Positions 1 through 64,000 of a stretch of 64,000 nt of DNA are shown here, piece after piece. Under the pieces are notes generated by a model. That model was not told the DNA's origin, ran no database searches, and saw nothing but the letters and a program-made list of their open reading frames with translations. The position numbers and the translations under genes were made by a program. The stretch is taken from NCBI RefSeq assembly GCF_000619905.2, contig NZ_CP012371.1, positions 2,418,001 to 2,482,000 of the forward strand, written 5' to 3'. The stretch comes from Nitrosospira briensis C-128. GTDB taxonomy: Bacteria > Pseudomonadota > Gammaproteobacteria > Burkholderiales > Nitrosomonadaceae. Numbering within the stretch: position 1 is the stretch's first letter; each line of letters starts with the position of its first letter.

Positions 1-5
1 TCAAA

Positions 6-1358
6 GTGAAAATTCCGCAATATATTTGTGCGTTATTGATTGCAGGAGCAGCTTTACATACTCCACTCCACGCAGCCGATCTGATGGAAATCTATCGTCA
101 AGCGCTGGAAGAGGACGCGCTATATAGCGCGGCGCGTGCTGCTCATATGGCGGCGCAGGAAAGGTTGCCGCAGGGTCGGGCCGGACTCCTTCCCACCCTC
201 TCACTTGCGTTCGTGAAGCGGAGGCAATTCATAGATATCGGAAGTACCACTACGGCTGCGGCTGTCGGAGCGGTCAGGCCGTCTGAAGTGATCATCGATA
301 ACCAGAGTGTGACGATCACGGCAACCCAGCCCATTTATCGCAAGGAAAATTTCGTAATCTATGAACAATCCAAGCTTCAGGTTGCTCAGGCGGACTCACA
401 GTTCATCATTGCAGCACAGGATCTGATACTCCGGGTAGCCCAGGCGTATTTGGATATCCTCACCGCGCAAGTAAACCTGGAGGTCGCGGAGGCTCAAAAA
501 AAGGCAATCTCGGAGCAATTGGAGCAGGCCAAGCGCAACTTTGAGGTGGGCACGACGACTATCGTTGACACTTACGAGGCCCAGGCCCGTTTCGATCTGA
601 CCACATCTCAGGAAATCGCCGCCAAAAATCAGCTGGAAGTGGCGCAACGCACTCTGCAACAGATCATTGGGCATATGCCCGATGAACTCGTACGCCCGAA
701 AGACACTGCCTACGAGTTGCTCAACCTGAAGTACGCGAACATGCAGGATTGGATTACCGTGGCTGAACAGAATAACCTCGCCCTGAAAGTACAGCAATCG
801 GTATACGAAATCGCAAAACAGGACGTGGAACGAGCCAAGGCAGGGCATTATCCCACGCTGGACCTGGTCGCCATATACAGCGACCAGAAAGGCGTCGGCG
901 GTACAATTACCGGTCGGCCAATTAACCTGACCTCAAAAGAAATAGGGATTCAGGTCAGCTTTCCCATATTTCAGGGTTTCGCGGTGCAATCGCAGGTGCG
1001 CGAAGCCCTGGCTATCCAGGAAAGGGTGTTCCAGGAACTGAACAATACCCGGCGCAACAGTGTGCTGCAGGTGAGCCAGCAGTATCTGAATGTTACCAAC
1101 GGTATCGCCCAGGTAAAAGCGCTGAAACAGGCGCTGCTATCAAGCAAGAGCCAGCTGGATTCAACCAAGCTCGGGCAGGAGGTCGGCGTTAGAACGGAGG
1201 TGGACGTATTAAATGCTCAGCAGCTATATTATTCGGCCCGCCGGGATCTCGCCCAGGCGCGAAATAACTTTCTCATGTCAAGATTGAGATTGGAGGCCGA
1301 GGCAGGAGAGTTGGACGAGGATGACTTGAGGGAGGTAAACCAGGCATTGGTGCAATAA
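6..1358 (+). CDS. tolC: TolC-family outer membrane efflux protein
   Basis: Outer-membrane channel subunit of a tripartite efflux or type I secretion system. The 450-residue product begins with a typical signal peptide (cleavage expected after the LHA of TPLHAAD near residue 23) and continues with the long alpha-helical, Gln/Ala-rich repeats of the TolC fold (two repeats, roughly residues 25-230 and 240-445); the length fits the family. The start is a GTG six bases from the window edge, so no ribosome site can be checked and a start further upstream cannot be excluded. The inner-membrane and adaptor partners would lie upstream, outside the window. The substrate cannot be inferred. Confidence 0.88.
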   Translation: MKIPQYICALLIAGAALHTPLHAADLMEIYRQALEEDALYSAARAAHMAAQERLPQGRAGLLPTLSLAFVKRRQFIDIGSTTTAAAVGAVRPSEVIIDNQSVTITATQPIYRKENFVIYEQSKLQVAQADSQFIIAAQDLILRVAQAYLDILTAQVNLEVAEAQKKAISEQLEQAKRNFEVGTTTIVDTYEAQARFDLTTSQEIAAKNQLEVAQRTLQQIIGHMPDELVRPKDTAYELLNLKYANMQDWITVAEQNNLALKVQQSVYEIAKQDVERAKAGHYPTLDLVAIYSDQKGVGGTITGRPINLTSKEIGIQVSFPIFQGFAVQSQVREALAIQERVFQELNNTRRNSVLQVSQQYLNVTNGIAQVKALKQALLSSKSQLDSTKLGQEVGVRTEVDVLNAQQLYYSARRDLAQARNNFLMSRLRLEAEAGELDEDDLREVNQALVQ

Positions 1359-1766
1359 CCTCTTCAAACCTCTTTTTAAATAAGGTTTTTTGACTACGAG
1401 CTCCCTCCCTGCGTTGACGCGCAAGTGGTTGAGTGTTAGATTTTCTCAAAAGGAGAAGTTGCGAGTCGTTTTGACGCATTAATGGCCATTACATTGTATT
1501 GTTCGGGTGCCTGAATGTGCTTTCCGCCAGGAACTGCATTTGCGGTTGAGGCCATCGCAGTACCATGCCTTATCGAGTAAGCTCGCAGCAACGAACGCAG
1601 GAAAACTCCAGCTCGAATTCTCCGTAACATATCGTCGACCATTTATTTACCTGGGCATATCGGCCTAATTCAAGCGAAAACAGGCGTGATCTTCCACGAC
1701 GCCTGTTGCCGTGCCGTTGTATCTTCAAATCGAATATACGTAGCTTGATGGCTACCGAGGCCAACC
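1359..1766. other. Intergenic region, 408 bp, no supported gene
   Basis: Gap between the TolC-type gene and the MutS-like gene. It holds an imperfect hairpin at 1680-1706 (ACAGGCGT pairing with ACGCCTGT) just upstream of the MutS-like gene. A 68-codon minus-strand frame at 1436-1642 has a weak ribosome site but no recognisable product, so it is not called. Confidence 0.5.
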
Positions 1767-3413
1767 ATGAATGAGCCAGCCGTATCTGATACATACCGGG
1801 GTCAGCCGTCTATTCTTTCGACTGGCGACAGGCCGTCGGGCATTCGAGACGCCCGCCCCACGGAAGCCGTCAAAGGCGTGCTGGACGCAAAAACTTTTAG
1901 CGCAATCGAAACGGACCAATTATTTGATTCGCTTAACCATGCCGTCACTCATGCCGGGCAATCGGTGCTTTATCGGTCCCTTGCCCAGCCAGGGACCGAT
2001 GCCGAAGTGACACGGGAAAAACATGAGGCGTTGCGCGAACTGGAATCGGATCCCGGTCTTTACAAAGCTTTGCAGAACTTCGTGGAAACTATGGCAGGGG
2101 GAGAGCAATGTCTTCATCAATTGCTCTACGGTACGTTTACCGGCGGGCTCGCCATCGCTAATTCCAGAGCCGGTAAAGATGAAATGGAATTCAGCGGTTA
2201 CGGTTATCATCAATTCGTCGATGGTACCGCTTTTGTCATCGATATGGTCGAGGCAATGCAAACCCTGCCACAGCCGAAGAGCGCGTATCTGCAGGGCTTA
2301 TTCGACGCGATTCGCGATTTTGGAAACACGCGTACTTATTCCCTGATGCGCGGACCGGTCTATTCCGTGGACGGGAAGCTCAAGACCAGGGACGAAAAAC
2401 CACGTTATCTGCCAATCCCGCGCTTTAGACCATCGATGATTAAACCCCTTCCGATGTTCGGGGCGTTGGGTGCGATAGGCGCAGCGCTTTATTTCTTTCA
2501 GGGCTTGCTGGCCGGCTTCGGCATTTCTTACCTGGGTTACGGAATACTCATGCTGGCGGTACCGGTGCTGCCGGTCCTCCTGATTGCCATTGCCGCGTCC
2601 GACCGCGATTCAGTTATATATCCGCTGCGCAAGCTATTCAAGAACAGCCCCGAGTTGGCGCGACTGCTGGATACGCTGGGAATGATCGATGAGCTTTTGT
2701 CATTTCGCCGTTATTCACTCACATTTGGCGGCAAGATGGTGCTGCCGGAGATATTGGACCGCGAGCGCCATTTCCTGAGTGTTGTCCAAGCCAGGAACCC
2801 GTTGCTTGCCAAAGCGAATCCCGACTATGTGCCAAACGACATTTTACTGGACGATACCGGGCGGCTACTGGTGATCACGGGGCCAAATAGCGGTGGCAAG
2901 ACCGCTTACTGTAAAACAGTGGTTCAGATTCAGCTACTGGGGCAGATCGGTTGTTACATTCCCGCCACCGCGGCGCAACTGGTTCTGGCGGAACGTATTT
3001 TTTATCAGGTGCCGGATCCGGGACATCTGGACGAGGGTATAGGACGCTTTGGCCATGAACTGAAACGAACGCGCGAGATTTTCTTCAGCGCTACGCCTGG
3101 CAGCCTCGTCGTGCTTGATGAGCTGTCGGAGGGGACGACGTTCGAAGAGAAAATGGAGCTTTCCGAGTATGTCCTCGCAGGCTTTTACAAGCTTGGAGCA
3201 AGCACACTGCTTGTTACGCATAACCACGAGTTATGCGAGCGCCTGCAGGAAAGGGGAATGGGCCGTTACCTTCAGGGCGAGTTTCTTCCTGAAGGGCCCA
3301 CCTATCGTTTAATTCCAGGTGTGTCCACGGTAAGCCATGCCGACCGTGTGGCCGCTGCCCTGGGCTTCAGCAAGGAAGACGTGGAGAAATACCTTACGAC
3401 ACGGCGTGTGTGA
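1767..3413 (+). CDS. Orphan MutS-like ATPase with membrane segments
   Basis: A 548-residue protein carrying only the core/lever and ATPase part of MutS. The Walker A is GPNSGGKT near residue 373, followed by the Walker B-like LVVLDELSEGT near 448 and the LLVTHN switch near 482. The N-terminal mismatch-recognition domain of true MutS (with its Phe-X-Glu) is absent. Unusually, residues about 229-276 are strongly hydrophobic (about two transmembrane helices), which canonical MutS lacks. It stands alone, with the next gene 220 bp away. Start ATG preceded by GAGG. It probably belongs to a membrane-associated MutS-like subfamily; the function is unknown and need not be mismatch repair. Confidence 0.85.
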   Translation: MNEPAVSDTYRGQPSILSTGDRPSGIRDARPTEAVKGVLDAKTFSAIETDQLFDSLNHAVTHAGQSVLYRSLAQPGTDAEVTREKHEALRELESDPGLYKALQNFVETMAGGEQCLHQLLYGTFTGGLAIANSRAGKDEMEFSGYGYHQFVDGTAFVIDMVEAMQTLPQPKSAYLQGLFDAIRDFGNTRTYSLMRGPVYSVDGKLKTRDEKPRYLPIPRFRPSMIKPLPMFGALGAIGAALYFFQGLLAGFGISYLGYGILMLAVPVLPVLLIAIAASDRDSVIYPLRKLFKNSPELARLLDTLGMIDELLSFRRYSLTFGGKMVLPEILDRERHFLSVVQARNPLLAKANPDYVPNDILLDDTGRLLVITGPNSGGKTAYCKTVVQIQLLGQIGCYIPATAAQLVLAERIFYQVPDPGHLDEGIGRFGHELKRTREIFFSATPGSLVVLDELSEGTTFEEKMELSEYVLAGFYKLGASTLLVTHNHELCERLQERGMGRYLQGEFLPEGPTYRLIPGVSTVSHADRVAAALGFSKEDVEKYLTTRRV

Positions 3414-3633
3414 GCGCAAGGCAAAGGACTGTTTTTGTATTGGATGTGTTGATGCAGATAGGTGAATGTGCTTTGATCTTTTCATTTCGTTGCGTTATCT
3501 ATTATTGAATTACACCCTCAATCGTCCGGTCTGAAAATCGGCCTGGGGTGTAAAAGCTGTGGAGTACCGCAACAATGCAGTTTCGAACGTCGCTTATAAA
3601 TTTTGAGTCCAACGAGCTGACCGGGGGTCAGCC

Positions 3634-4626
3634 ATGCTGAAGTCATTGGTTACAGGTGCGAATGGATTCGTCGGTTCGGCGGTCGCACGTTGTTTGCTTA
3701 ACGCAGGTCACGAGGTGCGGTGCCTGGTCAGGCCGGGGAGTGACCGCAGAAATCTTTATCAACTACCTGTTGAGATCTCGGAAGGAGATCTGCGCTCTGC
3801 TCCATCACTGAAACGTGCGGTCGCGGGTTGCGATAATTTATTTCATGTTGCCGCCGATTACCGGCTCTGGGTGCCGAATCCTGAAACCATGTATGACATC
3901 AACGTAAAGGGGACTCAGGCGCTGATCCTGGCTGCCGCCGAAGCGGGAATGAGACGCATGGTATATACCAGCAGCGTGGCGACGCTGGGAACGACTCAGG
4001 ACGGCGTCCCTGCAAACGAAGACACACCCTCGAGTCTCCTGGCCATGAATGGGCACTACAAGCGATCCAAGTTCATGGCGGAACAGGTAGTCCAGCGGAT
4101 GACCGATGAGCATAAGCTGCATTTGCTGATAGTGAATCCGTCTACGCCGATGGGGCCGCGCGACATAAGACCCACGCCGACGGGGCGTATAGTCGTTGAC
4201 ACCTTGCGCGGCCGTATGCCAGCCTATGTGAATACCGGTTTGAACGTCGCGCATTCCGATGACATTGCCCGGGGCCACCTGCTGGCCTATGCACATGGAA
4301 AACCAGGAGAGCGTTATATCCTTGGGGGCGAAAACATGACATTGCTGCAGATATTGCAAGCAATAGACAAGATCAGCGGTAAGCGGAAAAAGCGGGTCAG
4401 CCTTCCCGTCAAGTTGATTCTCCCCGCTGCCTGGTTAATGGAAAAAATGGCAATGGTCACGAATGTTGAGCCGCGCGTGACAGTGGACAGCGTGCGTATG
4501 GCCAAACAAAAGATGTTTTACTCCAGCGACAAGGCCATACGTGAATTGGGTTACCAGTACCGGCCAGCGACGGAAGCGCTTGAAGATGCGATGAACTGGT
4601 TTCTGGCCAATGGCTATTGCGGGTAG
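3634..4626 (+). CDS. hpnA: Hopanoid-associated sugar epimerase HpnA
   Basis: NAD-dependent epimerase/dehydratase of the extended short-chain dehydrogenase superfamily, 330 residues. The Rossmann motif TGANGFVGSA is at residues 7-16; the catalytic Ser-x-Tyr-x3-Lys region includes YTSSVA near 111 and GHYKRSK near 140. The sequence matches the type named HpnA, found in hopanoid-producing bacteria and proposed to act on the sugar part of extended hopanoids. No other hpn gene is adjacent, so the role rests on family resemblance. Start ATG at 3634 after a G-rich stretch. Confidence 0.82.
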   Translation: MLKSLVTGANGFVGSAVARCLLNAGHEVRCLVRPGSDRRNLYQLPVEISEGDLRSAPSLKRAVAGCDNLFHVAADYRLWVPNPETMYDINVKGTQALILAAAEAGMRRMVYTSSVATLGTTQDGVPANEDTPSSLLAMNGHYKRSKFMAEQVVQRMTDEHKLHLLIVNPSTPMGPRDIRPTPTGRIVVDTLRGRMPAYVNTGLNVAHSDDIARGHLLAYAHGKPGERYILGGENMTLLQILQAIDKISGKRKKRVSLPVKLILPAAWLMEKMAMVTNVEPRVTVDSVRMAKQKMFYSSDKAIRELGYQYRPATEALEDAMNWFLANGYCG

Positions 4627-4801
4627 ATTTTTTCGGGCGCTGCAAGCTTACGCAGTGAGTTCCACGGTGCAAACCGGCCGAATAATGCATAATCATTATC
4701 TTCCGATCCAAAACACTCATGGCTTCGATAGCCGACGAACCCTGGTTATTTGCAGAGATGCCGCCATCCATGAGCAGCACTCTGCAGTTGTAAGGGTAAG
4801 T

Positions 4802-5296
4802 TCAAAATGCGCTGGCGCTGGTGCCTTGCCCATCTGCGACAGGTTTGCCATTGTGGGTTTTCGTGATAGTTTTATTTTTGAACTTGAGCGGGGTGAAGCG
4901 GGCGGCGGTTACCTCTTGTTCCGGTAGCTCAACAAATACGGTCACCACCGATTCTGGTGAAACGACGAAGTCTCCCGTTCCTTTAAGCAAATTATTACCT
5001 GCCGGTTCCAGCTTGATCGAGATCTTGTTTTTGGCCTTGCCGGTTTGAACGGTTGCCTTGCCTGTACCGCCCTCGGTGCTGAGATTACGGTCGGCATGAT
5101 CCATTACATAGAGTACGATTTCCTTATCCCTGGCGACAAGCTCCAGATGATACGGTCCGGCCATGCGCGTTTGTCCGCCATGAGCCGACTCCTTGGAATC
5201 GAAATATTCCTCGGTATGGGCTCCGGCAGGTAAGGCAATAGCGAAAGTAAAAGCAAAGGCAGATCCAAACAGAATGGTAGATATGAACTTATTCAT
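4802..5296 (-). CDS. Secreted protein of unknown function
   Basis: A 164-residue protein with a clear signal peptide (MNKF followed by a hydrophobic run ending ALPAGAHT, cleavage near residue 26) and a strong ribosome site (GAGGAGAATCAAG before the ATG). The mature part is beta-rich with a Gly/His-containing start (HTEEYFD, AHGGQ) and a segment reading LYVMDHAD, suggestive of a small periplasmic beta-sandwich. The family is not recognised with certainty. It faces hpnA tail to tail and is followed on its 5' side by a repeat element, so it appears monocistronic. A metal-related role is possible but only a guess. Confidence 0.7.
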   Translation of the reverse strand: MNKFISTILFGSAFAFTFAIALPAGAHTEEYFDSKESAHGGQTRMAGPYHLELVARDKEIVLYVMDHADRNLSTEGGTGKATVQTGKAKNKISIKLEPAGNNLLKGTGDFVVSPESVVTVFVELPEQEVTAARFTPLKFKNKTITKTHNGKPVADGQGTSASAF

Positions 5297-5329
5297 CTTG
5301 ATTCTCCTCGATAATTGAAATAAGTCGTT

Positions 5330-5508
5330 AACCCAGATAATTCATTTAGGACGCGAGATGATGGCGAGGCAGGTTGCGAGACAGTTTTGCCGGTTGAGAG
5401 AAGTCCATAGCTTGGTCTATGGACGCCGAGCAAGCGGCGAAAATGGCCGCAAACTGACCGCCAGCACTCGCGTAGGCTCGCAGAGCCGTCTAATAGATTA
5501 TCTGGGTT
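5330..5508. repeat. MITE-like element, 179 bp with inverted ends
   Basis: The stretch is bounded by inverted copies of AACCCAGATAAT (5330-5341 and 5497-5508) and contains an internal palindrome TCCATAG-N6-CTATGGA at 5404-5423. It has no coding potential and lies between the secreted protein gene and the tri-haem cytochrome gene. The structure (short inverted termini, palindromic core, no gene) is that of a miniature inverted-repeat element; only one copy was seen in this window. Confidence 0.55.
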
Positions 5509-5600
5509 TAATGCCCATCACTGATGCTCCGTAGTACCAACGCGTATGCCAACGTATTACGGATAATAAAGTCTGTTGGCACAATCTTTCAATGCGCAAT

Positions 5601-6902
5601 TCATTGCGCACCCTTCCTGCTCCGATCAACCTGGGCCGCCGTAACCAGAGTGCCCCGATTACCCCATGCATTGCGGATATAAGACAAGACCAGCGCAATC
5701 TCCTCATCGCGCAGGATCTGTGCAAACGGTGGCATGCCATAAGGTCGCGGATTGCTTGCGATGACTGGTGCATAGCCGCCGTTGAGAATGCTGCGGATTG
5801 CATTGATCGGGGAGGCCAGTGTGATGCCGCGGTTGCCCGCCAGCGCCGGATAAGCGCCGGGTGCGCCTTGCCCCAGATTTCCATGGCAATCCTGACAGTG
5901 CGTCTCGTAGATCTCGCCACCTTGGCGGAGCAGCCTGTCGACTTCTTCCGTCAGCGCAGGGGCTATCCCTCTGGAGCGTGGATCGGTTTCAGGCAGCGAC
6001 TTCAGGTAGGTAGCCATGGCATAGGCATCCTCCTTCGTCAGATATTGAAGACTTTGACTGACGACATCCGCCATCGGTCCTGTTGTGATTGCACGGCTCG
6101 ACAAGCCTGTCCGGAGTAATTGGACAATGTCCTCGACCGGCCAGTCGGAAGTGCTGGCCTCCTGGAGAGATGTCAGAGAGGGAGCGTACCAGTTCGAGCC
6201 CATGAGTTGCCCCCCCCCGAATAGTTCGCCCTGGCTTGCGCCGAACGGGTTCCGGGCGGTATGGCAAGCGTTGCAGTGGCCGAGTCCTTGCACCAGATAG
6301 GCTCCCCGGTTCCATTCATCGCTCTTTGCGTCATCAGCTCGATAAACGCCTTGCTCGAAGTAAAAAGCGCGCCAGATATAAATGAGTGGACGGAAGTTGA
6401 AAGGAAAATGGATCTGGTTCGGTCGATTGCGCTGCTGAGCAGGGGGGAGCGATTGAAGATAGGCGAAGATTGCATCGGAATCCTCCCGCGTGATCTTCGT
6501 ATATTCCGTGTAGGGAAATGCGGGATATAAAGGGCTGCCGTTACGTGCCTTGCCATCGTGCAGTGCCCGCCAGAAGTCCTCCTCATTCCAGAGTCCAATA
6601 CCGGTTTCCGGATCGGGCGTAATATTAGGCGTAATGAATGTCCCGATGGACGTGTCGAGGACGTGTCCTCCCGCGTAGGGTCGCCCACCCTGTGTCGTGT
6701 GGCAGCCCATGCAATTGCCGGCCTGCGCGAGATAGGTCCCGCGCGCTCGCAGTTGCTGTTGTGCTTGCCGCCCGGTAATGCCATCCGGCTTTGCGGATGG
6801 CGATTCTACGCCTGCAGGAACAGAGGAGGAGCTTACCGGTACCATGAAAATGCCGAGGCCTGTCAACCCGGCAAGCACAGCAGCCGAGAGAATACGTTTC
6901 AT
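5601..6902 (-). CDS. Tri-haem cytochrome c (dehydrogenase-subunit type)
   Basis: A 433-residue periplasmic c-type cytochrome with three haem-binding motifs: CMGCH at 64-68, CNACH at 210-214 and CQDCH at 336-340, preceded by an N-terminal signal segment (MKRILSAAVLAGLTGLG). Three tandem cytochrome c domains in this layout are typical of the electron-transfer subunit of membrane-bound alcohol, aldehyde or gluconate dehydrogenases; no catalytic subunit is present nearby. Its ATG overlaps the TGA of the upstream di-haem cytochrome gene (ATGA), so the two are translationally coupled and probably work as a pair. The electron donor is unknown. Confidence 0.85.
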   Translation of the reverse strand: MKRILSAAVLAGLTGLGIFMVPVSSSSVPAGVESPSAKPDGITGRQAQQQLRARGTYLAQAGNCMGCHTTQGGRPYAGGHVLDTSIGTFITPNITPDPETGIGLWNEEDFWRALHDGKARNGSPLYPAFPYTEYTKITREDSDAIFAYLQSLPPAQQRNRPNQIHFPFNFRPLIYIWRAFYFEQGVYRADDAKSDEWNRGAYLVQGLGHCNACHTARNPFGASQGELFGGGQLMGSNWYAPSLTSLQEASTSDWPVEDIVQLLRTGLSSRAITTGPMADVVSQSLQYLTKEDAYAMATYLKSLPETDPRSRGIAPALTEEVDRLLRQGGEIYETHCQDCHGNLGQGAPGAYPALAGNRGITLASPINAIRSILNGGYAPVIASNPRPYGMPPFAQILRDEEIALVLSYIRNAWGNRGTLVTAAQVDRSRKGAQ

Positions 6903-7633
6903 TGCAACCCTCCGGATGGGAGGACGATGCTGCTGCAGCGCATGGCCAGTTTACTGTGGAGAGGCGCCGCCGGGCTTGCCGCGCGCGCTGAGAGGACTTC
7001 GGAAACCGGTTGCGCGGCCAGCCATGCTGCAATGGCGCTCGACTCGCTGGTCGTGAGCTGTTTTGCGATTTCGGACATGCAGTCGGGCGTTTCTCCACGC
7101 ATTGCTCCGCCATTCTGCCAGTTACCGAACTGGGCGATGATATAGACCCGCGGCAGACCCAGCAGGCCGGGAATGAAGGGCTCCGTTCCCATCAGATCTT
7201 TGCCGTGACATTCAACGCATGCGGGAATTTTACGGCCGGGGTCGCCCTGAGTAATAAGTCTGCGGGCAAGCTCAACTTCGGCAGGCGACGACTTTAGCGG
7301 CTCGGGTGGAGGAAAAGCCTGCTTCAACGAAGCGAAATAGGCTGCCATATCGCGCAGGTATTGATCGGGCAAACCTTCAAGCAGCAACGCCATGGGCCGA
7401 TAGTGGCGCCGTTCGTCACGGAAATTGCGCAGCTGATTGAACAGGTAGCCCTCCGGCTTGCCGGCAATGCGCGGATAGTATGCGTCTCTCCCCTGTTTGT
7501 CCTCTTTGCCATGACAGGCAGTGCAGGCCTTTACCCGCTCCGCCATCGTGTCGGGTACGTCAACCGGGGGAATCCCGGTGGCGATGGTGTGGTCGGCAAA
7601 AAACAGAAAAGCGATCAGGACAACTCGTATCAT
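6899..7633 (-). CDS. Di-haem cytochrome c4-like protein
   Basis: Two-domain c-type cytochrome of 244 residues from the chosen ATG, with CTACH at 37-41 and CVECH at 139-143, an N-terminal hydrophobic signal segment (MIRVVLIAFLFFAD), and Met residues that could serve as distal ligands (RPMALL, GGAMRGE). This is the cytochrome c4 pattern. The frame remains open to a start at 7717, but the ATG at 7633 places the signal peptide at the N terminus and is preferred. It is coupled to the tri-haem cytochrome by a 4-base overlap and follows csoR by 73 bp, so it may be read from the copper operon promoter. Confidence 0.83.
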   Translation of the reverse strand: MIRVVLIAFLFFADHTIATGIPPVDVPDTMAERVKACTACHGKEDKQGRDAYYPRIAGKPEGYLFNQLRNFRDERRHYRPMALLLEGLPDQYLRDMAAYFASLKQAFPPPEPLKSSPAEVELARRLITQGDPGRKIPACVECHGKDLMGTEPFIPGLLGLPRVYIIAQFGNWQNGGAMRGETPDCMSEIAKQLTTSESSAIAAWLAAQPVSEVLSARAASPAAPLHSKLAMRCSSIVLPSGGLQ

Positions 7634-7706
7634 TGCGTTCTCTATGTTTAGTTCGTTTAACCGGATGCACGGCAAGATCAACCGGAATTTCGCAGCCCTG
7701 CTGCCA

Positions 7707-8027
7707 CTACCGCGCAAATTTCCGCACTACCGCCATCAGCTCATCAATCGCCTCATCGCCCCGGCCTGATTTGATGGCGCCTTGCATGCATCCGTGGGTA
7801 TGGTTCTCCAATAACAGCATGGCCACGGCATCAAGTGCGGATTGCAGCGCGGAGACCTGGTTCAGGATGTCAACGCAATAACGATCTTCCGATATCATTT
7901 TGTTGACACCCCGTACCTGTCCCTCGATGCGGTTGAGCCGCTTTATCAGCGCTTCCTTGCCTGGTTGCACCACCGTCTGCGGTGCATGACACGGCTTCTT
8001 GCTAGTTGACGACTTCAAAACCGGCAC
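7707..8027 (-). CDS. csoR: CsoR-family copper-sensing repressor
   Basis: A 106-residue all-helical repressor of the CsoR/RcnR (DUF156) family. The [12 protein letters not shown] helix and the Cu(I) ligands are visible: Cys in RYCVDIL and the His-x3-Cys in ENHTHGC. In this family Cu(I) binding releases DNA from tetramers. The start is uncertain: the GTG at 8027 overlaps the end of copZ by 26 bp, and GTG codons 18-19 residues later are alternatives. The extension before [13 protein letters not shown] contains KKPCHAP and may not be translated. Two CsoR-like boxes lie over the promoter of the operon it closes, which suggests autoregulation. Confidence 0.88.
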
Positions 8028-8211
8028 CTTCGATAGCGTCCTTGAGCTGGTTGGGTTTAGTAGTGGCAGCGTCGTACTGGATGGTCACCTGTTTCTGTTC
8101 GAGAGAAACATCCGCACTGTCCACGCCAGGAATTTTCTCCAGCACGCTCTTCACACTGTTGACGCAGCCCATGCAGGTCATTCCCTTGATTTTTATGACT
8201 TCCGTTTGCAT
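8002..8211 (-). CDS. copZ: CopZ-like copper chaperone (HMA domain)
   Basis: A single heavy-metal-associated domain of 69 residues (from ATG 8211) with the Cu(I)-binding motif GMTCMGC at residues 9-15 and the usual beta-alpha-beta-beta-alpha-beta pattern ending in AGFEVVN. It would deliver Cu(I) to CopA and to the repressor. An AAGGAG ribosome site sits 7 bases before ATG 8211, which decides against the upstream in-frame start at 8244. It lies 37 bp downstream of copA and overlaps csoR, consistent with one transcript. Confidence 0.9.
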
Positions 8212-8248
8212 TTTCGTACTCCTTACGTTAAGTGAATCGAACAACTGC

Positions 8249-10648
8249 TCAAGTGCCGGCTCGCCACCGTTTCAGCAGCAACGAATTGCCTACCACCGAT
8301 ACCGAGCTCATCGCCATCGCCGCACCCGCAACCACGGGATTAAGCAATCCTATCGCCGCCAGCGGTATCCCCAGTACGTTATAGATGAAGGCAAAGAACA
8401 GATTCTGGCGGATTTTCCCCAGCGTTGCGCGCGACAGCGAGATGGCGTCGGCCACACTCATCAGATCATTGCGCATGAGTGTGATGTCGGCAGCTTCGAT
8501 CGCCACGTCGGAGCCCGCTCCGATAGCGAAGCTCACGTCGGCCGCGGCTAGCGCCGGTGCATCATTGATGCCATCGCCCACCATGCCGGTAAATCTACCG
8601 CTCGCCTTCATTTTGCCCACTTCAGCAGCTTTATCCTGAGGCAGCACCTCGGCACGGTAAGCGGCAATGCCTGCCTGTCCGGCAATGGCGGCTGCGGTGG
8701 CGGAATTGTCGCCGGTGAGCATCACGACTTCGATACCCATCGACTGCAGTCGCGCTACCGCTTGTGCCGAAGTACGCCTCAGCCGGTCAGCAATGGCGAG
8801 GTAGCCGAGAACTTCAGGCACCGCGTTATTCGCAGTGGTTATCATGACCAGGCCTACGACGGTTTTACCCTCGGCCTGAAGAATGGCTATTGAATTTTCG
8901 TCGGACAGCGCACCATGTTCGCGCAGGAATCGGGGCGAGCCGAGAAGATATTCGATGCCATCGATGCAGCCAGTGATACCGCTGCCGGTGACGGCCCTGA
9001 AATTGCTCACTGCCTGTGGCTGAATACCCATGCTTCTGGCATGCTCCATCACTGCTTTTGCCAGAGGATGCTCCGAGCCCTGCTCCAGCGTGGCGGCAAT
9101 CTGCATCAGATCGTGTTCCGCAACCGTTCCTGCCGGAACGGTGTCCGTTACTGCGGGTGCGCCCTCGGTGAGCGTGCCGGTCTTGTCCACGATCAGAACC
9201 TGAATTTTTTCAGCGTGTTCCAGCGCAGCGGCATTTTTTACCAGCACGCCGGCTTGCGCCCCGCGTCCCGCACCCACCATGATTGCGGTTGGCGTAGCCA
9301 ACCCCAATGCGCAGGGGCAGGCAATAACCAGCACCGCTACAGCGTTAATGAGAGCCGGCACAAAATCCGCGGCCAGCCACCAGGTGAGTACCAGCGTTAG
9401 CGCGCTGAGCGTGACTACCACCGGCACAAACACGCCTGAAATCGTATCGGCCAATCGCTGGATAGGCGCTTTGGAACCTTGCGCTTCTTCAACGAGACGG
9501 ATAATGGCCGCAAGTTGGGTATGAGCGCCGACACCGGTTGCGCGGCATTTAAGCAACCCCTGCTGATTCATGGTAGCCGCGTATACTTTCGCGCCCGCCT
9601 GTTTTGTAACGGGCAGGCTTTCGCCGGTCAACATCGCCTCGTTCACGCTGGAAGCGCCTTCAATGACGACGCCATCCACCGGCATATTCTCGCCGGGGCG
9701 AACGATAAACACCTCTCCCTGCTTGAGGCTGCTGGCGTCCACTTCCACGATCTCGCCGTTGCGCTCCACCCGGGCAATCTTGGGCTGCAGCCTGATAAGT
9801 TCCTCAATAGCCGCCGAAGTCTTGCCCTTGGCGCGGGCTTCCATCAGTTTTCCCAATAGAACCAACGTGATGATGACCGCGCTTGCCTCGAAATAGACGT
9901 GCTGATCCAGGCTCAGCACCACAACCACTACGCTGAAAAAGTACGCTGCGCTGGTGCCCAGCGCGATCAGCACATCCATGTTGGCGCCGCCGCCGCGTAA
10001 TGCATTCCATGCCGCAGTATAGAAGCGCTTGCCCACCCAGAACTGTACCGGCGTTGCCAGCAGCCATTGCAGCCAGCGCGGCAGTTCGGCGCCGCTTCCC
10101 CAGAGCATCGGCGCCATCTGCAGCAATAGCGGCAGGCTGAGCGCAGCTGCAACCCAGAACATGCGGAGTTCCGCGTTATAAGCGGCAAGCCTGCGTGCTT
10201 TCTCCTCGGCGCGACTGGTATCGCTGATTTCGCTGGCGCCATAGCCTGCGCGGGCAACCGCGGCGATCAGGTCATTCACCATTGTCGCGCCGGGGCTGAA
10301 GCTGGCGTGAGCAATCTCTGTAGCGAGATTGACGGTAGCGGTGACGCCCGGCAGTTTATTCAGCGCTTTTTCGATACGGCCGCTGCACGCGGCGCAAGTC
10401 ATTCCCGTGATTTGCAGTTGCACCGATTGTGGAACCACGTGAAACCCGGCTTTCTCGATGGAGCGAACCAGATCTTCAGGCTGGGTCGTGGCAGCATCAA
10501 ACTCAACCCGCGCTTTCTCGTTGGCAAAATTGACCGCAGCACGTACGCCCGGGAGCTTATTGAGGTTCTTTTCAATACGGGCCGCACAGGCGGTGCAGGT
10601 CATGCCTTCGATCGGCAATTCTATTTGCTTAAGCGCAAGAGAGTGCAT
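8249..10648 (-). CDS. copA: Cu(+)-exporting P1B-type ATPase
   Basis: Inner-membrane Cu(I) efflux pump, 799 residues from ATG 10648. There are two N-terminal HMA domains (GMTCTAC at 15-21, GMTCAAC at 82-88), then membrane helices, the TGES actuator motif at 341-344, the CPC transport motif at 444-446 (P1B-1 type), the phosphorylated DKTGTLT at 488-494, HPLAKA in the nucleotide domain and GDGINDAP near the hinge. The start is set by GAGG seven bases upstream; an ATG at 10666 is in frame but lacks such a site. It is the second gene of the copper operon. Confidence 0.96.
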
Positions 10649-10698
10649 GGATACCTCGCATTGCAAGATTCATTGATAAACTCGGCAAATGTATGCGC

Positions 10699-11784
10699 TC
10701 AGCGCTGCTTGAGCGCATCGCTTGGCTCGAGGTGATTGTCTACCGGTTTTACCTGCTGCCAGCGGGACGAGAGCGAGTTAAAGTCGTAGCCGGATCCCGT
10801 CAGCTTGAGTCCCCGATCCGCCATCATCAAACCCATGGCGATTACCAGAATCGCGGAAGCAAGCACCAGTTGGCGCATGATGCTGCGGGACACGCTGCTG
10901 GCAATCAGGCCGAAGCTCAGGAGCGGCAACAGCGTGCCCAGGCCGAAGAAGAACAGCATGGTAGCGCCTTCCTGGGGGCTGCCAGTCCCTGCTGCCATGA
11001 TGTACATGGCCTGCAGAGGACCGCAACCCAGCATGAATCCGTTCAACAGTCCGATTGTGAGAGGGCTGCGATGACCTCGTAGTTCATTCGCGACGCCTTT
11101 GGTCACAAAATGAGGCAAACGCAAGGTGAAACCGCGCAGCGCCGGAAACACATCCAGCATTTTCAGGCCATAGATGATGACAAAGAGGCTGGCCGCGATA
11201 TTGATGATGCCCCGCATGTGAGGGGTAAAGGTCACGATCGAGCCCAGCAAGCCTAACGTGCCGCCAATGGCCGCGTAAGAGGCTGTCTTGCCGGTTGCGT
11301 ACATCAGGTGGCGCATCGCGGTGGAAGCCGCCGATTGAGGAACACCTGCGGTCGCGTAGCCGACCACAAAGCCGCCGCACATGCCAATGCAATGGAAGCC
11401 CGTAAAAAACCCGATGGAAAATAACATGGCATGCCCGAGGTTGGGGCTCATCTCTCCCACCAGGCCCGGTATCATGCTCTTGCCCCAGAAGGTAACGCCA
11501 CCGACCATCAGCAGGAAGAACAGGAAAATCAGCCCATTTCGCAGATGCTGGCCTGAGGCGTCGGGAAAGGCGCTTTCAAGCTCATAACCTTTTTCTTCGA
11601 TTGCATCGCGAATGTCGGTTTCCTTGATGCGCTTGCCGTCGAACTCGACATCGACAGTCTGCTTTACGTAATCCGCTTTTACCTTCTGCACGCCGGGAAG
11701 ATAATGCACCGCATGCTCGATGGTTTCTTCGCAACCCGTGCAATGCATGCCTTTGACTTTCAGATGAGAGATTTTATTCGTCAT
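10699..11784 (-). CDS. HMA domain fused to TauE/UreH-like membrane protein
   Basis: A 361-residue fusion: an N-terminal metal-binding HMA domain (GMHCTGC at 12-18) joined to a roughly six-helix membrane domain of the UreH/DsbD-2 or sulfite-exporter type, with the signature FHCIGMCGGFV near residue 131. Homologous fusions are found beside copper ATPases and cytochrome oxidase assembly genes and are presumed to move copper or reductant across the inner membrane. It is the first gene of the copper operon, about 155 nt after the predicted transcription start and 50 bp before copA. Substrate and direction of transport are inferred, not shown. Confidence 0.85.
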   Translation of the reverse strand: MTNKISHLKVKGMHCTGCEETIEHAVHYLPGVQKVKADYVKQTVDVEFDGKRIKETDIRDAIEEKGYELESAFPDASGQHLRNGLIFLFFLLMVGGVTFWGKSMIPGLVGEMSPNLGHAMLFSIGFFTGFHCIGMCGGFVVGYATAGVPQSAASTAMRHLMYATGKTASYAAIGGTLGLLGSIVTFTPHMRGIINIAASLFVIIYGLKMLDVFPALRGFTLRLPHFVTKGVANELRGHRSPLTIGLLNGFMLGCGPLQAMYIMAAGTGSPQEGATMLFFFGLGTLLPLLSFGLIASSVSRSIMRQLVLASAILVIAMGLMMADRGLKLTGSGYDFNSLSSRWQQVKPVDNHLEPSDALKQR

Positions 11785-11946
11785 CGTCGCACTCTGAATT
11801 TTACAGCAGATGTCTACAATGCAATTTCACCGCGTTTGTTCTATCTAATACATGGCTTTTGCTAGTTTGCCGACCCTCGATCGCTTCATGCGATATTGCC
11901 GTCGCTCCAGGAAATCCAGCAGCTAAATCAAACAACCTACGATAAA

Positions 11947-11975
11947 ATCGTATACTACGTGGGGGTATATGTCAA
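11947..11975 (-). promoter_or_regulatory. Sigma-70-type promoter of the copper operon
   Basis: Reading leftward: TTGACA (-35, 11975-11970), a 17-bp spacer, then TACGAT (-10, 11952-11947). The -35 is a perfect consensus match and the -10 matches 4 of 6. The promoter points to the HMA-TauE gene whose ATG is at 11784. Both CsoR-like boxes overlap it. Confidence 0.65.
11952..11968. promoter_or_regulatory. CsoR-like operator 1
   Basis: A 17-bp pseudo-palindrome ATAC-N9-GTAT with a G-tract (TACGTGGGG) between the arms, filling the spacer between the -35 and -10 of the copper promoter. The arms and the asymmetric G-tract resemble known CsoR operators. It recurs 6 bp away as operator 2. Confidence 0.6.
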
Positions 11976-11991
11976 TACCTATGGAGGGTAT
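11975..11991. promoter_or_regulatory. CsoR-like operator 2
   Basis: A second ATAC-N9-GTAT box (inner part CTATGGAGG), same length and orientation of the G-tract as operator 1, centre-to-centre distance 23 bp. It abuts the upstream edge of the -35, so two repressor tetramers could cover the whole promoter. Confidence 0.58.
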
Positions 11992-12211
11992 ATTGCCGAG
12001 GCTTAAACGCTGGGCGCGCTTGTACGGAATCGCTGGGCTAACGGCCCAGGTTTACTGGAAATGAAGGATAGAGGTAGCGCCTTGCTATGCTTGAAGAAGC
12101 TGGGGACAAGCTCAGGAGTTGCTGGCTACGTGCTTGCGAAGAATTAGAGATTCCTGATACTCGACAGGAGGCGGGTCAAGTCGCTTTTCAAGACCGCGCC
12201 TTTCATCCATG
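11992..12211. other. Intergenic region upstream of the copper promoter and downstream of lysS
   Basis: Together with 11785-11946 (copper operon leader) this makes a 427-bp gene-free stretch. Beyond the promoter and the two boxes, only a short GGGC/GCCC hairpin near 12035-12050 was seen. No convincing T-tract terminator for lysS was found. Confidence 0.4.
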
Positions 12212-13741
12212 TCAATCTTGCTGTCGTAATTGTGGAAACAGAATCACGTCGCGAATACTCGGGCTATCGGTGAAGAGCATTACCAGGCGGTCTATACCGA
12301 TACCCTCGCCTGCGGTGGGTGGCAGGCCGTATTCGAGCGCGCGAATAAAGTCGGCGTCATAATACATGGCCTCGGCATCTCCGGCTTCTCTTGCATCGGC
12401 TTGTTCGAGAAAGCGCGCAGCCTGATCCTCGGGATCGTTCAATTCGGAAAACCCGTTGGCGATTTCGCGGCCGGCAATGTAGAGCTCGAACCGGTCGGTT
12501 ATCGCGGGATTTGCATCGTTGCGCCGCGCCAACGGCGAAACCTCGGCTGGATAGTCGACGACGAAGGTTGGCTCAAGCAGCAAATGCTCGGTAGTTTCGT
12601 CAAATAATGCAAGCTGTAGCCCGCCGATGCCGTCCGCGGGTTTATAAGCGATTCCAAGCGCCTCGAGTTTTTTGACGAGAAAGGATCGGTCGCCGAGTTG
12701 CGCATCGGTATATTCCGGATGAAATTTTCGGATTGCCTGGGTAATGGTAAGCCGTTCGAACGGTTGTGCGAGGTCAATTTCACGTCCCTGGTAAATGACC
12801 TTGGTTGTTTCCAGCACCTTTATCGCGACTTCCCGCAGCATGGTTTCAGTGAAATCCATCAGGTATGTGTAGTCCTGATAAGCCTCGTAGAATTCCAGCA
12901 TGGTGAATTCGGGATTATGCCGGGTGGAAATTCCTTCGTTTCTGAAGCTTCGATTGATTTCGAATACGCGTTCCATGCCGCCGATGACCAAGCGCTTCAA
13001 ATAAAGCTCCGGCGCGATGCGGAGATACAGTTGCATATCCAGCGCGTTGTGATGGGTGATAAAAGGCCGTGCCGCGGCGCCGCCCGGAATCGGGTGCATC
13101 ATTGGCGTCTCCACTTCCAGATAGCCATGCCTGACCAAAAACTCGCGAATGGATTGGATGATCCGGGAGCGCGTAACAAAAACGCTACGGCTGTTTTCGT
13201 TAGTGATGAGGTCGAGGTAGCGCTGGCGGTATCTTTGCTCCTGGTCGGCCAGGCCATGAAATTTTTCCGGCAGAGGGCGCAATGACTTCGTGAGCAACCG
13301 CAAATTCGTGACGCGAATGGAAAGCTCACCGGTTCTCGTTCTGAAAAGCATCCCCTGAGCGCCCAATATATCGCCAAGGTCATAATGCTTGAATGCGTCA
13401 TGCGCCTCGATGCCGGCGACGTCGTTGGCGATATAAAGCTGGATGCGCCCATTCATGTCCTGGATGGTGGCGAAGCTTGCCTTGCCCATCACGCGCTTCA
13501 ATACCATTCGTCCCGCGACGTTTACAACCTTTGGCGCCGCTTCCAGCATTTCATTGGAATGGTCGCCATATTGCCGGTGAATATCCGACGAAAAATCGTC
13601 GCGACGAAAATTGTTCGGGAAGGCGTTACCTGATTTGCGCAACAGATCCAGCTTGGCGCGGCGCTCCTCGACGAGCCTCGCCTCCGCGTTAAGCGAATCG
13701 AGGGGTTCGCTCGGACTTTCCTCTAAAGCGTCATTCGCCAC
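12212..13741 (-). CDS. lysS: Lysine--tRNA ligase (class II)
   Basis: A 509-residue class II lysyl-tRNA synthetase: N-terminal OB-fold anticodon-binding domain (about residues 60-170), then the catalytic core with motif 1 ([12 protein letters not shown] region), motif 2 ([23 protein letters not shown]) and motif 3 ([14 protein letters not shown]) near the C terminus. Length is normal. The start is GTG, with AGGAG about ten bases upstream. It follows prfB by 11 bp, the prfB-lysS order common in proteobacteria. Confidence 0.97.
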
Positions 13742-13752
13742 TGTCAGCTCTC

Positions 13753-14857
13753 CTATATGCCTTGTTTCAAACTGGCTTCGATGAAATCATCCAGCCCGCC
13801 GTCCAGTACGGCCTGTGTGTTGCCACTTTCGATATTGGTCCGCAAGTCCTTGATGCGAGACTGATCCAGCACATAAGAGCGGATCTGGTGTCCCCAGCCG
13901 ATATCGGTCTTGCTGTCTTCGATTGCTTGTTTCTCGTCATGCCGTTTGCGCAGTTCCGCCTCGTACAGGCGCGATTTCAGCATGGCCATCGCGTCCGCGC
14001 GGTTGCGGTGCTGCGAGCGGCCGCTCTGGCACTGCACTACGATACCCGTGGGATTATGGGTTATCCGGATGGCCGAGTCCGTTTTGTTGATGTGCTGGCC
14101 ACCCGCGCCGGATGCGCGGAAAGTGTCGACCCGTAAATCAGCGGGGTTGATTTCCACTTCGATGGTCTCATCCACCTCAGGATAAACAAACACGCTGGCA
14201 AAGGATGTATGGCGTCGATTACCCGAATCAAACGGGGATTTTCGCACCAACCGGTGAACGCCTGTTTCTGTACGAAGATAGCCATAGGCATAATCGCCTG
14301 AAATCTTGAGACTTGCGCTCTTGATACCCGCGACCTCGCCCGGCGACTCCTCCATCACCTCCACACTATAATTGCGGTGCTCGCAATAGCGCAGATACAT
14401 GCGTTCCAGCATTGCCGCCCAGTCCTGTGCTTCGGTACCGCCGGAGCCGGCCTGAATATCCACGAAGCAATTATTGTGATCCATGGGATTGGAAAACATG
14501 CGGCGGAACTCCATTTCCGCCACGGTCTTTTCCAATCGGCTGACATCCTGCTCGATACTGTGCAGCGTAGCGTCGTCATTCTCTTCCCTTGCCATCTGGA
14601 ACAGATCCTGGGCATCGTGTAACTGCCGTCCGACTGTTTCCAGATTAACGACGACGCCTTCCAGCATTTTTTTTTCACGCCCCAATTCCTGGGCGCGCTT
14701 GTTATCGTCCCAGATCGCAGGGTCTTCCGTCAGCCGGGTGAGCTCGTTTAGCCGTGTTTGTTTGTTATCGAAGTCAAAGATACCTCCGCAATGCTGCTGC
14801 CCGGCTGTCGAGATCCACGAGCTGATGGGCAATGTCGTTAAGCTGTTCCGCTTCCAT
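13753..14857 (-). CDS. prfB: Peptide chain release factor 2 (programmed +1 frameshift)
   Basis: RF2, 367 residues after frameshifting. The 27-codon leader (MEAEQLND through LRRYL) starts at ATG 14857 and ends in an in-frame TGA (14776-14774); translation resumes in the +1 frame with DFDNKQTRL. The body shows the SPF codon-recognition motif (RKSPFDSG) and the GGQ catalytic motif ([14 protein letters not shown]). RF2 reads UGA and UAA, so low RF2 favours the shift and autoregulates the gene. A start in the +1 frame upstream would give a wrong N terminus. Co-transcribed with lysS. Confidence 0.96.
14773..14787 (-). promoter_or_regulatory. prfB programmed frameshift site
   Basis: On the coding strand the site reads GGAGG TAT CTT TGA C: an internal Shine-Dalgarno-like GGAGG (14787-14783), the slippery CTT codon, and the in-frame TGA followed by C. 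This is the classical RF2 autoregulatory frameshift arrangement; the match is essentially complete. Confidence 0.95.
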
Positions 14858-15045
14858 AGGAGCCTTTGAAGGTGCAAAGATCAAGAATTATACAGGAAGG
14901 GAGGATGTCGTCCGTGGCTTGACGAGATACGGAGCAGAGTAATAACTTATGCATACATCGAAAGTAATGAAGAAAGCTGCTTGATGCTGGCGAATTGCCG
15001 TCCCGTTAATTCACCAATTACTCCGTCAACGACTCAACGGCTTCA

Positions 15046-15909
15046 TCAACCACGCAATGCTTGAGCGTGAAAGTGCAGATGGTTTTCGATAAATGTACTG
15101 ATAAAGAAGTAGCTGTGATCGTACCCCGCTCGCATGTTGATCTGTGCGGGATAGTGTGCTGCTTCACAGGCGGCAATGAAGCGCTCGGTTTTCAGTTGCT
15201 CAGCCAGGAATTCATCCGCATCGCCCTGATCGATCAATATCGGCAGGTGTTCCGATGCGTGTGCGGCCTCAATCAGTAGCGTGGCGTCATAAGCCCACCA
15301 GTTTTTCATATCGTCGCCCAGATAATGGCTGAATGCTTTTTTCCCCCAAGGGCTGGTGGTCGGGTTGACCACAGGTGAAAAAGCCGATACCGATCGGTAG
15401 CGTACAGGATTTCGCAGCGCGATCATGAGCGCGCCGTGGCCTCCCATGGAATGTCCGCAGATCGAGCGTCGATCGTTAATCAGAAAATGTTGCTCGACCA
15501 GGGCCGGTAGTTCATCCACGATATAGTCGTACATGCGGTAATGGTGGCGCCAGGGCTCCTCGGTCGCGTTTACGTAAAAACCGGCGCCCAGCCCCAGGTC
15601 GTACGCATCCGCAACATCCGCTACGCCCTCACCCCGCGGGCTGGTATCCGGCATGACAAGCGCAATCTCGAGCTCCGCTGCGACCCGCTGGGCCCCGGCT
15701 TTGGTGGCAAAATTCTCATCGGTGCAGGTCAATCCCGATAGCCAGTAAACGGCCGGCACTTGCCCGCGATTGCCCAGCGGGGAGGATATCCGGGGCGGAA
15801 GATAAATAGAAAAATTCATGTCGCAATTCAAAGACTTCGAGGCGTGTCTGTAACGCGCTTGCGACCCATCGAATGAGCGGTGCGACGAGAGAAGCTGCAG
15901 TTCCGGCAT
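15046..15909 (-). CDS. fghA: S-formylglutathione hydrolase
   Basis: Cytosolic esterase-D-type alpha/beta hydrolase of 287 residues that converts S-formylglutathione to formate and glutathione. The nucleophile elbow GHSMGGHG places the catalytic Ser at 154; the acid and base lie in DQGDADEFL (Asp about 227) and YDHSYFF (His about 264). Conserved TCTDENF and [11 protein letters not shown] segments are present. Start ATG with GAGG 7 bases upstream. It follows adhC by 51 bp and completes the glutathione-dependent formaldehyde pathway. Confidence 0.95.
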
Positions 15910-15960
15910 ATCCGATCCTCAAGAGGCAACTTTCAGCCCTGGCGTAAAAACGCCCTGGCT

Positions 15961-17291
<1,331 letters not shown>

Positions 17292-17490
17292 GTATGCTCA
17301 GGAATCCGTCAGTTTTCAAATTCCGTTACCGCTTTGTAGCGGTGGTTGCGTCCCGCTTGAAAATTCCTGCGATGGTTTGCTTTTTCATCTGAGCCATCCT
17401 ATGATGAAATCGGGTCGGTAAGTTGGGCTGGTTTGGGTCTCTGCCATTTCCGCCCTGAATGATTTACCTGTGAACAATTTTTAGGAGATC
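17292..17490. other. Remainder of the adhC/DUF1269 intergenic gap
   Basis: With the repeat copy this completes a 405-bp gene-free interval. A short inverted repeat is seen near 17327-17345 (TACCGCTTTGTAGCGGTGG). Nothing else recognised. Confidence 0.4.
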
Positions 17491-18003
17491 ATGATGCGAC
17501 GAATCTACTTTCTTGTTCCCGATATCGCCACGACCAAACGTATCGTCGATGAGCTACTCCTTTCGCGAATCGAGGAACGACACATTCACGTGCTGGCGAA
17601 GCGCGGTACTCCTCTGGAAGAGCTACCCGAAGCCAGTCTGCTTCAGAAGAGCGATTTTGTGCCCGCAGTGGAGCGGGGGCTCGCAGTGGGCGGAACGGTC
17701 GGTGCGCTCGCTGGACTGGTCGCCATCGCGCTTCCTCCTGCCTCGACGGTCATTGCGGGCGGCATTCTGTTGGGCAGCACTCTTGCAGGGGCGGGAGTAG
17801 GTGCGTGGGCGGGCAGTATGATAGGCGTGAGCACGGCCAATTCCAGGGTCAAGCAATTTGAGGAGGCAATTGAGGCCGGTCAGTTTCTCGTTCTGGCCGA
17901 TGTGCCAAAGAAACGCGTTGCCGAGATTGAGGCACGGATAAAAACGCATTTGCCTGACGTGACTGTAGAAGGGACGGAACCCATAATACCCGCATTTCCT
18001 TAA
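17491..18003 (+). CDS. DUF1269 family membrane-associated protein
   Basis: A 170-residue protein with a beta-alpha-beta N-terminal part (RIYFLVPDIATTKRIVDELL), a glycine-rich hydrophobic middle (about residues 65-115, AVGGTVGALAG to GVGAWAGSMIGVS) and an alpha/beta C-terminal part (FLVLADVPKKRVAEIEARIKTHLPDV). This matches the DUF1269 architecture; function unknown. Two consecutive ATG codons (17491, 17494) follow AGGAG; the second has the better spacing of 6 bases. Confidence 0.8.
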   Translation: MMRRIYFLVPDIATTKRIVDELLLSRIEERHIHVLAKRGTPLEELPEASLLQKSDFVPAVERGLAVGGTVGALAGLVAIALPPASTVIAGGILLGSTLAGAGVGAWAGSMIGVSTANSRVKQFEEAIEAGQFLVLADVPKKRVAEIEARIKTHLPDVTVEGTEPIIPAFP

Positions 18004-18034
18004 CCTGCCTTGCAGGACAGCTAGAGGGTAGCCG

Positions 18035-19177
18035 TTACTGGAACTGTCGCATGAAACGCCGGTCAATCCGGTTTTTTAACCACCAGAAAAAAGCGGAACG
18101 CGCTGCCAAGTCGCTGTAAGAAGCAATGGCGCGTCCATCCGCAGTGCCGATAAGGCTGAGGCTGTGCCGTTGAGGTTTATACTCCTTGAGTAGACGACCC
18201 GCCAGATAGGCTCGAAGGTTGTGCTCCAGCGGTTTCGCCATACGCACCGCAAATACACCGGATCTGGGTAATTTCCGGTTTTCGATGGAGGCTGCATCCC
18301 CCGCAGCAAAAATCCAGGGATAATTTATTGCCTGAAGGGTTGGCTTGACTCTAATGAAGCCTTCACGCGTGATATCCAGGCCGCTCTCCCCCAGCCACGG
18401 TGGAGGTACAGCCTGTGTAACCCAGAAAACGAAGTCCGCGGCCAAGCGCTGTCCGTCATCGAGACGCACGCTATCCGGCATCACCTCGACCACCTTCGCC
18501 CCGGTTATCGCAGCCACGTTTCGTTCCAGTAACAGGTTGTGAACAATGTGTCGTGCGCGTGAATTGTGCCCCGACAGCAAGCATGGTTCGCTGTGAATGA
18601 TGGTGAATTCAGCGTGCGGCAGCCGGGAACGCATGGCTAGCGCCAGTTCCACGCCGCCCGCGCCGCCACCCACGAGGATGATTTGCAACTGGCCTGTGCT
18701 ATTTTCAGCCGCGGCCATGGTGCTTGCCCAGCCTTTCAGCAGACGCGGCACGGGCTTCGATGGAATCGCCCATGATTTCGCGCCTTCTACACCACCCGTA
18801 TCAGGTAGGCCGCCGACATTAATGGAAACCAGGTCGGCAGCCAGGGACGCAGCTCCGCTATCGAGCAGCACCTGCTTTTGCTTCAGGTTCATTCCACACG
18901 CTTTTGCATGGATGAACTGAACATTGGCGAGCCTGCATAGATGTCGTAGATCGATAAGCAGTTCTGTTTGCTGGTAGAAGCCGCTGATAAGCCCCGGCAA
19001 CATTCCCGAGTAAGCAGCGTACTCAAAATCGCTCACCATGGTCATACGCACGTCGTGTAAAGGATTTTCGCTGAGTTTTCGCAGCAATAAGACGTGTGTG
19101 TGGCCGCCACCGATAAGTATCAGCTCACGAGGATGGGCGCCATTTGACGAGTTGGTTATAATGGTCGGCATCCCCAT
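18035..19177 (-). CDS. FAD/NAD(P)-dependent oxidoreductase (SelD-associated type)
   Basis: A 380-residue two-dinucleotide-binding-domain flavoprotein related to type II NADH dehydrogenases. The FAD motif LILIGGGHTHVLLLRKL is near residue 21 and the NAD(P) motif IILVGGGAGGVELAL near 165; the second FAD contact IFAAGDAAS is at about 292. The GGGHTHV variant is typical of the group often fused to or encoded near selenophosphate synthetase SelD; no selD is seen here, so the partner is unknown. It converges with the DUF1269 gene (31 bp apart). Confidence 0.78.
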   Translation of the reverse strand: MGMPTIITNSSNGAHPRELILIGGGHTHVLLLRKLSENPLHDVRMTMVSDFEYAAYSGMLPGLISGFYQQTELLIDLRHLCRLANVQFIHAKACGMNLKQKQVLLDSGAASLAADLVSINVGGLPDTGGVEGAKSWAIPSKPVPRLLKGWASTMAAAENSTGQLQIILVGGGAGGVELALAMRSRLPHAEFTIIHSEPCLLSGHNSRARHIVHNLLLERNVAAITGAKVVEVMPDSVRLDDGQRLAADFVFWVTQAVPPPWLGESGLDITREGFIRVKPTLQAINYPWIFAAGDAASIENRKLPRSGVFAVRMAKPLEHNLRAYLAGRLLKEYKPQRHSLSLIGTADGRAIASYSDLAARSAFFWWLKNRIDRRFMRQFQ

Positions 19178-19243
19178 ATCGACGTTTTAGTTTTGTCCAC
19201 GCTGGTTTATCATTCGCCAGTTGCAAACTGGAGGAGCGGCACA

Positions 19244-19636
19244 ATGGCAGGGCTAAGTAAAGACACTCCCAGTCCCAACGAAATAAAACTTCATCGGAAG
19301 TCCAGAATACTGGAGATTTCTTTCAGTGATGGCAAAATTTTCCAGTTTCCCTGTGAGTTTTTGCGGGTCTATTCGCCTTCCGCGGAAGTACGCGGCCACA
19401 GTCCCGGGCAAGAAGTGCTGCAAACCGGTAAGAGAGAGGTGAATATCAACGATATCAAACCCGTGGGCAATTATGCAATCCAGCTTAATTTCTCGGATGG
19501 GCATAATACCGGCCTTTATTCGTGGGATTTACTTTATGACTATGGCTTGCGCCACGATGAAATGTGGCAGCGATACCTTCATCGCATGCAAGAGGCAGGC
19601 GCGAGCCGGGAACCGATGACCCCCAGCAAGCGTTGA
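19244..19636 (+). CDS. DUF971 domain protein
   Basis: A small protein of 130 residues (from ATG 19244) containing the DUF971 / gamma-butyrobetaine-hydroxylase N-terminal-like domain: EISFSDGKIFQFPCEFLRVYSPSAEV and the second half NYAIQLNFSDGHNTGLYSWDLL. Such domains also occur in Fe-S assembly-related proteins. ATG 19244 follows GGAGGAG; the frame is open upstream to a TTG at 19193 that has no ribosome site. It sits 170 bp before ubiE, an association common in betaproteobacteria. Confidence 0.85.
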   Translation: MAGLSKDTPSPNEIKLHRKSRILEISFSDGKIFQFPCEFLRVYSPSAEVRGHSPGQEVLQTGKREVNINDIKPVGNYAIQLNFSDGHNTGLYSWDLLYDYGLRHDEMWQRYLHRMQEAGASREPMTPSKR

Positions 19637-19806
19637 ACCGCAACCGGCAAGGGAATCCGCTGAACAATTTCCCGGTTTCGCGCTCGGTAATCGGCTCGGC
19701 TGCCAGCCCAGTCCCAACTATTCGCCCCAATCCACGGCTTTTGCACAGGTTCTACAGTAACCCGTCTTGCTGTAGTATGTGCCCTTCATTCAAATACTGA
19801 CCATCC

Positions 19807-20541
19807 ATGACAAAAACAACTCATTTCGGCTTCAATACCGTAGCTGAAGCAGAGAAAGCCCGCAAGGTAGCCGGGGTATTCGATTCGGTTGCCGAGCGCT
19901 ACAACCTGATGAATGACCTCATGTCGGCAGGTATGCACCGGATGTGGAAGCGATTTGCGGTAGAGACCAGCGGAGTCAGAAAAGGAGACCGGGTGCTTGA
20001 TATTGCCGGCGGCACCGCCGACTTGAGCGCTTTATTTTTGGAGCAGGTGGGCAGCAATGGCGAGGTCTGGCTCACCGACATCAACAACGCTATGCTCACG
20101 ATAGGCCGCGACCGGCTACTCGATGAAGGTGCGGCTGTCTCGGTAGCGCAGTGCGATGCGGAGAAGCTGCCATTCCCAAGCAACTATTTTGACTGTGTCA
20201 GTGTTGCCTTCGGCCTCAGAAACATGACCCACAAGGATATGGCATTGAAAGAAATGCTGCGCGTGCTCCGACCTGGCGGACGGGTTATCGTGCTTGAATT
20301 CTCCAAGGTATGGAAACCATTGCAAAGCTTTTATGATCTTTACTCATTCAAGGTACTTCCAGCGATGGGCGGGTTCATTGCCGGAGACCCGGATAGCTAT
20401 CGCTATCTGGTCGAATCCATTCGCGTGCATCCCTCGCAGGAAGAATTGAAACAATTGATGCAAAACGCCGGTTTCGAGCGAGTAGAGTACTTCAATCTAT
20501 CTGCGAGCGTGGTTGCGCTTCACCGCGGCTACAAGTTTTAA
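19807..20541 (+). CDS. ubiE: Ubiquinone/menaquinone C-methyltransferase UbiE
   Basis: SAM-dependent methyltransferase of 244 residues that methylates demethylmenaquinol and the benzoquinol intermediate of ubiquinone synthesis. Visible signatures: [26 protein letters not shown], the SAM motif [11 protein letters not shown], and the family signature [24 protein letters not shown] near residue 137. Length and start are normal. The gene stands upstream of a 418-bp gap. Confidence 0.96.
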
Positions 20542-20959
20542 GGCCGAGAGACTAAGGCTGAAACACCTCGGCGATTGGAGGAGAAACGATTACTCTTGTA
20601 TGTATGATAGCGTACAGAAAAATTTTCTGACGCTTGTCAGTATCACGCTACTTCCCTCCGGTTTTCCACGCAGATAAAAGGTTTGCTCATCCGCAGAAAA
20701 TGAGCTGAGACCCTATCGTGTGTCTGTGCAATGCGCATGGACACCGCTAAGACACCATAAGACAGGTGCTGGTCTCGAGCATGAGATCCGGTTGCTGTAC
20801 AAGAAAAGCCCTGACCAACCCATGATAAGCAACTCTCCCTGATCTTCGGCATTGAAGAAGACCACCTTCAGGAAAGTCTCGCAGATGCGTTGGTTACGGC
20901 CCGATTTATGTTTGAATCAAGGTTGAATTGGGGAATCAATCCTTCGCAAGGTAAAAACA
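20542..20959. other. Intergenic region with a possible exonuclease remnant
   Basis: A 418-bp gap between ubiE and the fructokinase gene. No complete gene is visible. At about 20821-20940 one plus-strand frame reads LSLIFGIEED then ESLADALVTARFMF, reminiscent of the third exonuclease motif of DnaQ-type 3'-5' exonucleases (typically HxALxDAxxTA), but it has a stop just upstream and no start. It could be a decayed gene end; the evidence is weak. Confidence 0.3.
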
Positions 20960-21877
20960 ATGACCGGCAGTCGTCATGTCGTACTCCTGTTTGGTGAAAT
21001 TCTGGTAGACCGGTTTCCCGACAGGGAGGTATTGGGTGGTGCGCCCTTCAATGTTGCCCGGCACTTGCGTGCGTTTGGCTGTGCACCTGTCCTGGTTACG
21101 CGTATAGGGCAGGACGCCGCGGGCGCTCGCGTGTTGCAGACCCTGGAAAGCTCGGGACTCGCCACACACGGTGTTCAGCTCGATACGATCTACCCTACCG
21201 GCATGGTAGATATCAATTTCACTTCTGAAGGTCACCGGTTCGATATTATTCCCGATCAAGCCTACGATCATATTCATCCCCGGCTATCGCGCATGGCTGC
21301 CCTCGCCGCGAATTCGGAACTCGTCTATTTTGGAACATTGGCGCAGCGTGCCGGCTCGCATCGAGCCCTGCGTCATTTATTGCGTGCTACCGGCGGTCAG
21401 CGTTTTTTTGATGTCAATTTGCGCGATCCCTGGGTTTATGTGGATCGCATACAATGGTCATTGCAGCACGCAGATATCGTCAAGGCTAATGACGACGAGC
21501 TTGAGAGAATAGCTCGGCTACTGAATATCGAGGAAATATCCCCCGAGGCTCAGGCCAAGGTGCTGATCAAGCGTTACCAGTTGCGCGGCATGCTTGTCAC
21601 TCGTGGTGAAGCGGGGGCCTGGTGGCTGGAAGATTCCGCGGAACCGATAACGACGGTATCCGATCCCATCACGGATATCCGTGATACGGTAGGCGCCGGC
21701 GATGCGTTCTCGGCCGTTTTTATGCTTGGCCTGCTGCACGGCTGGGCCGTGCCCCTCACCTTGCAACGGGCACATCATTTTGCCGGTGCAATTTGCCGGA
21801 TACGTGGCGGACTTCCGGAGCACAACGATTTCTACGAACCATTCATCAGCGACTGGCATATGAACCCATCTGAATGA
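20960..21877 (+). CDS. frk: PfkB-family fructokinase
   Basis: A 305-residue ribokinase-fold sugar kinase. The N-terminal PfkB signature GGAPFNVARHLRAFG is near residue 27 and the C-terminal anion-hole motif DTVGAGDAFSA, with the catalytic Asp, near residue 243. Its stop overlaps the start of the sucrose-phosphate synthase gene (ATGA), so it is translationally coupled. In Nitrosomonas the equivalent trio of genes makes and cleaves sucrose, and the kinase returns fructose released by sucrose synthase to fructose 6-phosphate. Ribosome site AAGG before the ATG. Confidence 0.9.
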   Translation: MTGSRHVVLLFGEILVDRFPDREVLGGAPFNVARHLRAFGCAPVLVTRIGQDAAGARVLQTLESSGLATHGVQLDTIYPTGMVDINFTSEGHRFDIIPDQAYDHIHPRLSRMAALAANSELVYFGTLAQRAGSHRALRHLLRATGGQRFFDVNLRDPWVYVDRIQWSLQHADIVKANDDELERIARLLNIEEISPEAQAKVLIKRYQLRGMLVTRGEAGAWWLEDSAEPITTVSDPITDIRDTVGAGDAFSAVFMLGLLHGWAVPLTLQRAHHFAGAICRIRGGLPEHNDFYEPFISDWHMNPSE

Positions 21878-24036
21878 AAGATTTATATATCCTGATGCTA
21901 AGCCTGCACGGGTTGATCCGGGGGAACGACCTGGAACTTGGGCGCGATGCGGATACTGGCGGGCAGGTGTTATACGTGGTAGAGCTGGCCCGTGCATTGG
22001 CGCGCCAGCACGAAGTCGTCAAGGTCGATCTGCTGACCCGGAGGATAGAAGATTCCTCCGTATCCGCTGACTATGCTCGTCCGGAAGAGATGCTCGGCGA
22101 TAATGCACGCATTATTCGTCTTCCTTGCGGGCCGCGCCGGTATTTGCGTAAAGAGAGTCTTTGGCCCTATCTCGATCAACTGGTTGATCGTGCGCTGCTT
22201 TTTCTGCGTGAGCAGAAACGTTTGCCTGATGTCATCCATAGCCATTATGCCGATGCAGGCTATGTCGGGATGCAGCTTTCTCAGCTTCTCGGTATCCCGC
22301 AGATCCATACCGGGCACTCGCTCGGGCGAAGCAAACAGCAGCGCCTGCTCGCACAAGGGCGTAAACCACAGGCACTGGAGCGTCAATTCAGCTTTCATCG
22401 CCGGATATCGACCGAGGAGGCCATACTTCAGCATGCAAGCCTGATCATAACAAGCACACCTCAGGAGAGCGACGAGCAATACGGACTGTATACCAACTAT
22501 CACCGTGAGCGTGCCGTGGTTATTCCTCCCGGGACCGATATCTCGCGCTTTTCTCCGCCCAGTCGCCGGATAGCGCCGGAGCCGGAGGCTGCGAGGCTCA
22601 TCGACCGTTTTCTGACGCATCCGCGCAAGCCTTTGGTGCTCACGATTTGCCGCCCCGAAATGCGAAAGAATCTCGGTGCCTTGATCGCCGCATTCGGCAG
22701 TTCACCTGAATTGCATGAGCACGCCAACCTGGCCATCATAGCGGGTAATCGCGAGGACATCCGTAAACTTGACGTCGCGCAGATCGAGGTAATGACCGAT
22801 CTATTGCTCGATATCGATCTTTACGATTTATGGGGTAAAGTGGCGCTGCCAAAACAGCACAAGCCGGCCGATATCGCAGGGTTCTATCGGCTCGCAGCTC
22901 GGCGCCGGGGCATATTTGTCAATCCGGCGCTCACCGAACCGTTCGGTCTTACCTTGATCGAAGCGGCTGCCAGCGGGCTTCCCATCGTTGCTACAGAAGA
23001 CGGAGGACCGCGCGATATCGTGGCGCACTGCAAAAATGGCGTCCTGGTGAATCCCATGGATATCAAGGCCATAGCGGAGGCGATTGAATACGGACTGGCG
23101 GATTCGACTCGTTGGCGGCGCTGGTCGCGCAATGGTATTGCAGGGGTCAGGAATTACTACACCTGGGATGCGCACGTCAGGAAATACCTGCGCGTTCTGT
23201 TCCGTCTGTTGCATCAGGAGCGTAAGCAAATCCGGCGCACCATGGCGATATACCAGAGGCCGCAACGCCATCCGTTACCGCTGATATCGCATATGCTCAT
23301 TAGCGATATCGACAATACCCTGCTGGGTGATCGTGCCGCCTTGCGCCGTTTTCTGACTATCTTGCGGGCGACCCCGCCCAATTTAGGCTTTGGAGTCGCC
23401 ACAGGGCGCACGTTGGAAAGTACACTCAAGATATTGAAGGAATGGGGCGTTCCCTTACCTGATGTGCTGATTACCGCGGTCGGCAGCGAGATCAATTATG
23501 GTCCAGAACTCCGCCCGGATATAGGCTGGCAAAATTTCATCAAGTACCTGTGGCGCCGCGATGCGATTGAAAGCGCGCTTGACGGAGTGCCGGGTCTCAC
23601 ATTGCAAGCGAAGGAGAATCAGCGCGAATTCAAGCTTAGCTACAATGTAGATCCCGAAAAAATGCCGCCAATGGCAAAAATCAGGGCTCTATTACGTGAG
23701 CAAAAATTGTCCGCACATTTGGTTTATTCGCGCCAAGCCTATCTCGACATTTTGCCTCTGCGCGGTTCCAAAGGGGGGGCAATACGTTATCTTGCCTATA
23801 AATGGGGGCTGCCGTTGCGTTCCTTTTTAGTCGCAGGTGATTCAGGCAACGATAGGGAAATGCTGATCGGTGACACACTTGGCGTGATCGTTGCAAACCA
23901 TAGCCCCGAATTGGCCAGTCTAAGGGGAAATGAGCAAATTTATTTTGCCCGTGCAGGCTACGCGGACGGCATCGCTGAAGGCATGGCACATTACGAGTTT
24001 GGCACTTCCCTCATGGAGACTGCGAATGATACCTAA
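21874..24036 (+). CDS. sps: Fused sucrose-phosphate synthase / sucrose-phosphatase
   Basis: A 720-residue bifunctional protein. Residues 1-460 form a GT-B (GT4) glycosyltransferase with HGLIRGNDLELGRDADTGGQ at the N terminus and the sugar-nucleotide site EPFGLTLIEAAASGLP near 358; residues 470-715 form a HAD phosphatase starting SDIDNTLLGD (nucleophile Asp about 475) and ending in the AGDSGNDREML acid loop. It joins UDP-glucose to fructose 6-phosphate and removes the phosphate. It is preceded by frk and overlaps sucrose synthase by 11 bp. Confidence 0.93.
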   Translation: MKDLYILMLSLHGLIRGNDLELGRDADTGGQVLYVVELARALARQHEVVKVDLLTRRIEDSSVSADYARPEEMLGDNARIIRLPCGPRRYLRKESLWPYLDQLVDRALLFLREQKRLPDVIHSHYADAGYVGMQLSQLLGIPQIHTGHSLGRSKQQRLLAQGRKPQALERQFSFHRRISTEEAILQHASLIITSTPQESDEQYGLYTNYHRERAVVIPPGTDISRFSPPSRRIAPEPEAARLIDRFLTHPRKPLVLTICRPEMRKNLGALIAAFGSSPELHEHANLAIIAGNREDIRKLDVAQIEVMTDLLLDIDLYDLWGKVALPKQHKPADIAGFYRLAARRRGIFVNPALTEPFGLTLIEAAASGLPIVATEDGGPRDIVAHCKNGVLVNPMDIKAIAEAIEYGLADSTRWRRWSRNGIAGVRNYYTWDAHVRKYLRVLFRLLHQERKQIRRTMAIYQRPQRHPLPLISHMLISDIDNTLLGDRAALRRFLTILRATPPNLGFGVATGRTLESTLKILKEWGVPLPDVLITAVGSEINYGPELRPDIGWQNFIKYLWRRDAIESALDGVPGLTLQAKENQREFKLSYNVDPEKMPPMAKIRALLREQKLSAHLVYSRQAYLDILPLRGSKGGAIRYLAYKWGLPLRSFLVAGDSGNDREMLIGDTLGVIVANHSPELASLRGNEQIYFARAGYADGIAEGMAHYEFGTSLMETANDT

Positions 24037-26416
24037 ATTTGATGCCTGGGCTGCGGATCACCGTAGCGATTTATATGCATTGTTACGTAGATGGTTCGAA
24101 CTGGAACGTCCGCTTTTGCTGCGCTCGGATCTTCAGGCAGCTTTTGATGCATTAAGCGCAGAGCTTCCCCACTCTCTCGTCGAGACGCCGCTGCAAGAAG
24201 TCGTCGATCTCCTGCAAGAGGCGGTGTGCCGGCCTCCGCTGATTTATATGGCGTTACGCGAAGGTGCCGGGAGTTGGCACTTCATGAGCATTCATCAGCA
24301 GCAGTTGATACCTGAGCCTGTCAGCGTGTCCGATTATCTGGCTTTCAAGGAAATGCTGGTGCGCCCGGATAGCGCTCATGAACCGGTGTTGGAACTGGAT
24401 TTCGCGCCATTTAATCGTGGTTTCCCGCGGCTCAAGGAAATTCGCTCGATCGGTCAAGGGGTGATCTTTCTCAACAAGCAACTGGCGGGTACGCTGTTTA
24501 CCCACCCGGGCATGGGCTCAGTCAAGCTGTTGAATTTTTTGGCGGTGCATTCCATGGACGGGCATCAATTGATGCTCAACGGCAACTTTGCCGACGTTGC
24601 GGCGTTGCGCGCCGGGTTGCGCCGCGCGCTTGGGTTGCTCGACAGATATCCCGACGATACGCCATGGATAACGATTGCGGAGTTACTGAGCGGACTGGGT
24701 TTTGCACCGGGTTGGGGCGATTGCGCCAAGCGGGTGAGCGACACCATGAGCCTCCTGGTGGATATTCTCGAAGCGCCTTCAGCACAAATACTCGAGAATT
24801 TCCTGGCGCGAATTCCCATGATATCAAAGTTGTTGGTCCTGTCGCCCCATGGCTATTTCGGGCAGGATAATGTGTTGGGATTGCCGGATACGGGCGGTCA
24901 GGTGGTTTACATCCTGGATCAGGTAAGGGCTCTGGAACGGGACATGAGCGAGCGCCTGATGCTCCAGGGGATAACGGCCCAACCGAAAATTCTGATAGGC
25001 ACACGCCTGATCCCTGAGGCGGGAGATACCCTGTGCAACCAGCCGTTGGAAAAAATCCACGGCACCCAGAACTCATGGATTGTGCGTGTGCCATTTCGTA
25101 AACCCAACGGCGAAGTTGTCCGGTCCTGGATATCGCGTTTCGAGATATGGCCTTATCTGGAAAATTTTGCGCATGATCTTGAACGCGAAGCGCTGGCACA
25201 ACTGAGTGGCCGCCCGGACCTGGTAATCGGCAATTATTCGGATGGAAACCTGGTGGCCTCACTGATTTCCAAACGAATCGGTGTAACACAGTGCAATATC
25301 GCCCACGCGCTGGAGCAGAGCAAATATTTGCATTCCGCCTTGCACTGGCGCGAGAATGAAGCCCAGTATCATTTCAATTGCCAGTACACCGCTGATCTGA
25401 TTGCAATGAATAGCGCCGATTTTATTATTACCAGTACCTATCAAGAGATTGCAGGTACCTCTCATACCGTGGGCCAATATGAAACCTATCAGAACTACAC
25501 GATGCCCGGCTTGTATCGAGTGCTGAACGGCGTCGATCTTTTTGACCCCAAGTTCAATATCGTCTCCCCCGGTGCCGATGCCGAGGTGTATTTCTCCTAT
25601 CTCGACGGGGAGCGCCGTCTGAAAACGCTATTGCCCGACATCGAGCGTCTTTTATATGGAGACGATCCCGGCGTACCCTGGCGCGGTCATTTCAACGATC
25701 CTGCCAAGCCCCTGATTTTTACAATGGCCCGCCTCGATCTGGTCAAGAATTTGACTGGATTGGCGGCGTGGTTTGCACAATGTGCGCGTCTATCGGATGC
25801 AGCCAATCTACTCGTAATCGGTGGGTATATCGACCCTGCCGCTTCGACCGATGGTGAGGAACGGGCCGAAATTGACCACATGCACGCCATTATGAATGAA
25901 TATAAGCTGGAAGGGCGCATGCGCTGGCTCGGCACTCGCCTGGAAAAGAATCTGGCGGGCGAATTGTATCGGCATGTGGCTGATAAGCGCGGCATGTTTG
26001 TCCAGCCGGCCCGATTCGAGGCATTTGGGCTGACCATCATCGAGGCTATGGCTTCCGGCCTTCCCGTATTCGCTACGTGTCATGGCGGTCCGCGGGAGAT
26101 CATTCAGCATGGAATATCGGGCTATCATTTCGACCCGAACGACGGTTCTGCCGCGGCCGAAGCCATGGCTGATTTTTTCACTCGCTCAGCCGCCGATCCC
26201 GATTTTTGGGACCATATTTCCCAAATGGCTTTAAAACGGGTTGAATCACGTTATACATGGCGTTTGTACGCAGAACGAATGATGACTTTATCGCGTATCT
26301 ACGGTTTCTGGAAATTCGTCAGCAATCTGGAGCATGAAGAAACTGAACGTTATCTCGATATGTTTTACCATTTGCAATTTCGTCCCATGGCGCAGGCACT
26401 GCTCCCCCATCAATAA
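24026..26416 (+). CDS. susA: Sucrose synthase
   Basis: A 796-residue GT4 glycosyltransferase that reversibly makes sucrose from NDP-glucose and fructose. The family-specific N-terminal regulatory region (about 1-260) is followed by SPHGYFGQDNVLGLPDTGGQVVYI near 272 and the donor-binding motif FEAFGLTIIEAMASGLP near 663. The start ATG 24026 lies inside the end of the sps gene with GGAG upstream; an ATG at 23930 in the same frame would add 32 residues read from inside the HAD domain and is rejected. Bacterial enzymes of this type (for example in Nitrosomonas) prefer ADP as acceptor in the cleavage direction. Confidence 0.95.
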   Translation: MIPKFDAWAADHRSDLYALLRRWFELERPLLLRSDLQAAFDALSAELPHSLVETPLQEVVDLLQEAVCRPPLIYMALREGAGSWHFMSIHQQQLIPEPVSVSDYLAFKEMLVRPDSAHEPVLELDFAPFNRGFPRLKEIRSIGQGVIFLNKQLAGTLFTHPGMGSVKLLNFLAVHSMDGHQLMLNGNFADVAALRAGLRRALGLLDRYPDDTPWITIAELLSGLGFAPGWGDCAKRVSDTMSLLVDILEAPSAQILENFLARIPMISKLLVLSPHGYFGQDNVLGLPDTGGQVVYILDQVRALERDMSERLMLQGITAQPKILIGTRLIPEAGDTLCNQPLEKIHGTQNSWIVRVPFRKPNGEVVRSWISRFEIWPYLENFAHDLEREALAQLSGRPDLVIGNYSDGNLVASLISKRIGVTQCNIAHALEQSKYLHSALHWRENEAQYHFNCQYTADLIAMNSADFIITSTYQEIAGTSHTVGQYETYQNYTMPGLYRVLNGVDLFDPKFNIVSPGADAEVYFSYLDGERRLKTLLPDIERLLYGDDPGVPWRGHFNDPAKPLIFTMARLDLVKNLTGLAAWFAQCARLSDAANLLVIGGYIDPAASTDGEERAEIDHMHAIMNEYKLEGRMRWLGTRLEKNLAGELYRHVADKRGMFVQPARFEAFGLTIIEAMASGLPVFATCHGGPREIIQHGISGYHFDPNDGSAAAEAMADFFTRSAADPDFWDHISQMALKRVESRYTWRLYAERMMTLSRIYGFWKFVSNLEHEETERYLDMFYHLQFRPMAQALLPHQ

Positions 26417-27228
26417 GCAATCTCGAGTCGCTCGCATTCCCGGCGCTGATTCAACGCGAGGTATAGGACCTGCGGCGGAAAACATCGATCGTGATTCAGC
26501 GTCCGAAGCGGGCGACATGCAGCGCAGCATTGTTAATCGCAAAACGGGATTTCCTTGTTGACGACTTTCTTTGTTGATAGAATAAATTCGATAATCTTGA
26601 ATCCGGCGGCTGGACGGAATGGATGAGCGGTTTTTGGAGCAAAGAACGGCGCGACGACATGGAATGTAACAGTGCAGGACAGCAGTGCCTTCCGCAGGAA
26701 GGTGCGGCCTCGAAGCGGGATGCGGGCACCCCATGCGCGTAGAACGCGATCGCGGTGTTCCTGAGCTGCATGATCTCCACCTCGCAGGGACTCTCGTGCG
26801 ACGTTCGGGGCGCCATTCCATCTCGGGAAGTTGCGTGCAGCGCTGCGCGGCAAAAACTGTTCGACCCGTTCCGTAGCGAACTCACCGGGAAAGTGAGGCT
26901 CAAAGGGTACAAAAATCCTTTCCGGCTATGACGCTTAGCTGACAAATGAGCGGTCAACCGGCGGATTCAGGATCATATAACTCGGGTCTGCTCAATTTAT
27001 CGAGAGATATCGGGTGGGGGTCTTGAACGCATCAGGCGGCAAGACATGGAAAAGTTTATGGAAATAGGGCGCCGCTTTTAGGTACACTTCATAAAAGTTG
27101 GATATATGCTCTCGGCTATTTAGCGGTGGCTTGCGGCACGTTCAAGTGGTGCGAGCGTGATGCTGTTTTATTGCCGGGTGGCATTTTTTTTGTTCTACGG
27201 CTGGAAAAAATTTAGCTCAGGAGTACTC
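26417..27228. other. Intergenic region, 812 bp, repeat-bearing
   Basis: The long gap between sucrose synthase and the secreted protein gene. It holds the inverted-end element listed at 26596-26971. Open minus-strand frames across 26288-26957 have no ribosome site and run across repeat sequence, so they are not called. Nothing else was recognised in 26972-27228 apart from an AT-rich stretch before the next gene. Confidence 0.45.
26596..26971. repeat. Inverted-end repeat family E, copy 1 (376 bp)
   Basis: Left end CTTGAATCCGGCGGCTGGAC and right end (complement) CCTGAATCCGCCGGTTGACC are imperfect inverted repeats. The right half, read on the minus strand (GGAAAGGATTTTTG then a CCCGGTGAG box), matches the element at 41920-42068 over roughly 70 bp. 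Compared with that copy it holds about 230 bp of extra internal sequence. No gene inside. Confidence 0.6.
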
Positions 27229-27675
27229 ATGAACAAAAAATTAACAAGTATTGCATTTGTCGCATTGGTCTTGTCATGGCCAGTTTCTGCCGCCTCGTTA
27301 TCGCAGCCAAAGCCGGAGGCACAGCCACAGGCCCAGCAAACACAGCTACCCCATGGCGATGGCTGGCGCCTTGTCCGATCACTCGAGCTCGGAAACTCGG
27401 GAAATTTTATTCACATGGTCCTGATCGATAGCACCCGCGATATGGACAAGGCTGTTTATGGCGCAGCACTTAGCAAGTTATGCCGATCCGAGCCTGACTT
27501 TTGCAGAGTGAGGTTCTGGAACCAGGAGCGCCACGTGTCTCAATCGATTTCTTTTAAAGATTCCGAGTTCAAGGCACTGAGGGCGGAGTATATTTTTAAC
27601 CGCGCCGGAGGCGTTCAACAGTTGCTATATGCCTGCACTGTTGTGTCAGACAAGAGTCAATGTTTTTCCAATTAA
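27229..27675 (+). CDS. Small secreted protein, unknown function
   Basis: A 148-residue protein from ATG 27229 (AGGAG 6 bases upstream). The N terminus MNKKLTSIAFVALVLSWPVSAA is a signal peptide; a Pro/Gln-rich linker (KPEAQPQAQQTQ) follows; the mature part has three cysteines in two clusters (KLCRSEPDFCRV near 92-100 and YACTVVS near 137) that could form disulfides. The frame is open to 27157, but that would bury the signal peptide. Family not recognised. Confidence 0.7.
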   Translation: MNKKLTSIAFVALVLSWPVSAASLSQPKPEAQPQAQQTQLPHGDGWRLVRSLELGNSGNFIHMVLIDSTRDMDKAVYGAALSKLCRSEPDFCRVRFWNQERHVSQSISFKDSEFKALRAEYIFNRAGGVQQLLYACTVVSDKSQCFSN

Positions 27676-27793
27676 TGCCTGCAGAGTTGGGCTAAGTGGG
27701 TATCGGACGCTACCGGGTCGCTTTCGATGTGCTTGCTTTCGAGCCGCAATGCAGTAACTGAGCATTTGCGGCGACGGTAACTGGGAGAGTTTT

Positions 27794-28183
27794 ATGCCAC
27801 GCCAATTAAAAAGTTCAGGTTCTACGTTCGAGCAGGAGATTGGTTATTCAAGAGCCGTGGTTGACGGCGACTGGATTTTTGTCTCCGGCACAACCGGATT
27901 CGACTATGGCAGGATGACCATTTCCGATGATCTGCTGGAGCAGGCTGAACAGTGTTTCAAGAATATCCAGGCAGCCCTGGGCGAAGCGGGAGCAAGTATG
28001 GGAGATATTGTCCGGGTAACCTATGTATTGCCTCATGCAGCAGACTTCCCCAAGTGCTGGCCGATCTTCCGCAAACATCTCGGGCAGATCAGACCCGCGG
28101 CGATGATGATCTCAGCGGGCTTGTCCGATCCGCGCATGCGTATTGAAATCCAGGTAACGGCCCGTCGCGGCTCGGGTGCCTGA
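27794..28183 (+). CDS. RidA family protein
   Basis: A 129-residue YjgF/YER057c/UK114-fold protein. The beta-alpha pattern and signature residues are visible: SRAVVDGDWIFVSGTTGFD, EQCFKNIQAALGEAGASMGDIVRVTYVL, and the C-terminal MRIEIQVTARRG. Canonical RidA uses Arg105 and Glu120 to deaminate reactive enamines/imines; here the region IRPAAMMISAGLSDPRMRIEI lacks the usual RxxV/C-x-V context, so it is more likely a RidA paralogue (Rid group) of unknown substrate. Ribosome site GGGAG. Confidence 0.85.
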   Translation: MPRQLKSSGSTFEQEIGYSRAVVDGDWIFVSGTTGFDYGRMTISDDLLEQAEQCFKNIQAALGEAGASMGDIVRVTYVLPHAADFPKCWPIFRKHLGQIRPAAMMISAGLSDPRMRIEIQVTARRGSGA

Positions 28184-28245
28184 GATATTGCCAACGGTTG
28201 CAGGTGGCAGGTGTAAGTGGTCAGTCGATGATGATGAAATGCAAT

Positions 28246-28412
28246 TAGCCCGGATGTTTCATAAATTCGCGTGATGATTGCGCAGGATTTTGTTTTGTAG
28301 GGAGATTTCGTGAAAGAGTGGCGTAGTTATTCATACGCCCGACTGAACGAAATTTTCATACGAAACAAAAGACCAGCAAGGGCGCGCGTCAATTTATGAA
28401 ACATCCGGGCTA
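28246..28412. repeat. MITE-like element with perfect 22-bp ends (167 bp)
   Basis: Terminal inverted repeats beginning TAGCCCGGATGTTTCATAAA are perfect over 22 bp (28246-28267 and 28391-28412). The interior contains a second imperfect inverted pair built around ACGAAAT, so the whole transcript could fold into one long hairpin. No gene inside; it separates ridA from the TIR-like gene. The TAGCCCGGATGTTTCAT terminus resembles repeats seen in many proteobacteria, but other copies were not found in this window. Confidence 0.75.
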
Positions 28413-28461
28413 GGGCTTGCATAGAGGTCCGGTAACAATAAATACTCCAGGGAGGTAATGA

Positions 28462-28848
28462 ATGGCTTCAACGAATAAAGTTTTTATCAGCTTTGCGCTC
28501 AGGGATATCAAGGCGCACGACCGGCTCCTTGAGCAATTGAAAAAGGAGCAAACAACCTATTCCTTTGTGGAAATGCCCATCAAGCAATCATGGGAACCAT
28601 CCTGGAAGGAAGAGTGCCGCAAAGTAGTGACCGATTGCGATGGCGTAATTGGCCTCATCACAAAAAACGTTATCAGGGCTGATGGTCAGCAATGGGAGTT
28701 GCGCTGTGCCTACGAGGGGAGGGTGCCCGTGCTGCTCATCCACGGCGATGACGATAAACTACCCGCAAAATTGCCTGAGCCAGTGGGTCAGCGGGAGATC
28801 GATGCGTGGACCTGGCCCATCATATCAACATTCCTCAACAGGCTGTAA
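28462..28848 (+). CDS. Standalone TIR-like domain protein (MTH538/ThsB type)
   Basis: A 128-residue single-domain protein. The N terminus NKVFISFALRDIKAHDRLLEQLK is the strand-helix start of TIR-like folds; MPIKQSWEPSWKEECRKVVTDCDGVIGLITKNV gives the second and third strands; and QQWELRCAYEGRVPVLLIHGD carries the W-E pair whose Glu is the likely NADase residue. This matches the DUF1863/Thoeris TIR-like group, in which TIR proteins make NAD-derived signals or deplete NAD during phage defence. No effector gene (ThsA, Sir2 or similar) is adjacent. Ribosome site GGGAGG. Function is inferred from the fold only. Confidence 0.75.
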   Translation: MASTNKVFISFALRDIKAHDRLLEQLKKEQTTYSFVEMPIKQSWEPSWKEECRKVVTDCDGVIGLITKNVIRADGQQWELRCAYEGRVPVLLIHGDDDKLPAKLPEPVGQREIDAWTWPIISTFLNRL

Positions 28849-29056
28849 GCGCGCTACCGCGTAGCCAGCCACAGCGAGTATGGGGCGGCATACAACAAAT
28901 TCGAGCACTGCAAGCGGATCCATGGTTTTACTGCTCTGCCGGTGCATTGACTCTTGCCGAAGCGTTTCTCCGCCCCTGCTAATACTATCGTCTCCGGTAT
29001 GGGGGACTCCGTCCCCAAACATCAATTCCTTGCGTCAACCTTTCTTCCTGAAATTC
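28849..29056. other. Convergent gap with short hairpins
   Basis: 208 bp between the TIR-like gene and the convergent membrane-anchored protein gene. GCGCTACCGCGTAGC at 28852-28866 and GGGGAC-TCC-GTCCCC at about 29000-29014 are small hairpins without T-tracts; either could end transcripts by a factor-dependent route. Confidence 0.35.
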
Positions 29057-30310
29057 TTATTGCAGCACGCGCAAAGCCGCGACGCGTTGCTCGATCTTCT
29101 GCATCATTCCCTGGTAGGCCGGCGTATCGATTCCACCGAAGCGTTGCTTGAACTCCATCGCAGACATGAATTCAGGCAAATCCGACCACAAAGGCATCAG
29201 ATCCGCGTCCTTGAGCCCTGAAACAACCCGGTGTTGAAGTTGCAGTGCGGAGGCTTCGCTTATTACCGCCTTTTCTCCAAATTTCGTACCTGCGCGGTCA
29301 GCGGCAATATCATTGAATGAGAAACCGCTGCCATGCAGGGAATCCTCGATCTCCTTATACAGCCCGATCGCATCGGATAGCATGGTGTCGGCATAGGCCG
29401 CAATAGCGGCAGAGGCCATGAAGTGTTTTGCAAAGTCATCACGTCCGTCGAGCGTAATGTTCTGAGGCGCAGCCCGGGGCCAGTTTGCAGCTTCTGGAAG
29501 AATCCGTTTCAAAGAGACGCCTAGTACGTGAAATGCCACGACCAGGATTGCCGCGCGATTTTCCGCCAATGCATCTCCCCCGTTCACCGAGCGAGCCGCC
29601 GCAACGCGGACGAGCGGAGGCAGGATTTCGGATAGTGGTATTACGGCTTCATTGCGTATGCTATTCGCAGCCAGGATCGATTGATAATGGAGCAGGCGCT
29701 CGCGCTCCTGTTTATCAATGATCGAAGCCCGCATACCCTTGGAAAAACCACCTGCCCAACGATAAACGATACTCAATTCGTTGCGCGACAATTTGATCCG
29801 TTTCAGCGAATCGAGTCCTGCTTTATATTCGTCGCTTTGCCGCAGCCAGTCCATGAACTGAAGTGCGAGTGCCTGCGTAAGCACATCGGGCAGCATGAGT
29901 TTCCCTACCTGCACTGACTGGAGCTGTGGTTTTCCATCTACCTCCATCACAGATGCCGCAAGATTTATATAGCCATTAATCGGAATTGTCGCCATAGGAA
30001 GGCTCAGGTGGATGACCGCGTTACCATCGGCAAGGATTACCTGTGCGCTGCCTTTTCCAAAACGATGCGCCAGGTAATTTGCGGCAAGATCAACATCGGA
30101 GGACGTTATGTTGGCGGCTGCGAGCATGCCTGGCCTCACCCAGTAACGATGCGCGTCGATGATCCGCTTGGCGCGGCCTATATGCTCTGGCGTGAGAGTG
30201 ACCTGGCGCTCGATACGAGGGCGGTCTTCAATGGCGAGCGATAACGCGGCCGCCAGTGCCAAAAGGACAACGGCCAGCAAGCTTATCGAAATAAGGAGAA
30301 GTTTGTGCAT
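29057..30310 (-). CDS. Membrane-anchored conserved hypothetical protein
   Basis: A 417-residue protein with one N-terminal transmembrane anchor (MHKLLLISISLLAVVLLALAA) and a long soluble, probably periplasmic region. The C-terminal third has a striking segment, DGRDDFAKHFMASAAIAAYADTMLSD followed by LYKEIEDSLHGSGFSFNDIAADRAGTKFGE (about 287-345), rich in conserved-looking charged residues, which suggests an enzymatic or binding site. The family is not recognised. ATG 30310 has no clear ribosome site; a TTG one codon upstream is an alternative. It converges with the TIR-like gene. Confidence 0.72.
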   Translation of the reverse strand: MHKLLLISISLLAVVLLALAAALSLAIEDRPRIERQVTLTPEHIGRAKRIIDAHRYWVRPGMLAAANITSSDVDLAANYLAHRFGKGSAQVILADGNAVIHLSLPMATIPINGYINLAASVMEVDGKPQLQSVQVGKLMLPDVLTQALALQFMDWLRQSDEYKAGLDSLKRIKLSRNELSIVYRWAGGFSKGMRASIIDKQERERLLHYQSILAANSIRNEAVIPLSEILPPLVRVAAARSVNGGDALAENRAAILVVAFHVLGVSLKRILPEAANWPRAAPQNITLDGRDDFAKHFMASAAIAAYADTMLSDAIGLYKEIEDSLHGSGFSFNDIAADRAGTKFGEKAVISEASALQLQHRVVSGLKDADLMPLWSDLPEFMSAMEFKQRFGGIDTPAYQGMMQKIEQRVAALRVLQ

Positions 30311-30452
30311 CAAGCGGGAGTATTTCGAGAGCTATCGGTGAACGAAACGCAAAAGTCGAGCATCCGGGCCGAATGCCACCCATGCAGCGGCGTGGAAAAT
30401 CGATAGTGGTGGCACCCGGATGGCTTCAAGGCCCGAATATCAGGCCCATATC

Positions 30453-31001
30453 TTACCAGTATGGTCTATAGTATCCGCCCCAATAAAATGGGCTGCCATA
30501 GTATCCATATCCGAAATAGGGATTAAAGCCATAACCGCCCATGCCTCTATAACCATAGCCATAGGGATCATTTTGATAAACCGGCCATAGATAAAGTGCT
30601 TGAGAAGCCAGCAATGGCAGCAGCACCGTCTTCTTTCCTATCATACGCTGGATATCGCCTTCAAGTTTTCCCGCCACCGTGATTTCCCGATCTTTTGCAT
30701 AAACGGCCGGGTCAAGAAACTCGCTGCTTTTAATGACAAAACGCCCTTCCGCTGCCTTGCTTAGCTGGGGTCGGCCATAATAATTAAGGGGATAGGACAA
30801 TACTTGTACGAGCGTGAAATTTTCCTCATTGTCTACATCGATTATGACCCCACCCCAGCGGACGGATGTATCCTTGTATTGGTTCAGGTCCCGGCTCGCC
30901 TGGGGATAGGTAATATCTGCAACGGGCACATTCCTGACCGCGGACGGTAGCCCGACGCATGCGCTCAACAACATACAGAAGGATAATAGATATAATTTCA
31001 T
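30453..31001 (-). CDS. slp: Slp-family outer membrane lipoprotein
   Basis: A 182-residue lipoprotein. From ATG 31001 the signal MKLYLLSFCMLLSACVG contains the lipobox LSAC, so Cys15 is lipidated. The mature domain (RNVPVADITYPQASRDLNQYKDTSVRWGGVIIDVDNEENFTLVQVL) is typical of Slp/YeaY starvation-inducible lipoproteins, and the tail is Gly/Tyr/Pro-rich (about residues 140-182). In-frame upstream starts would hide the lipobox. AAGG precedes the ATG. Family role: a surface protein of starvation or acid stress, mechanism unknown. Confidence 0.88.
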   Translation of the reverse strand: MKLYLLSFCMLLSACVGLPSAVRNVPVADITYPQASRDLNQYKDTSVRWGGVIIDVDNEENFTLVQVLSYPLNYYGRPQLSKAAEGRFVIKSSEFLDPAVYAKDREITVAGKLEGDIQRMIGKKTVLLPLLASQALYLWPVYQNDPYGYGYRGMGGYGFNPYFGYGYYGSPFYWGGYYRPYW

Positions 31002-31137
31002 GGCCTTGTTCCCTTCGATTATGAAAGCACTTTCCGGAATGCGCGGTGACATCCACTTGGCGCCCAAATTTCTCCGAATATTGTTTACAGCATAGTTGAA
31101 AACTGGAAGAGTAATATTGACTTCACGAAAAATTCCC

Positions 31138-31303
31138 TGGCAGCCTGCCGGACTTGAAGAATCGCAGCGAAGAAGTGACTGGGTGAGGGCAGATTTTGCG
31201 GATTTTGAAGGCCGATAGTTATTCTATTAGCCGAAAAAGCGGCGAAATATGAACCAGCCAGACGTTTTTGCAGCCGATTTCCTTCAAGTCCGACAGACTG
31301 CTA
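31138..31303. repeat. TIR repeat family A, copy 2 (166 bp)
   Basis: Starts TGGCAGCCTGCCGGACTTGA and ends in the complement TTCAAGTCCGACAGACTGCTA. The interior matches copies at 17124 and 54790. It lies in the gap between the Slp gene and the downstream end of the hydrolase gene; with its flanks (31002-31319) it forms a 318-bp gene-free interval in which nothing else is seen. Confidence 0.8.
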
Positions 31304-31319
31304 GATAGCGGGGGCTCTC

Positions 31320-32207
31320 TTAACGGAGCGGTGTGTTCATGTCTTCACCCTTTAAAAAGTCCACGAGTGCCTGATTAACTTCCGCAGGCGCCTCATTTTG
31401 TACCCAATGGCTCGCATCCGGGATTCGATAAACCCGGACGTGAGATGCAACATTGCTAAGCCCGTCAAGTAACTCGGGTCCTAACGCGGGGTCGAGTTCT
31501 CCCCAGATCACAAGAGTTTCCGCGTTGATACGCCCATCTTGCGCAAACTTGCGCAAGCCTCCAGGCACGTTTGCCCGGTAGTAATCAAGTGCGGCGGTAA
31601 GCGCCCCCGGCTGTGAAAGTGCTTCGATATAATGCTCGATATCCCGTTTGCCGAAAGCTCCTCTTCGTGCCGGGCGCAGTTGGAACATATCGCGTATTGC
31701 CTGATAGTTATTGGCTGAAAGCATAAGCTCGGGTAAGCGTGGCAGTAAAAAAAAGAGCACATACCAGCTCCTGAGCATTTGTGGCAGATGCCGCACTTTT
31801 TCGAGATAGATTTTGGGGTGGGGCGCATTAAGGATCACAAGCTTGTCCACCAGTTCGGGATACCGGTCTGCGAACGACCACGCGATAATACCGCCCCAGT
31901 CGTGCCCGACGATATGGGCTCGGGGGTAGCCGGTTGCATGCACCAGGGCAGCGATGTCTGCAACAAGGCGATCTAATTTATAAGCATCTTGCTCCGCCGG
32001 ACGTCCTGAAAGATTGTATCCCCGCATATCCGGCACCAGTACTGAAAAGCCCGCGGCGGCCAGGACCGGGATCTGATGCAACCAGGAGCGCCAATTTTCG
32101 GGGAAGCCATGGAGCAAAATGACCGCCGGCCCCTTTCCGGCGGCGACAACATGAAGATCTATGCCATTGCCCGCCATGTGCTCGTGACGAAGCTCTATTT
32201 CTTCCAT
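31320..32207 (-). CDS. Alpha/beta hydrolase (epoxide hydrolase-like)
   Basis: A 295-residue alpha/beta-hydrolase. The oxyanion motif HGFPENW and the nucleophile elbow VGHDWGGIIAW (Asp nucleophile, as in epoxide hydrolases and haloalkane dehalogenases) are present; the acid lies in WGELDPALG and the base His in DASHWVQNEAP. The ATG at 32207 has GAGGG 7 bases upstream and is chosen; an ATG at 32297 would add a hydrophobic leader ending SSPTYA that looks like a signal peptide but has no ribosome site. Substrate unknown. Confidence 0.85.
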   Translation of the reverse strand: MEEIELRHEHMAGNGIDLHVVAAGKGPAVILLHGFPENWRSWLHQIPVLAAAGFSVLVPDMRGYNLSGRPAEQDAYKLDRLVADIAALVHATGYPRAHIVGHDWGGIIAWSFADRYPELVDKLVILNAPHPKIYLEKVRHLPQMLRSWYVLFFLLPRLPELMLSANNYQAIRDMFQLRPARRGAFGKRDIEHYIEALSQPGALTAALDYYRANVPGGLRKFAQDGRINAETLVIWGELDPALGPELLDGLSNVASHVRVYRIPDASHWVQNEAPAEVNQALVDFLKGEDMNTPLR

Positions 32208-32362
32208 GGAGTACCCTCGATCAAGTTCGGCGTAGGTTGGCGATGAAACGCAACATATCCCAATGACGGTGACGATGATGTTGGCAAGCGGTAGCATTCA
32301 CAATAACAATAGGAACAGACAGGAAAAGAGGGCGCAATTTCACGATCGATAAGCACCGATTT

Positions 32363-33073
32363 TTATTTCGAGCTAAACCAGATGTCTCCATACCAGGCGG
32401 TTGCAGTTGTGCCTGTATTGTCCGTGTCGGTCATGATTGCCACGGCATCGACGGGGCCAGGCTCTTCACCAAAAGCCTGCCGGTAATCGGAAAGAACGTC
32501 GCGGCGCTCCTCAACCCATCGGCCGGCCCGCTCAGAGCCCGATTCTACTGCGATCATGTATGCATTACCCGTAAACGCATTAGGCCAGCCACTACCGACC
32601 GGCCGCTTGCTTGACCATACATAATTGATGGCGCGCGTGCGCCAGAACATCATGCCGCCGGAAAAGACGACATAGACGCGTGCAGGGTAATCGTCGCCTG
32701 CACGAGTGCGCTCATCCGCCCCCGCCAATATGTTGCCAATCTGCCATGTCCAGTTAAGGATAGGCGTCTTGCCGAGTTCGATGCTCACCTCGCGATAGAG
32801 CCCGGAAGCGGTGGCATTGCTCTGCGCACGCAGCGCGGTTCGTCCGTTCTCGTTCGTGAAGGCATAATGGGTCGAACCGGAAAACATCTTCGGTTTCCAG
32901 CCGGCCAGGTCACCGCGCGAGAAACGGGCGATGTCCACTCGCTCATTCCCTGCCGATGACAGGGCCGGTAAAAATGCGAGTACCCAAGCCAGCATAGCCA
33001 TCTGGGTATATCTAGACGCCTTCTCGAAAATAGGCGTCACCCTGCGATGAATGATGGCTGTATCCCCCTGCAT
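32363..33073 (-). CDS. DUF3047 family secreted protein
   Basis: A protein of about 236 residues with a hydrophobic export segment (MAMLAWVLAFLPALSSAG) and a jelly-roll-like beta domain: RFSRGDLAGWKPKMFSGSTHYAF, then LNWTWQIGNILAGADERTRAGDDYPARVYVVF and YGDIWFSS at the C terminus, diagnostic for DUF3047. Function unknown. The start is uncertain: ATG 33073 or ATG 33001 (immediately before the signal segment) are both possible and neither has a good ribosome site. It is transcribed toward the hydrolase gene, about 155 bp upstream of it. Confidence 0.75.
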   Translation of the reverse strand: MQGDTAIIHRRVTPIFEKASRYTQMAMLAWVLAFLPALSSAGNERVDIARFSRGDLAGWKPKMFSGSTHYAFTNENGRTALRAQSNATASGLYREVSIELGKTPILNWTWQIGNILAGADERTRAGDDYPARVYVVFSGGMMFWRTRAINYVWSSKRPVGSGWPNAFTGNAYMIAVESGSERAGRWVEERRDVLSDYRQAFGEEPGPVDAVAIMTDTDNTGTTATAWYGDIWFSSK

Positions 33074-33236
33074 CAACAATATCGATTTTTCGGTACAGCG
33101 CGGCAAGAGTTCACCTATCGTTGAGCCTGATCCTGAGCCTTTGATATCACGAAGCCGGGCAGGCTGCCAGGGTAACCCTGCCCGAATCTAACCCTGCCTG
33201 AATCGTCGAAGGCGTTCATTTTTTTTCTTATTTGCG

Positions 33237-33413
33237 CTACTCTCTTGCCTCATGCACATCCTTTACCTCCACTTTGCGGCTATACACGCAGAATCCAGCT
33301 CCAAAAGACGGAATGCGGGGAGAAGGGGAAGGCAGGTTAAGGAACTCATTCCTGTCATCAGAATCGAATTCAAAGATAATATCTGTTCGACCGGTTGATC
33401 TGAAATGGTGCAT
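33237..33413 (-). pseudogene. Short open frame, probable gene remnant
   Basis: From ATG 33413 the frame encodes 58 residues (MHHFRSTGRTDIIFEFDSDD to VKDVHEARE); upstream of that ATG the same frame stays open for about 60 more codons (with FWSVRYSTDRWDRLREN) without any start codon or ribosome site. The composition looks protein-like, so it may be the 3' part of a decayed gene or small mobile element. Family unknown. Confidence 0.25.
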
Positions 33414-33613
33414 CGGCTCGACTTGCTGGTTGCGTCTGGTTGATTTAGCTGACTTAACCTTGATCCTCCAATCCGGGATACGCTGATTTTCCCTCAGACG
33501 ATCCCATCTATCCGTGCTGTAGCGAACCGACCAAAAAGACGAGGTCGAGGAATGGAAAAAAGTGGCGTAAAAAAGTCTCTTTGGATCATGCCGCTAGGTG
33601 GAAAATGAGTAAA

Positions 33614-33642
33614 AAAATGAGCGGCTGAGTGGGGGATTCAGG
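33614..33642. repeat. Repeat family E, isolated degenerate end
   Basis: AAAATGAGCGGCTGAGTGGGGGATTCAGG resembles the right end of copy 1 (AAATGAGCGGTCAACC, then GGATTCAGG) and the left end of the copy at 41920 read in complement. No second end was found nearby, so this is a fragment. Confidence 0.4.
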
Positions 33643-33731
33643 TTTAAGGCAATGTTGCGGCAATGTATCTGGGTGTACACTCCCTGGTTTATTCTTTACT
33701 TTATCGAGGCAATTCATACCCGAGGTTGAAT

Positions 33732-35912
33732 ATGAATCTGAGCGCAAAAAAAGGCATAATGCCCGTCCAGTCCGCTTCTGAAATTCCAAAGTTACGCATG
33801 ATGCCAAAATTGCTTTTCCCGAGAACGCCCGTTCTCTCTGGCGATAATGTCGCTGCAAAACGTGAGGAGATACGCGAATATTTTCACGCCACGCTGGATC
33901 GCTACGAGCAGCTTTTTGAGACATTGCAGGGTGATGAAGCCTATTTCAAAAAACCGATTCCGTTGCGTCATCCGCTAGTCTTTTACCTGGGCCATACGTC
34001 TACTTTTTTTACAAACAAGCTGCTGCTTGCGGGGCTTATCACGGAACGGATCAACCCCAGGATGGAATCCATGTTCGCGGTAGGCGTCGACGAAATGGGC
34101 TGGGATGACCTGGACACGACCCATTACGACTGGCCGTCCGTCGAAGAAGTGCGAGCTTATCGCAATACGGTGCGCAATGTCGTGGACCAGCTTATCAGGG
34201 ACACGCCGCTTAGCTTGCCGATAGGCTGGGATAACCCCTGGTGGACCATCATGATGTGTATCGAGCACGAGCTCATCCATCTTGAGACGTCATCCGTGCT
34301 CATCCGGCAGCATGCAATTGAACATGTCAAGCCTCATCCAGCATGGGAACCCTGCCGGAAGTCCGGCCCGGCGCCCCAAAACCGGCTCATCAATGTGACT
34401 TCGGGCACCGTGCGTCTTGGTAAAGACAAAGCCGATCCCACCTATGGATGGGATAATGAGTATGGCAGCCATGTAGCGGAAGTTGCGGCTTTTAAAGCCG
34501 GCAAATACCTGGTAAGCAACCAGGAGTTCCTTGCCTTCGTCCAGGCAAACGGCTACGGCACCGAAAGTTTCTGGGAAGAAGAAGGCCGTGCCTGGCGATG
34601 TCATACTCGTGCGGAATACCCCCTTTTCTGGATCAGGCAAGGCGCCGAGTGGCGATTGCGCCTGATGACCGAAGAAATACCCATGCCATGGGATTGGCCG
34701 GCTGAAGTGAATTATCATGAAGCAAAGGCGTTTTGCAACTGGAAAGCGGCAGCAAGTGGTCAACCGTACCGGCTCCCGACGGAAGACGAATGGTATCGCC
34801 TTTACGATATGGCCGGCGTATCCGAGCTTCCCCCTGCTGAACCTGCGCCAGCCAATATTCATCTCGATCATTTTGCATCCGCTCACCCGGTCAATGAATT
34901 TTCTCAGGGAGATTTCTACGATATCGTCGGTAACGTCTGGCAATGGACCGAAACCCCCATCTATCCATTTGAAGGTTTTGATATTCATCCGCATTACGAT
35001 GATTTCACCACGCCCACATTCGATGGGCGGCACAATCTCATGAAGGGCGGCTCCTGGATTTCATGTGGGGATGAATCGCGGAAGAGCGCTCGCTATGCGT
35101 TTCGGCGTCATTTTTTTCAGCATGCCGGATTTCGCTACGTGGTTAGCGATGCGCCTGCCGTGCGGCATGACTCTCACTATGAAACCGACAAGCTCCTTTC
35201 CGAGTACGCTGAATTTCATTATGGCGATACCTACTTTGGTGTGCCTAATTTTTCGAAGGCACTTGCCAAGCTGGCTATCGCCGCCATGGGTAATAAACCG
35301 TCCCGCAAAGCACTCGACCTCGGTTGCGCTTCCGGACGTTCGACTTTTGAGCTGGCGCGGCATTTCGATGAGGTAACCGGTATCGATTTCTCCGCCCGCT
35401 TCATCGGACAAGGCGTCCAGCTTGCTGCGCAGGGTATGTTGCGCTATACGCTAACGGATGAGGGCGATCTCGTTCTCTATAGAGAGCGTACGCTGACTGG
35501 TCTCGGCCTGGATGACGTGAAGCATAAAGTGACGTTCTACCAGGGAGACGCCTGTAACCTCAAGCCTATTTTTACCGGTTACGATCTCATCCTTGCAGCC
35601 AACCTCATCGATCGTCTTTACGATCCGGCCAAACTGCTCACAACCATTCATGCACGGCTCAACCCAGGGGGTCTTTTGCTGATCGCTTCGCCGTATACCT
35701 GGCTGGAGGAACATACCAAGCGGGATGCATGGATTGGTGGATTCAAGCGGGATGGTGAAAGTTTTACCACGCTTGACGGCCTGAAAAAGATCCTGGGCAG
35801 CCATTTCAAACTGATTCAAGCTCCACAGGACGTGCCATTCGTAATTCGGGAAACACGGCGGAAATTCCAGCATACCGTCTCGCAACTGACGATCTGGGAA
35901 AAAATCGATTGA
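33732..35912 (+). CDS. ovoA: 5-histidylcysteine sulfoxide synthase / methyltransferase OvoA
   Basis: Bifunctional first and last enzyme of ovothiol synthesis, 726 residues. An N-terminal DinB-like domain has the iron motif H-x3-H-x-E (EHELIHLE, His179, His183, Glu185); a formylglycine-generating-enzyme-like domain follows (about 225-480, with WDNEYGSHVAEV and NVWQWTETPIYPFEGF); the C-terminal SAM methyltransferase starts near 520 (LDLGCASGRSTFELA). It couples histidine and cysteine using oxygen and later N-methylates the mercaptohistidine. ATG 33732 has GAGG upstream; the ATG at 33663 has no such site. Translationally coupled to the next gene. Confidence 0.94.
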   Translation: MNLSAKKGIMPVQSASEIPKLRMMPKLLFPRTPVLSGDNVAAKREEIREYFHATLDRYEQLFETLQGDEAYFKKPIPLRHPLVFYLGHTSTFFTNKLLLAGLITERINPRMESMFAVGVDEMGWDDLDTTHYDWPSVEEVRAYRNTVRNVVDQLIRDTPLSLPIGWDNPWWTIMMCIEHELIHLETSSVLIRQHAIEHVKPHPAWEPCRKSGPAPQNRLINVTSGTVRLGKDKADPTYGWDNEYGSHVAEVAAFKAGKYLVSNQEFLAFVQANGYGTESFWEEEGRAWRCHTRAEYPLFWIRQGAEWRLRLMTEEIPMPWDWPAEVNYHEAKAFCNWKAAASGQPYRLPTEDEWYRLYDMAGVSELPPAEPAPANIHLDHFASAHPVNEFSQGDFYDIVGNVWQWTETPIYPFEGFDIHPHYDDFTTPTFDGRHNLMKGGSWISCGDESRKSARYAFRRHFFQHAGFRYVVSDAPAVRHDSHYETDKLLSEYAEFHYGDTYFGVPNFSKALAKLAIAAMGNKPSRKALDLGCASGRSTFELARHFDEVTGIDFSARFIGQGVQLAAQGMLRYTLTDEGDLVLYRERTLTGLGLDDVKHKVTFYQGDACNLKPIFTGYDLILAANLIDRLYDPAKLLTTIHARLNPGGLLLIASPYTWLEEHTKRDAWIGGFKRDGESFTTLDGLKKILGSHFKLIQAPQDVPFVIRETRRKFQHTVSQLTIWEKID

Positions 35913-37141
35913 GCGGCAGCCATATTCCCGCCCCTTTTGATTTCGATATTGAAATCAAAAGGGGCGGTACCGCTAGTTTGAAATATGAAGCACGCCAGAG
36001 TATGTTTGGTGCAGCAGACGTCGTTCCCCTATGGGTAGCGGACATGGATTTCGCAGCACCAGCGGCAGTGACTCAGGCCCTTGCGCGGCGTGCTGCCCAT
36101 CCCATATACGGCTATACCGTCTACCCGGAAAGCTTGTATGAATCCTTGATAGGCTGGTTGAAGCAACGTCATGGTTGGGAAGTACGTCGCGACTGGATCA
36201 TGATGTGTCCCGGCGTGGTCCCCTCGCTACATGCAGCTGTAATGGCTTTCGCCTCGGCGGGCGAGTCGGTTATCGTGCAACCGCCGGTTTATTTTCCTTT
36301 TTTCTCGGCGGTTACCGGCACCGGCCGGCAACTGATACATAATCCGTTGCGCCTCAGGAACGGCCGCTACGACATCGACTATGACCACCTGGAGCAATGC
36401 GCGGAGAAAGCCCGCCTGTTGTTGATATGCTCTCCACATAATCCGGTCGGCAGGGTATGGAGCAAGCAGGAGCTGGAGCGGATTCTGCAAATTGCCGAGA
36501 AACACGATCTGGTGATATTCTCGGATGAGATTCACGCCGATTTGGTCTATCCTGGAAACCAGCATCATACGCTGTCGATGCTGGCGGAAGCGGCATCCGG
36601 AAACGGGAACAATATTGTGACCGCTACGGCGCCCAGCAAGACATTCAACATCCCCGGGATGAATCTCTCCGCGCTTGTTGTGCCCAACCCGGAGCGACGC
36701 GAAGAACTCACGCAAATATTCGATACGATGCACGTCAGTGCATCCAACCCTTTCAGTATCACTGCTTTCGAGGCTGCCTATCGGGGAGGCGGGGCATGGC
36801 TGGACGCGTTGCTTGTTTATCTGCAGGAAACCCGCGATTTCGTCGCGGCGTATCTGGCAAAGCATCTTCCGGAAATTCGCCTCATCAGACCGGAGGGAAC
36901 GTATCTGCTCTGGCTCGATTGCCGTGCGCTAATGGCTGCATTAGATATAAACGACGCCCAGCTCAGGCATTTCTTCGTGCACGAAGCTGGCGTGGGCATG
37001 AGTCCCGGTACGCTTTTCGGCGAGGCCGGAAGCGGCTTCATGCGCATGAATATCGGCACGCCGCGTCGCATCATTGAAGCAGCCCTTGAAAATATCAGGA
37101 AAGCACGACATAGAGTTCAACCTGGATCGGTTCCAGCCTGA
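35909..37141 (+). CDS. ovoB: PLP-dependent C-S lyase, probable OvoB
   Basis: A 410-residue fold-type I PLP enzyme of the MalY/PatB (cystathionine beta-lyase) family: FDFDIEIKRGGTASLKYE N terminus, PLWVADMDF, CSPHNPVGRVW, SDEIHADLVYPG and the PLP lysine in SKTFNIPGMNLSALV (about Lys244). The start TTG overlaps the ovoA stop (TTGA), so it is coupled to OvoA. In characterised bacteria the sulfoxide made by OvoA is cleaved by a PLP-dependent beta-lyase (OvoB), which this gene very likely supplies. The symbol is inferred from context. Confidence 0.85.
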   Translation: MSGSHIPAPFDFDIEIKRGGTASLKYEARQSMFGAADVVPLWVADMDFAAPAAVTQALARRAAHPIYGYTVYPESLYESLIGWLKQRHGWEVRRDWIMMCPGVVPSLHAAVMAFASAGESVIVQPPVYFPFFSAVTGTGRQLIHNPLRLRNGRYDIDYDHLEQCAEKARLLLICSPHNPVGRVWSKQELERILQIAEKHDLVIFSDEIHADLVYPGNQHHTLSMLAEAASGNGNNIVTATAPSKTFNIPGMNLSALVVPNPERREELTQIFDTMHVSASNPFSITAFEAAYRGGGAWLDALLVYLQETRDFVAAYLAKHLPEIRLIRPEGTYLLWLDCRALMAALDINDAQLRHFFVHEAGVGMSPGTLFGEAGSGFMRMNIGTPRRIIEAALENIRKARHRVQPGSVPA

Positions 37142-37302
37142 CAGTATCCGGTATATATCTGAAGTTTTCCAGCTTCGCCCTGACGGCACCGCCTTCTCTT
37201 CCCGATAGTATTAGACAAAAACGCCCCGCTGTTCCGCTAGAGTGATGGTCTTTATTGCCGTGTTCCGGCTATAGTTTTCGTATTTGGAATATCTTGCCGA
37301 CA

Positions 37303-38220
37303 GTGGTTAACATCGTGAATCCAGCAACATATTCTCGTAGCGGTTGGATCGCGGCTTTCTTAAGCATGTGCATCTGGACCGGTTTTATCCTTGTTACGCG
37401 TCTGGGCGGCACCGGCATGCTGACAAGTTGGGACATCGCGGCGCTGCGTTTTGGTGTCGGCGCCTGCATCGCGGTCTTTTTTTTGCCACGGATTCTGCTG
37501 CCGCCATTCAAGGTAATCGTGCTGTTCTCGCTGTTCGGCGGCATAGGTTATGCTATCGTCGTGTATGCTGCATTCCGCATAACGCCGGCTGCTCATGCTT
37601 CTGTGCTATTGCCTGGCGCACTGCCTTTTTTGACGGCGATCATTGCGTGGTTATGGCTTGGGCAGAGGCCATTGAGAAAACGCCACATTGCGCTGGTCAT
37701 TGTCTTTGCCGGAATCGTATTGATTGCCGTAGATTCGTTTTCTCGCGGACCGAAACTCACCCATACGCAAATTCTTGGCGACCTGCTCTTACTATGCGGT
37801 TCATCATCCTGGGCCGTCTTCACGCTGCTGCTCAGCCGCTACCCGATACGGCCGCTTGCCGCGACGGTAGCGACTACGCTGGGTAGCGCGGTAGTCTATC
37901 TGCCGATCTGGTGGTTGTTCCTGCCCAGTACGCTTGGCCAAGCACCTGTCAACGAAATTGCCGTTCAGGCAATATATCAGGGCGTAGTAGTGGTATTCCT
38001 GGCTATGCTGCTTTTTACCTTCGCGGTGAGCCGCCTTGGTTCCCAAACAGTGGCTTTGCTGATGGCTTTTGTGCCTGTCGCATCCGCGCTGGCTGCTGTG
38101 CCCATTCTGGGGGAACCGCTGTCCCTGCTGACGCTGTCGGGATTGGCGGCGGTGACTGCGGGTGCCATCCTTGGAGCACGGGAGAATCAAGAAACAGAAC
38201 CAGGACTTGAATGTAAGTAA
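37303..38220 (+). CDS. EamA/DMT-family transporter
   Basis: Inner-membrane drug/metabolite transporter with about ten transmembrane helices in two EamA repeats (about residues 10-130 and 145-285), for example SGWIAAFLSMCIWTGFILVTRLG and the second repeat ILGDLLLLCGSSSWAVFTLLL. The conserved segment ALPFLTAIIAWLWLGQRP closes repeat one. The start is uncertain: GTG 37303 or GTG 37315 fit a short cytoplasmic N terminus; the frame extends to TTG 37255. It lies 160 bp after ovoB in the same direction, so it might export ovothiol or a precursor; this is an inference from position. Confidence 0.82.
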   Translation: MVNIVNPATYSRSGWIAAFLSMCIWTGFILVTRLGGTGMLTSWDIAALRFGVGACIAVFFLPRILLPPFKVIVLFSLFGGIGYAIVVYAAFRITPAAHASVLLPGALPFLTAIIAWLWLGQRPLRKRHIALVIVFAGIVLIAVDSFSRGPKLTHTQILGDLLLLCGSSSWAVFTLLLSRYPIRPLAATVATTLGSAVVYLPIWWLFLPSTLGQAPVNEIAVQAIYQGVVVVFLAMLLFTFAVSRLGSQTVALLMAFVPVASALAAVPILGEPLSLLTLSGLAAVTAGAILGARENQETEPGLECK

Positions 38221-38474
38221 CATAACGACTTCGATAGGGCATAATCCGCTTGATCCCAACGAAGCCGATCCCAACCAAGCGCCTCCAGTTCATCAAGAAT
38301 CGCCTGCAGGGAGCCGGAAACCGTCATCGATTGAATGAAGGCCGATGCTGAGAAACTGTATTGAACGGTATCGGCGACAGCAACATGCGAGGGGCTGCGT
38401 ATCGGCCCATGGAAACGATGAGCAATGTCGCGTAGCGGCAACCCGCTTTTGAGTAAAGAAAATTTTTGGTCCAT
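38187..38474 (-). CDS. Small antisense open frame, unrecognised
   Basis: A 95-codon minus-strand frame starting ATG 38474, back to back with the ABC transporter gene and overlapping the end of the DMT transporter gene by 34 bp. Its codon pattern looks protein-like (TVSGSLQAILDELEALGW) but it has no good ribosome site and no recognised family. It may be a real small gene or chance. Confidence 0.3.
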   Translation of the reverse strand: MDQKFSLLKSGLPLRDIAHRFHGPIRSPSHVAVADTVQYSFSASAFIQSMTVSGSLQAILDELEALGWDRLRWDQADYALSKSLCYLHSSPGSVS

Positions 38475-38482
38475 TCACCAGA

Positions 38483-40825
38483 TTGACGACGCCACACTCC
38501 AAGTCTTTGCCGATTTTGCCTGCCGGCCACCTGCCCGATAGGCCGCCGCTCACCCTGCCGTCCGCCTGGATTACAAGCGTTGAATCACGGCTTTACCAGG
38601 AAGAAAATGTCCTGGCCTGGCTTGAAACGGATCTTGATACCCAACTGTATTTTGCATCCGGGCTGGTGGTTGTTACCAATAAACGCCTGTTAGCGACATC
38701 AGGCAGGGATACAACCTGGCAGGAATGGCTTTATCGCCCGGGATTGACGCTGGCGCGTCACGATCACGCCGGTATTGGCAGCCTTGAGCTTCTTGACGAG
38801 AATTCACTGCTTGCTCACTGGCGCTACACGCTCGGCGCGGATACTGCAGCAGGGCGCCTGATCGAGAGTTTCAACCTGCAACTCAACCATCAACTTGCCG
38901 GCGAGGTTACGTCGGCGCCTGCTCAGGCTTTCTGCCCAAAATGCCAGAGGGCGCTGGATACCCCCCTATTGCCGGGGCAGGAAGAGTGCGAGGTCTGCAG
39001 CCGTGAAACCGAAACGTCGCCGTCGACCTGGACATTGTTCCGCTTGTGGCGCTTTGCCAAACCCTATAAAGGACGATTACTTGCCGGGTTCTTGCTGACG
39101 TTGGGCAGCACGGCTGCAACGATGGTACCGCCCTATCTGACCATGCCGCTAATGGATAATATTCTGATTCCCTATCAGAACGGCAAGCCGATCGATATTG
39201 ACCTGGTCATATTTTATCTGACCGGCCTGCTGGGTGCCGCAGTTCTGGCATGGGTGTTGGGCTGGTCGCGAACATATATGCTGGCACTCGTTTCAGAGCG
39301 TATCGGCGCCGACTTGCGCACCGCCACGTACGAGCATCTCCTCAAACTTTCACATGCCTATTTCGGTGGAAAGCGCACGGGCGACCTGATGGCGCGCATC
39401 GGCTCCGAGACCGATCGCCTCAACGTTTTCATGTCGCTACACCTGCTTGATTTTTTTACTGACGTGTTGATGATCGGCATGACAGTAGCCGTCCTGGTTT
39501 CAATCAACCCCTGGCTGGCACTGGTAACGCTGATGCCTCTGCCGATTATCGCCTGGCTGATCCATTTGGTGCGCGACAGGTTGCGCACGGGATTTGAAAA
39601 AGTCGACCGCGCCTGGGCGGAGGTCACCAGCGTGCTTGCCGATACCATCCCCGGCGTACGCGTCGTGAAGGCGTTTGCGCAGGAGAAACGCGAAGCAGCA
39701 CGCTTTCGCTCGGCAAACGATCATAATCTGGAAGTCAACGACAGGGTCAACAAGGTCTGGTCATTGTTCACGCCGACCGTGACACTATTAACCGAAGTCG
39801 GTTTGCTCGTGGTGTGGGTGTTCGGCATCTGGCAGATATCCAGGGACGAAATCACGGTGGGCGTGCTTACCGCTTTCCTTGCCTACATCAGCCGTTTCTA
39901 CATGCGGCTGGACTCGATGAGCCGCATTGTCTCGTTTACGCAGAAAGCAGCGGCCGGCACCAAGCGTATCTTCGAAATCCTCGATCACGTTTCCAGCGTG
40001 CCGGATCCTGCGCATCCCGTGCATTTACCCATCGTTGAAGGTCGGATCGAGTTATGCAACGTTGGATTCCGTTATGGTACCCGCACCGTGACACACGATA
40101 TCAGCCTCACCATTGCGCCGGGCGAAATGATCGGTCTCGTGGGGCACAGTGGCTCAGGCAAGAGCACGCTTGTCAACCTGATCTGCCGATTTTATGATGT
40201 CACCGAAGGCGCAATTTTGCTGGACGGTGTAGATATTCGCTCCTTGCCGGTCGCCGAATACCGCCGGCACATCGGGCTCGTGCTTCAAGAGCCGTTCCTG
40301 TTTTTCGGAACCATCGCCGAGAATATTGCTTACGGCAAACCGGACGCAGACCTGGAGGAGGTCGTTGCCGCAGCCCGTGCAGCGCATGCCCATGAATTCA
40401 TCCTGCGCCTGCCGCACGGCTACGATTCCCTGGTCGGCGAGCGAGGTCAGACTCTCTCGGGGGGCGAGCGGCAGCGCATCTCGATTGCTCGCGCCCTGCT
40501 CATCGATCCTCGTATTCTCATTCTCGACGAGGCCACTTCTTCTGTCGATACAACCACCGAGAAAGAAATCCAGAAAGCGCTCGAAAATCTGGTGCGGGGC
40601 CGCACGACGATTGCGATTGCCCACCGCCTTTCTACGCTACGCGATGCTAACCGGCTCATCGTACTCGACCGCGGCAGCATCATAGAGGTCGGCAGCCACG
40701 AAGAACTTATGTCACGAAAAGGCCATTACTACAGCCTCTACGAGGCCCAGGCACGTAACATCGATACCGAGGATGACTTGCGTAGACCGGATGTCGACCG
40801 CAAAGCCGAGGATGGTCGAGAATGA
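38483..40825 (+). CDS. ABC exporter of the cyanophycin cluster (zinc-ribbon N terminus)
   Basis: A 780-residue ABC half-transporter with an extra N-terminal region. Residues 1-190 form a soluble domain ending in a zinc ribbon (CPKC near 152 and CEVC near 172); residues about 195-500 hold six membrane helices; the ATPase has Walker A GHSGSGKS near 554, the signature TLSGGERQR near 657 and Walker B ILILDEATS. This is the transporter type that accompanies DUF1854 proteins and CphA in betaproteobacteria; its substrate is unknown. The start TTG 38483 has no clear ribosome site. It overlaps the DUF1854 gene (ATGA). Confidence 0.88.
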   Translation: MTTPHSKSLPILPAGHLPDRPPLTLPSAWITSVESRLYQEENVLAWLETDLDTQLYFASGLVVVTNKRLLATSGRDTTWQEWLYRPGLTLARHDHAGIGSLELLDENSLLAHWRYTLGADTAAGRLIESFNLQLNHQLAGEVTSAPAQAFCPKCQRALDTPLLPGQEECEVCSRETETSPSTWTLFRLWRFAKPYKGRLLAGFLLTLGSTAATMVPPYLTMPLMDNILIPYQNGKPIDIDLVIFYLTGLLGAAVLAWVLGWSRTYMLALVSERIGADLRTATYEHLLKLSHAYFGGKRTGDLMARIGSETDRLNVFMSLHLLDFFTDVLMIGMTVAVLVSINPWLALVTLMPLPIIAWLIHLVRDRLRTGFEKVDRAWAEVTSVLADTIPGVRVVKAFAQEKREAARFRSANDHNLEVNDRVNKVWSLFTPTVTLLTEVGLLVVWVFGIWQISRDEITVGVLTAFLAYISRFYMRLDSMSRIVSFTQKAAAGTKRIFEILDHVSSVPDPAHPVHLPIVEGRIELCNVGFRYGTRTVTHDISLTIAPGEMIGLVGHSGSGKSTLVNLICRFYDVTEGAILLDGVDIRSLPVAEYRRHIGLVLQEPFLFFGTIAENIAYGKPDADLEEVVAAARAAHAHEFILRLPHGYDSLVGERGQTLSGGERQRISIARALLIDPRILILDEATSSVDTTTEKEIQKALENLVRGRTTIAIAHRLSTLRDANRLIVLDRGSIIEVGSHEELMSRKGHYYSLYEAQARNIDTEDDLRRPDVDRKAEDGRE

Positions 40826-41295
40826 ACGGCAAACCTGATTATCTGCTAAGCCGTAACACGTTCGGGCGCCTGGTATTTGTCGCGAACGATGGGAAGGTGC
40901 AGGAAGGCGTAGTTCCAGTACGAGCGTTTCCGATTACCGCGCCCGAGCGAGATATCGCCCTGATCGATTCGCACGGTCGCGAACTCGCCTGGATCGAGAA
41001 ATTAAGCGATCTGCCGGACGAAATGCGTAAACTCGTGGAAGCGGATCTTGCAGGTCGGGAGTTCATGCCGGAAATCAGGCGTATCCATGAGGTTTCAAGT
41101 TTTGCTACACCCAGCACCTGGTACGTGGAAACGGATCGGGGCGAAACCGCTTTCATCCTCAAAGGTGAGGAATACATTCGCAGGCTCAAGCCGCCCTCTC
41201 TGCTGGTCACGGACAGTCAGGGCATTCACTTCCTCATCCGCGACCGTTTCGCTCTGGATCATCACAGCCGAAGGATTCTGGATCGCTTCCTGTAG
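40822..41295 (+). CDS. DUF1854 family protein (cyanophycin-associated)
   Basis: A 157-residue protein: LSRNTFGRLVFVANDGKVQEGVVPVRAFPITAPERDIALIDSHGRELAWIEKL and the C-terminal LLVTDSQGIHFLIRDRFALDHHSRRILDRFL define DUF1854. No catalytic motif is visible. Its ATG lies in the stop of the ABC transporter gene (ATGA), so the two are made together and probably act together. In related bacteria the pair accompanies cyanophycin synthetase, a genomic association without known mechanism. Confidence 0.88.
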   Translation: MNGKPDYLLSRNTFGRLVFVANDGKVQEGVVPVRAFPITAPERDIALIDSHGRELAWIEKLSDLPDEMRKLVEADLAGREFMPEIRRIHEVSSFATPSTWYVETDRGETAFILKGEEYIRRLKPPSLLVTDSQGIHFLIRDRFALDHHSRRILDRFL

Positions 41296-41521
41296 CCCCG
41301 GACTACGAAAGAGATGTGTCACAAAAATGCTGCCACAGTTTGCGATAATCCACCTCAGCATGTCTCAACTTCTCATCAAGACAGGCTGATCTTGTGTGTC
41401 GACTTTACGTCGTTGTTCTTTTCATGTTGTCCCGTTTTGGTCTCATTAGGCTCTGTATGGAATCGTCGCTGACAGGAGACATACGATAGTCATATCTCAT
41501 CAACCGGTTAGTATCAATTTG

Positions 41522-41555
41522 AATATTATTGTCGCTGAATAGCGACAATAATATT
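41522..41555. repeat. Perfect 15-bp inverted repeat
   Basis: AATATTATTGTCGCT and its exact complement flank a 4-base loop (GAAT). Only a short T-run follows on either strand, so a terminator is possible but not typical; it could also be the end of a lost mobile element in the AT-rich island. Confidence 0.6.
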
Positions 41556-41919
41556 TTCCTTGGTGGCAGCAACATATTGTTTAATAAGATTAATTAAAGC
41601 TGGTATGATGAATGCTTTATTCTTTTGTCGGGTTGCCAATCCATAACGAACAATAATTGGGCAATAACCGGGCGCCATGAACGATAAGATAAATTCACGA
41701 GACTTTTCCATTTTGGAAGTGCCGATCGCAAGACGCACAGAACACAATCGAGTTCCCCAAAATCGTCAAGCCGATACACCACGAGATAGCGGCATCAGCT
41801 ATCAATAAGAAACCTGATTCATCAAACAGGACAGCCTGCTACCGTGCAGGCTGCCTCGAGCTGAGTGAGAGCATCCGGATGAACGACCGAGGATATACTT
41901 TTTTGCAGCAGACTTTGAA

Positions 41920-42068
41920 CCTGAATCCGGTAGTTGACCGCTCATTTTTCAGCTCGTTGGTCAGCCCATTTGTCAACCAAGCGCTATAACCGAAAAGGAT
42001 TTTTTATGCCCTGTGAGCTTGATCTTTCCGGTGAGCTCACTCCATCCCGTCCAACTGCCGGATTCTGG
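41920..42068. repeat. Inverted-end repeat family E, copy 2 (149 bp)
   Basis: Left end CCTGAATCCGGTAGTTGACC and right end (complement) CCAGAATCCGGCAGTTGGAC form imperfect inverted repeats. The interior (AAAAGGATTTTT and CCGGTGAGCTC) matches the minus strand of copy 1. It ends 97 bp before the cphA' start codon. Confidence 0.6.
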
Positions 42069-42164
42069 TTGAAGCATGCAGCAACGCTGGACTGCTTAGC
42101 TGTAAACCGATTTCCGTCAGCCGCGTTAGTCCGGATTTAACTTACTCTTTCGAGAATCCTATTT

Positions 42165-44399
42165 ATGCTGGCGTACGCGGATACAAATACCGATTGTGCA
42201 AACAGGGACATTAAATTTCTTGAGGTTCGCCACCTGAATGGGCCTAACATCTGGACGCTTCGCCCGGTGCTCGAGGCCATTGTTGATATCGGAGATCTGG
42301 AGGATTTTCCGTCAAATACCATCCCCGGTTTTTACGAGCGCCTTTCTTCCTGGCTTCCTTCGCTGATCGAGCACCGCTGCAGCTATGGAGAGCGCGGTGG
42401 ATTTCTGCGCCGACTCAAGGACGGCACCTGGACCGGCCACATTCTCGAGCATGTTACGCTTGAACTGCAAAACCTCGCGGGCATGCACGGCGGCTTTGGC
42501 AGAGCCAGAGAAACTTCCTTGCGTGGCGTTTATAAGGTTGCCGTCAGCGCCTGGCATGAGAATATCGCGCGTAGCGCTCTGTCGGAGGCGCGTGAGTTGG
42601 TGCTGGCGGCAATGGGACACTTGCAGCCCAACGGCCAACCCTATAACGTCAAGGATTCCATCGAGCGCCTGCGCGACATGGTGGATTCACTCTGGCTGGG
42701 GCCATCTACCGCCTGTATCGTCGAGGCCGCTGCCATCCGCAACATTCCCGCCATCCGCCTTCTCGCCAAGGGAAATCTCGTGCAACTCGGCTATGGCGCT
42801 CGAAGCCAGCGTATATGGACAGCCGAGACCGATCTCACGCCGGCCATTGCCGAAAGCATCTCGCGGGACAAGGACCTGACCAAGGTGTTGCTTCAGTCCT
42901 GCGGTGTTTCAGTCCCTGACGGGCGCAGTGTTCATAGTGCGGAAGACGCATGGGCAGCCGCCCAGGACATAGGTTTGCCGGTCGTGGTCAAGCCCAGCGA
43001 CGGCAATCATGGACGTGGCGTTTTTATTGAGCTGAGCAGGCAGGAAGAAGTCGAGTCCGCTTATCGCGCGGCTTTGGAAGAAGGTGACGGCGTATTGGTC
43101 GAACGTTATATTCCGGGTACGGAACACCGCTTGCTGGTGGTTGGCGGACGCCTCGTGGCGGCCAGCCGAGGCGATTCGGTCTCGGTGATCGGCGATGGTA
43201 GATCAACCATTGACGAGCTGATACGCTACCAGATCAATTCAGATCCGCGCCGCGGGACAAGCGAAGACCATCCCTTGAATCCCGTCAGCATCGATGGCGT
43301 AACGATGATGGAAATCACCCGCCAGGGCTTCACCATCAATTCAATACCGCAAGCCGGTCTTGAAGTTCTGATTCAGCGTAACGGCAATCACGCTTTTGAT
43401 GTGACTGACGAAGTACATCCCAGCATCGCTGCGGCTGCTTCACTTGCGGCCCGCATCGTCGGGCTGGATATTGCCGGCGTCGATCTCGTTGCCAGGGATA
43501 TTTCCCGTCCACTTGCCGAACAGGGAGGGGCGATTGTCGAGGTCAATGCCGGGCCCGGTTTGCTGATGCACATCAAACCTGTCATCGGTACACCGCGCCC
43601 CGTTGGCGAAGCTATCGTCGAGCATCTCTTCCCCAACCAGGGAGACGGTCGGGTTCCGGTCGTCGGCATTACTGGCAGCTATGGTAAAACGACGGTGGCG
43701 CACCTTATCGCTCATCTACTCGCGTTGTCCGGCAAACATACCGGACTGGCATGCAGCGATGGGTTTTACCTCGACCGCAGGCAAGTCCATAAGGGCGATC
43801 ATGCCAAATGGAAGACGGCTAACAACATCCTGACGAATCGTTCGATAGAAGCCGCGGTTTTTGAAAATGGTAGCGATAGCATTCTGGGTGAGGGCCTGGC
43901 CTACGACGGATGTCATGTAGGTATCATTACCAATGTCGAGCTGAAGCGGCACTATGGACGGCACTATATCGAAACCGCCAAGCAGGTTTTTGATGTACTG
44001 CGCACTCAAGTGGATGTGGTGTTGCCCACGGGTGCCGCGGTACTCAACGCCAGGGAGGCAATGCTGGTTGAAATGGCTGCACTGTGCAACGGTGAGGTCA
44101 TTTACTTCAGCCTCGATCCTGAGTTGCCTGTTATCAGGAAACATTGTTTAGCCGATACGGCGGAGATAAAAGGCGCACAGGCCAAGCGGGCTGTGATAGT
44201 TCGAGATGGTAAAATTCTGCTCGTTACCGGTTCCAGCGAGTTGGTACTGGGAAAGGTAGCGGATGTTCCGCTTACCCAAGGCGGCCATGCCGTTCCGGAA
44301 GTCGAGAATGTCCTGGCGGCGGTGGGCGCTGCGTGGGCGCTCGGTATCGAACCGGCTCTCATACGTGTTGGGATTGAAAATTTCGCGAGCATCCAATAG
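42165..44399 (+). CDS. cphA': Truncated cyanophycin synthetase paralogue CphA'
   Basis: A 744-residue CphA-like protein. After the N-terminal domain (FLEVRHLNGPNIW) comes the ATP-grasp core (VVVKPSDGNHGRG near 273, IVEVNAGPGLLMHI near 458) and a Mur-ligase-like domain whose P-loop reads GITGSYGKTT near 500 instead of GTNGKTT. It stops at about the end of the Mur central domain, so the C-terminal Mur domain of full CphA (about 110 residues) is missing. Tandem cphA'-cphA pairs are known in betaproteobacteria. It may extend only one residue type, or use dipeptide units as cyanobacterial CphA2 does. Confidence 0.85.
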   Translation: MLAYADTNTDCANRDIKFLEVRHLNGPNIWTLRPVLEAIVDIGDLEDFPSNTIPGFYERLSSWLPSLIEHRCSYGERGGFLRRLKDGTWTGHILEHVTLELQNLAGMHGGFGRARETSLRGVYKVAVSAWHENIARSALSEARELVLAAMGHLQPNGQPYNVKDSIERLRDMVDSLWLGPSTACIVEAAAIRNIPAIRLLAKGNLVQLGYGARSQRIWTAETDLTPAIAESISRDKDLTKVLLQSCGVSVPDGRSVHSAEDAWAAAQDIGLPVVVKPSDGNHGRGVFIELSRQEEVESAYRAALEEGDGVLVERYIPGTEHRLLVVGGRLVAASRGDSVSVIGDGRSTIDELIRYQINSDPRRGTSEDHPLNPVSIDGVTMMEITRQGFTINSIPQAGLEVLIQRNGNHAFDVTDEVHPSIAAAASLAARIVGLDIAGVDLVARDISRPLAEQGGAIVEVNAGPGLLMHIKPVIGTPRPVGEAIVEHLFPNQGDGRVPVVGITGSYGKTTVAHLIAHLLALSGKHTGLACSDGFYLDRRQVHKGDHAKWKTANNILTNRSIEAAVFENGSDSILGEGLAYDGCHVGIITNVELKRHYGRHYIETAKQVFDVLRTQVDVVLPTGAAVLNAREAMLVEMAALCNGEVIYFSLDPELPVIRKHCLADTAEIKGAQAKRAVIVRDGKILLVTGSSELVLGKVADVPLTQGGHAVPEVENVLAAVGAAWALGIEPALIRVGIENFASIQ

Positions 44400-44465
44400 G
44401 ACATGGAAATCAGACGCATATCAGCAGCGCCTCCGGATGAGCAAGAAGCACCAGGAGAACTTTCA

Positions 44466-47033
44466 ATGAAAGTATCGTCTATCCGCGCATTGCGTGGGCC
44501 TAATTTGTGGAGCCGCCACACAGCCATAGAAGCAATAGTTTCTTGCGGTGAAACCGGATCTCTCGTAGAAACCAGAGGCTTCATGAAACGGCTGCGCGAC
44601 CGATTTCCGCAAATCGATTTGCTCCAGCCGGCATTCCAGCCCGAAGCTGGGATCATGGCGCATGCGCTCGGGCGCGCTGCGCTCGGCCTGCAGACACAGG
44701 CCGGTTGCCCGGTGATCTTCAGTAAAACTACTCGCACGCTGGAAGCCGGCGTTTATCAAGTCATTGTCGAATACAGCGAAGAATCGGTAGGCAGGCTTGC
44801 CATCGAATTCGCGTTAACCTTATGCCGCGCCGCCATTGAGGATACTTTCTTCGACATCGCCGATGCCGTCGGTCGTCTTCGTGAACGGTATGAAGAGGTA
44901 CGTTTTGGGCCGAGTACCGGCGCGATCGTCCGTGCGGCTGTGGCACGCGATATTCCTTTTCGCCGGCTGACCGATGGCAGTATGGTCCAGTTTGGCTGGG
45001 GCAGTCGCCAGCGTCGTATTCAGGCTGCGGAGACGGGGCGAACCAGCCTCGTGGCGGAATCCATTGCGCAGGATAAGGAACTGACCAGAACGTTGCTGAG
45101 CAATGCCGGTATCCCGATCGCGGCAGGCAGACCGGTAGCGAGTGCGGAAGATGCCTGGATAGCCGCCTGTGAAATAGGCGGCCCGGTCGTTGTCAAGCCG
45201 CGGGATGGCAATCAGGGCAGGGGAGTCGGCGTGAACCTGACCAGCCGGGAACAGGTGGACGCTGCCTACGCGGTAGCGGCTGAGATCAGCGACGAAGTCC
45301 TGGTTGAGCGTTGTGTTCCCGGTAATGATTACCGCATGCTGGTGGTCGGCAATAAGTTGATCGCGGCTGCTCGGCGCGATCCGCCGCAGGTTGTCGGCGA
45401 CGGCATGCACAGCATTAGCCAATTGGTTGAGCAGATAAATAGTGATCCGCGACGTGGTGAAGGTCATGCGAACGCACTGACTAAAATTTATTTTGACGAA
45501 ATTACGGTTGCCCAACTGGCGACCAAGGGTTTGGCTCCGGAATCCGTGCCCTCCAGAGGCGAACGCGTTGTGCTGCGCAATAACGCCAACCTGTCTACCG
45601 GGGGAACAGCCACCGATGTCACCGATGACGTTCATCCCGAGCTTGCCGCGCGCGTGGAAGCCGCTGCCCGAATGGTAGGCCTCGATATCTGTGGCGTGGA
45701 TATCGTCTGCGACAGCGTGTCGAATCCGCTTGAAGAGCACGGCGCCGTAATAGAGATCAATGCTGTGCCAGGCCTTCGCATGCATTTGCAACCCTCATTT
45801 GGCACAGGGCGTGCGATAGGAGAGGCGATTATCGCCAATATGTTCAAAGACGGGGATGACGCGCGCATCCCCGTTGTGGCGGTAACGGGAACCAACGGCA
45901 AGACCACCACCGTCCGCCTGATTGCCAATATCCTCGAATGTCAGGGCATGCGTGTCGGCATGACCAGTACTGACGGTGTCTATGTTGAAGGCCAGCGCAT
46001 CGATACGGGCGACTGCAGCGGCCCGAAGAGTGCAAAGAAAGTTCTTCTTCACCCCGATGTCGATGCGGCGGTTTTCGAGACGGCGCGGGGCGGCCTGCTG
46101 CGCGAGGGACTGGGTTTCGATCGTTGCCAAGTAGCTGTGGTGACCAATATCGGTGGAGGCGATCATCTTGGCCTTTCACACGTCAACACGGTAGAGGATT
46201 TGACTGCCGTCAAACGCATCGTCGTTCAAAATGTGACACAGGGTACCGGCGTCGCCGTGCTCAATGCGGCTGACCCCCTTGTGGCAAGCATGGCGGCCCA
46301 CTGCCCGGGTTCGGTCACATTTTTCGCCTGTGATCCCCGTAATCCCGTGATAGTGAAACATCGGGTGCGAGGCAAGCGCGTCATTTATCTCGATGGCGAT
46401 TCGATCGTCGCTTCGGAAGCGGGTGTTGAACACCACCTGACGCTGGCGGGAATTCCTCTCACGCAGAACGGGGCCATCATATTCCAGATCGAAAACGCAA
46501 TGGCTGCCACTGGCGCGGGCTGGGCACTTGGTCTCGACTGGGAAGTCATACGTGCCGGGTTAGCCGGTTTTGTCAGCGACACACAAACCGCACCAGGCCG
46601 TTTCAATCTCTTCAGCCACCGGGGCGCCACGCTTATTGCGGACTACGGCCATAATGCGGATGCAATCCGGGCGCTTGTGCTCGCTATCGACAAGATGCCG
46701 GCCAAGCGGCGCTCAGTCGTGATCAGCGGCGCGGGTGATCGCCGCGACGAGGACATCCGTCAACAGACCAAGATTCTCGGTGATGCTTTTGACGAGGTGG
46801 TGCTTTATCAGGACAAGTGTCAAAGAGGCCGAGCCGATGGGGAAGTGCTGAGCCTGTTGCGACAAGGTCTGAAGAATGCGAAGCGCACCCGCGACGTCAA
46901 GGAGATTCGCGGCGAGTTTGTGGCGATCGATACTGCCTTCGCCAACCTGAAAGCCGGAGAGTTATGCCTTATTCTCATCGACCAGGTGGATGAAGCACTG
47001 GGATATATTACCCAGCGCGTAGTTGCCGGCTGA
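44466..47033 (+). CDS. cphA: Cyanophycin synthetase CphA
   Basis: An 855-residue enzyme making multi-L-arginyl-poly-L-aspartate from Asp and Arg with ATP. It shows the N-terminal domain (IRALRGPNLWSRH), the ATP-grasp core (VVVKPRDGNQGRGVGVN near 241, the KIYFDEITVAQL region, IEINAVPGLRMHL) that adds Asp, and a full Mur-ligase part (VTGTNGKTTT near 472, NIGGGDHLGL, then the C-terminal domain with ADYGHNADAIRAL) that adds Arg. ATG 44466 has AGGAG 8 bases upstream and is preferred to the in-frame ATG 44403. No cyanophycinase gene is visible in the window. Confidence 0.94.
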   Translation: MKVSSIRALRGPNLWSRHTAIEAIVSCGETGSLVETRGFMKRLRDRFPQIDLLQPAFQPEAGIMAHALGRAALGLQTQAGCPVIFSKTTRTLEAGVYQVIVEYSEESVGRLAIEFALTLCRAAIEDTFFDIADAVGRLRERYEEVRFGPSTGAIVRAAVARDIPFRRLTDGSMVQFGWGSRQRRIQAAETGRTSLVAESIAQDKELTRTLLSNAGIPIAAGRPVASAEDAWIAACEIGGPVVVKPRDGNQGRGVGVNLTSREQVDAAYAVAAEISDEVLVERCVPGNDYRMLVVGNKLIAAARRDPPQVVGDGMHSISQLVEQINSDPRRGEGHANALTKIYFDEITVAQLATKGLAPESVPSRGERVVLRNNANLSTGGTATDVTDDVHPELAARVEAAARMVGLDICGVDIVCDSVSNPLEEHGAVIEINAVPGLRMHLQPSFGTGRAIGEAIIANMFKDGDDARIPVVAVTGTNGKTTTVRLIANILECQGMRVGMTSTDGVYVEGQRIDTGDCSGPKSAKKVLLHPDVDAAVFETARGGLLREGLGFDRCQVAVVTNIGGGDHLGLSHVNTVEDLTAVKRIVVQNVTQGTGVAVLNAADPLVASMAAHCPGSVTFFACDPRNPVIVKHRVRGKRVIYLDGDSIVASEAGVEHHLTLAGIPLTQNGAIIFQIENAMAATGAGWALGLDWEVIRAGLAGFVSDTQTAPGRFNLFSHRGATLIADYGHNADAIRALVLAIDKMPAKRRSVVISGAGDRRDEDIRQQTKILGDAFDEVVLYQDKCQRGRADGEVLSLLRQGLKNAKRTRDVKEIRGEFVAIDTAFANLKAGELCLILIDQVDEALGYITQRVVAG

Positions 47034-47053
47034 CAAGCGCCGCTGGCGCACCG

Positions 47054-47073
47054 GCTGTGCTTGAGAGCACAGC
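47054..47073. terminator. Hairpin after cphA
   Basis: GCTGTGCT-TGAG-AGCACAGC, a perfect 8-bp stem with 4-base loop, 20 bp after the cphA stop; a smaller GCGCCGCTGGCGC hairpin precedes it. There is no U-tract, so at best it is a factor-dependent terminator or mRNA-stabilising stem. Confidence 0.4.
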
Positions 47074-47297
47074 AACTGAATGCCGATATGATACTGTTTC
47101 AACTTGTAATGCGCCGCAGGACTGATCAAATGCCGCCGATCAGGTTTATGCAGGCTGTAGTTGATATCATCTCTCGGCAACCGAGTATAGATTTGCAATC
47201 CACCGAGGTTAGCCATAAACTGAAATTCGCGTTGAGATTGTTGCGCTGAGTTCGCTCGGCAACCGTTTTTATTGCTTACCTTGGAAGGAGAAAAATC

Positions 47298-47519
47298 ATG
47301 TCAGGAGATAGCATCTATCGAATTACAGAGATAATCGGAACCAGCCAGACCTCGTGGGAGGATGCAGCCAGAAATGCCGTCGAGACGGCGTCAAAAACGT
47401 TGCGCGACCTGAGGGTTGCGGAAATAGTGAAGCTGGATATGGTAATCGAGGATGGCAAGGTCGTTGCGTATCGTGCAAGAGTGAATCTGTCTTTCAAGTA
47501 TGAAACCGAAGGCAAGTAA
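47298..47519 (+). CDS. Dodecin family flavin-binding protein
   Basis: A 73-residue dodecin: IYRITEIIGTSQTSWEDAARNAVETASKTLRDLRVAEIVKLDMVIEDGKVVAYRARVNLSFKYE. Dodecins form hollow 12-mers that store flavins; the Trp in TSWEDA is the flavin-stacking residue. Length is exactly that of the family. GGAAGGAG precedes the ATG. It lies 264 bp after cphA and ends at a strong bidirectional terminator. Confidence 0.93.
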   Translation: MSGDSIYRITEIIGTSQTSWEDAARNAVETASKTLRDLRVAEIVKLDMVIEDGKVVAYRARVNLSFKYETEGK

Positions 47520-47563
47520 CTGTTGTTCGACCAAACTTCGGACTACCCAGGCATTACCGACGC

Positions 47564-47597
47564 AAAAAAGGCGCTGATTGCGCCTTTTTTGTTTTTA
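47564..47597. terminator. Bidirectional rho-independent terminator
   Basis: AAAAAA-GGCGC-TGATT-GCGCC-TTTTTT at 47564-47590, with further Ts to 47597. It serves the convergent dodecin (+) and clpA (-) genes. Confidence 0.9.
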
Positions 47598-47618
47598 CTG
47601 CGTTGATGAGATCAATGC

Positions 47619-49877
47619 TTATACAGCAGCGGCGGCTTCTTCCTCAAACTGAAGTTTCACCTTGTTATCGGCACCGATATCCACCGTCACTTTGCCCCCG
47701 TTGGCCAGACGTCCGAATAGTAGCTCATCCGCCAGCGCGCTACGAATAGTGTCCTGAATGAGGCGGGCCATGGGTCGGGCGCCCATGAGAGGATCAGCGC
47801 CGTTTTTGGCGAGGTATTCTCTCAGCGCATCGGTAAATATCGCCTCCACTTTCTTCTCGTGCAACTGCGCTTCAAGTTGCATCAGGAATTTATCCACCAC
47901 ACGCAGAATCACGTCCCTATCCAGGGATGCAAAGGAAATGATCGCATCCAGCCGGTTGCGGAACTCAGGCGTAAACATGCGCTTGATATCGGCCATCTCA
48001 TCTCCTGCCTGCGCACCGGTGGTGAAGCCCATGGACGATTTGCTGAGCGCTTCAGCGCCTGCATTCGTGGTCATGATAATTACCACGTTGCGGAAATCCG
48101 CCTTGCGGCCATTATTGTCGGTCAACGTGCCGTGATCCATCACCTGCAGCAGGATATTGAAAATATCCGGATGCGCTTTCTCAATTTCATCCAGTAGCAG
48201 TACCGAATAAGGCTGCTTGATGATGGCCTCGGTGAGCAGACCGCCCTGGTCGAAACCGACATATCCCGGCGGAGCGCCGATCAGGCGTGAAACGGCATGC
48301 CGCTCCATGTATTCCGACATGTCGAAGCGGTGCAAATGAATGCCGAGTGCATAAGCCAGCTGCCGCGCCACTTCGGTTTTGCCAACACCGGTAGGGCCGG
48401 AAAAAAGAAATGAGCCGACTGGCTTTTGTGGATTGCCCAAGCCGCTTCTTGCCATCTTTATCGCCGCTGTCAGTGCATTGATGGCCTTGTCCTGTCCGAA
48501 TACCACTGCTTTCAGGTCTCGATCCAGCACTTTTAGCGTACTCCGGTCATCGCTGGAGACATTCTGTGCCGGAATGCGCGCTATCTTGGCAATGATGCTT
48601 TCGATCTCATGTTTGCTGATCACCTTGCGCTGCTTCGACTTCGGCAGAATACGCTGCGCTGCGCCGGCTTCGTCGATGACATCTATCGCCTTGTCCGGCA
48701 AATGCCGGTCGTTAATGAAACGCGCCGATAACTCCGCTGCCGTGGTGAGCGCTATGGCCGTATATTTGACGCCATGGTGCGCCTCATAACGGGCCTTCAG
48801 GCCTCGTAATATGGAAACCGTTTCTTCCACGCTGGGTTCAAGTACATCGATTTTCTGAAAACGACGCGATAGGGCATGATCTTTTTCAAAGATTCCCCGG
48901 TATTCGCTATAAGTCGTGGCACCGATACATTTCAGCTGGCCGGTATTAAGTATTGGTTTAAGAAGATTGGACGCATCCAGCGTGCCGCCCGAAGCGGCCC
49001 CGGCACCGATCAGCGTGTGAATCTCATCAATGAAAAGAATAGCATTGGAACTGTCGAGCAACTGTTTCAGCACCGCCTTCAGTCGCTGTTCGAAGTCCCC
49101 CCGGTATTTAGTCCCGGCCAGCAGTGCGCCCATATCCAGCGCATAAACCTGGTGATGCGCAAGAATTTCGGGAACGTCATTTTCGATAATCCGCCTTGCC
49201 AGTCCTTCCGCGATGGCGGTCTTGCCCACGCCCGCTTCACCCACCAGCAAGGGATTATTCTTGCGGCGGCGGCATAGCGTCTGTATCAGGCGTTCCAGTT
49301 CCCGTTCACGTCCGATCAACGGATCGATCTTGCCGGCCAGCGCGAGGGAGTTGAGATTGACCGCGTAACTTTCCAGTGCGCCGCCCGCGCTCAATTCCTG
49401 CTCGGTATCGCCTTCGCTTTCGGATTTCGCAGGACTTCCCTGGGATACCTTGCTGATGCCATGAGAAATATAGTTCACCACATCGAGCCGGGTGATGCCT
49501 TTCTGATGAAGAAAATAAACCGCGTGGGAATCCTTCTCTCCAAATATCGCTACCAGTACGTTGGCGCCGGTGACTTCTTTTTTCCCGGAAGACTGGACAT
49601 GCAGAATCGCGCGCTGGATCACGCGCTGAAAACCCAGCGTAGGCTGTGTATCCACTTCGCCGCTGCCGCCAACGGTAGGTGTGTTCTCGGTAACGTGCTC
49701 GGTCAGCAGTCGACGCAAATCGTCCATATCCACCGAGCAGGCGCGCAGCACCTCTGCGGCGGTCGGATTGTCGAGCAGAGCCAATAACAAGTGCTCGACC
49801 GTTATGAACTCATGCCGCTTCTGCCGCGACTCGACAAACGCCATGTGTAAACTTACTTCCAACTCTTGGGCAATCAT
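47619..49877 (-). CDS. clpA: ATP-dependent Clp protease ATP-binding subunit ClpA
   Basis: Hsp100 unfoldase of ClpAP, 752 residues. The N domain (about 1-140) carries the Clp repeat pair ([25 protein letters not shown]); AAA+ domain 1 has Walker [10 protein letters not shown] near 215; AAA+ domain 2 has GPTGVGKTE near 495 and an [14 protein letters not shown] pore-loop region. It unfolds N-degron substrates given by ClpS for ClpP. The clpS gene ends one base before its ATG, so the two form an operon. Confidence 0.97.
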
Positions 49878-49878
49878 T

Positions 49879-50208
49879 TTACGTCTCCTCCATCACGCAC
49901 CTTAGCGGATGTTGATGCTGCCTCGCAAATGCGACCACCTGCTCAACCTTGGTGGTAGCTACATCGTTGGGATAAACTCCACATATTCCCGCTCCATCCA
50001 TATGTACTTTGAGCATGATTTGGGTTGCCTGTTCTCGACTCTTTGAAAAAAAAGTCTGCAACACGGCCACCACGAAATCCATAGGCGTGAAATCATCATT
50101 CAGCAAAATCACCTTGAACATTGGCGGTGGTTTGAGTTTACTCTTTTTAGCCTCCAGTACAACATCTCCATGATTCCCTGCTTTCATGTCTCCAGTCTCG
50201 CTATTCAT
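49879..50208 (-). CDS. clpS: ATP-dependent Clp protease adaptor ClpS
   Basis: A 109-residue N-degron adaptor for ClpA. The core [28 protein letters not shown] contains the N-end-rule-binding NDD motif (Asn-Asp-Asp) and [28 protein letters not shown] completes the fold. The N-terminal ~28 residues are the flexible ClpA-engaging tail. It is first in the clpS-clpA operon, divergent from the cold-shock gene. Confidence 0.96.
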
Positions 50209-50332
50209 CAGTTAGAGCGAAATGGGCAAGTTTCTGCCTCTTGATATAATATTTGACGATTACACTGAAATATTCAAGTACCTTCAGAAAATTATTCTGT
50301 TGCACTTCTATAAAATAAGTGAATTGAGCACT

Positions 50333-50361
50333 TGACTTGAATACTAGAGTTGCGTAAAACT
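50333..50361 (+). promoter_or_regulatory. Predicted promoter of the cold-shock gene
   Basis: TTGACT (50333-50338), 17-bp spacer, TAAAAC (50356-50361). The transcript would have a 5' leader of about 105 nt, as is usual for csp mRNAs whose leaders act in temperature control. The assignment rests on the two hexamers only. Confidence 0.45.
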
Positions 50362-50474
50362 GCTCTTGGCGTTTGGCTTCAAGTTCTCTGCAGTACCGGT
50401 TACAGCCGTTTTGCGGTCTTGAAACTCAAACAGTGTTCGGGTTTCCGGCCCGGTTTTTTATATAGGAAGCAAAA

Positions 50475-50678
50475 ATGGCAACTGGTACAGTAAAATGGTT
50501 CAACGACTCAAAAGGTTTCGGTTTCATTACACCGGATGATGGTAGCGAAGATCTATTCGCTCACTTCTCCGCCATCAATATGTCCGGATTCAAAACTCTT
50601 AAAGAAGGTCAAAAAGTAAGTTTTGAGGTTACTCAAGGTCCGAAGGGCAAGCAAGCTTCAAATATTCAATCTGCTTAA
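50475..50678 (+). CDS. cspA: Cold-shock-domain protein
   Basis: A 67-residue OB-fold RNA/ssDNA-binding protein with both RNP motifs (KGFGFI, DLFAHF) and the usual start [14 protein letters not shown]. It acts as an RNA chaperone or transcription antiterminator. AGGAAG precedes the ATG. It is divergent from clpS and convergent with icd across a terminator; csp-clpS-clpA-icd neighbourhood is common in proteobacteria. Which csp paralogue it is (A, D, E) cannot be decided from sequence alone. Confidence 0.94.
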
Positions 50679-50760
50679 TGCTTGACGATTCCATGCTGAC
50701 GTGGTTAACCGCGATCATGCTGTAATCCAATACAAAATGTAATTTAATACAAAATTATAT

Positions 50761-50796
50761 AAAGCCCCTTGCCGGAAATCGCCAAGGGGCTTTTTT
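50761..50796. terminator. Bidirectional rho-independent terminator
   Basis: AAAGCCCCTTG ... CAAGGGGCTTTTTT: an 11-bp stem with a GC-rich core, loop CCGGAAATCGC, and T-tract. It ends both csp (+) and icd (-). Confidence 0.9.
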
Positions 50797-50805
50797 AATC
50801 ATGAG

Positions 50806-52059
50806 CTATGCCGGCATGTGCTCAATCAGCGCCTGTCCGAATCCCGAACACGAAACCTTCTGCGCATGGGTCATCTGACGCGCAAAGTCATAAGTCACAA
50901 TTTTATCCTGGATCGTTTTCTCGATCGCCTCGATAATCAGGTCCGCAGCCTCGACCCAGCCCATATGCCTCAGCATCATCTCCGCGGATAGTATGATCGA
51001 CCCCGGATTGACCTGATCCTTGCCTGCATATTTTGGCGCAGTGCCATGCGTTGCCTCGAAAATTGCAATCGAGTCGCTGAGGTTTGCTCCGGGGGCGATG
51101 CCGATGCCACCCACTTGCGCCGCCAACGCGTCGGAAATATAGTCGCCGTTCAGGTTCAGCGTGGCGATGACATCGTATTCCTCGGGACGCAGCAAAATCT
51201 GTTGCAAAAAAGCATCCGCGATCACGTCCTTGATTATGACGCCTCCTTTGTCCTCCGGCAGCTTCATCCACGGGCCGCCGTCGAGCAGGCTGGCGTTGAA
51301 TTCTCTGGAAGCCAGTTTATAGCCCCAGTTTTTGAAAGCGCCCTCGGTGTATTTCATTATATTACCCTTGTGCACCAGTGTTACGGAGGGCCGCTTGTTG
51401 TCGATTGCGTACTGTATTGCCTTGCGTACCAGCCGCTCGGTGCCCTCCCTGGAAACGGGCTTGATACCGATTCCCGATGTTTGCGGGAAGCGTATTTTGG
51501 TTACACCCATTTCCACCGTTAAAAAACTGATTATCTTTTTTGCATTTTCCGACTCGGCTTCCCATTCAATACCAGCATAAATGTCTTCCGAATTTTCACG
51601 GAAAATTATCATATCGGTTTTTTCCGGATTCTTTAACGGACTGGGTACACCCTGAAAATAGCGTACAGGACGCAGGCATAGATATAAATCAAGCTCCTGC
51701 CGCAAAGCGACGTTAATCGAGCGAATACCCCCACCTACCGGGGTGGTCAGTGGCCCCTTGATGGAAACCGCATATTCCGCCGCGGCTTGCAGTGTTTCAT
51801 CTGGCAACCAGACGTTTTCACCATAAATACGAGTGGCTTTTTCGCCAGCATAAATCTCCATCCACGTAATCTTGCGCTTGCCGCCATAAGCACGACTCAC
51901 CGCGGCATCCACCACTTCCTTCATTACCGGCGTTATATCCACGCCGATACCATCGCCCTCTATATAGGGAATAATGGGGTTATCCGGCACACTCAGGGAA
52001 AAATCTGCGTTTACGCGGATTTTCGTGCCTTCGGCTGGCGTCTTGATGTGCTGGTACAT
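50806..52059 (-). CDS. icd: NADP-dependent isocitrate dehydrogenase
   Basis: TCA-cycle enzyme, 417 residues, the size of the homodimeric bacterial type. Substrate-binding signature: the phosphorylatable Ser region [22 protein letters not shown]; the metal-binding Asp segment [31 protein letters not shown]-specific tail region present. AMMOnia oxidisers keep a full TCA cycle, so its presence is expected. GGAG precedes the ATG. Confidence 0.97.
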
Positions 52060-52501
52060 GGTTTCTCCAATATGAGTGTTCGGTGATGGTAGCGGTTAGC
52101 AGCGGAGTCTGCCGTAAACAGTAAACGGAAAACTGGCTGGTCAAACCCCTACATTTTACCCGGGTTTGGAAGAGAAGCGCCAACATGCTTTATTTCGCCT
52201 GGAACCGGGAATCGACGTTACCAGGCGAATGTGACAGAGCGTACGGATTGGCAGCGCTGAGTTACCTGCGTTATCCCAGCCGAGTATATGCTGATGGCAT
52301 CGATATCGGTTCGATTTCACAGAAAACGATTTCTCGGAAAATCGTTAACAGCGATACTTTCGAACCTATGTAAAAATAGCCAGGCTTGTCGAAGAGCAGT
52401 GTTCATCCCACTTGCTGTTTCTTTCCCCTGAGCAGGGCGCTAGAATGCCGGCTGCGATATATCCTTGTATTCGATTTTTCCAATAAACGAAGTTAAAGAT
52501 C
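52060..52501. other. Intergenic region, 442 bp, nothing supported
   Basis: Divergent gap between icd (-) and the Nudix gene (+). A 62-codon plus-strand frame (52185-52373) lacks a ribosome site and a recognisable product. AACGATTTTCC/GGAAAATCGTT-type short inverted repeats near 52325-52350 were noticed; no regulatory box was identified. Confidence 0.4.
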
Positions 52502-52966
52502 ATGATCTGGAAACCCAACGTCACCGTTGCAGCAGTCATCGAAAGAGAAGGAAAGTACCTGCTTGTCGAGGAACAAACGGGTAGCGGTTTACTGTTCAAC
52601 CAACCGGCGGGCCATCTGGAGCCGGGTGAATCGATCATTCAGGGCGCAATTCGGGAAACCCTGGAGGAAACGGGCTACACGTTTGTACCGCAATCGGTCC
52701 TGGGTATCTATCACTGGCACTCCGAGACGGATAACATTACCTTCATTCGTTTTGCTTTTAATGGTTCCGTCATCGATTTTGATCCGGATCGGGTATTAGA
52801 CACGGGTATAGTGCGCGCGGGGTGGTTCGGCATCGAGGAAATCCGCAAGACGACCTATTGCCATCGCAGTCCGTTAGTAATGAAATGCATCGAAGACCAT
52901 GTGGCCGGAAAGCATTATCCACTGGAAATCCTTTCACACGCATACGCGTCCGACTGCCGGGTTTAG
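52502..52966 (+). CDS. nudJ: Nudix hydrolase (NudJ-like)
   Basis: A 154-residue Nudix-fold phosphohydrolase. The Nudix box is complete: G-x5-E-x7-RE-x2-EE-x-G in GHLEPGESIIQGAIRETLEETGY (about residues 38-60). It lies 9 bp upstream of mnmA; NudJ, which acts on thiamine pyrophosphate precursors and nucleoside di/triphosphates, sits next to mnmA in enterobacteria as well, which supports the symbol. Start ATG 52502 with a poor ribosome site. Confidence 0.9.
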   Translation: MIWKPNVTVAAVIEREGKYLLVEEQTGSGLLFNQPAGHLEPGESIIQGAIRETLEETGYTFVPQSVLGIYHWHSETDNITFIRFAFNGSVIDFDPDRVLDTGIVRAGWFGIEEIRKTTYCHRSPLVMKCIEDHVAGKHYPLEILSHAYASDCRV

Positions 52967-52975
52967 GTTTAAACC

Positions 52976-54076
52976 ATGAGCAGAACGCGCGTAGTCGTTG
53001 GCATGTCTGGTGGGGTTGATTCATCTGTCGCCGCTTTGCTGTTGAAACAACAGGGTTACGACGTAGTCGGCCTCTTCATGAAGAATTGGGAAGATGACGA
53101 CACCGATCAATACTGCTCGTCCCGCCAGGATTTGATCGACGCTGCGTCGGTTGCGGATATCATCGGGATCCCGCTGGAAGCGGTAAATTTTTCGGCTGAG
53201 TACAAGGAGCGTGTATTCAGCCATTTCCTGGCGGAATACCAGGCCGGGAGAACGCCCAATCCGGATGTGTTATGTAACGCCGAGATCAAGTTCAAGGCAT
53301 TTCTTGAACATGCTGCTGGACTCGGCGCCGACTTTATTGCTACCGGTCATTATGCCCAGGTGCAAGAAAAAAACGGAATGTTCCAGTTGTTGAAAGGTGA
53401 AGACGGAACCAAGGACCAGAGCTATTTTCTCTATCGTTTGAATCAGGCGCAGCTATCCCGGACCCTGTTTCCGATCGGCCATCTTTACAAGCGCGACGTA
53501 CGCAAGATCGCCAGAGATTACAAATTACCCAATTTTTCCAAGAAAGACAGCACTGGGATTTGTTTTATCGGTGAACGGCCTTTCAGGGAGTTTCTCCATC
53601 GCTACTTGCCGCATGAGCCGGGCGAGATAAAAACGCCGGCTGGCAACGTCATGGGCGAGCATACCGGCTTGATGTACTACACCATCGGCCAGCGACAGGG
53701 GCTGGGTATTGGCGGAACAAGAGAGGGCGGTGGCGAACCCTGGTTCGTTGCGAACAAGGATATAGCGCGAAATGTCCTGATCGTGGTGCAGGGGCACGAT
53801 CATCCTGATTTATTCAAGCCCTCGCTTACCGCAGCCGAACTGACATGGATAAGCGGCCGTGCGCCCCATTGCAACTGGGTTTATGCGGCCAAGACCCGTT
53901 ATCGCCAGGCGGATGCGCCTTGTGCAATTGCGTATGTCGATCACAGTAAATGCGAAATCGAATTTGCTCAGCCGCAGTGGGCTGTGACACCGGGACAATC
54001 CGTGGTGGTTTATGAGAGCAAGGTATGTCTTGGGGGAGGGATAATTACAGACGATCAAGCGAGGGAATGCGAATAA
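52976..54076 (+). CDS. mnmA: tRNA-specific 2-thiouridylase MnmA
   Basis: A 366-residue enzyme adding sulfur at U34 of tRNA(Lys/Glu/Gln). The PP-loop is GMSGGVDSS near residue 8; catalytic cysteines appear as [12 protein letters not shown] (about Cys101) and [10 protein letters not shown] (about Cys198); the C-terminal beta-barrel has LVWYES-like CQ elements. It forms a probable operon with the Nudix gene. Confidence 0.97.
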
Positions 54077-54094
54077 GGATCCCTGAGCCATTTA

Positions 54095-54703
54095 TCAGGC
54101 TACCGGGACTGTCTCCATGAAGGCGGCGCGCTTTTCCAGCCTGTCGGAAAGATCGGCAAGATTGGGAAAGGTATCGCGCCAGTCGATTTGAGGAAACCGA
54201 AAAGCCAGGTAACCCAGCGCGCATCCCACTGCAATATCGCCCAACGTATAGACGTTCCCGTCGCACCATTTTTTATCGCTCAGTTCGTGAGCAGCGGTTT
54301 CCAGGCTCCGCATCACTTTTTTCTGCTGGCGGGAAATCCACTCCACGCTTTGTTGCGCGTCATTCCGTTTACGTTCGAGGAATATCGCGGCGGCGGCGTC
54401 GCAAATACCGTCCGCTAGCGCCTCCCAGCGCTTGACCATGATTCTGCGCCGGTTGGATTCAGGAAGTAAACGGGACACTGGATTGACACTATCGAGATAC
54501 TCGACAATCACACGCGAATCGAACAGGCTGGTGCCGTCATCCATAATCAGCACTGGTACTTTTCCAAGCGGGTTGTGATCCGATACGTGACTGTCCGCGT
54601 TCCAGGGGGCCTCCAGCTCAAAAGTATAACCAATATGTTTTTCAGCCAGAACGATGCGCGTCTTGCGAACGTAAGGACTCGTGAGCGATCCGATAAGCTT
54701 CAT
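54095..54703 (-). CDS. Glutathione S-transferase family protein
   Basis: A 202-residue GST-fold protein. The thioredoxin-like N-terminal domain has MKLIGSLTSPYVRKTRIVLAEK (Ser/Tyr active-site region), GKVPVLIMDDGTSLFDSRVIVEYL (GSH-binding VPVL and DS), and the C-terminal helical domain begins near 85. It resembles the stringent-starvation/YibF-like group. Encoded opposite to mnmA, 18 bp away tail to tail, and upstream of a family A repeat. Substrate unknown. Confidence 0.88.
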   Translation of the reverse strand: MKLIGSLTSPYVRKTRIVLAEKHIGYTFELEAPWNADSHVSDHNPLGKVPVLIMDDGTSLFDSRVIVEYLDSVNPVSRLLPESNRRRIMVKRWEALADGICDAAAAIFLERKRNDAQQSVEWISRQQKKVMRSLETAAHELSDKKWCDGNVYTLGDIAVGCALGYLAFRFPQIDWRDTFPNLADLSDRLEKRAAFMETVPVA

Positions 54704-54789
54704 GATCAGCCTTGAGGGGAATTATCAAAAGGCATTATATCGGCTTTCCGCAGCGCGGTGCATGACATAGTCTGGGCGAGTGCGTATGC

Positions 54790-54957
54790 CGGCAGCCTGT
54801 CGGACTTGAAGAATCGCAGCGGAAAAGTGAACGGGTGAGGGCGGGTTTTGAGGATCTTGAAGACCAGCAGTTATTTCTGTTTGGCTGAAAAAGTGGCGAG
54901 ATATGAACCGTCCAGACGCTTTTGCAGCCGATTTCCTTTAAGTCCGACAGGCTGCTA
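54790..54957. repeat. TIR repeat family A, copy 3 (168 bp)
   Basis: Starts GGCAGCCTGTCGGACTTGAA and ends in the complement TTTAAGTCCGACAGGCTGCTA. The ends are the cleanest of the four copies. It lies between the GST gene and purB, 37 bp before the purB ATG, and so must sit within or directly upstream of the purB promoter. Confidence 0.82.
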
Positions 54958-54958
54958 G

Positions 54959-56380
<1,422 letters not shown>

Positions 56381-56525
56381 TTCTTGAGTGCCGGTTTGTT
56401 TCCGATCTTCGGCTTGGCAGGTGGGTACAAGCCGCAGATACAAGGCGGCGCAGCGTCCGTGATGCTTTCCGGTTTTTCAGCAACATGCCCAACCGAGGTC
56501 TTGCTCAGTCTGCCGTGATATTTCC

Positions 56526-56585
56526 CAGCAGCCTGTCGGGTTTGAAGAGTCGCAGCCGATTTCCTTTAAGGCCAACAGACTGTTA
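56526..56585. repeat. TIR repeat family A, copy 4 (60-bp deletion derivative)
   Basis: Has both ends of the family (CAGCAGCCTGTCGGGTTTGAA and the complement TTTAAGGCCAACAGACTGTTA) but only about 60 bp. The internal ~107 bp are missing; the join lies at a GCAGC that occurs on both sides of the deleted part in full copies, so the deletion probably arose between short direct repeats. It ends 3 bp before the -35 of the grpE promoter. Confidence 0.78.
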
Positions 56586-56588
56586 GAG

Positions 56589-56616
56589 CTTGAAATTGAA
56601 AAAACTATCCCGATAT
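56589..56616 (+). promoter_or_regulatory. Sigma-32 heat-shock promoter of grpE
   Basis: CTTGAAA (56589-56595), 13-bp spacer, CCCGATAT (56609-56616), close to the RpoH consensus CTTGAAA-N13-15-CCCCATnT. The grpE ATG follows 28 bp later. Confidence 0.8.
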
Positions 56617-56644
56617 AGTGATGAACGAAATTAGGAGAAGCGCC

Positions 56645-57229
56645 ATGACGGAATTGAATCGACCCCAATCAGACCCGACGGAACTGACTGCAGCGACGGA
56701 TGAAACAAGCGCGTCCGAAGCCAAAGTCAACGAAGATAAGACACCGGAACCGGCGACCGAATCGATGCCGAGCCTGGAACAGTTACTTAAAAAAGCCGAG
56801 CTCGATGCGGAGGAGCATCATGATGCATGGTTGCGCGCCAAGGCAGATGCGGAAAATATAAGAAAGCGTGCGCAAATAGACATTGCCAGCGCCCATAAAT
56901 ATGCAGTAGAGAACTTTTCCACTGAACTGCTCGCAGTGATGGACAGCCTGGAAGCCGCGTTGGCGGTGGAAAACGCGACGGTCGAGAATTTCAAAAGCGG
57001 AATGGAATTGACGCTAAAGCAACTGACTACCGTTTTCGAAAAATTCAATATCAAGGTGATCAATCCGGAAGGTGCGAAATTTGATCCACATCTGCATCAG
57101 GCTATGTGTACGGTAAATTCTGACCTTGCCCCCAATACGGTAGTACAGGTGATGCAGAAAGGTTACGTTTTGAACGACCGGGTGATTCGACCGGCATTAG
57201 TGTCTGTTTCCAAGGCCGGAGAGACTTGA
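56645..57229 (+). CDS. grpE: Nucleotide exchange factor GrpE
   Basis: A 194-residue co-chaperone that releases ADP from DnaK. A charged low-complexity N terminus leads into the long dimerising helix (about 50-100, with [15 protein letters not shown]) and the C-terminal beta domain ([45 protein letters not shown]). ATG 56645 has AGGAG 8 bases upstream; a start at 56618 in the same frame lies in the promoter region and is rejected. First of the grpE-dnaK-dnaJ cluster. Confidence 0.96.
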
Positions 57230-57252
57230 AATTACAATCTTGATCCCCATTT
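57225..57252 (+). promoter_or_regulatory. Sigma-32 heat-shock promoter of dnaK
   Basis: CTTGAAA (57225-57231), 13-bp spacer, CCCCATTT (57245-57252): a near-perfect RpoH promoter. Its -35 overlaps the grpE stop codon; dnaK starts 65 bp downstream. Confidence 0.88.
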
Positions 57253-57317
57253 TCTGCACAGCTGAATATTTCGCATAGTCGAATATTCGATACCAACTAC
57301 TAACAAGGATCCAAATC

Positions 57318-59249
57318 ATGGGAAAAATTATCGGCATTGACCTCGGCACCACGAACTCATGTGTGGCTGTCATCGAAAACGGCAAGCCCAAGGTCATAGA
57401 AAATTCAGAGGGCGCTCGTACAACACCGTCCATTGTCGCCTACACGGAAGATGGCGAAATTCTGGTGGGTGCTTCAGCCAAACGTCAGGCGGTCACTAAC
57501 CCCAAGAACACGTTGTTCGCGGTGAAACGCCTGATTGGACGCCGGTTCAACGAGGAGATGGTGCAAAAGGATATCAAAATGGTGCCTTACAGCATTGTCA
57601 AGGCCGACAACAATGACGCCTGGATAGAGGTGCGCGGCAAGAAGATTGCCCCGCCGGAGATATCGGCACAAGTGTTGATAAAAATGAAAAAGACCGCGGA
57701 GGATTATCTGGGTGAACCGGTTACCGAAGCCGTTATTACCGTTCCTGCCTATTTCAACGATTCTCAGCGTCAAGCGACAAAAGACGCAGGACGCATCGCC
57801 GGCCTGGAAGTCAAGCGCATCATCAATGAACCGACTGCGGCAGCCCTGGCTTTCGGCATGGATAAAAAAGAAGGTGACCGCAAGATCGCCGTGTACGATC
57901 TGGGCGGTGGCACTTTCGATATTTCCATTATCGAAATCGCGGAAGTAGAGGGTGAGCACCAGTTTGAAGTGTTGGCCACGAACGGAGATACCTTCCTGGG
58001 CGGCGAGGATTTCGACTCGCGCATCATCGAATACCTGGTGGATGAATTCAGGAAGGAAACCGGCATAGATCTGAAAAAAGACATGCTTGCACTGCAACGT
58101 CTAAAGGATTCGGCGGAAAAAGCCAAGATTGAACTTTCATCCAGTCAGCAGACCGAGGTCAACCTGCCCTACATTACGGCGGATGCTTCCGGACCGAAGC
58201 ACCTCGCTGTGAGAATTACCCGGGCAAAGCTGGAAAGCCTGGTGGAAGAGTTGATCGACCGGACCATGGAGCCTTGCCGGATCGCTATCAAGGATGCCGG
58301 GGTAAAGATTTCCGATATCGACGACGTTATTCTGGTGGGCGGGCAGAGCCGTATGCCCAAGGTTCAGGATAAGGTCAGGGAAATTTTCGGCAAGGAACCG
58401 CGCAAGGACGTTAATCCGGACGAAGCGGTTGCGGTCGGTGCTGCCATTCAAGGTGGTGTGTTGCAGGGTTCGGTCAAGGACGTGCTGCTGCTGGATGTTA
58501 CCCCGTTATCGTTGGGCATCGAAACGCTGGGCGGTGTGATGACCAAGTTGATTCAGAAAAACACCACCATTCCGACCAAGGCGCAACAGGTATTTTCGAC
58601 GGCCGAGGAAAATCAGACAGCCGTGACCATTCATGTACTGCAAGGTGAGCGCGAGATGGCGTCCGGCAACAAGAGTCTCGGTCAATTCAATCTGAGCGAT
58701 ATTCCGCCCTCACCGCGCGGCATGCCGCAAATCGAGGTGGCATTCGATATCGATTCAAACGGCATACTGCACGTATCCGCCAAGGATAAGGCGACGGGGA
58801 AGGAAAATAAAATCAAGATTCAGGCAAGCTCCGGCCTTTCGGATGAGGAAGTACAGCGCATGGTCAAAGATGCGGAGGCGCATGCCGAAGAGGATCATAA
58901 AACGCTGGAACTGGTTACCGCCCGCAACCAGTGTGACGCCATGATCCATTCGGTGAGAAAAACATTGAAAGAGCATGGCGAAAAACTGGATGCCGATGAA
59001 AAGTCCAAAATAGAAGATGCGCTGAAGGAGGCGGAGGATGCGCTGAAATCGGATAGCAAGGATGTCATCGAGGCCAAGACTCAGGCTCTGGCCGAGGTCT
59101 CGCATAAACTGGCGGAGAAGATGTATTCGCAAGAGCAGGGTCAGCAGGCTCAGCCGGGTGCGGAGCACGCTTCACATGGCGGGGGCGAAAAACCTGTTGA
59201 AGGCGAGGTAGTAGATGCTGAGTTTGAAGAAGTCAAGAACAAGAAATAA
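57318..59249 (+). CDS. dnaK: Molecular chaperone DnaK (Hsp70)
   Basis: A 643-residue Hsp70. The ATPase domain opens with [15 protein letters not shown]; the phosphate motifs [14 protein letters not shown] (about 193) and [14 protein letters not shown] are present; a [14 protein letters not shown] linker starts the substrate domain near 390; the C-terminal lid ends in an acidic EEVKNKK tail. It binds unfolded segments under control of DnaJ and GrpE. Own sigma-32 promoter upstream. Confidence 0.98.
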
Positions 59250-59309
59250 GTAAGCACAGAAAACGTCAAAGCGCAGAGATGCGGAGAGCCATTCTTCTGC
59301 ATTCTGCGT

Positions 59310-59334
59310 TTTGCCTATTACGGGAATAGGCAAA
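59310..59334. terminator. Hairpin between dnaK and dnaJ
   Basis: TTTGCCTATT-ACGGG-AATAGGCAAA, a perfect 10-bp stem with 5-base loop. There is no T-tract, so it may attenuate or stabilise the dnaK message and not fully stop transcription into dnaJ. A looser hairpin of CGCAGA/TCTGCG type lies just upstream. Confidence 0.5.
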
Positions 59335-59383
59335 GCAGTATCGGTTATCGTCTCCGCACTTCCGATTTTCCATTAAAACTGAC

Positions 59384-60490
59384 ATGAACAAACGCGATTA
59401 CTATGAAGTTCTGGGCGTTAACCGCGACAGCAGCGAAGAGGATATAAAAAAAGCCTATCGCAGACTGGCGATGAAACATCATCCGGACCGCAATCCGGAT
59501 AATCCCAAATCGGAAGAGCATTTCAAGGAGGCCAAGGAAGCCTACGAAATACTGTCGGACCCGAAGAAGCGCGCAGCATACGACCAGCATGGCCATGCCG
59601 GCGTGGATCCTAATATGGCGGGCGCGGGTGCCCAGGGATTTTCCGACGCATTCGGCGATATATTCGGCGACCTCTTCGGGGGCCGTGGAGGACAGGCCAA
59701 TGTCTATCGCGGTGCGGATCTGCGCTATAACCTGGAAATTTCGTTGGAACAGGCGGCACGCGGAACCGAAACAAAGATCCGCATCCCGACGATGGATGCG
59801 TGTGGAACCTGCCATGGGAATGGCGCCAAGCCCGGTACTTCACCCGTTACGTGCCCTACCTGCAACGGCCACGGCCAAGTCAGGATGCAGCAAGGGTTTT
59901 TCTCGATTCAGCAAACCTGCCCCAAATGCCATGGAAGCGGGAAATTTATCTCGAGCCCATGCGTTACGTGCGGCGGTTCGGGACGCGTCAAGCACCATAA
60001 GACCCTGTCGGTAAAGATTCCTGCCGGAGTGGATGAAGGCGACCGTATCCGTTTATCCGGGGAGGGTGAAGCTGGGGTCAACAATGGCCCGTCGGGGGAT
60101 TTGTATGTCGTTATCAATCTCACTCCTCATTCTGTCTTTCAGCGCGACCACAATGATCTGCACTGCGAAATGCCCATAAGCTTTACCACTGCCGCACTCG
60201 GCGGGGAAATTGAAATTCCTACGCTCGACGGCCACGCCAAAATCAGGATTCCCGCTGAAACTCAGAGTGGGAAAGTATTCCGGTTACGCGGCAAGGGCAT
60301 CAAAGGTGTGCGCAGCAATAACCAGGGCGATCTATTATGTCATGTGGTAGTGGAAACCCCGGTCAAGCTCACGGCGCGTCAGAGGGAGCTGTTGCAGGAA
60401 CTGGAAGTGATCAATCAGGAAGGCGGTCCTCGCCACAGCCCCCGTGCCAAATCATGGATGGACAAGGTGCGGGAGTTCTTTGCGGAGTAA
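59384..60490 (+). CDS. dnaJ: Chaperone protein DnaJ
   Basis: A 368-residue type I Hsp40. The J domain has the HPD loop ([10 protein letters not shown] near 31-36), then a Gly/Phe region (GGRGGQANV), four zinc-binding CxxCxGxG repeats ([32 protein letters not shown], about 138-203) and the C-terminal substrate-binding domain. It stimulates DnaK ATP hydrolysis. It follows dnaK by 134 bp. An IS element starts 33 bp after its stop. Confidence 0.98.
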
Positions 60491-60606
60491 TCTTCCGGCG
60501 ATAAGAACAAGACGTAGGGCAATGGAATGGACACCTCCTACCTAAACGGCATCGTAATGTGCCAGACTGAAGATTCCAACCAATCAGTCGAAGGAGGAGG
60601 TGTGAA

Positions 60607-61623
60607 ATGGATGTTACCTGTATTGGCATAGACTTGGCAAAGCAAGTATTTCAGATTCACGGTGTTGATCATCACGGCAAGGCAGTAGTAAAGAAACAGC
60701 TACGGCGCGGTCAGATGCTGTCGTACTTCCGCAAGCTGGCGCCGACTTTGATCGGCATGGAAGCCTGCGGCAGTGCCCACTACTGGGCACGTGAGTTGGG
60801 CGAGATGGGACACGACGCACGCCTGATGTCGCCGCAATTCGTCAAGCCCTACGTCAAGAGCGGCAAGAACGACGCGCATGATGCCGAAGCGATCTGTGAA
60901 GCCGTAAGCCGTCCCAGCATGCGCTTTGTTCAGGTCAAGAGCGTGGAACAACAAGTAATGCAAGCGGAACACCGAATTCGCGCCCGGCTCATCAAGGCAC
61001 GCACGGCACTCAGCAATGAGATACGCGGCTTGCTCGGTGAATTCGGCATTGTACTTCCCGCCTCCCTGACGAGATTGCGCCGAGCCATACCCGAACTGCT
61101 GGAAGATGGCGAGAATGGCCTGCTGAGTGATTTCCGCCGACTGCTCTGCCTGCTGGGGGAAGAATTGCGCAAGCTGGATGACAACATCAAAGAATACGAT
61201 GCCCGCATTGCCCAGAGGGCGCGGGAAGACGAACGCATCCAACGGCTCCTGCGCGTAGAAGGAATTGGTCCGGTCGTCGCCAGCGCCCTGGTGTCTGCGG
61301 TAGGTAACGGAAAACAGTTTTGCAAAGGCCGGGACATGGCAGCCTGGCTGGGATTGACGCCAAGCCAGCATTCCAGTGGCGGCAAGAGCCAATTGGGGCG
61401 CATCAGCAAACGCGGCGATAAATACGTACGCATGTTGCTGATACACGGCGCACGAGCGGCGCTCAAGGCGGCGGAGAACAAGGAAGACGCCCGTAGCCGC
61501 TGGGTGACGGGGCTGGCGAAACGACGCAACAAAAACATCGCGACGGTGGCACTGGCGAACAAGAACGCCCGTATTGCATGGTCAATCCTGAGCCGTGAGG
61601 AAACGTATCGAACAGCGGTATAA
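60607..61623 (+). CDS. IS110-family transposase, copy 1
   Basis: A 338-residue DEDD/serine recombinase. The RuvC-like N-terminal domain shows IGIDLAKQVFQIHGVD (Asp), GMEACGSAHYWAREL (Glu) and VKSGKNDAHDAEAICEA (Asp-Asp); the C-terminal Tnp20 domain has the helix-hairpin-helix VEGIGPVVASALVS and the serine segment TPSQHSSGGKSQLGRISKRGD. AGGAGGAGG lies upstream of the ATG. The family cuts and joins DNA without flanking duplications of the DDE type and is guided by an IS-encoded RNA. The protein appears identical to copy 2. Confidence 0.95.
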   Translation: MDVTCIGIDLAKQVFQIHGVDHHGKAVVKKQLRRGQMLSYFRKLAPTLIGMEACGSAHYWARELGEMGHDARLMSPQFVKPYVKSGKNDAHDAEAICEAVSRPSMRFVQVKSVEQQVMQAEHRIRARLIKARTALSNEIRGLLGEFGIVLPASLTRLRRAIPELLEDGENGLLSDFRRLLCLLGEELRKLDDNIKEYDARIAQRAREDERIQRLLRVEGIGPVVASALVSAVGNGKQFCKGRDMAAWLGLTPSQHSSGGKSQLGRISKRGDKYVRMLLIHGARAALKAAENKEDARSRWVTGLAKRRNKNIATVALANKNARIAWSILSREETYRTAV

Positions 61624-61689
61624 CAGCAGGCAGTTCCAGGAAAGTTTAGCAGGAGACATCAAACAACGATTGCGTAGCAAAACGAATTG

Positions 61690-61870
61690 ATGGCAAACAG
61701 GTCAGACCGGCGTAAGTGACTCAGCTTATTGTGTTGGCTCACTGGCGAAGCAACAATCGACAAAGCCGCTAGGGCGATTTGAGACTTACGCGCGAATTCC
61801 ATCATGGCTCAGGTACCTCGCTACCCAACAGGAAGCCGGATATACGGAAGCAGTTGAACCAAAACCATCA
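61690..61870 (+). ncRNA. Candidate bridge RNA / seekRNA, IS copy 1
   Basis: Lies in the non-coding 3' part of the IS, where IS1111-group elements encode their guide RNA. A closing stem GCGTAAGT (61710-61717) pairs with ACTTACGC (61784-61791). Inside the loop, GCTTATTG (61724-61731) is complementary to the right flank CAATAAGC, and TAGGGC (61770-61775, followed by GAT) equals the left flank TAGGGC, so the two guides would pair with opposite strands. Downstream, ATTCCAT (about 61796-61802) complements the IS left end ATGGAAT, and GATATAC (about 61839) resembles the IS right end CATATA. RNA limits are estimates; transcription is inferred. Confidence 0.5.
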
Positions 61871-61906
61871 ACACGGGTTGCTTGCAAAACGGGAGGTGTC
61901 CATATA

Positions 61907-62132
61907 TGCAATAAGCGAAGTGCATTGCACCGTCAACTTGAGACATCACTTGGGTAATGGTTGGTAATGTCTTGGAAAACGCAATTTTGATCAACCGCGC
62001 CGGATTGAAACGTCAGCATTTTTGGGCGAGAGTTCGATGACGCAATGAAATTAGACGCGACTCTATAATAGTCATGCATGGCAATAGTTAGAGAAAATTC
62101 TCATACGGCGCAATGCGTTTCGCTTATTGTCG
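61907..62132. other. Spacer between the two IS copies with REP-like halves
   Basis: 226 bp without a gene. Each end is a REP-type palindrome interrupted by an IS: GCAATAAGCGAAGTGCATTGC at the left and the complementary type GCAATGCGTTTCGCTTATTG at the right. The middle is AT-rich and unrecognised. Confidence 0.6.
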
Positions 62133-62168
62133 TATATGGACACCTCCCGTTTTGCAAGCAACCCGTGT

Positions 62169-62349
62169 TGATGGTTTTGGTTCAACTGCTTCCGTATATC
62201 CGGCTTCCTGTTGGGTAGCGAGGTACCTGAGCCATGATGGAATTCGCGCGTAAGTCTCAAATCGCCCTAGCGGCTTTGTCGATTGTTGCTTCGCCAGTGA
62301 GCCAACACAATAAGCTGAGTCACTTACGCCGGTCTGACCTGTTTGCCAT
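62169..62349 (-). ncRNA. Candidate bridge RNA / seekRNA, IS copy 2
   Basis: Minus-strand counterpart of the copy 1 candidate. The guide GCTTATTGT matches its flank over 9 nt (CGCTTATTGTCG) and TAGGGC matches the other flank. Two independent insertions agreeing with the same pair of guide segments is the main support. Limits are estimates. Confidence 0.5.
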
Positions 62350-62415
62350 CAATTCGTTTTGCTACGCAATCGTTGTTTGATGTCTCCTGCTAAACTTTCC
62401 TGGAACTGCCTGCTG

Positions 62416-63432
62416 TTATACCGCTGTTCGATACGTTTCCTCACGGCTCAGGATTGACCATGCAATACGGGCGTTCTTGTTCGCCAGTGCCACCGTCGCG
62501 ATGTTTTTGTTGCGTCGTTTCGCCAGCCCCGTCACCCAGCGGCTACGGGCGTCTTCCTTGTTCTCCGCCGCCTTGAGCGCCGCTCGTGCGCCGTGTATCA
62601 GCAACATGCGTACGTATTTATCGCCGCGTTTGCTGATGCGCCCCAATTGGCTCTTGCCGCCACTGGAATGCTGGCTTGGCGTCAATCCCAGCCAGGCTGC
62701 CATGTCCCGGCCTTTGCAAAACTGTTTTCCGTTACCTACCGCAGACACCAGGGCGCTGGCGACGACCGGACCAATTCCTTCTACGCGCAGGAGCCGTTGG
62801 ATGCGTTCGTCTTCCCGCGCCCTCTGGGCAATGCGGGCATCGTATTCTTTGATGTTGTCATCCAGCTTGCGCAATTCTTCCCCCAGCAGGCAGAGCAGTC
62901 GGCGGAAATCACTCAGCAGGCCATTCTCGCCATCTTCCAGCAGTTCGGGTATGGCTCGGCGCAATCTCGTCAGGGAGGCGGGAAGTACAATGCCGAATTC
63001 ACCGAGCAAGCCGCGTATCTCATTGCTGAGTGCCGTGCGTGCCTTGATGAGCCGGGCGCGAATTCGGTGTTCCGCTTGCATTACTTGTTGTTCCACGCTC
63101 TTGACCTGAACAAAGCGCATGCTGGGACGGCTTACGGCTTCACAGATCGCTTCGGCATCATGCGCGTCGTTCTTGCCGCTCTTGACGTAGGGCTTGACGA
63201 ATTGCGGCGACATCAGGCGTGCGTCGTGTCCCATCTCGCCCAACTCACGTGCCCAGTAGTGGGCACTGCCGCAGGCTTCCATGCCGATCAAAGTCGGCGC
63301 CAGCTTGCGGAAGTACGACAGCATCTGACCGCGCCGTAGCTGTTTCTTTACTACTGCCTTGCCGTGATGATCAACACCGTGAATCTGAAATACTTGCTTT
63401 GCCAAGTCTATGCCAATACAGGTAACATCCAT
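62416..63432 (-). CDS. IS110-family transposase, copy 2
   Basis: Amino-acid sequence identical to copy 1 (338 residues) with all catalytic segments intact, so both copies look active. The two genes point toward each other, separated by about 790 bp including both non-coding ends. Recent duplication is implied by the identity. Confidence 0.95.
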   Translation of the reverse strand: MDVTCIGIDLAKQVFQIHGVDHHGKAVVKKQLRRGQMLSYFRKLAPTLIGMEACGSAHYWARELGEMGHDARLMSPQFVKPYVKSGKNDAHDAEAICEAVSRPSMRFVQVKSVEQQVMQAEHRIRARLIKARTALSNEIRGLLGEFGIVLPASLTRLRRAIPELLEDGENGLLSDFRRLLCLLGEELRKLDDNIKEYDARIAQRAREDERIQRLLRVEGIGPVVASALVSAVGNGKQFCKGRDMAAWLGLTPSQHSSGGKSQLGRISKRGDKYVRMLLIHGARAALKAAENKEDARSRWVTGLAKRRNKNIATVALANKNARIAWSILSREETYRTAV

Positions 63433-63600
63433 TTCACACCTCCTCCTTCGACTGATTGGTTGGAATCTTCAGTCTGGCACATTACGATGCCGTTTAGGTA
63501 GGAGGTGTCCATTCCATTGCCCTACGTCTTACGCGCCCTACGTCTTACGCGCGTTGACATTTATAACGCTTAAGAAGACTGATTGCTCCGCTTCAGAATC

Positions 63601-63999
63601 TCAGACGTTTTCGCCATCAATATAGAACCACTGCCCGGCTTCGCGCACAAAACGGCTGATTTCATGCAAACGATGCGCCCGACCGTCCACCTTATAGCGC
63701 GCCACAAATTCTACCATCGTGTTATCCGGCTCTAGCTGTTCATGACGCCTCACTTCCAGCCCCAGCCATTTGCAGCGCGCGCTGTGTGGTTTGTTTGCAA
63801 GTTCAAGTGAAGCGGGACGTGTACTGTGATGCCAAGTCCTCAGCAGATAATCTTCACGACCGAGGGTATAGGCAGTGTAGCGTGAGCGCATCAATGCTTC
63901 TGCAGTGGGAGCCGCTTCGCCATCATCCAGATAGCGGCCGCAGCAGCCGACGTATGTTTTGTTGCGGTCCGATAAAGGGGAGCGCCGCCGGGTTCCCAC
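63601..63999 (-). CDS. ychJ: YchJ/UPF0225 family protein, at the window edge
   Basis: About 132 residues visible, similar to the YchJ family (NTF2-like fold with a SEC-C metal-binding motif): YVGCCGRYLDDGEAAPTAEALMRSRYTAYTLGREDYLLRTWHHSTRP and the C-terminal RLHEISRFVREAGQWFYIDG. The usual N-terminal CPCGSG is replaced here by SPLSDR, so only the later Cys pair of the zinc motif remains. The frame runs to the last bases of the window, so the true start (GTG 63999 or beyond) is not settled. Partial. Confidence 0.8.
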   Translation of the reverse strand: MGTRRRSPLSDRNKTYVGCCGRYLDDGEAAPTAEALMRSRYTAYTLGREDYLLRTWHHSTRPASLELANKPHSARCKWLGLEVRRHEQLEPDNTMVEFVARYKVDGRAHRLHEISRFVREAGQWFYIDGENV

Positions 64000-64000
64000 C

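Follow-up and report, generated by a model that had tools for sequence, protein, structure and literature searches.

A REP-directed IS1111-type element in Nitrosospira briensis and its predicted guide RNA

Directly behind dnaJ in Nitrosospira briensis C-128, two copies of one insertion sequence (IS) stand in opposite directions, each splitting a REP palindrome. This arrangement raises the question of how the element selects its insertion sites. Based on sequence comparison (element anatomy, ends, empty sites, covariation of guides with flanks and with element ends, and RNA fold), we conclude that it is very probably an IS1111-group element whose insertion at REPs would be RNA-guided, through two target guides and donor guides.

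Anatomy of the element and its REP insertion sites

The window, by which we mean the whole 64-kb stretch of DNA analysed, contains two of the three copies of a 1387-bp IS1111-type element; the third is located elsewhere in the genome, within G000:C1:2369313-2370733. Copy 1 occupies positions 60520-61906 on the + strand and the identical copy 2 lies 226 bp away, inverted, at 62133-63519 on the - strand. The inverted repeat formed by the two copies measures 1398 nt at 100% identity, longer than the element because 11 flanking bases also agree. Copy 1 consists of a 7-bp left extension (CAATGGA), a subterminal inverted repeat (sTIR), the transposase gene, a 3' non-coding region, the second sTIR and a 3-bp right extension (ATA). 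The sTIRs are 12 bp long and perfect (ATGGACACCTCC at 60527-60538 and GGAGGTGTCCAT at 61892-61903, + strand), and 280 non-coding bases extend from the stop codon to the end of the right repeat. The two copies and their spacer together form a 3-kb inverted repeat (60520-63519), which might invert or fold into a hairpin, and might affect the 3' end of dnaJ.

The transposase is a 338-aa protein of the DEDD type, encoded at 60607-61623 (+) in copy 1 and at 62416-63432 (-) in copy 2. It contains the Pfam domains PF01548 (DEDD, RuvC-like, N-terminal; 1.4e-15) and PF02371 (Transposase_20, C-terminal; 2e-24) and matches the NCBIfam model NF033542, 'IS110 family RNA-guided transposase', at 3.9e-107; its relatives include proteins of Nitrosomonas and Sulfuricella. 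In the available parts of Siddiquee et al. (2024, PMC11187229), the IS1111 group is described as having a DEDD transposase of 330-350 aa, sTIRs of about 11-13 bp and 7-bp/3-bp extensions. The element agrees in its domains, protein length, sTIRs, extensions and long downstream non-coding region, and it also inserts in a single orientation and without target duplication.

Read in the orientation of the element, copy 1 is flanked by GACGTAGGG and TGCAATAAGCGAAGTGCATTGCACC, copy 2 by GACGTAGGG and CGACAATAAGCGAAACGCATTGCGCC, and copy 3 by AAGGTAGGG and CGACAATAAGCGAAACGCATTGCGCC. All three copies thus read GTAGGG, IS, YG, which corresponds to one orientation in the target, with the insertion point between REP bases 6 and 7. 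The REP split by copy 1 is divided into GTAGGG (60514-60519, +) and its remainder TGCAATAAGCGAAGTGCATTGCACC (61907-61931, +). The one split by copy 2 is divided into GTAGGG (63520-63525, -) and a right part that reads CGACAATAAGCGAAACGCATTGCGCC on the - strand (62107-62132).

We compared these sites with G020, a genome of the same genus whose dnaJ is 96% identical over 401 bases. It lacks the element itself; the nearest thing in it is a 43%-identical relative, L015, on a separate contig. Downstream of its dnaJ lies an uninterrupted GTAGGG followed by TGCAATAAGCG and, about 175 bp further on, an inverted GTAGGG followed by CGACAATAAGCG. Each of these REPs is the empty form of one window site, identical over GTAGGG and at least 11 next bases. 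The uninterrupted sites fix the ends of copies 1 and 2, in agreement with the pattern seen in relatives, and establish that target duplication is absent at both. They also bear out the earlier proposal that the element targets REP-like palindromes. The copies, being 100% identical, inverted and 226 bp apart, could be taken for the product of one composite event or duplication instead of two insertions; the presence in G020 of two different uninterrupted inverted REPs, one for each site, makes this exceedingly improbable, and we treat the copies as two separate insertions. On its left side, copy 2 adjoins a perfect 16-bp tandem repeat (GCCCTACGTCTTACGC twice, 63519-63550) at a site where G020 has a single GTAGGG; a search of the own genome for this junction with up to 2 mismatches returned only its own place.

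GTAG-tagged REPs are described in PMC3733652, as far as its accessible text goes, as short repeated palindromes that often form inverted pairs and often lie close to genes of REP-associated tyrosine transposases (RAYTs). The targets of the element share these features: they repeat in the own genome, form an inverted pair in G020 and, at copy 3, adjoin a RAYT gene (NF047646, 1.1e-59). Allowing up to 3 mismatches, the palindrome core was found at 19 places in the own genome, including the 3 interrupted by the IS, and the reversed pattern at none. REP copy number is low here; several of the REPs are tagged GTAGGGC, and the uninterrupted ones include GTAGGGCGTCAATAAG at 625621, 2281216 and 2370837. 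The REP part of the search query occurred at 10 places in G020 and at 29 in another genome, G015. Two mobile systems appear to be stacked in this way, with the RAYT/REP population serving as landing pads for the predicted RNA-guided element. As a separate observation, the RAYT gene and REPs beside copy 3 are inverted between the own genome (L155:1902-2541) and G020 (L156:1196-1838), and the breakpoints fall within REPs or beside them; candidate causes are the RAYT, the recombinase of the IS and homologous recombination.

Proposed target guides and the fold of the predicted RNA

The predicted guide RNA (bridge RNA or seekRNA) lies in the 3' non-coding region. Its extent, which does not imply transcript ends, was set with a covariance model (R1) at 61689-61856 (+) for copy 1, a training-set sequence scoring 123 bits, and at 62183-62350 (-) for copy 2. 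A top-strand target guide, GCTTATTGT (61724-61732, +), could pair with the right-flank sequence ACAATAAGC, and a bottom-strand target guide, TAGGGCGA (61770-61777, +), equals TAGGG of the left flank plus CGA of the right flank; both were located by flank matching and evaluated with shuffles. The matches to copies 2 and 3 are 9 nt for the top-strand guide and 8 nt, spanning the insertion point, for the bottom-strand guide, which together read the target as TAGGG / CGACAATAAGC. Copy 1 fits less well: its right flank reads TG instead of CGA and its target is one base short of what the guides call for, leaving 8 nt for the top-strand guide and TAGGG only for the bottom-strand guide. The target pattern expected of the element would be TAGGG-YG(N)CAATAAGC.

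The preliminary description had read guide segments from two insertions, a reading that holds for the presence of the guides, which are slightly longer than proposed and are matched by three copies, copy 1 being the poorer fit. Its first segment, GCTTATTG, is indeed complementary to the right flank at both window copies and forms part of a longer guide. Its second, TAGGGC, was equated with the other flank; in copies 2 and 3 this becomes the left flank plus one base within the 8-nt guide, and in copy 1 only TAGGG agrees. The proposed bridge-RNA layout, with guides pairing to opposite target strands, was recovered at 61724-61732 for the top strand and 61770-61777 for the bottom strand. When 251 bases of the non-coding region were shuffled by dinucleotides, 1 of 3000 shuffles yielded the 9-nt match to the flank of copy 2, 23 of 3000 yielded the 8-nt match, and none yielded both. 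The 8-nt and 6-nt matches as initially noted would be less significant than this pair.

A stem enclosing the guides, also anticipated, is formed by GCGTAAGT (61710-61717, +) and ACTTACGC (61784-61791, +) and extends inward as CTCA/TGAG. Folding of the single sequence gave no support for a structure, with 144 of 200 shuffles equally good for 155 nt (z 0.48) and 17 of 200 for 88 nt (z -1.47), so that the evidence for the fold rests on covariation. We aligned 27 of 34 listed sequences (alignment A1), omitting L094, L075, L076, L096, L099, L033 and L104 as more distant or differently built. RNAalifold gave 32 consensus pairs, 24 of which were changed on both sides, and the covariation score reached 0.630, compared with 0.192 in shuffles (0 of 500 as high) and at most 0.126 when slid. 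The outer stem accounts for helices 3 and 4, with 8 column pairs, all changed on both sides (the window row is gapped in one). Hence the stem predicted to be conserved across homologous IS 3' ends was found. A second alignment, fitted to R1 and comprising 40 matches (38 distinct, 37 from loci outside the model), gave a score of 0.635 versus 0.173. R1 matched 36 of 44 sources that belong neither to this IS nor to the training set, although some are close to sequences used in training; among these 36, L171 and L067 were weak (E about 0.005) and L178 matched over part of its length. A scan of the whole window scored the two copies alone; the next match had an E value of 0.83. A scan of 60400-63700 against Rfam, with E up to 1, returned no matches. 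Separately, we observed two such guide RNAs about 1.1 kb apart in Mesorhizobium alhagi (L036:1733-1887 and L036:3006-3172).

If the guides direct insertion, they should change together with the flanks among relatives, as the preliminary description had also foreseen. Homologues were drawn from one search with 39 loci, from 33 of 399 genomes of the order (E ≤ 1e-70) and from 18 of 125 genomes of the family (E ≤ 1e-110), the own genome being included in both counts. Ends were readable for 47 copies, which form 32 groups; 20 loci with no recognised repeat pair are outside this set. Ten loci that overlapped or duplicated others were removed manually (L001, L002, L004, L013, L016, L017, L061, L020, L022 and L023), and loci whose best aligned stretch was below 200 aa, including L027, L030 and L037 to L056, were kept out of repeat reading. 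L030 and L038 were read by eye, and L030 and L025 entered the comparison of guides in the close clade. The guide-flank test was free of alignment and of position, and each group was represented by its first copy; in the element's own group this was copy 2, a better fit than copy 1.

Across the 32 groups, both target guides matched their own flanks better than those of other groups. For the top-strand guide, the first 12 bases of the right flank were complemented and scored against the own non-coding region, giving a mean score of 6.97, compared with 5.18 for other groups' flanks. For the bottom-strand guide (left 8 plus right 3 bases), the means were 6.38 and 5.10. Neither value was reached in 20000 permutations (p ≤ 5e-5 for both), and strand-swapped controls were null (p 0.59 and 0.77). 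The own flank ranked among the best 3 of 32 for 18 of 32 groups with the top-strand guide and for 10 of 32 with the bottom-strand guide, so that many individual cases are weak. Clear cases were Methylobacter L032 (CGAACTGA and TTATCCCGA), Vibrio albus L031 (AACGCAAAT and AGGAGAA) and, by eye, Nitrosomonas L030 (TGGATAAG). Of 23 further loci examined, L179 among them, 15 had readable ends; matches of at least 7 were found in 9 of these 15 for the top-strand guide and in 8 of 15 for the bottom-strand guide (counts made with no permutation), and L159 and L174 matched in neither. A Klebsiella plasmid copy (L178) tried as a positive control was dropped; it ends after the target loop.

One of the further loci, L157, encodes a transposase 77% identical to that of the element and carries the guides TTTTTCAAC and CAGGCCG, with flanks CAGGC / CGTTGAAAAA; the bottom-strand guide meets the flank CAGGC plus CG. 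Outside the guides, its RNA is by eye much like those of L030 and L058. We take L157 to be a natural retargeting, in which guides and flanks changed together. Within the close clade (the window element, L018, L025, L030, L058 and L158), the bottom-strand guide is constant (CTAGGGC) and the top-strand guide is variable. The left flank is GTAGGG in the element's three copies, L018, L030 and L058, and GTAGGT in L158, and is missing in L025. The sites of L018, L058 and L158 fit their own top-strand guides poorly, a counterpoint which suggests that targeting is loose or that some copies were carried there by other means. As a side observation, six related IS copies in Azotobacter vinelandii (L019 to L024) share their flanks, as far as sequence is given, apart from the first base on the right, which is either C or T; they probably lie inside another repeated element.

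The site might instead be picked by the transposase itself or by a REP cruciform, with the RNA-like matches being coincidence or remnant. The targets are palindromes able to form hairpins, GTAGGG and the right side of the REP occur at all three copies, and copy 1 fits its guides imperfectly, all of which would suit such a choice. Yet the guides follow the flanks in 32 groups, many of which by eye are not REP-like, and L157 combines a similar transposase with altered guides and a different, altered site. We regard site choice by protein or cruciform as very improbable and retain the reading in which the RNA guides select the REP.

Proposed donor guides and the circle junction

Two further segments had been noted for their resemblance to the IS ends, a likeness that we could specify. 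The left donor guide ATTCCAT (61796-61802, +) complements ATGGAAT of the left end. The right donor guide ATATAC (61840-61845, +), noted earlier as GATATAC, equals the right end ATATA plus the first left-end base C, and would therefore read the junction of the circular form.

Donor guides were compared with element ends in the same 32 groups. The right donor guide scored 6.19 against its own junction and 4.29 against others, and the left donor guide 5.63 and 4.73, respectively; 20000 permutations gave p ≤ 5e-5 for each, a value which overstates the case because ends and RNA are inherited together. The guide base agrees with the base that begins the left end in 30 of 32 groups, and the guide triplet with the 3-bp right extension, again in 30 of 32. 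On the transposase tree, the minimum numbers of changes are 9 for the base and 6 for the triplet. Sign tests on independent pairs of the tree had only 2-3 pairs, too few for significance.

The RNA could alternatively read only the target, with the donor-like segments being structural and their likeness to the ends due to shared ancestry. This reading draws on the finding, in the available parts of Siddiquee et al. (PMC11187229), that an 82-nt seekRNA suffices for movement of ISEc11; from that length we infer a seekRNA lacking the donor part. It would also be in keeping with the co-inheritance of ends and RNA and with the position of the left donor guide, which is partly in a helix. Against it, the right donor guide follows the junction base through the tree changes counted above and tracks right-end variants that include ATATA, ATGTA, TTGTA and ACA. 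A target-only RNA is thus unlikely, though less so than the other alternatives considered here, and we favour an RNA that also reads the donor. If IS1111 RNAs read their own circle junction, this bears on whether the 82-nt seekRNA is the whole story.

The circle junction also contains a predicted promoter, TTGCAA-17-TACAAT, whose -10 box spans the junction. Junction promoters scoring at least 9 of 12 were found in 26 of 32 groups, compared with 4.75% of shuffled junctions. A consensus scan of 61560-61960 for signals of a separately transcribed RNA detected neither promoter nor terminator. The better candidate is the promoter at the circle junction.

Predicted mechanism and relation to known systems

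In the mechanism that we propose, the 3' non-coding region would give rise to a guide RNA of about 150-170 nt, divided into a target loop and a donor part. In the target loop, one guide would pair with the top strand to the right of the insertion point and the other with the bottom strand across it, jointly picking the head of a GTAG-tagged REP palindrome. In the donor part, one guide would pair with the left end and the other would read the circle junction of both ends. Transposase and RNA would then bring circle and REP together and recombine them between REP bases 6 and 7 with no duplication. Transcription, RNA binding by the transposase and strand exchange are expected here by analogy with the published family.

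The element is an added member of the IS1111 seekRNA/bridge-RNA class with a REP target, not a novel type of system. As in that class, its target guides address both strands and the top-strand guide lies 5' of the bottom-strand guide; its donor-reading segments are recognised by covariation only, with shared ancestry partly confounding. ISEc11, ISKpn4, ISPst6 and ISPa11, as presented in the accessible sections of PMC11187229, resemble it in their 330-350-aa DEDD transposases, sTIRs, 7-bp/3-bp extensions, downstream non-coding region, top-strand guide placed first, overlapping matches, lack of duplication and circle-junction promoter. It differs from them in target and host, and in that donor guides, which those sections do not discuss, are supported here by covariation. 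The same source mentions a natural redirection of a relative, ISXne4. For ISPa11 of Pseudomonas aeruginosa, Tobes and Pareja (2006, PMC1525189, available text) report the same insertion position within the REP as seen here, in another REP sequence and another host. The IS621 bridge RNA and predicted IS110/IS1111 bridge RNAs (Durrant et al. 2024, PMC11208160, parts available to us) likewise have separate target and donor guides and address two strands; REP targets occur among them, and in many IS1111 RNAs the donor nucleotides lie in a multi-loop. Unlike here, the RNA of the IS110 group is located in the left end. In the same parts of that paper, IS1111 donor pairing rests on manual inspection of few elements. 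Literature searches for Nitrosospira with IS110 and for Nitrosomonas with RAYT returned nothing. RNA-guided recombinases of the IS110/IS1111 type attract interest as programmable tools for inserting DNA, and this element is a compact, naturally REP-directed member with known empty sites and a relative apparently retargeted in nature.

Two features could be candidates for novelty: a closed left donor guide, and a split in which one target guide stays constant and the other varies. We put them forward jointly and tentatively, as a possibility that falls somewhat short of even odds. The donor half would be closed by GATGG in the free RNA and open by exchange onto the real left end. The bottom-strand guide, set on the GTAG tag common to REPs of many bacteria, would give host breadth, and the top-strand guide would follow fast-evolving REP stems, perhaps those of the host. 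Counts of REP types in 7 genomes were sparse and did not establish that the top-strand guide follows host REPs. No description of the pairing between GATGG and the left donor guide was found in a search of chiefly freely accessible literature, including the available parts of Durrant et al. (PMC11208160). The pairing itself is visible in helix 1 of the covarying fold, in both alignments, where GATGG (61689-61693, +), which resembles the left end, is joined to CCATC (61799-61803), a segment overlapping the left donor guide. A short copy of the left end thus appears to be carried in the RNA and to close this guide. Across 43 loci, which are related, in part near-identical, and include the window IS twice, the left-end base, the GATGG base and the guide base were G, G and C in 29 and A, A and T in 9, with 5 exceptions.
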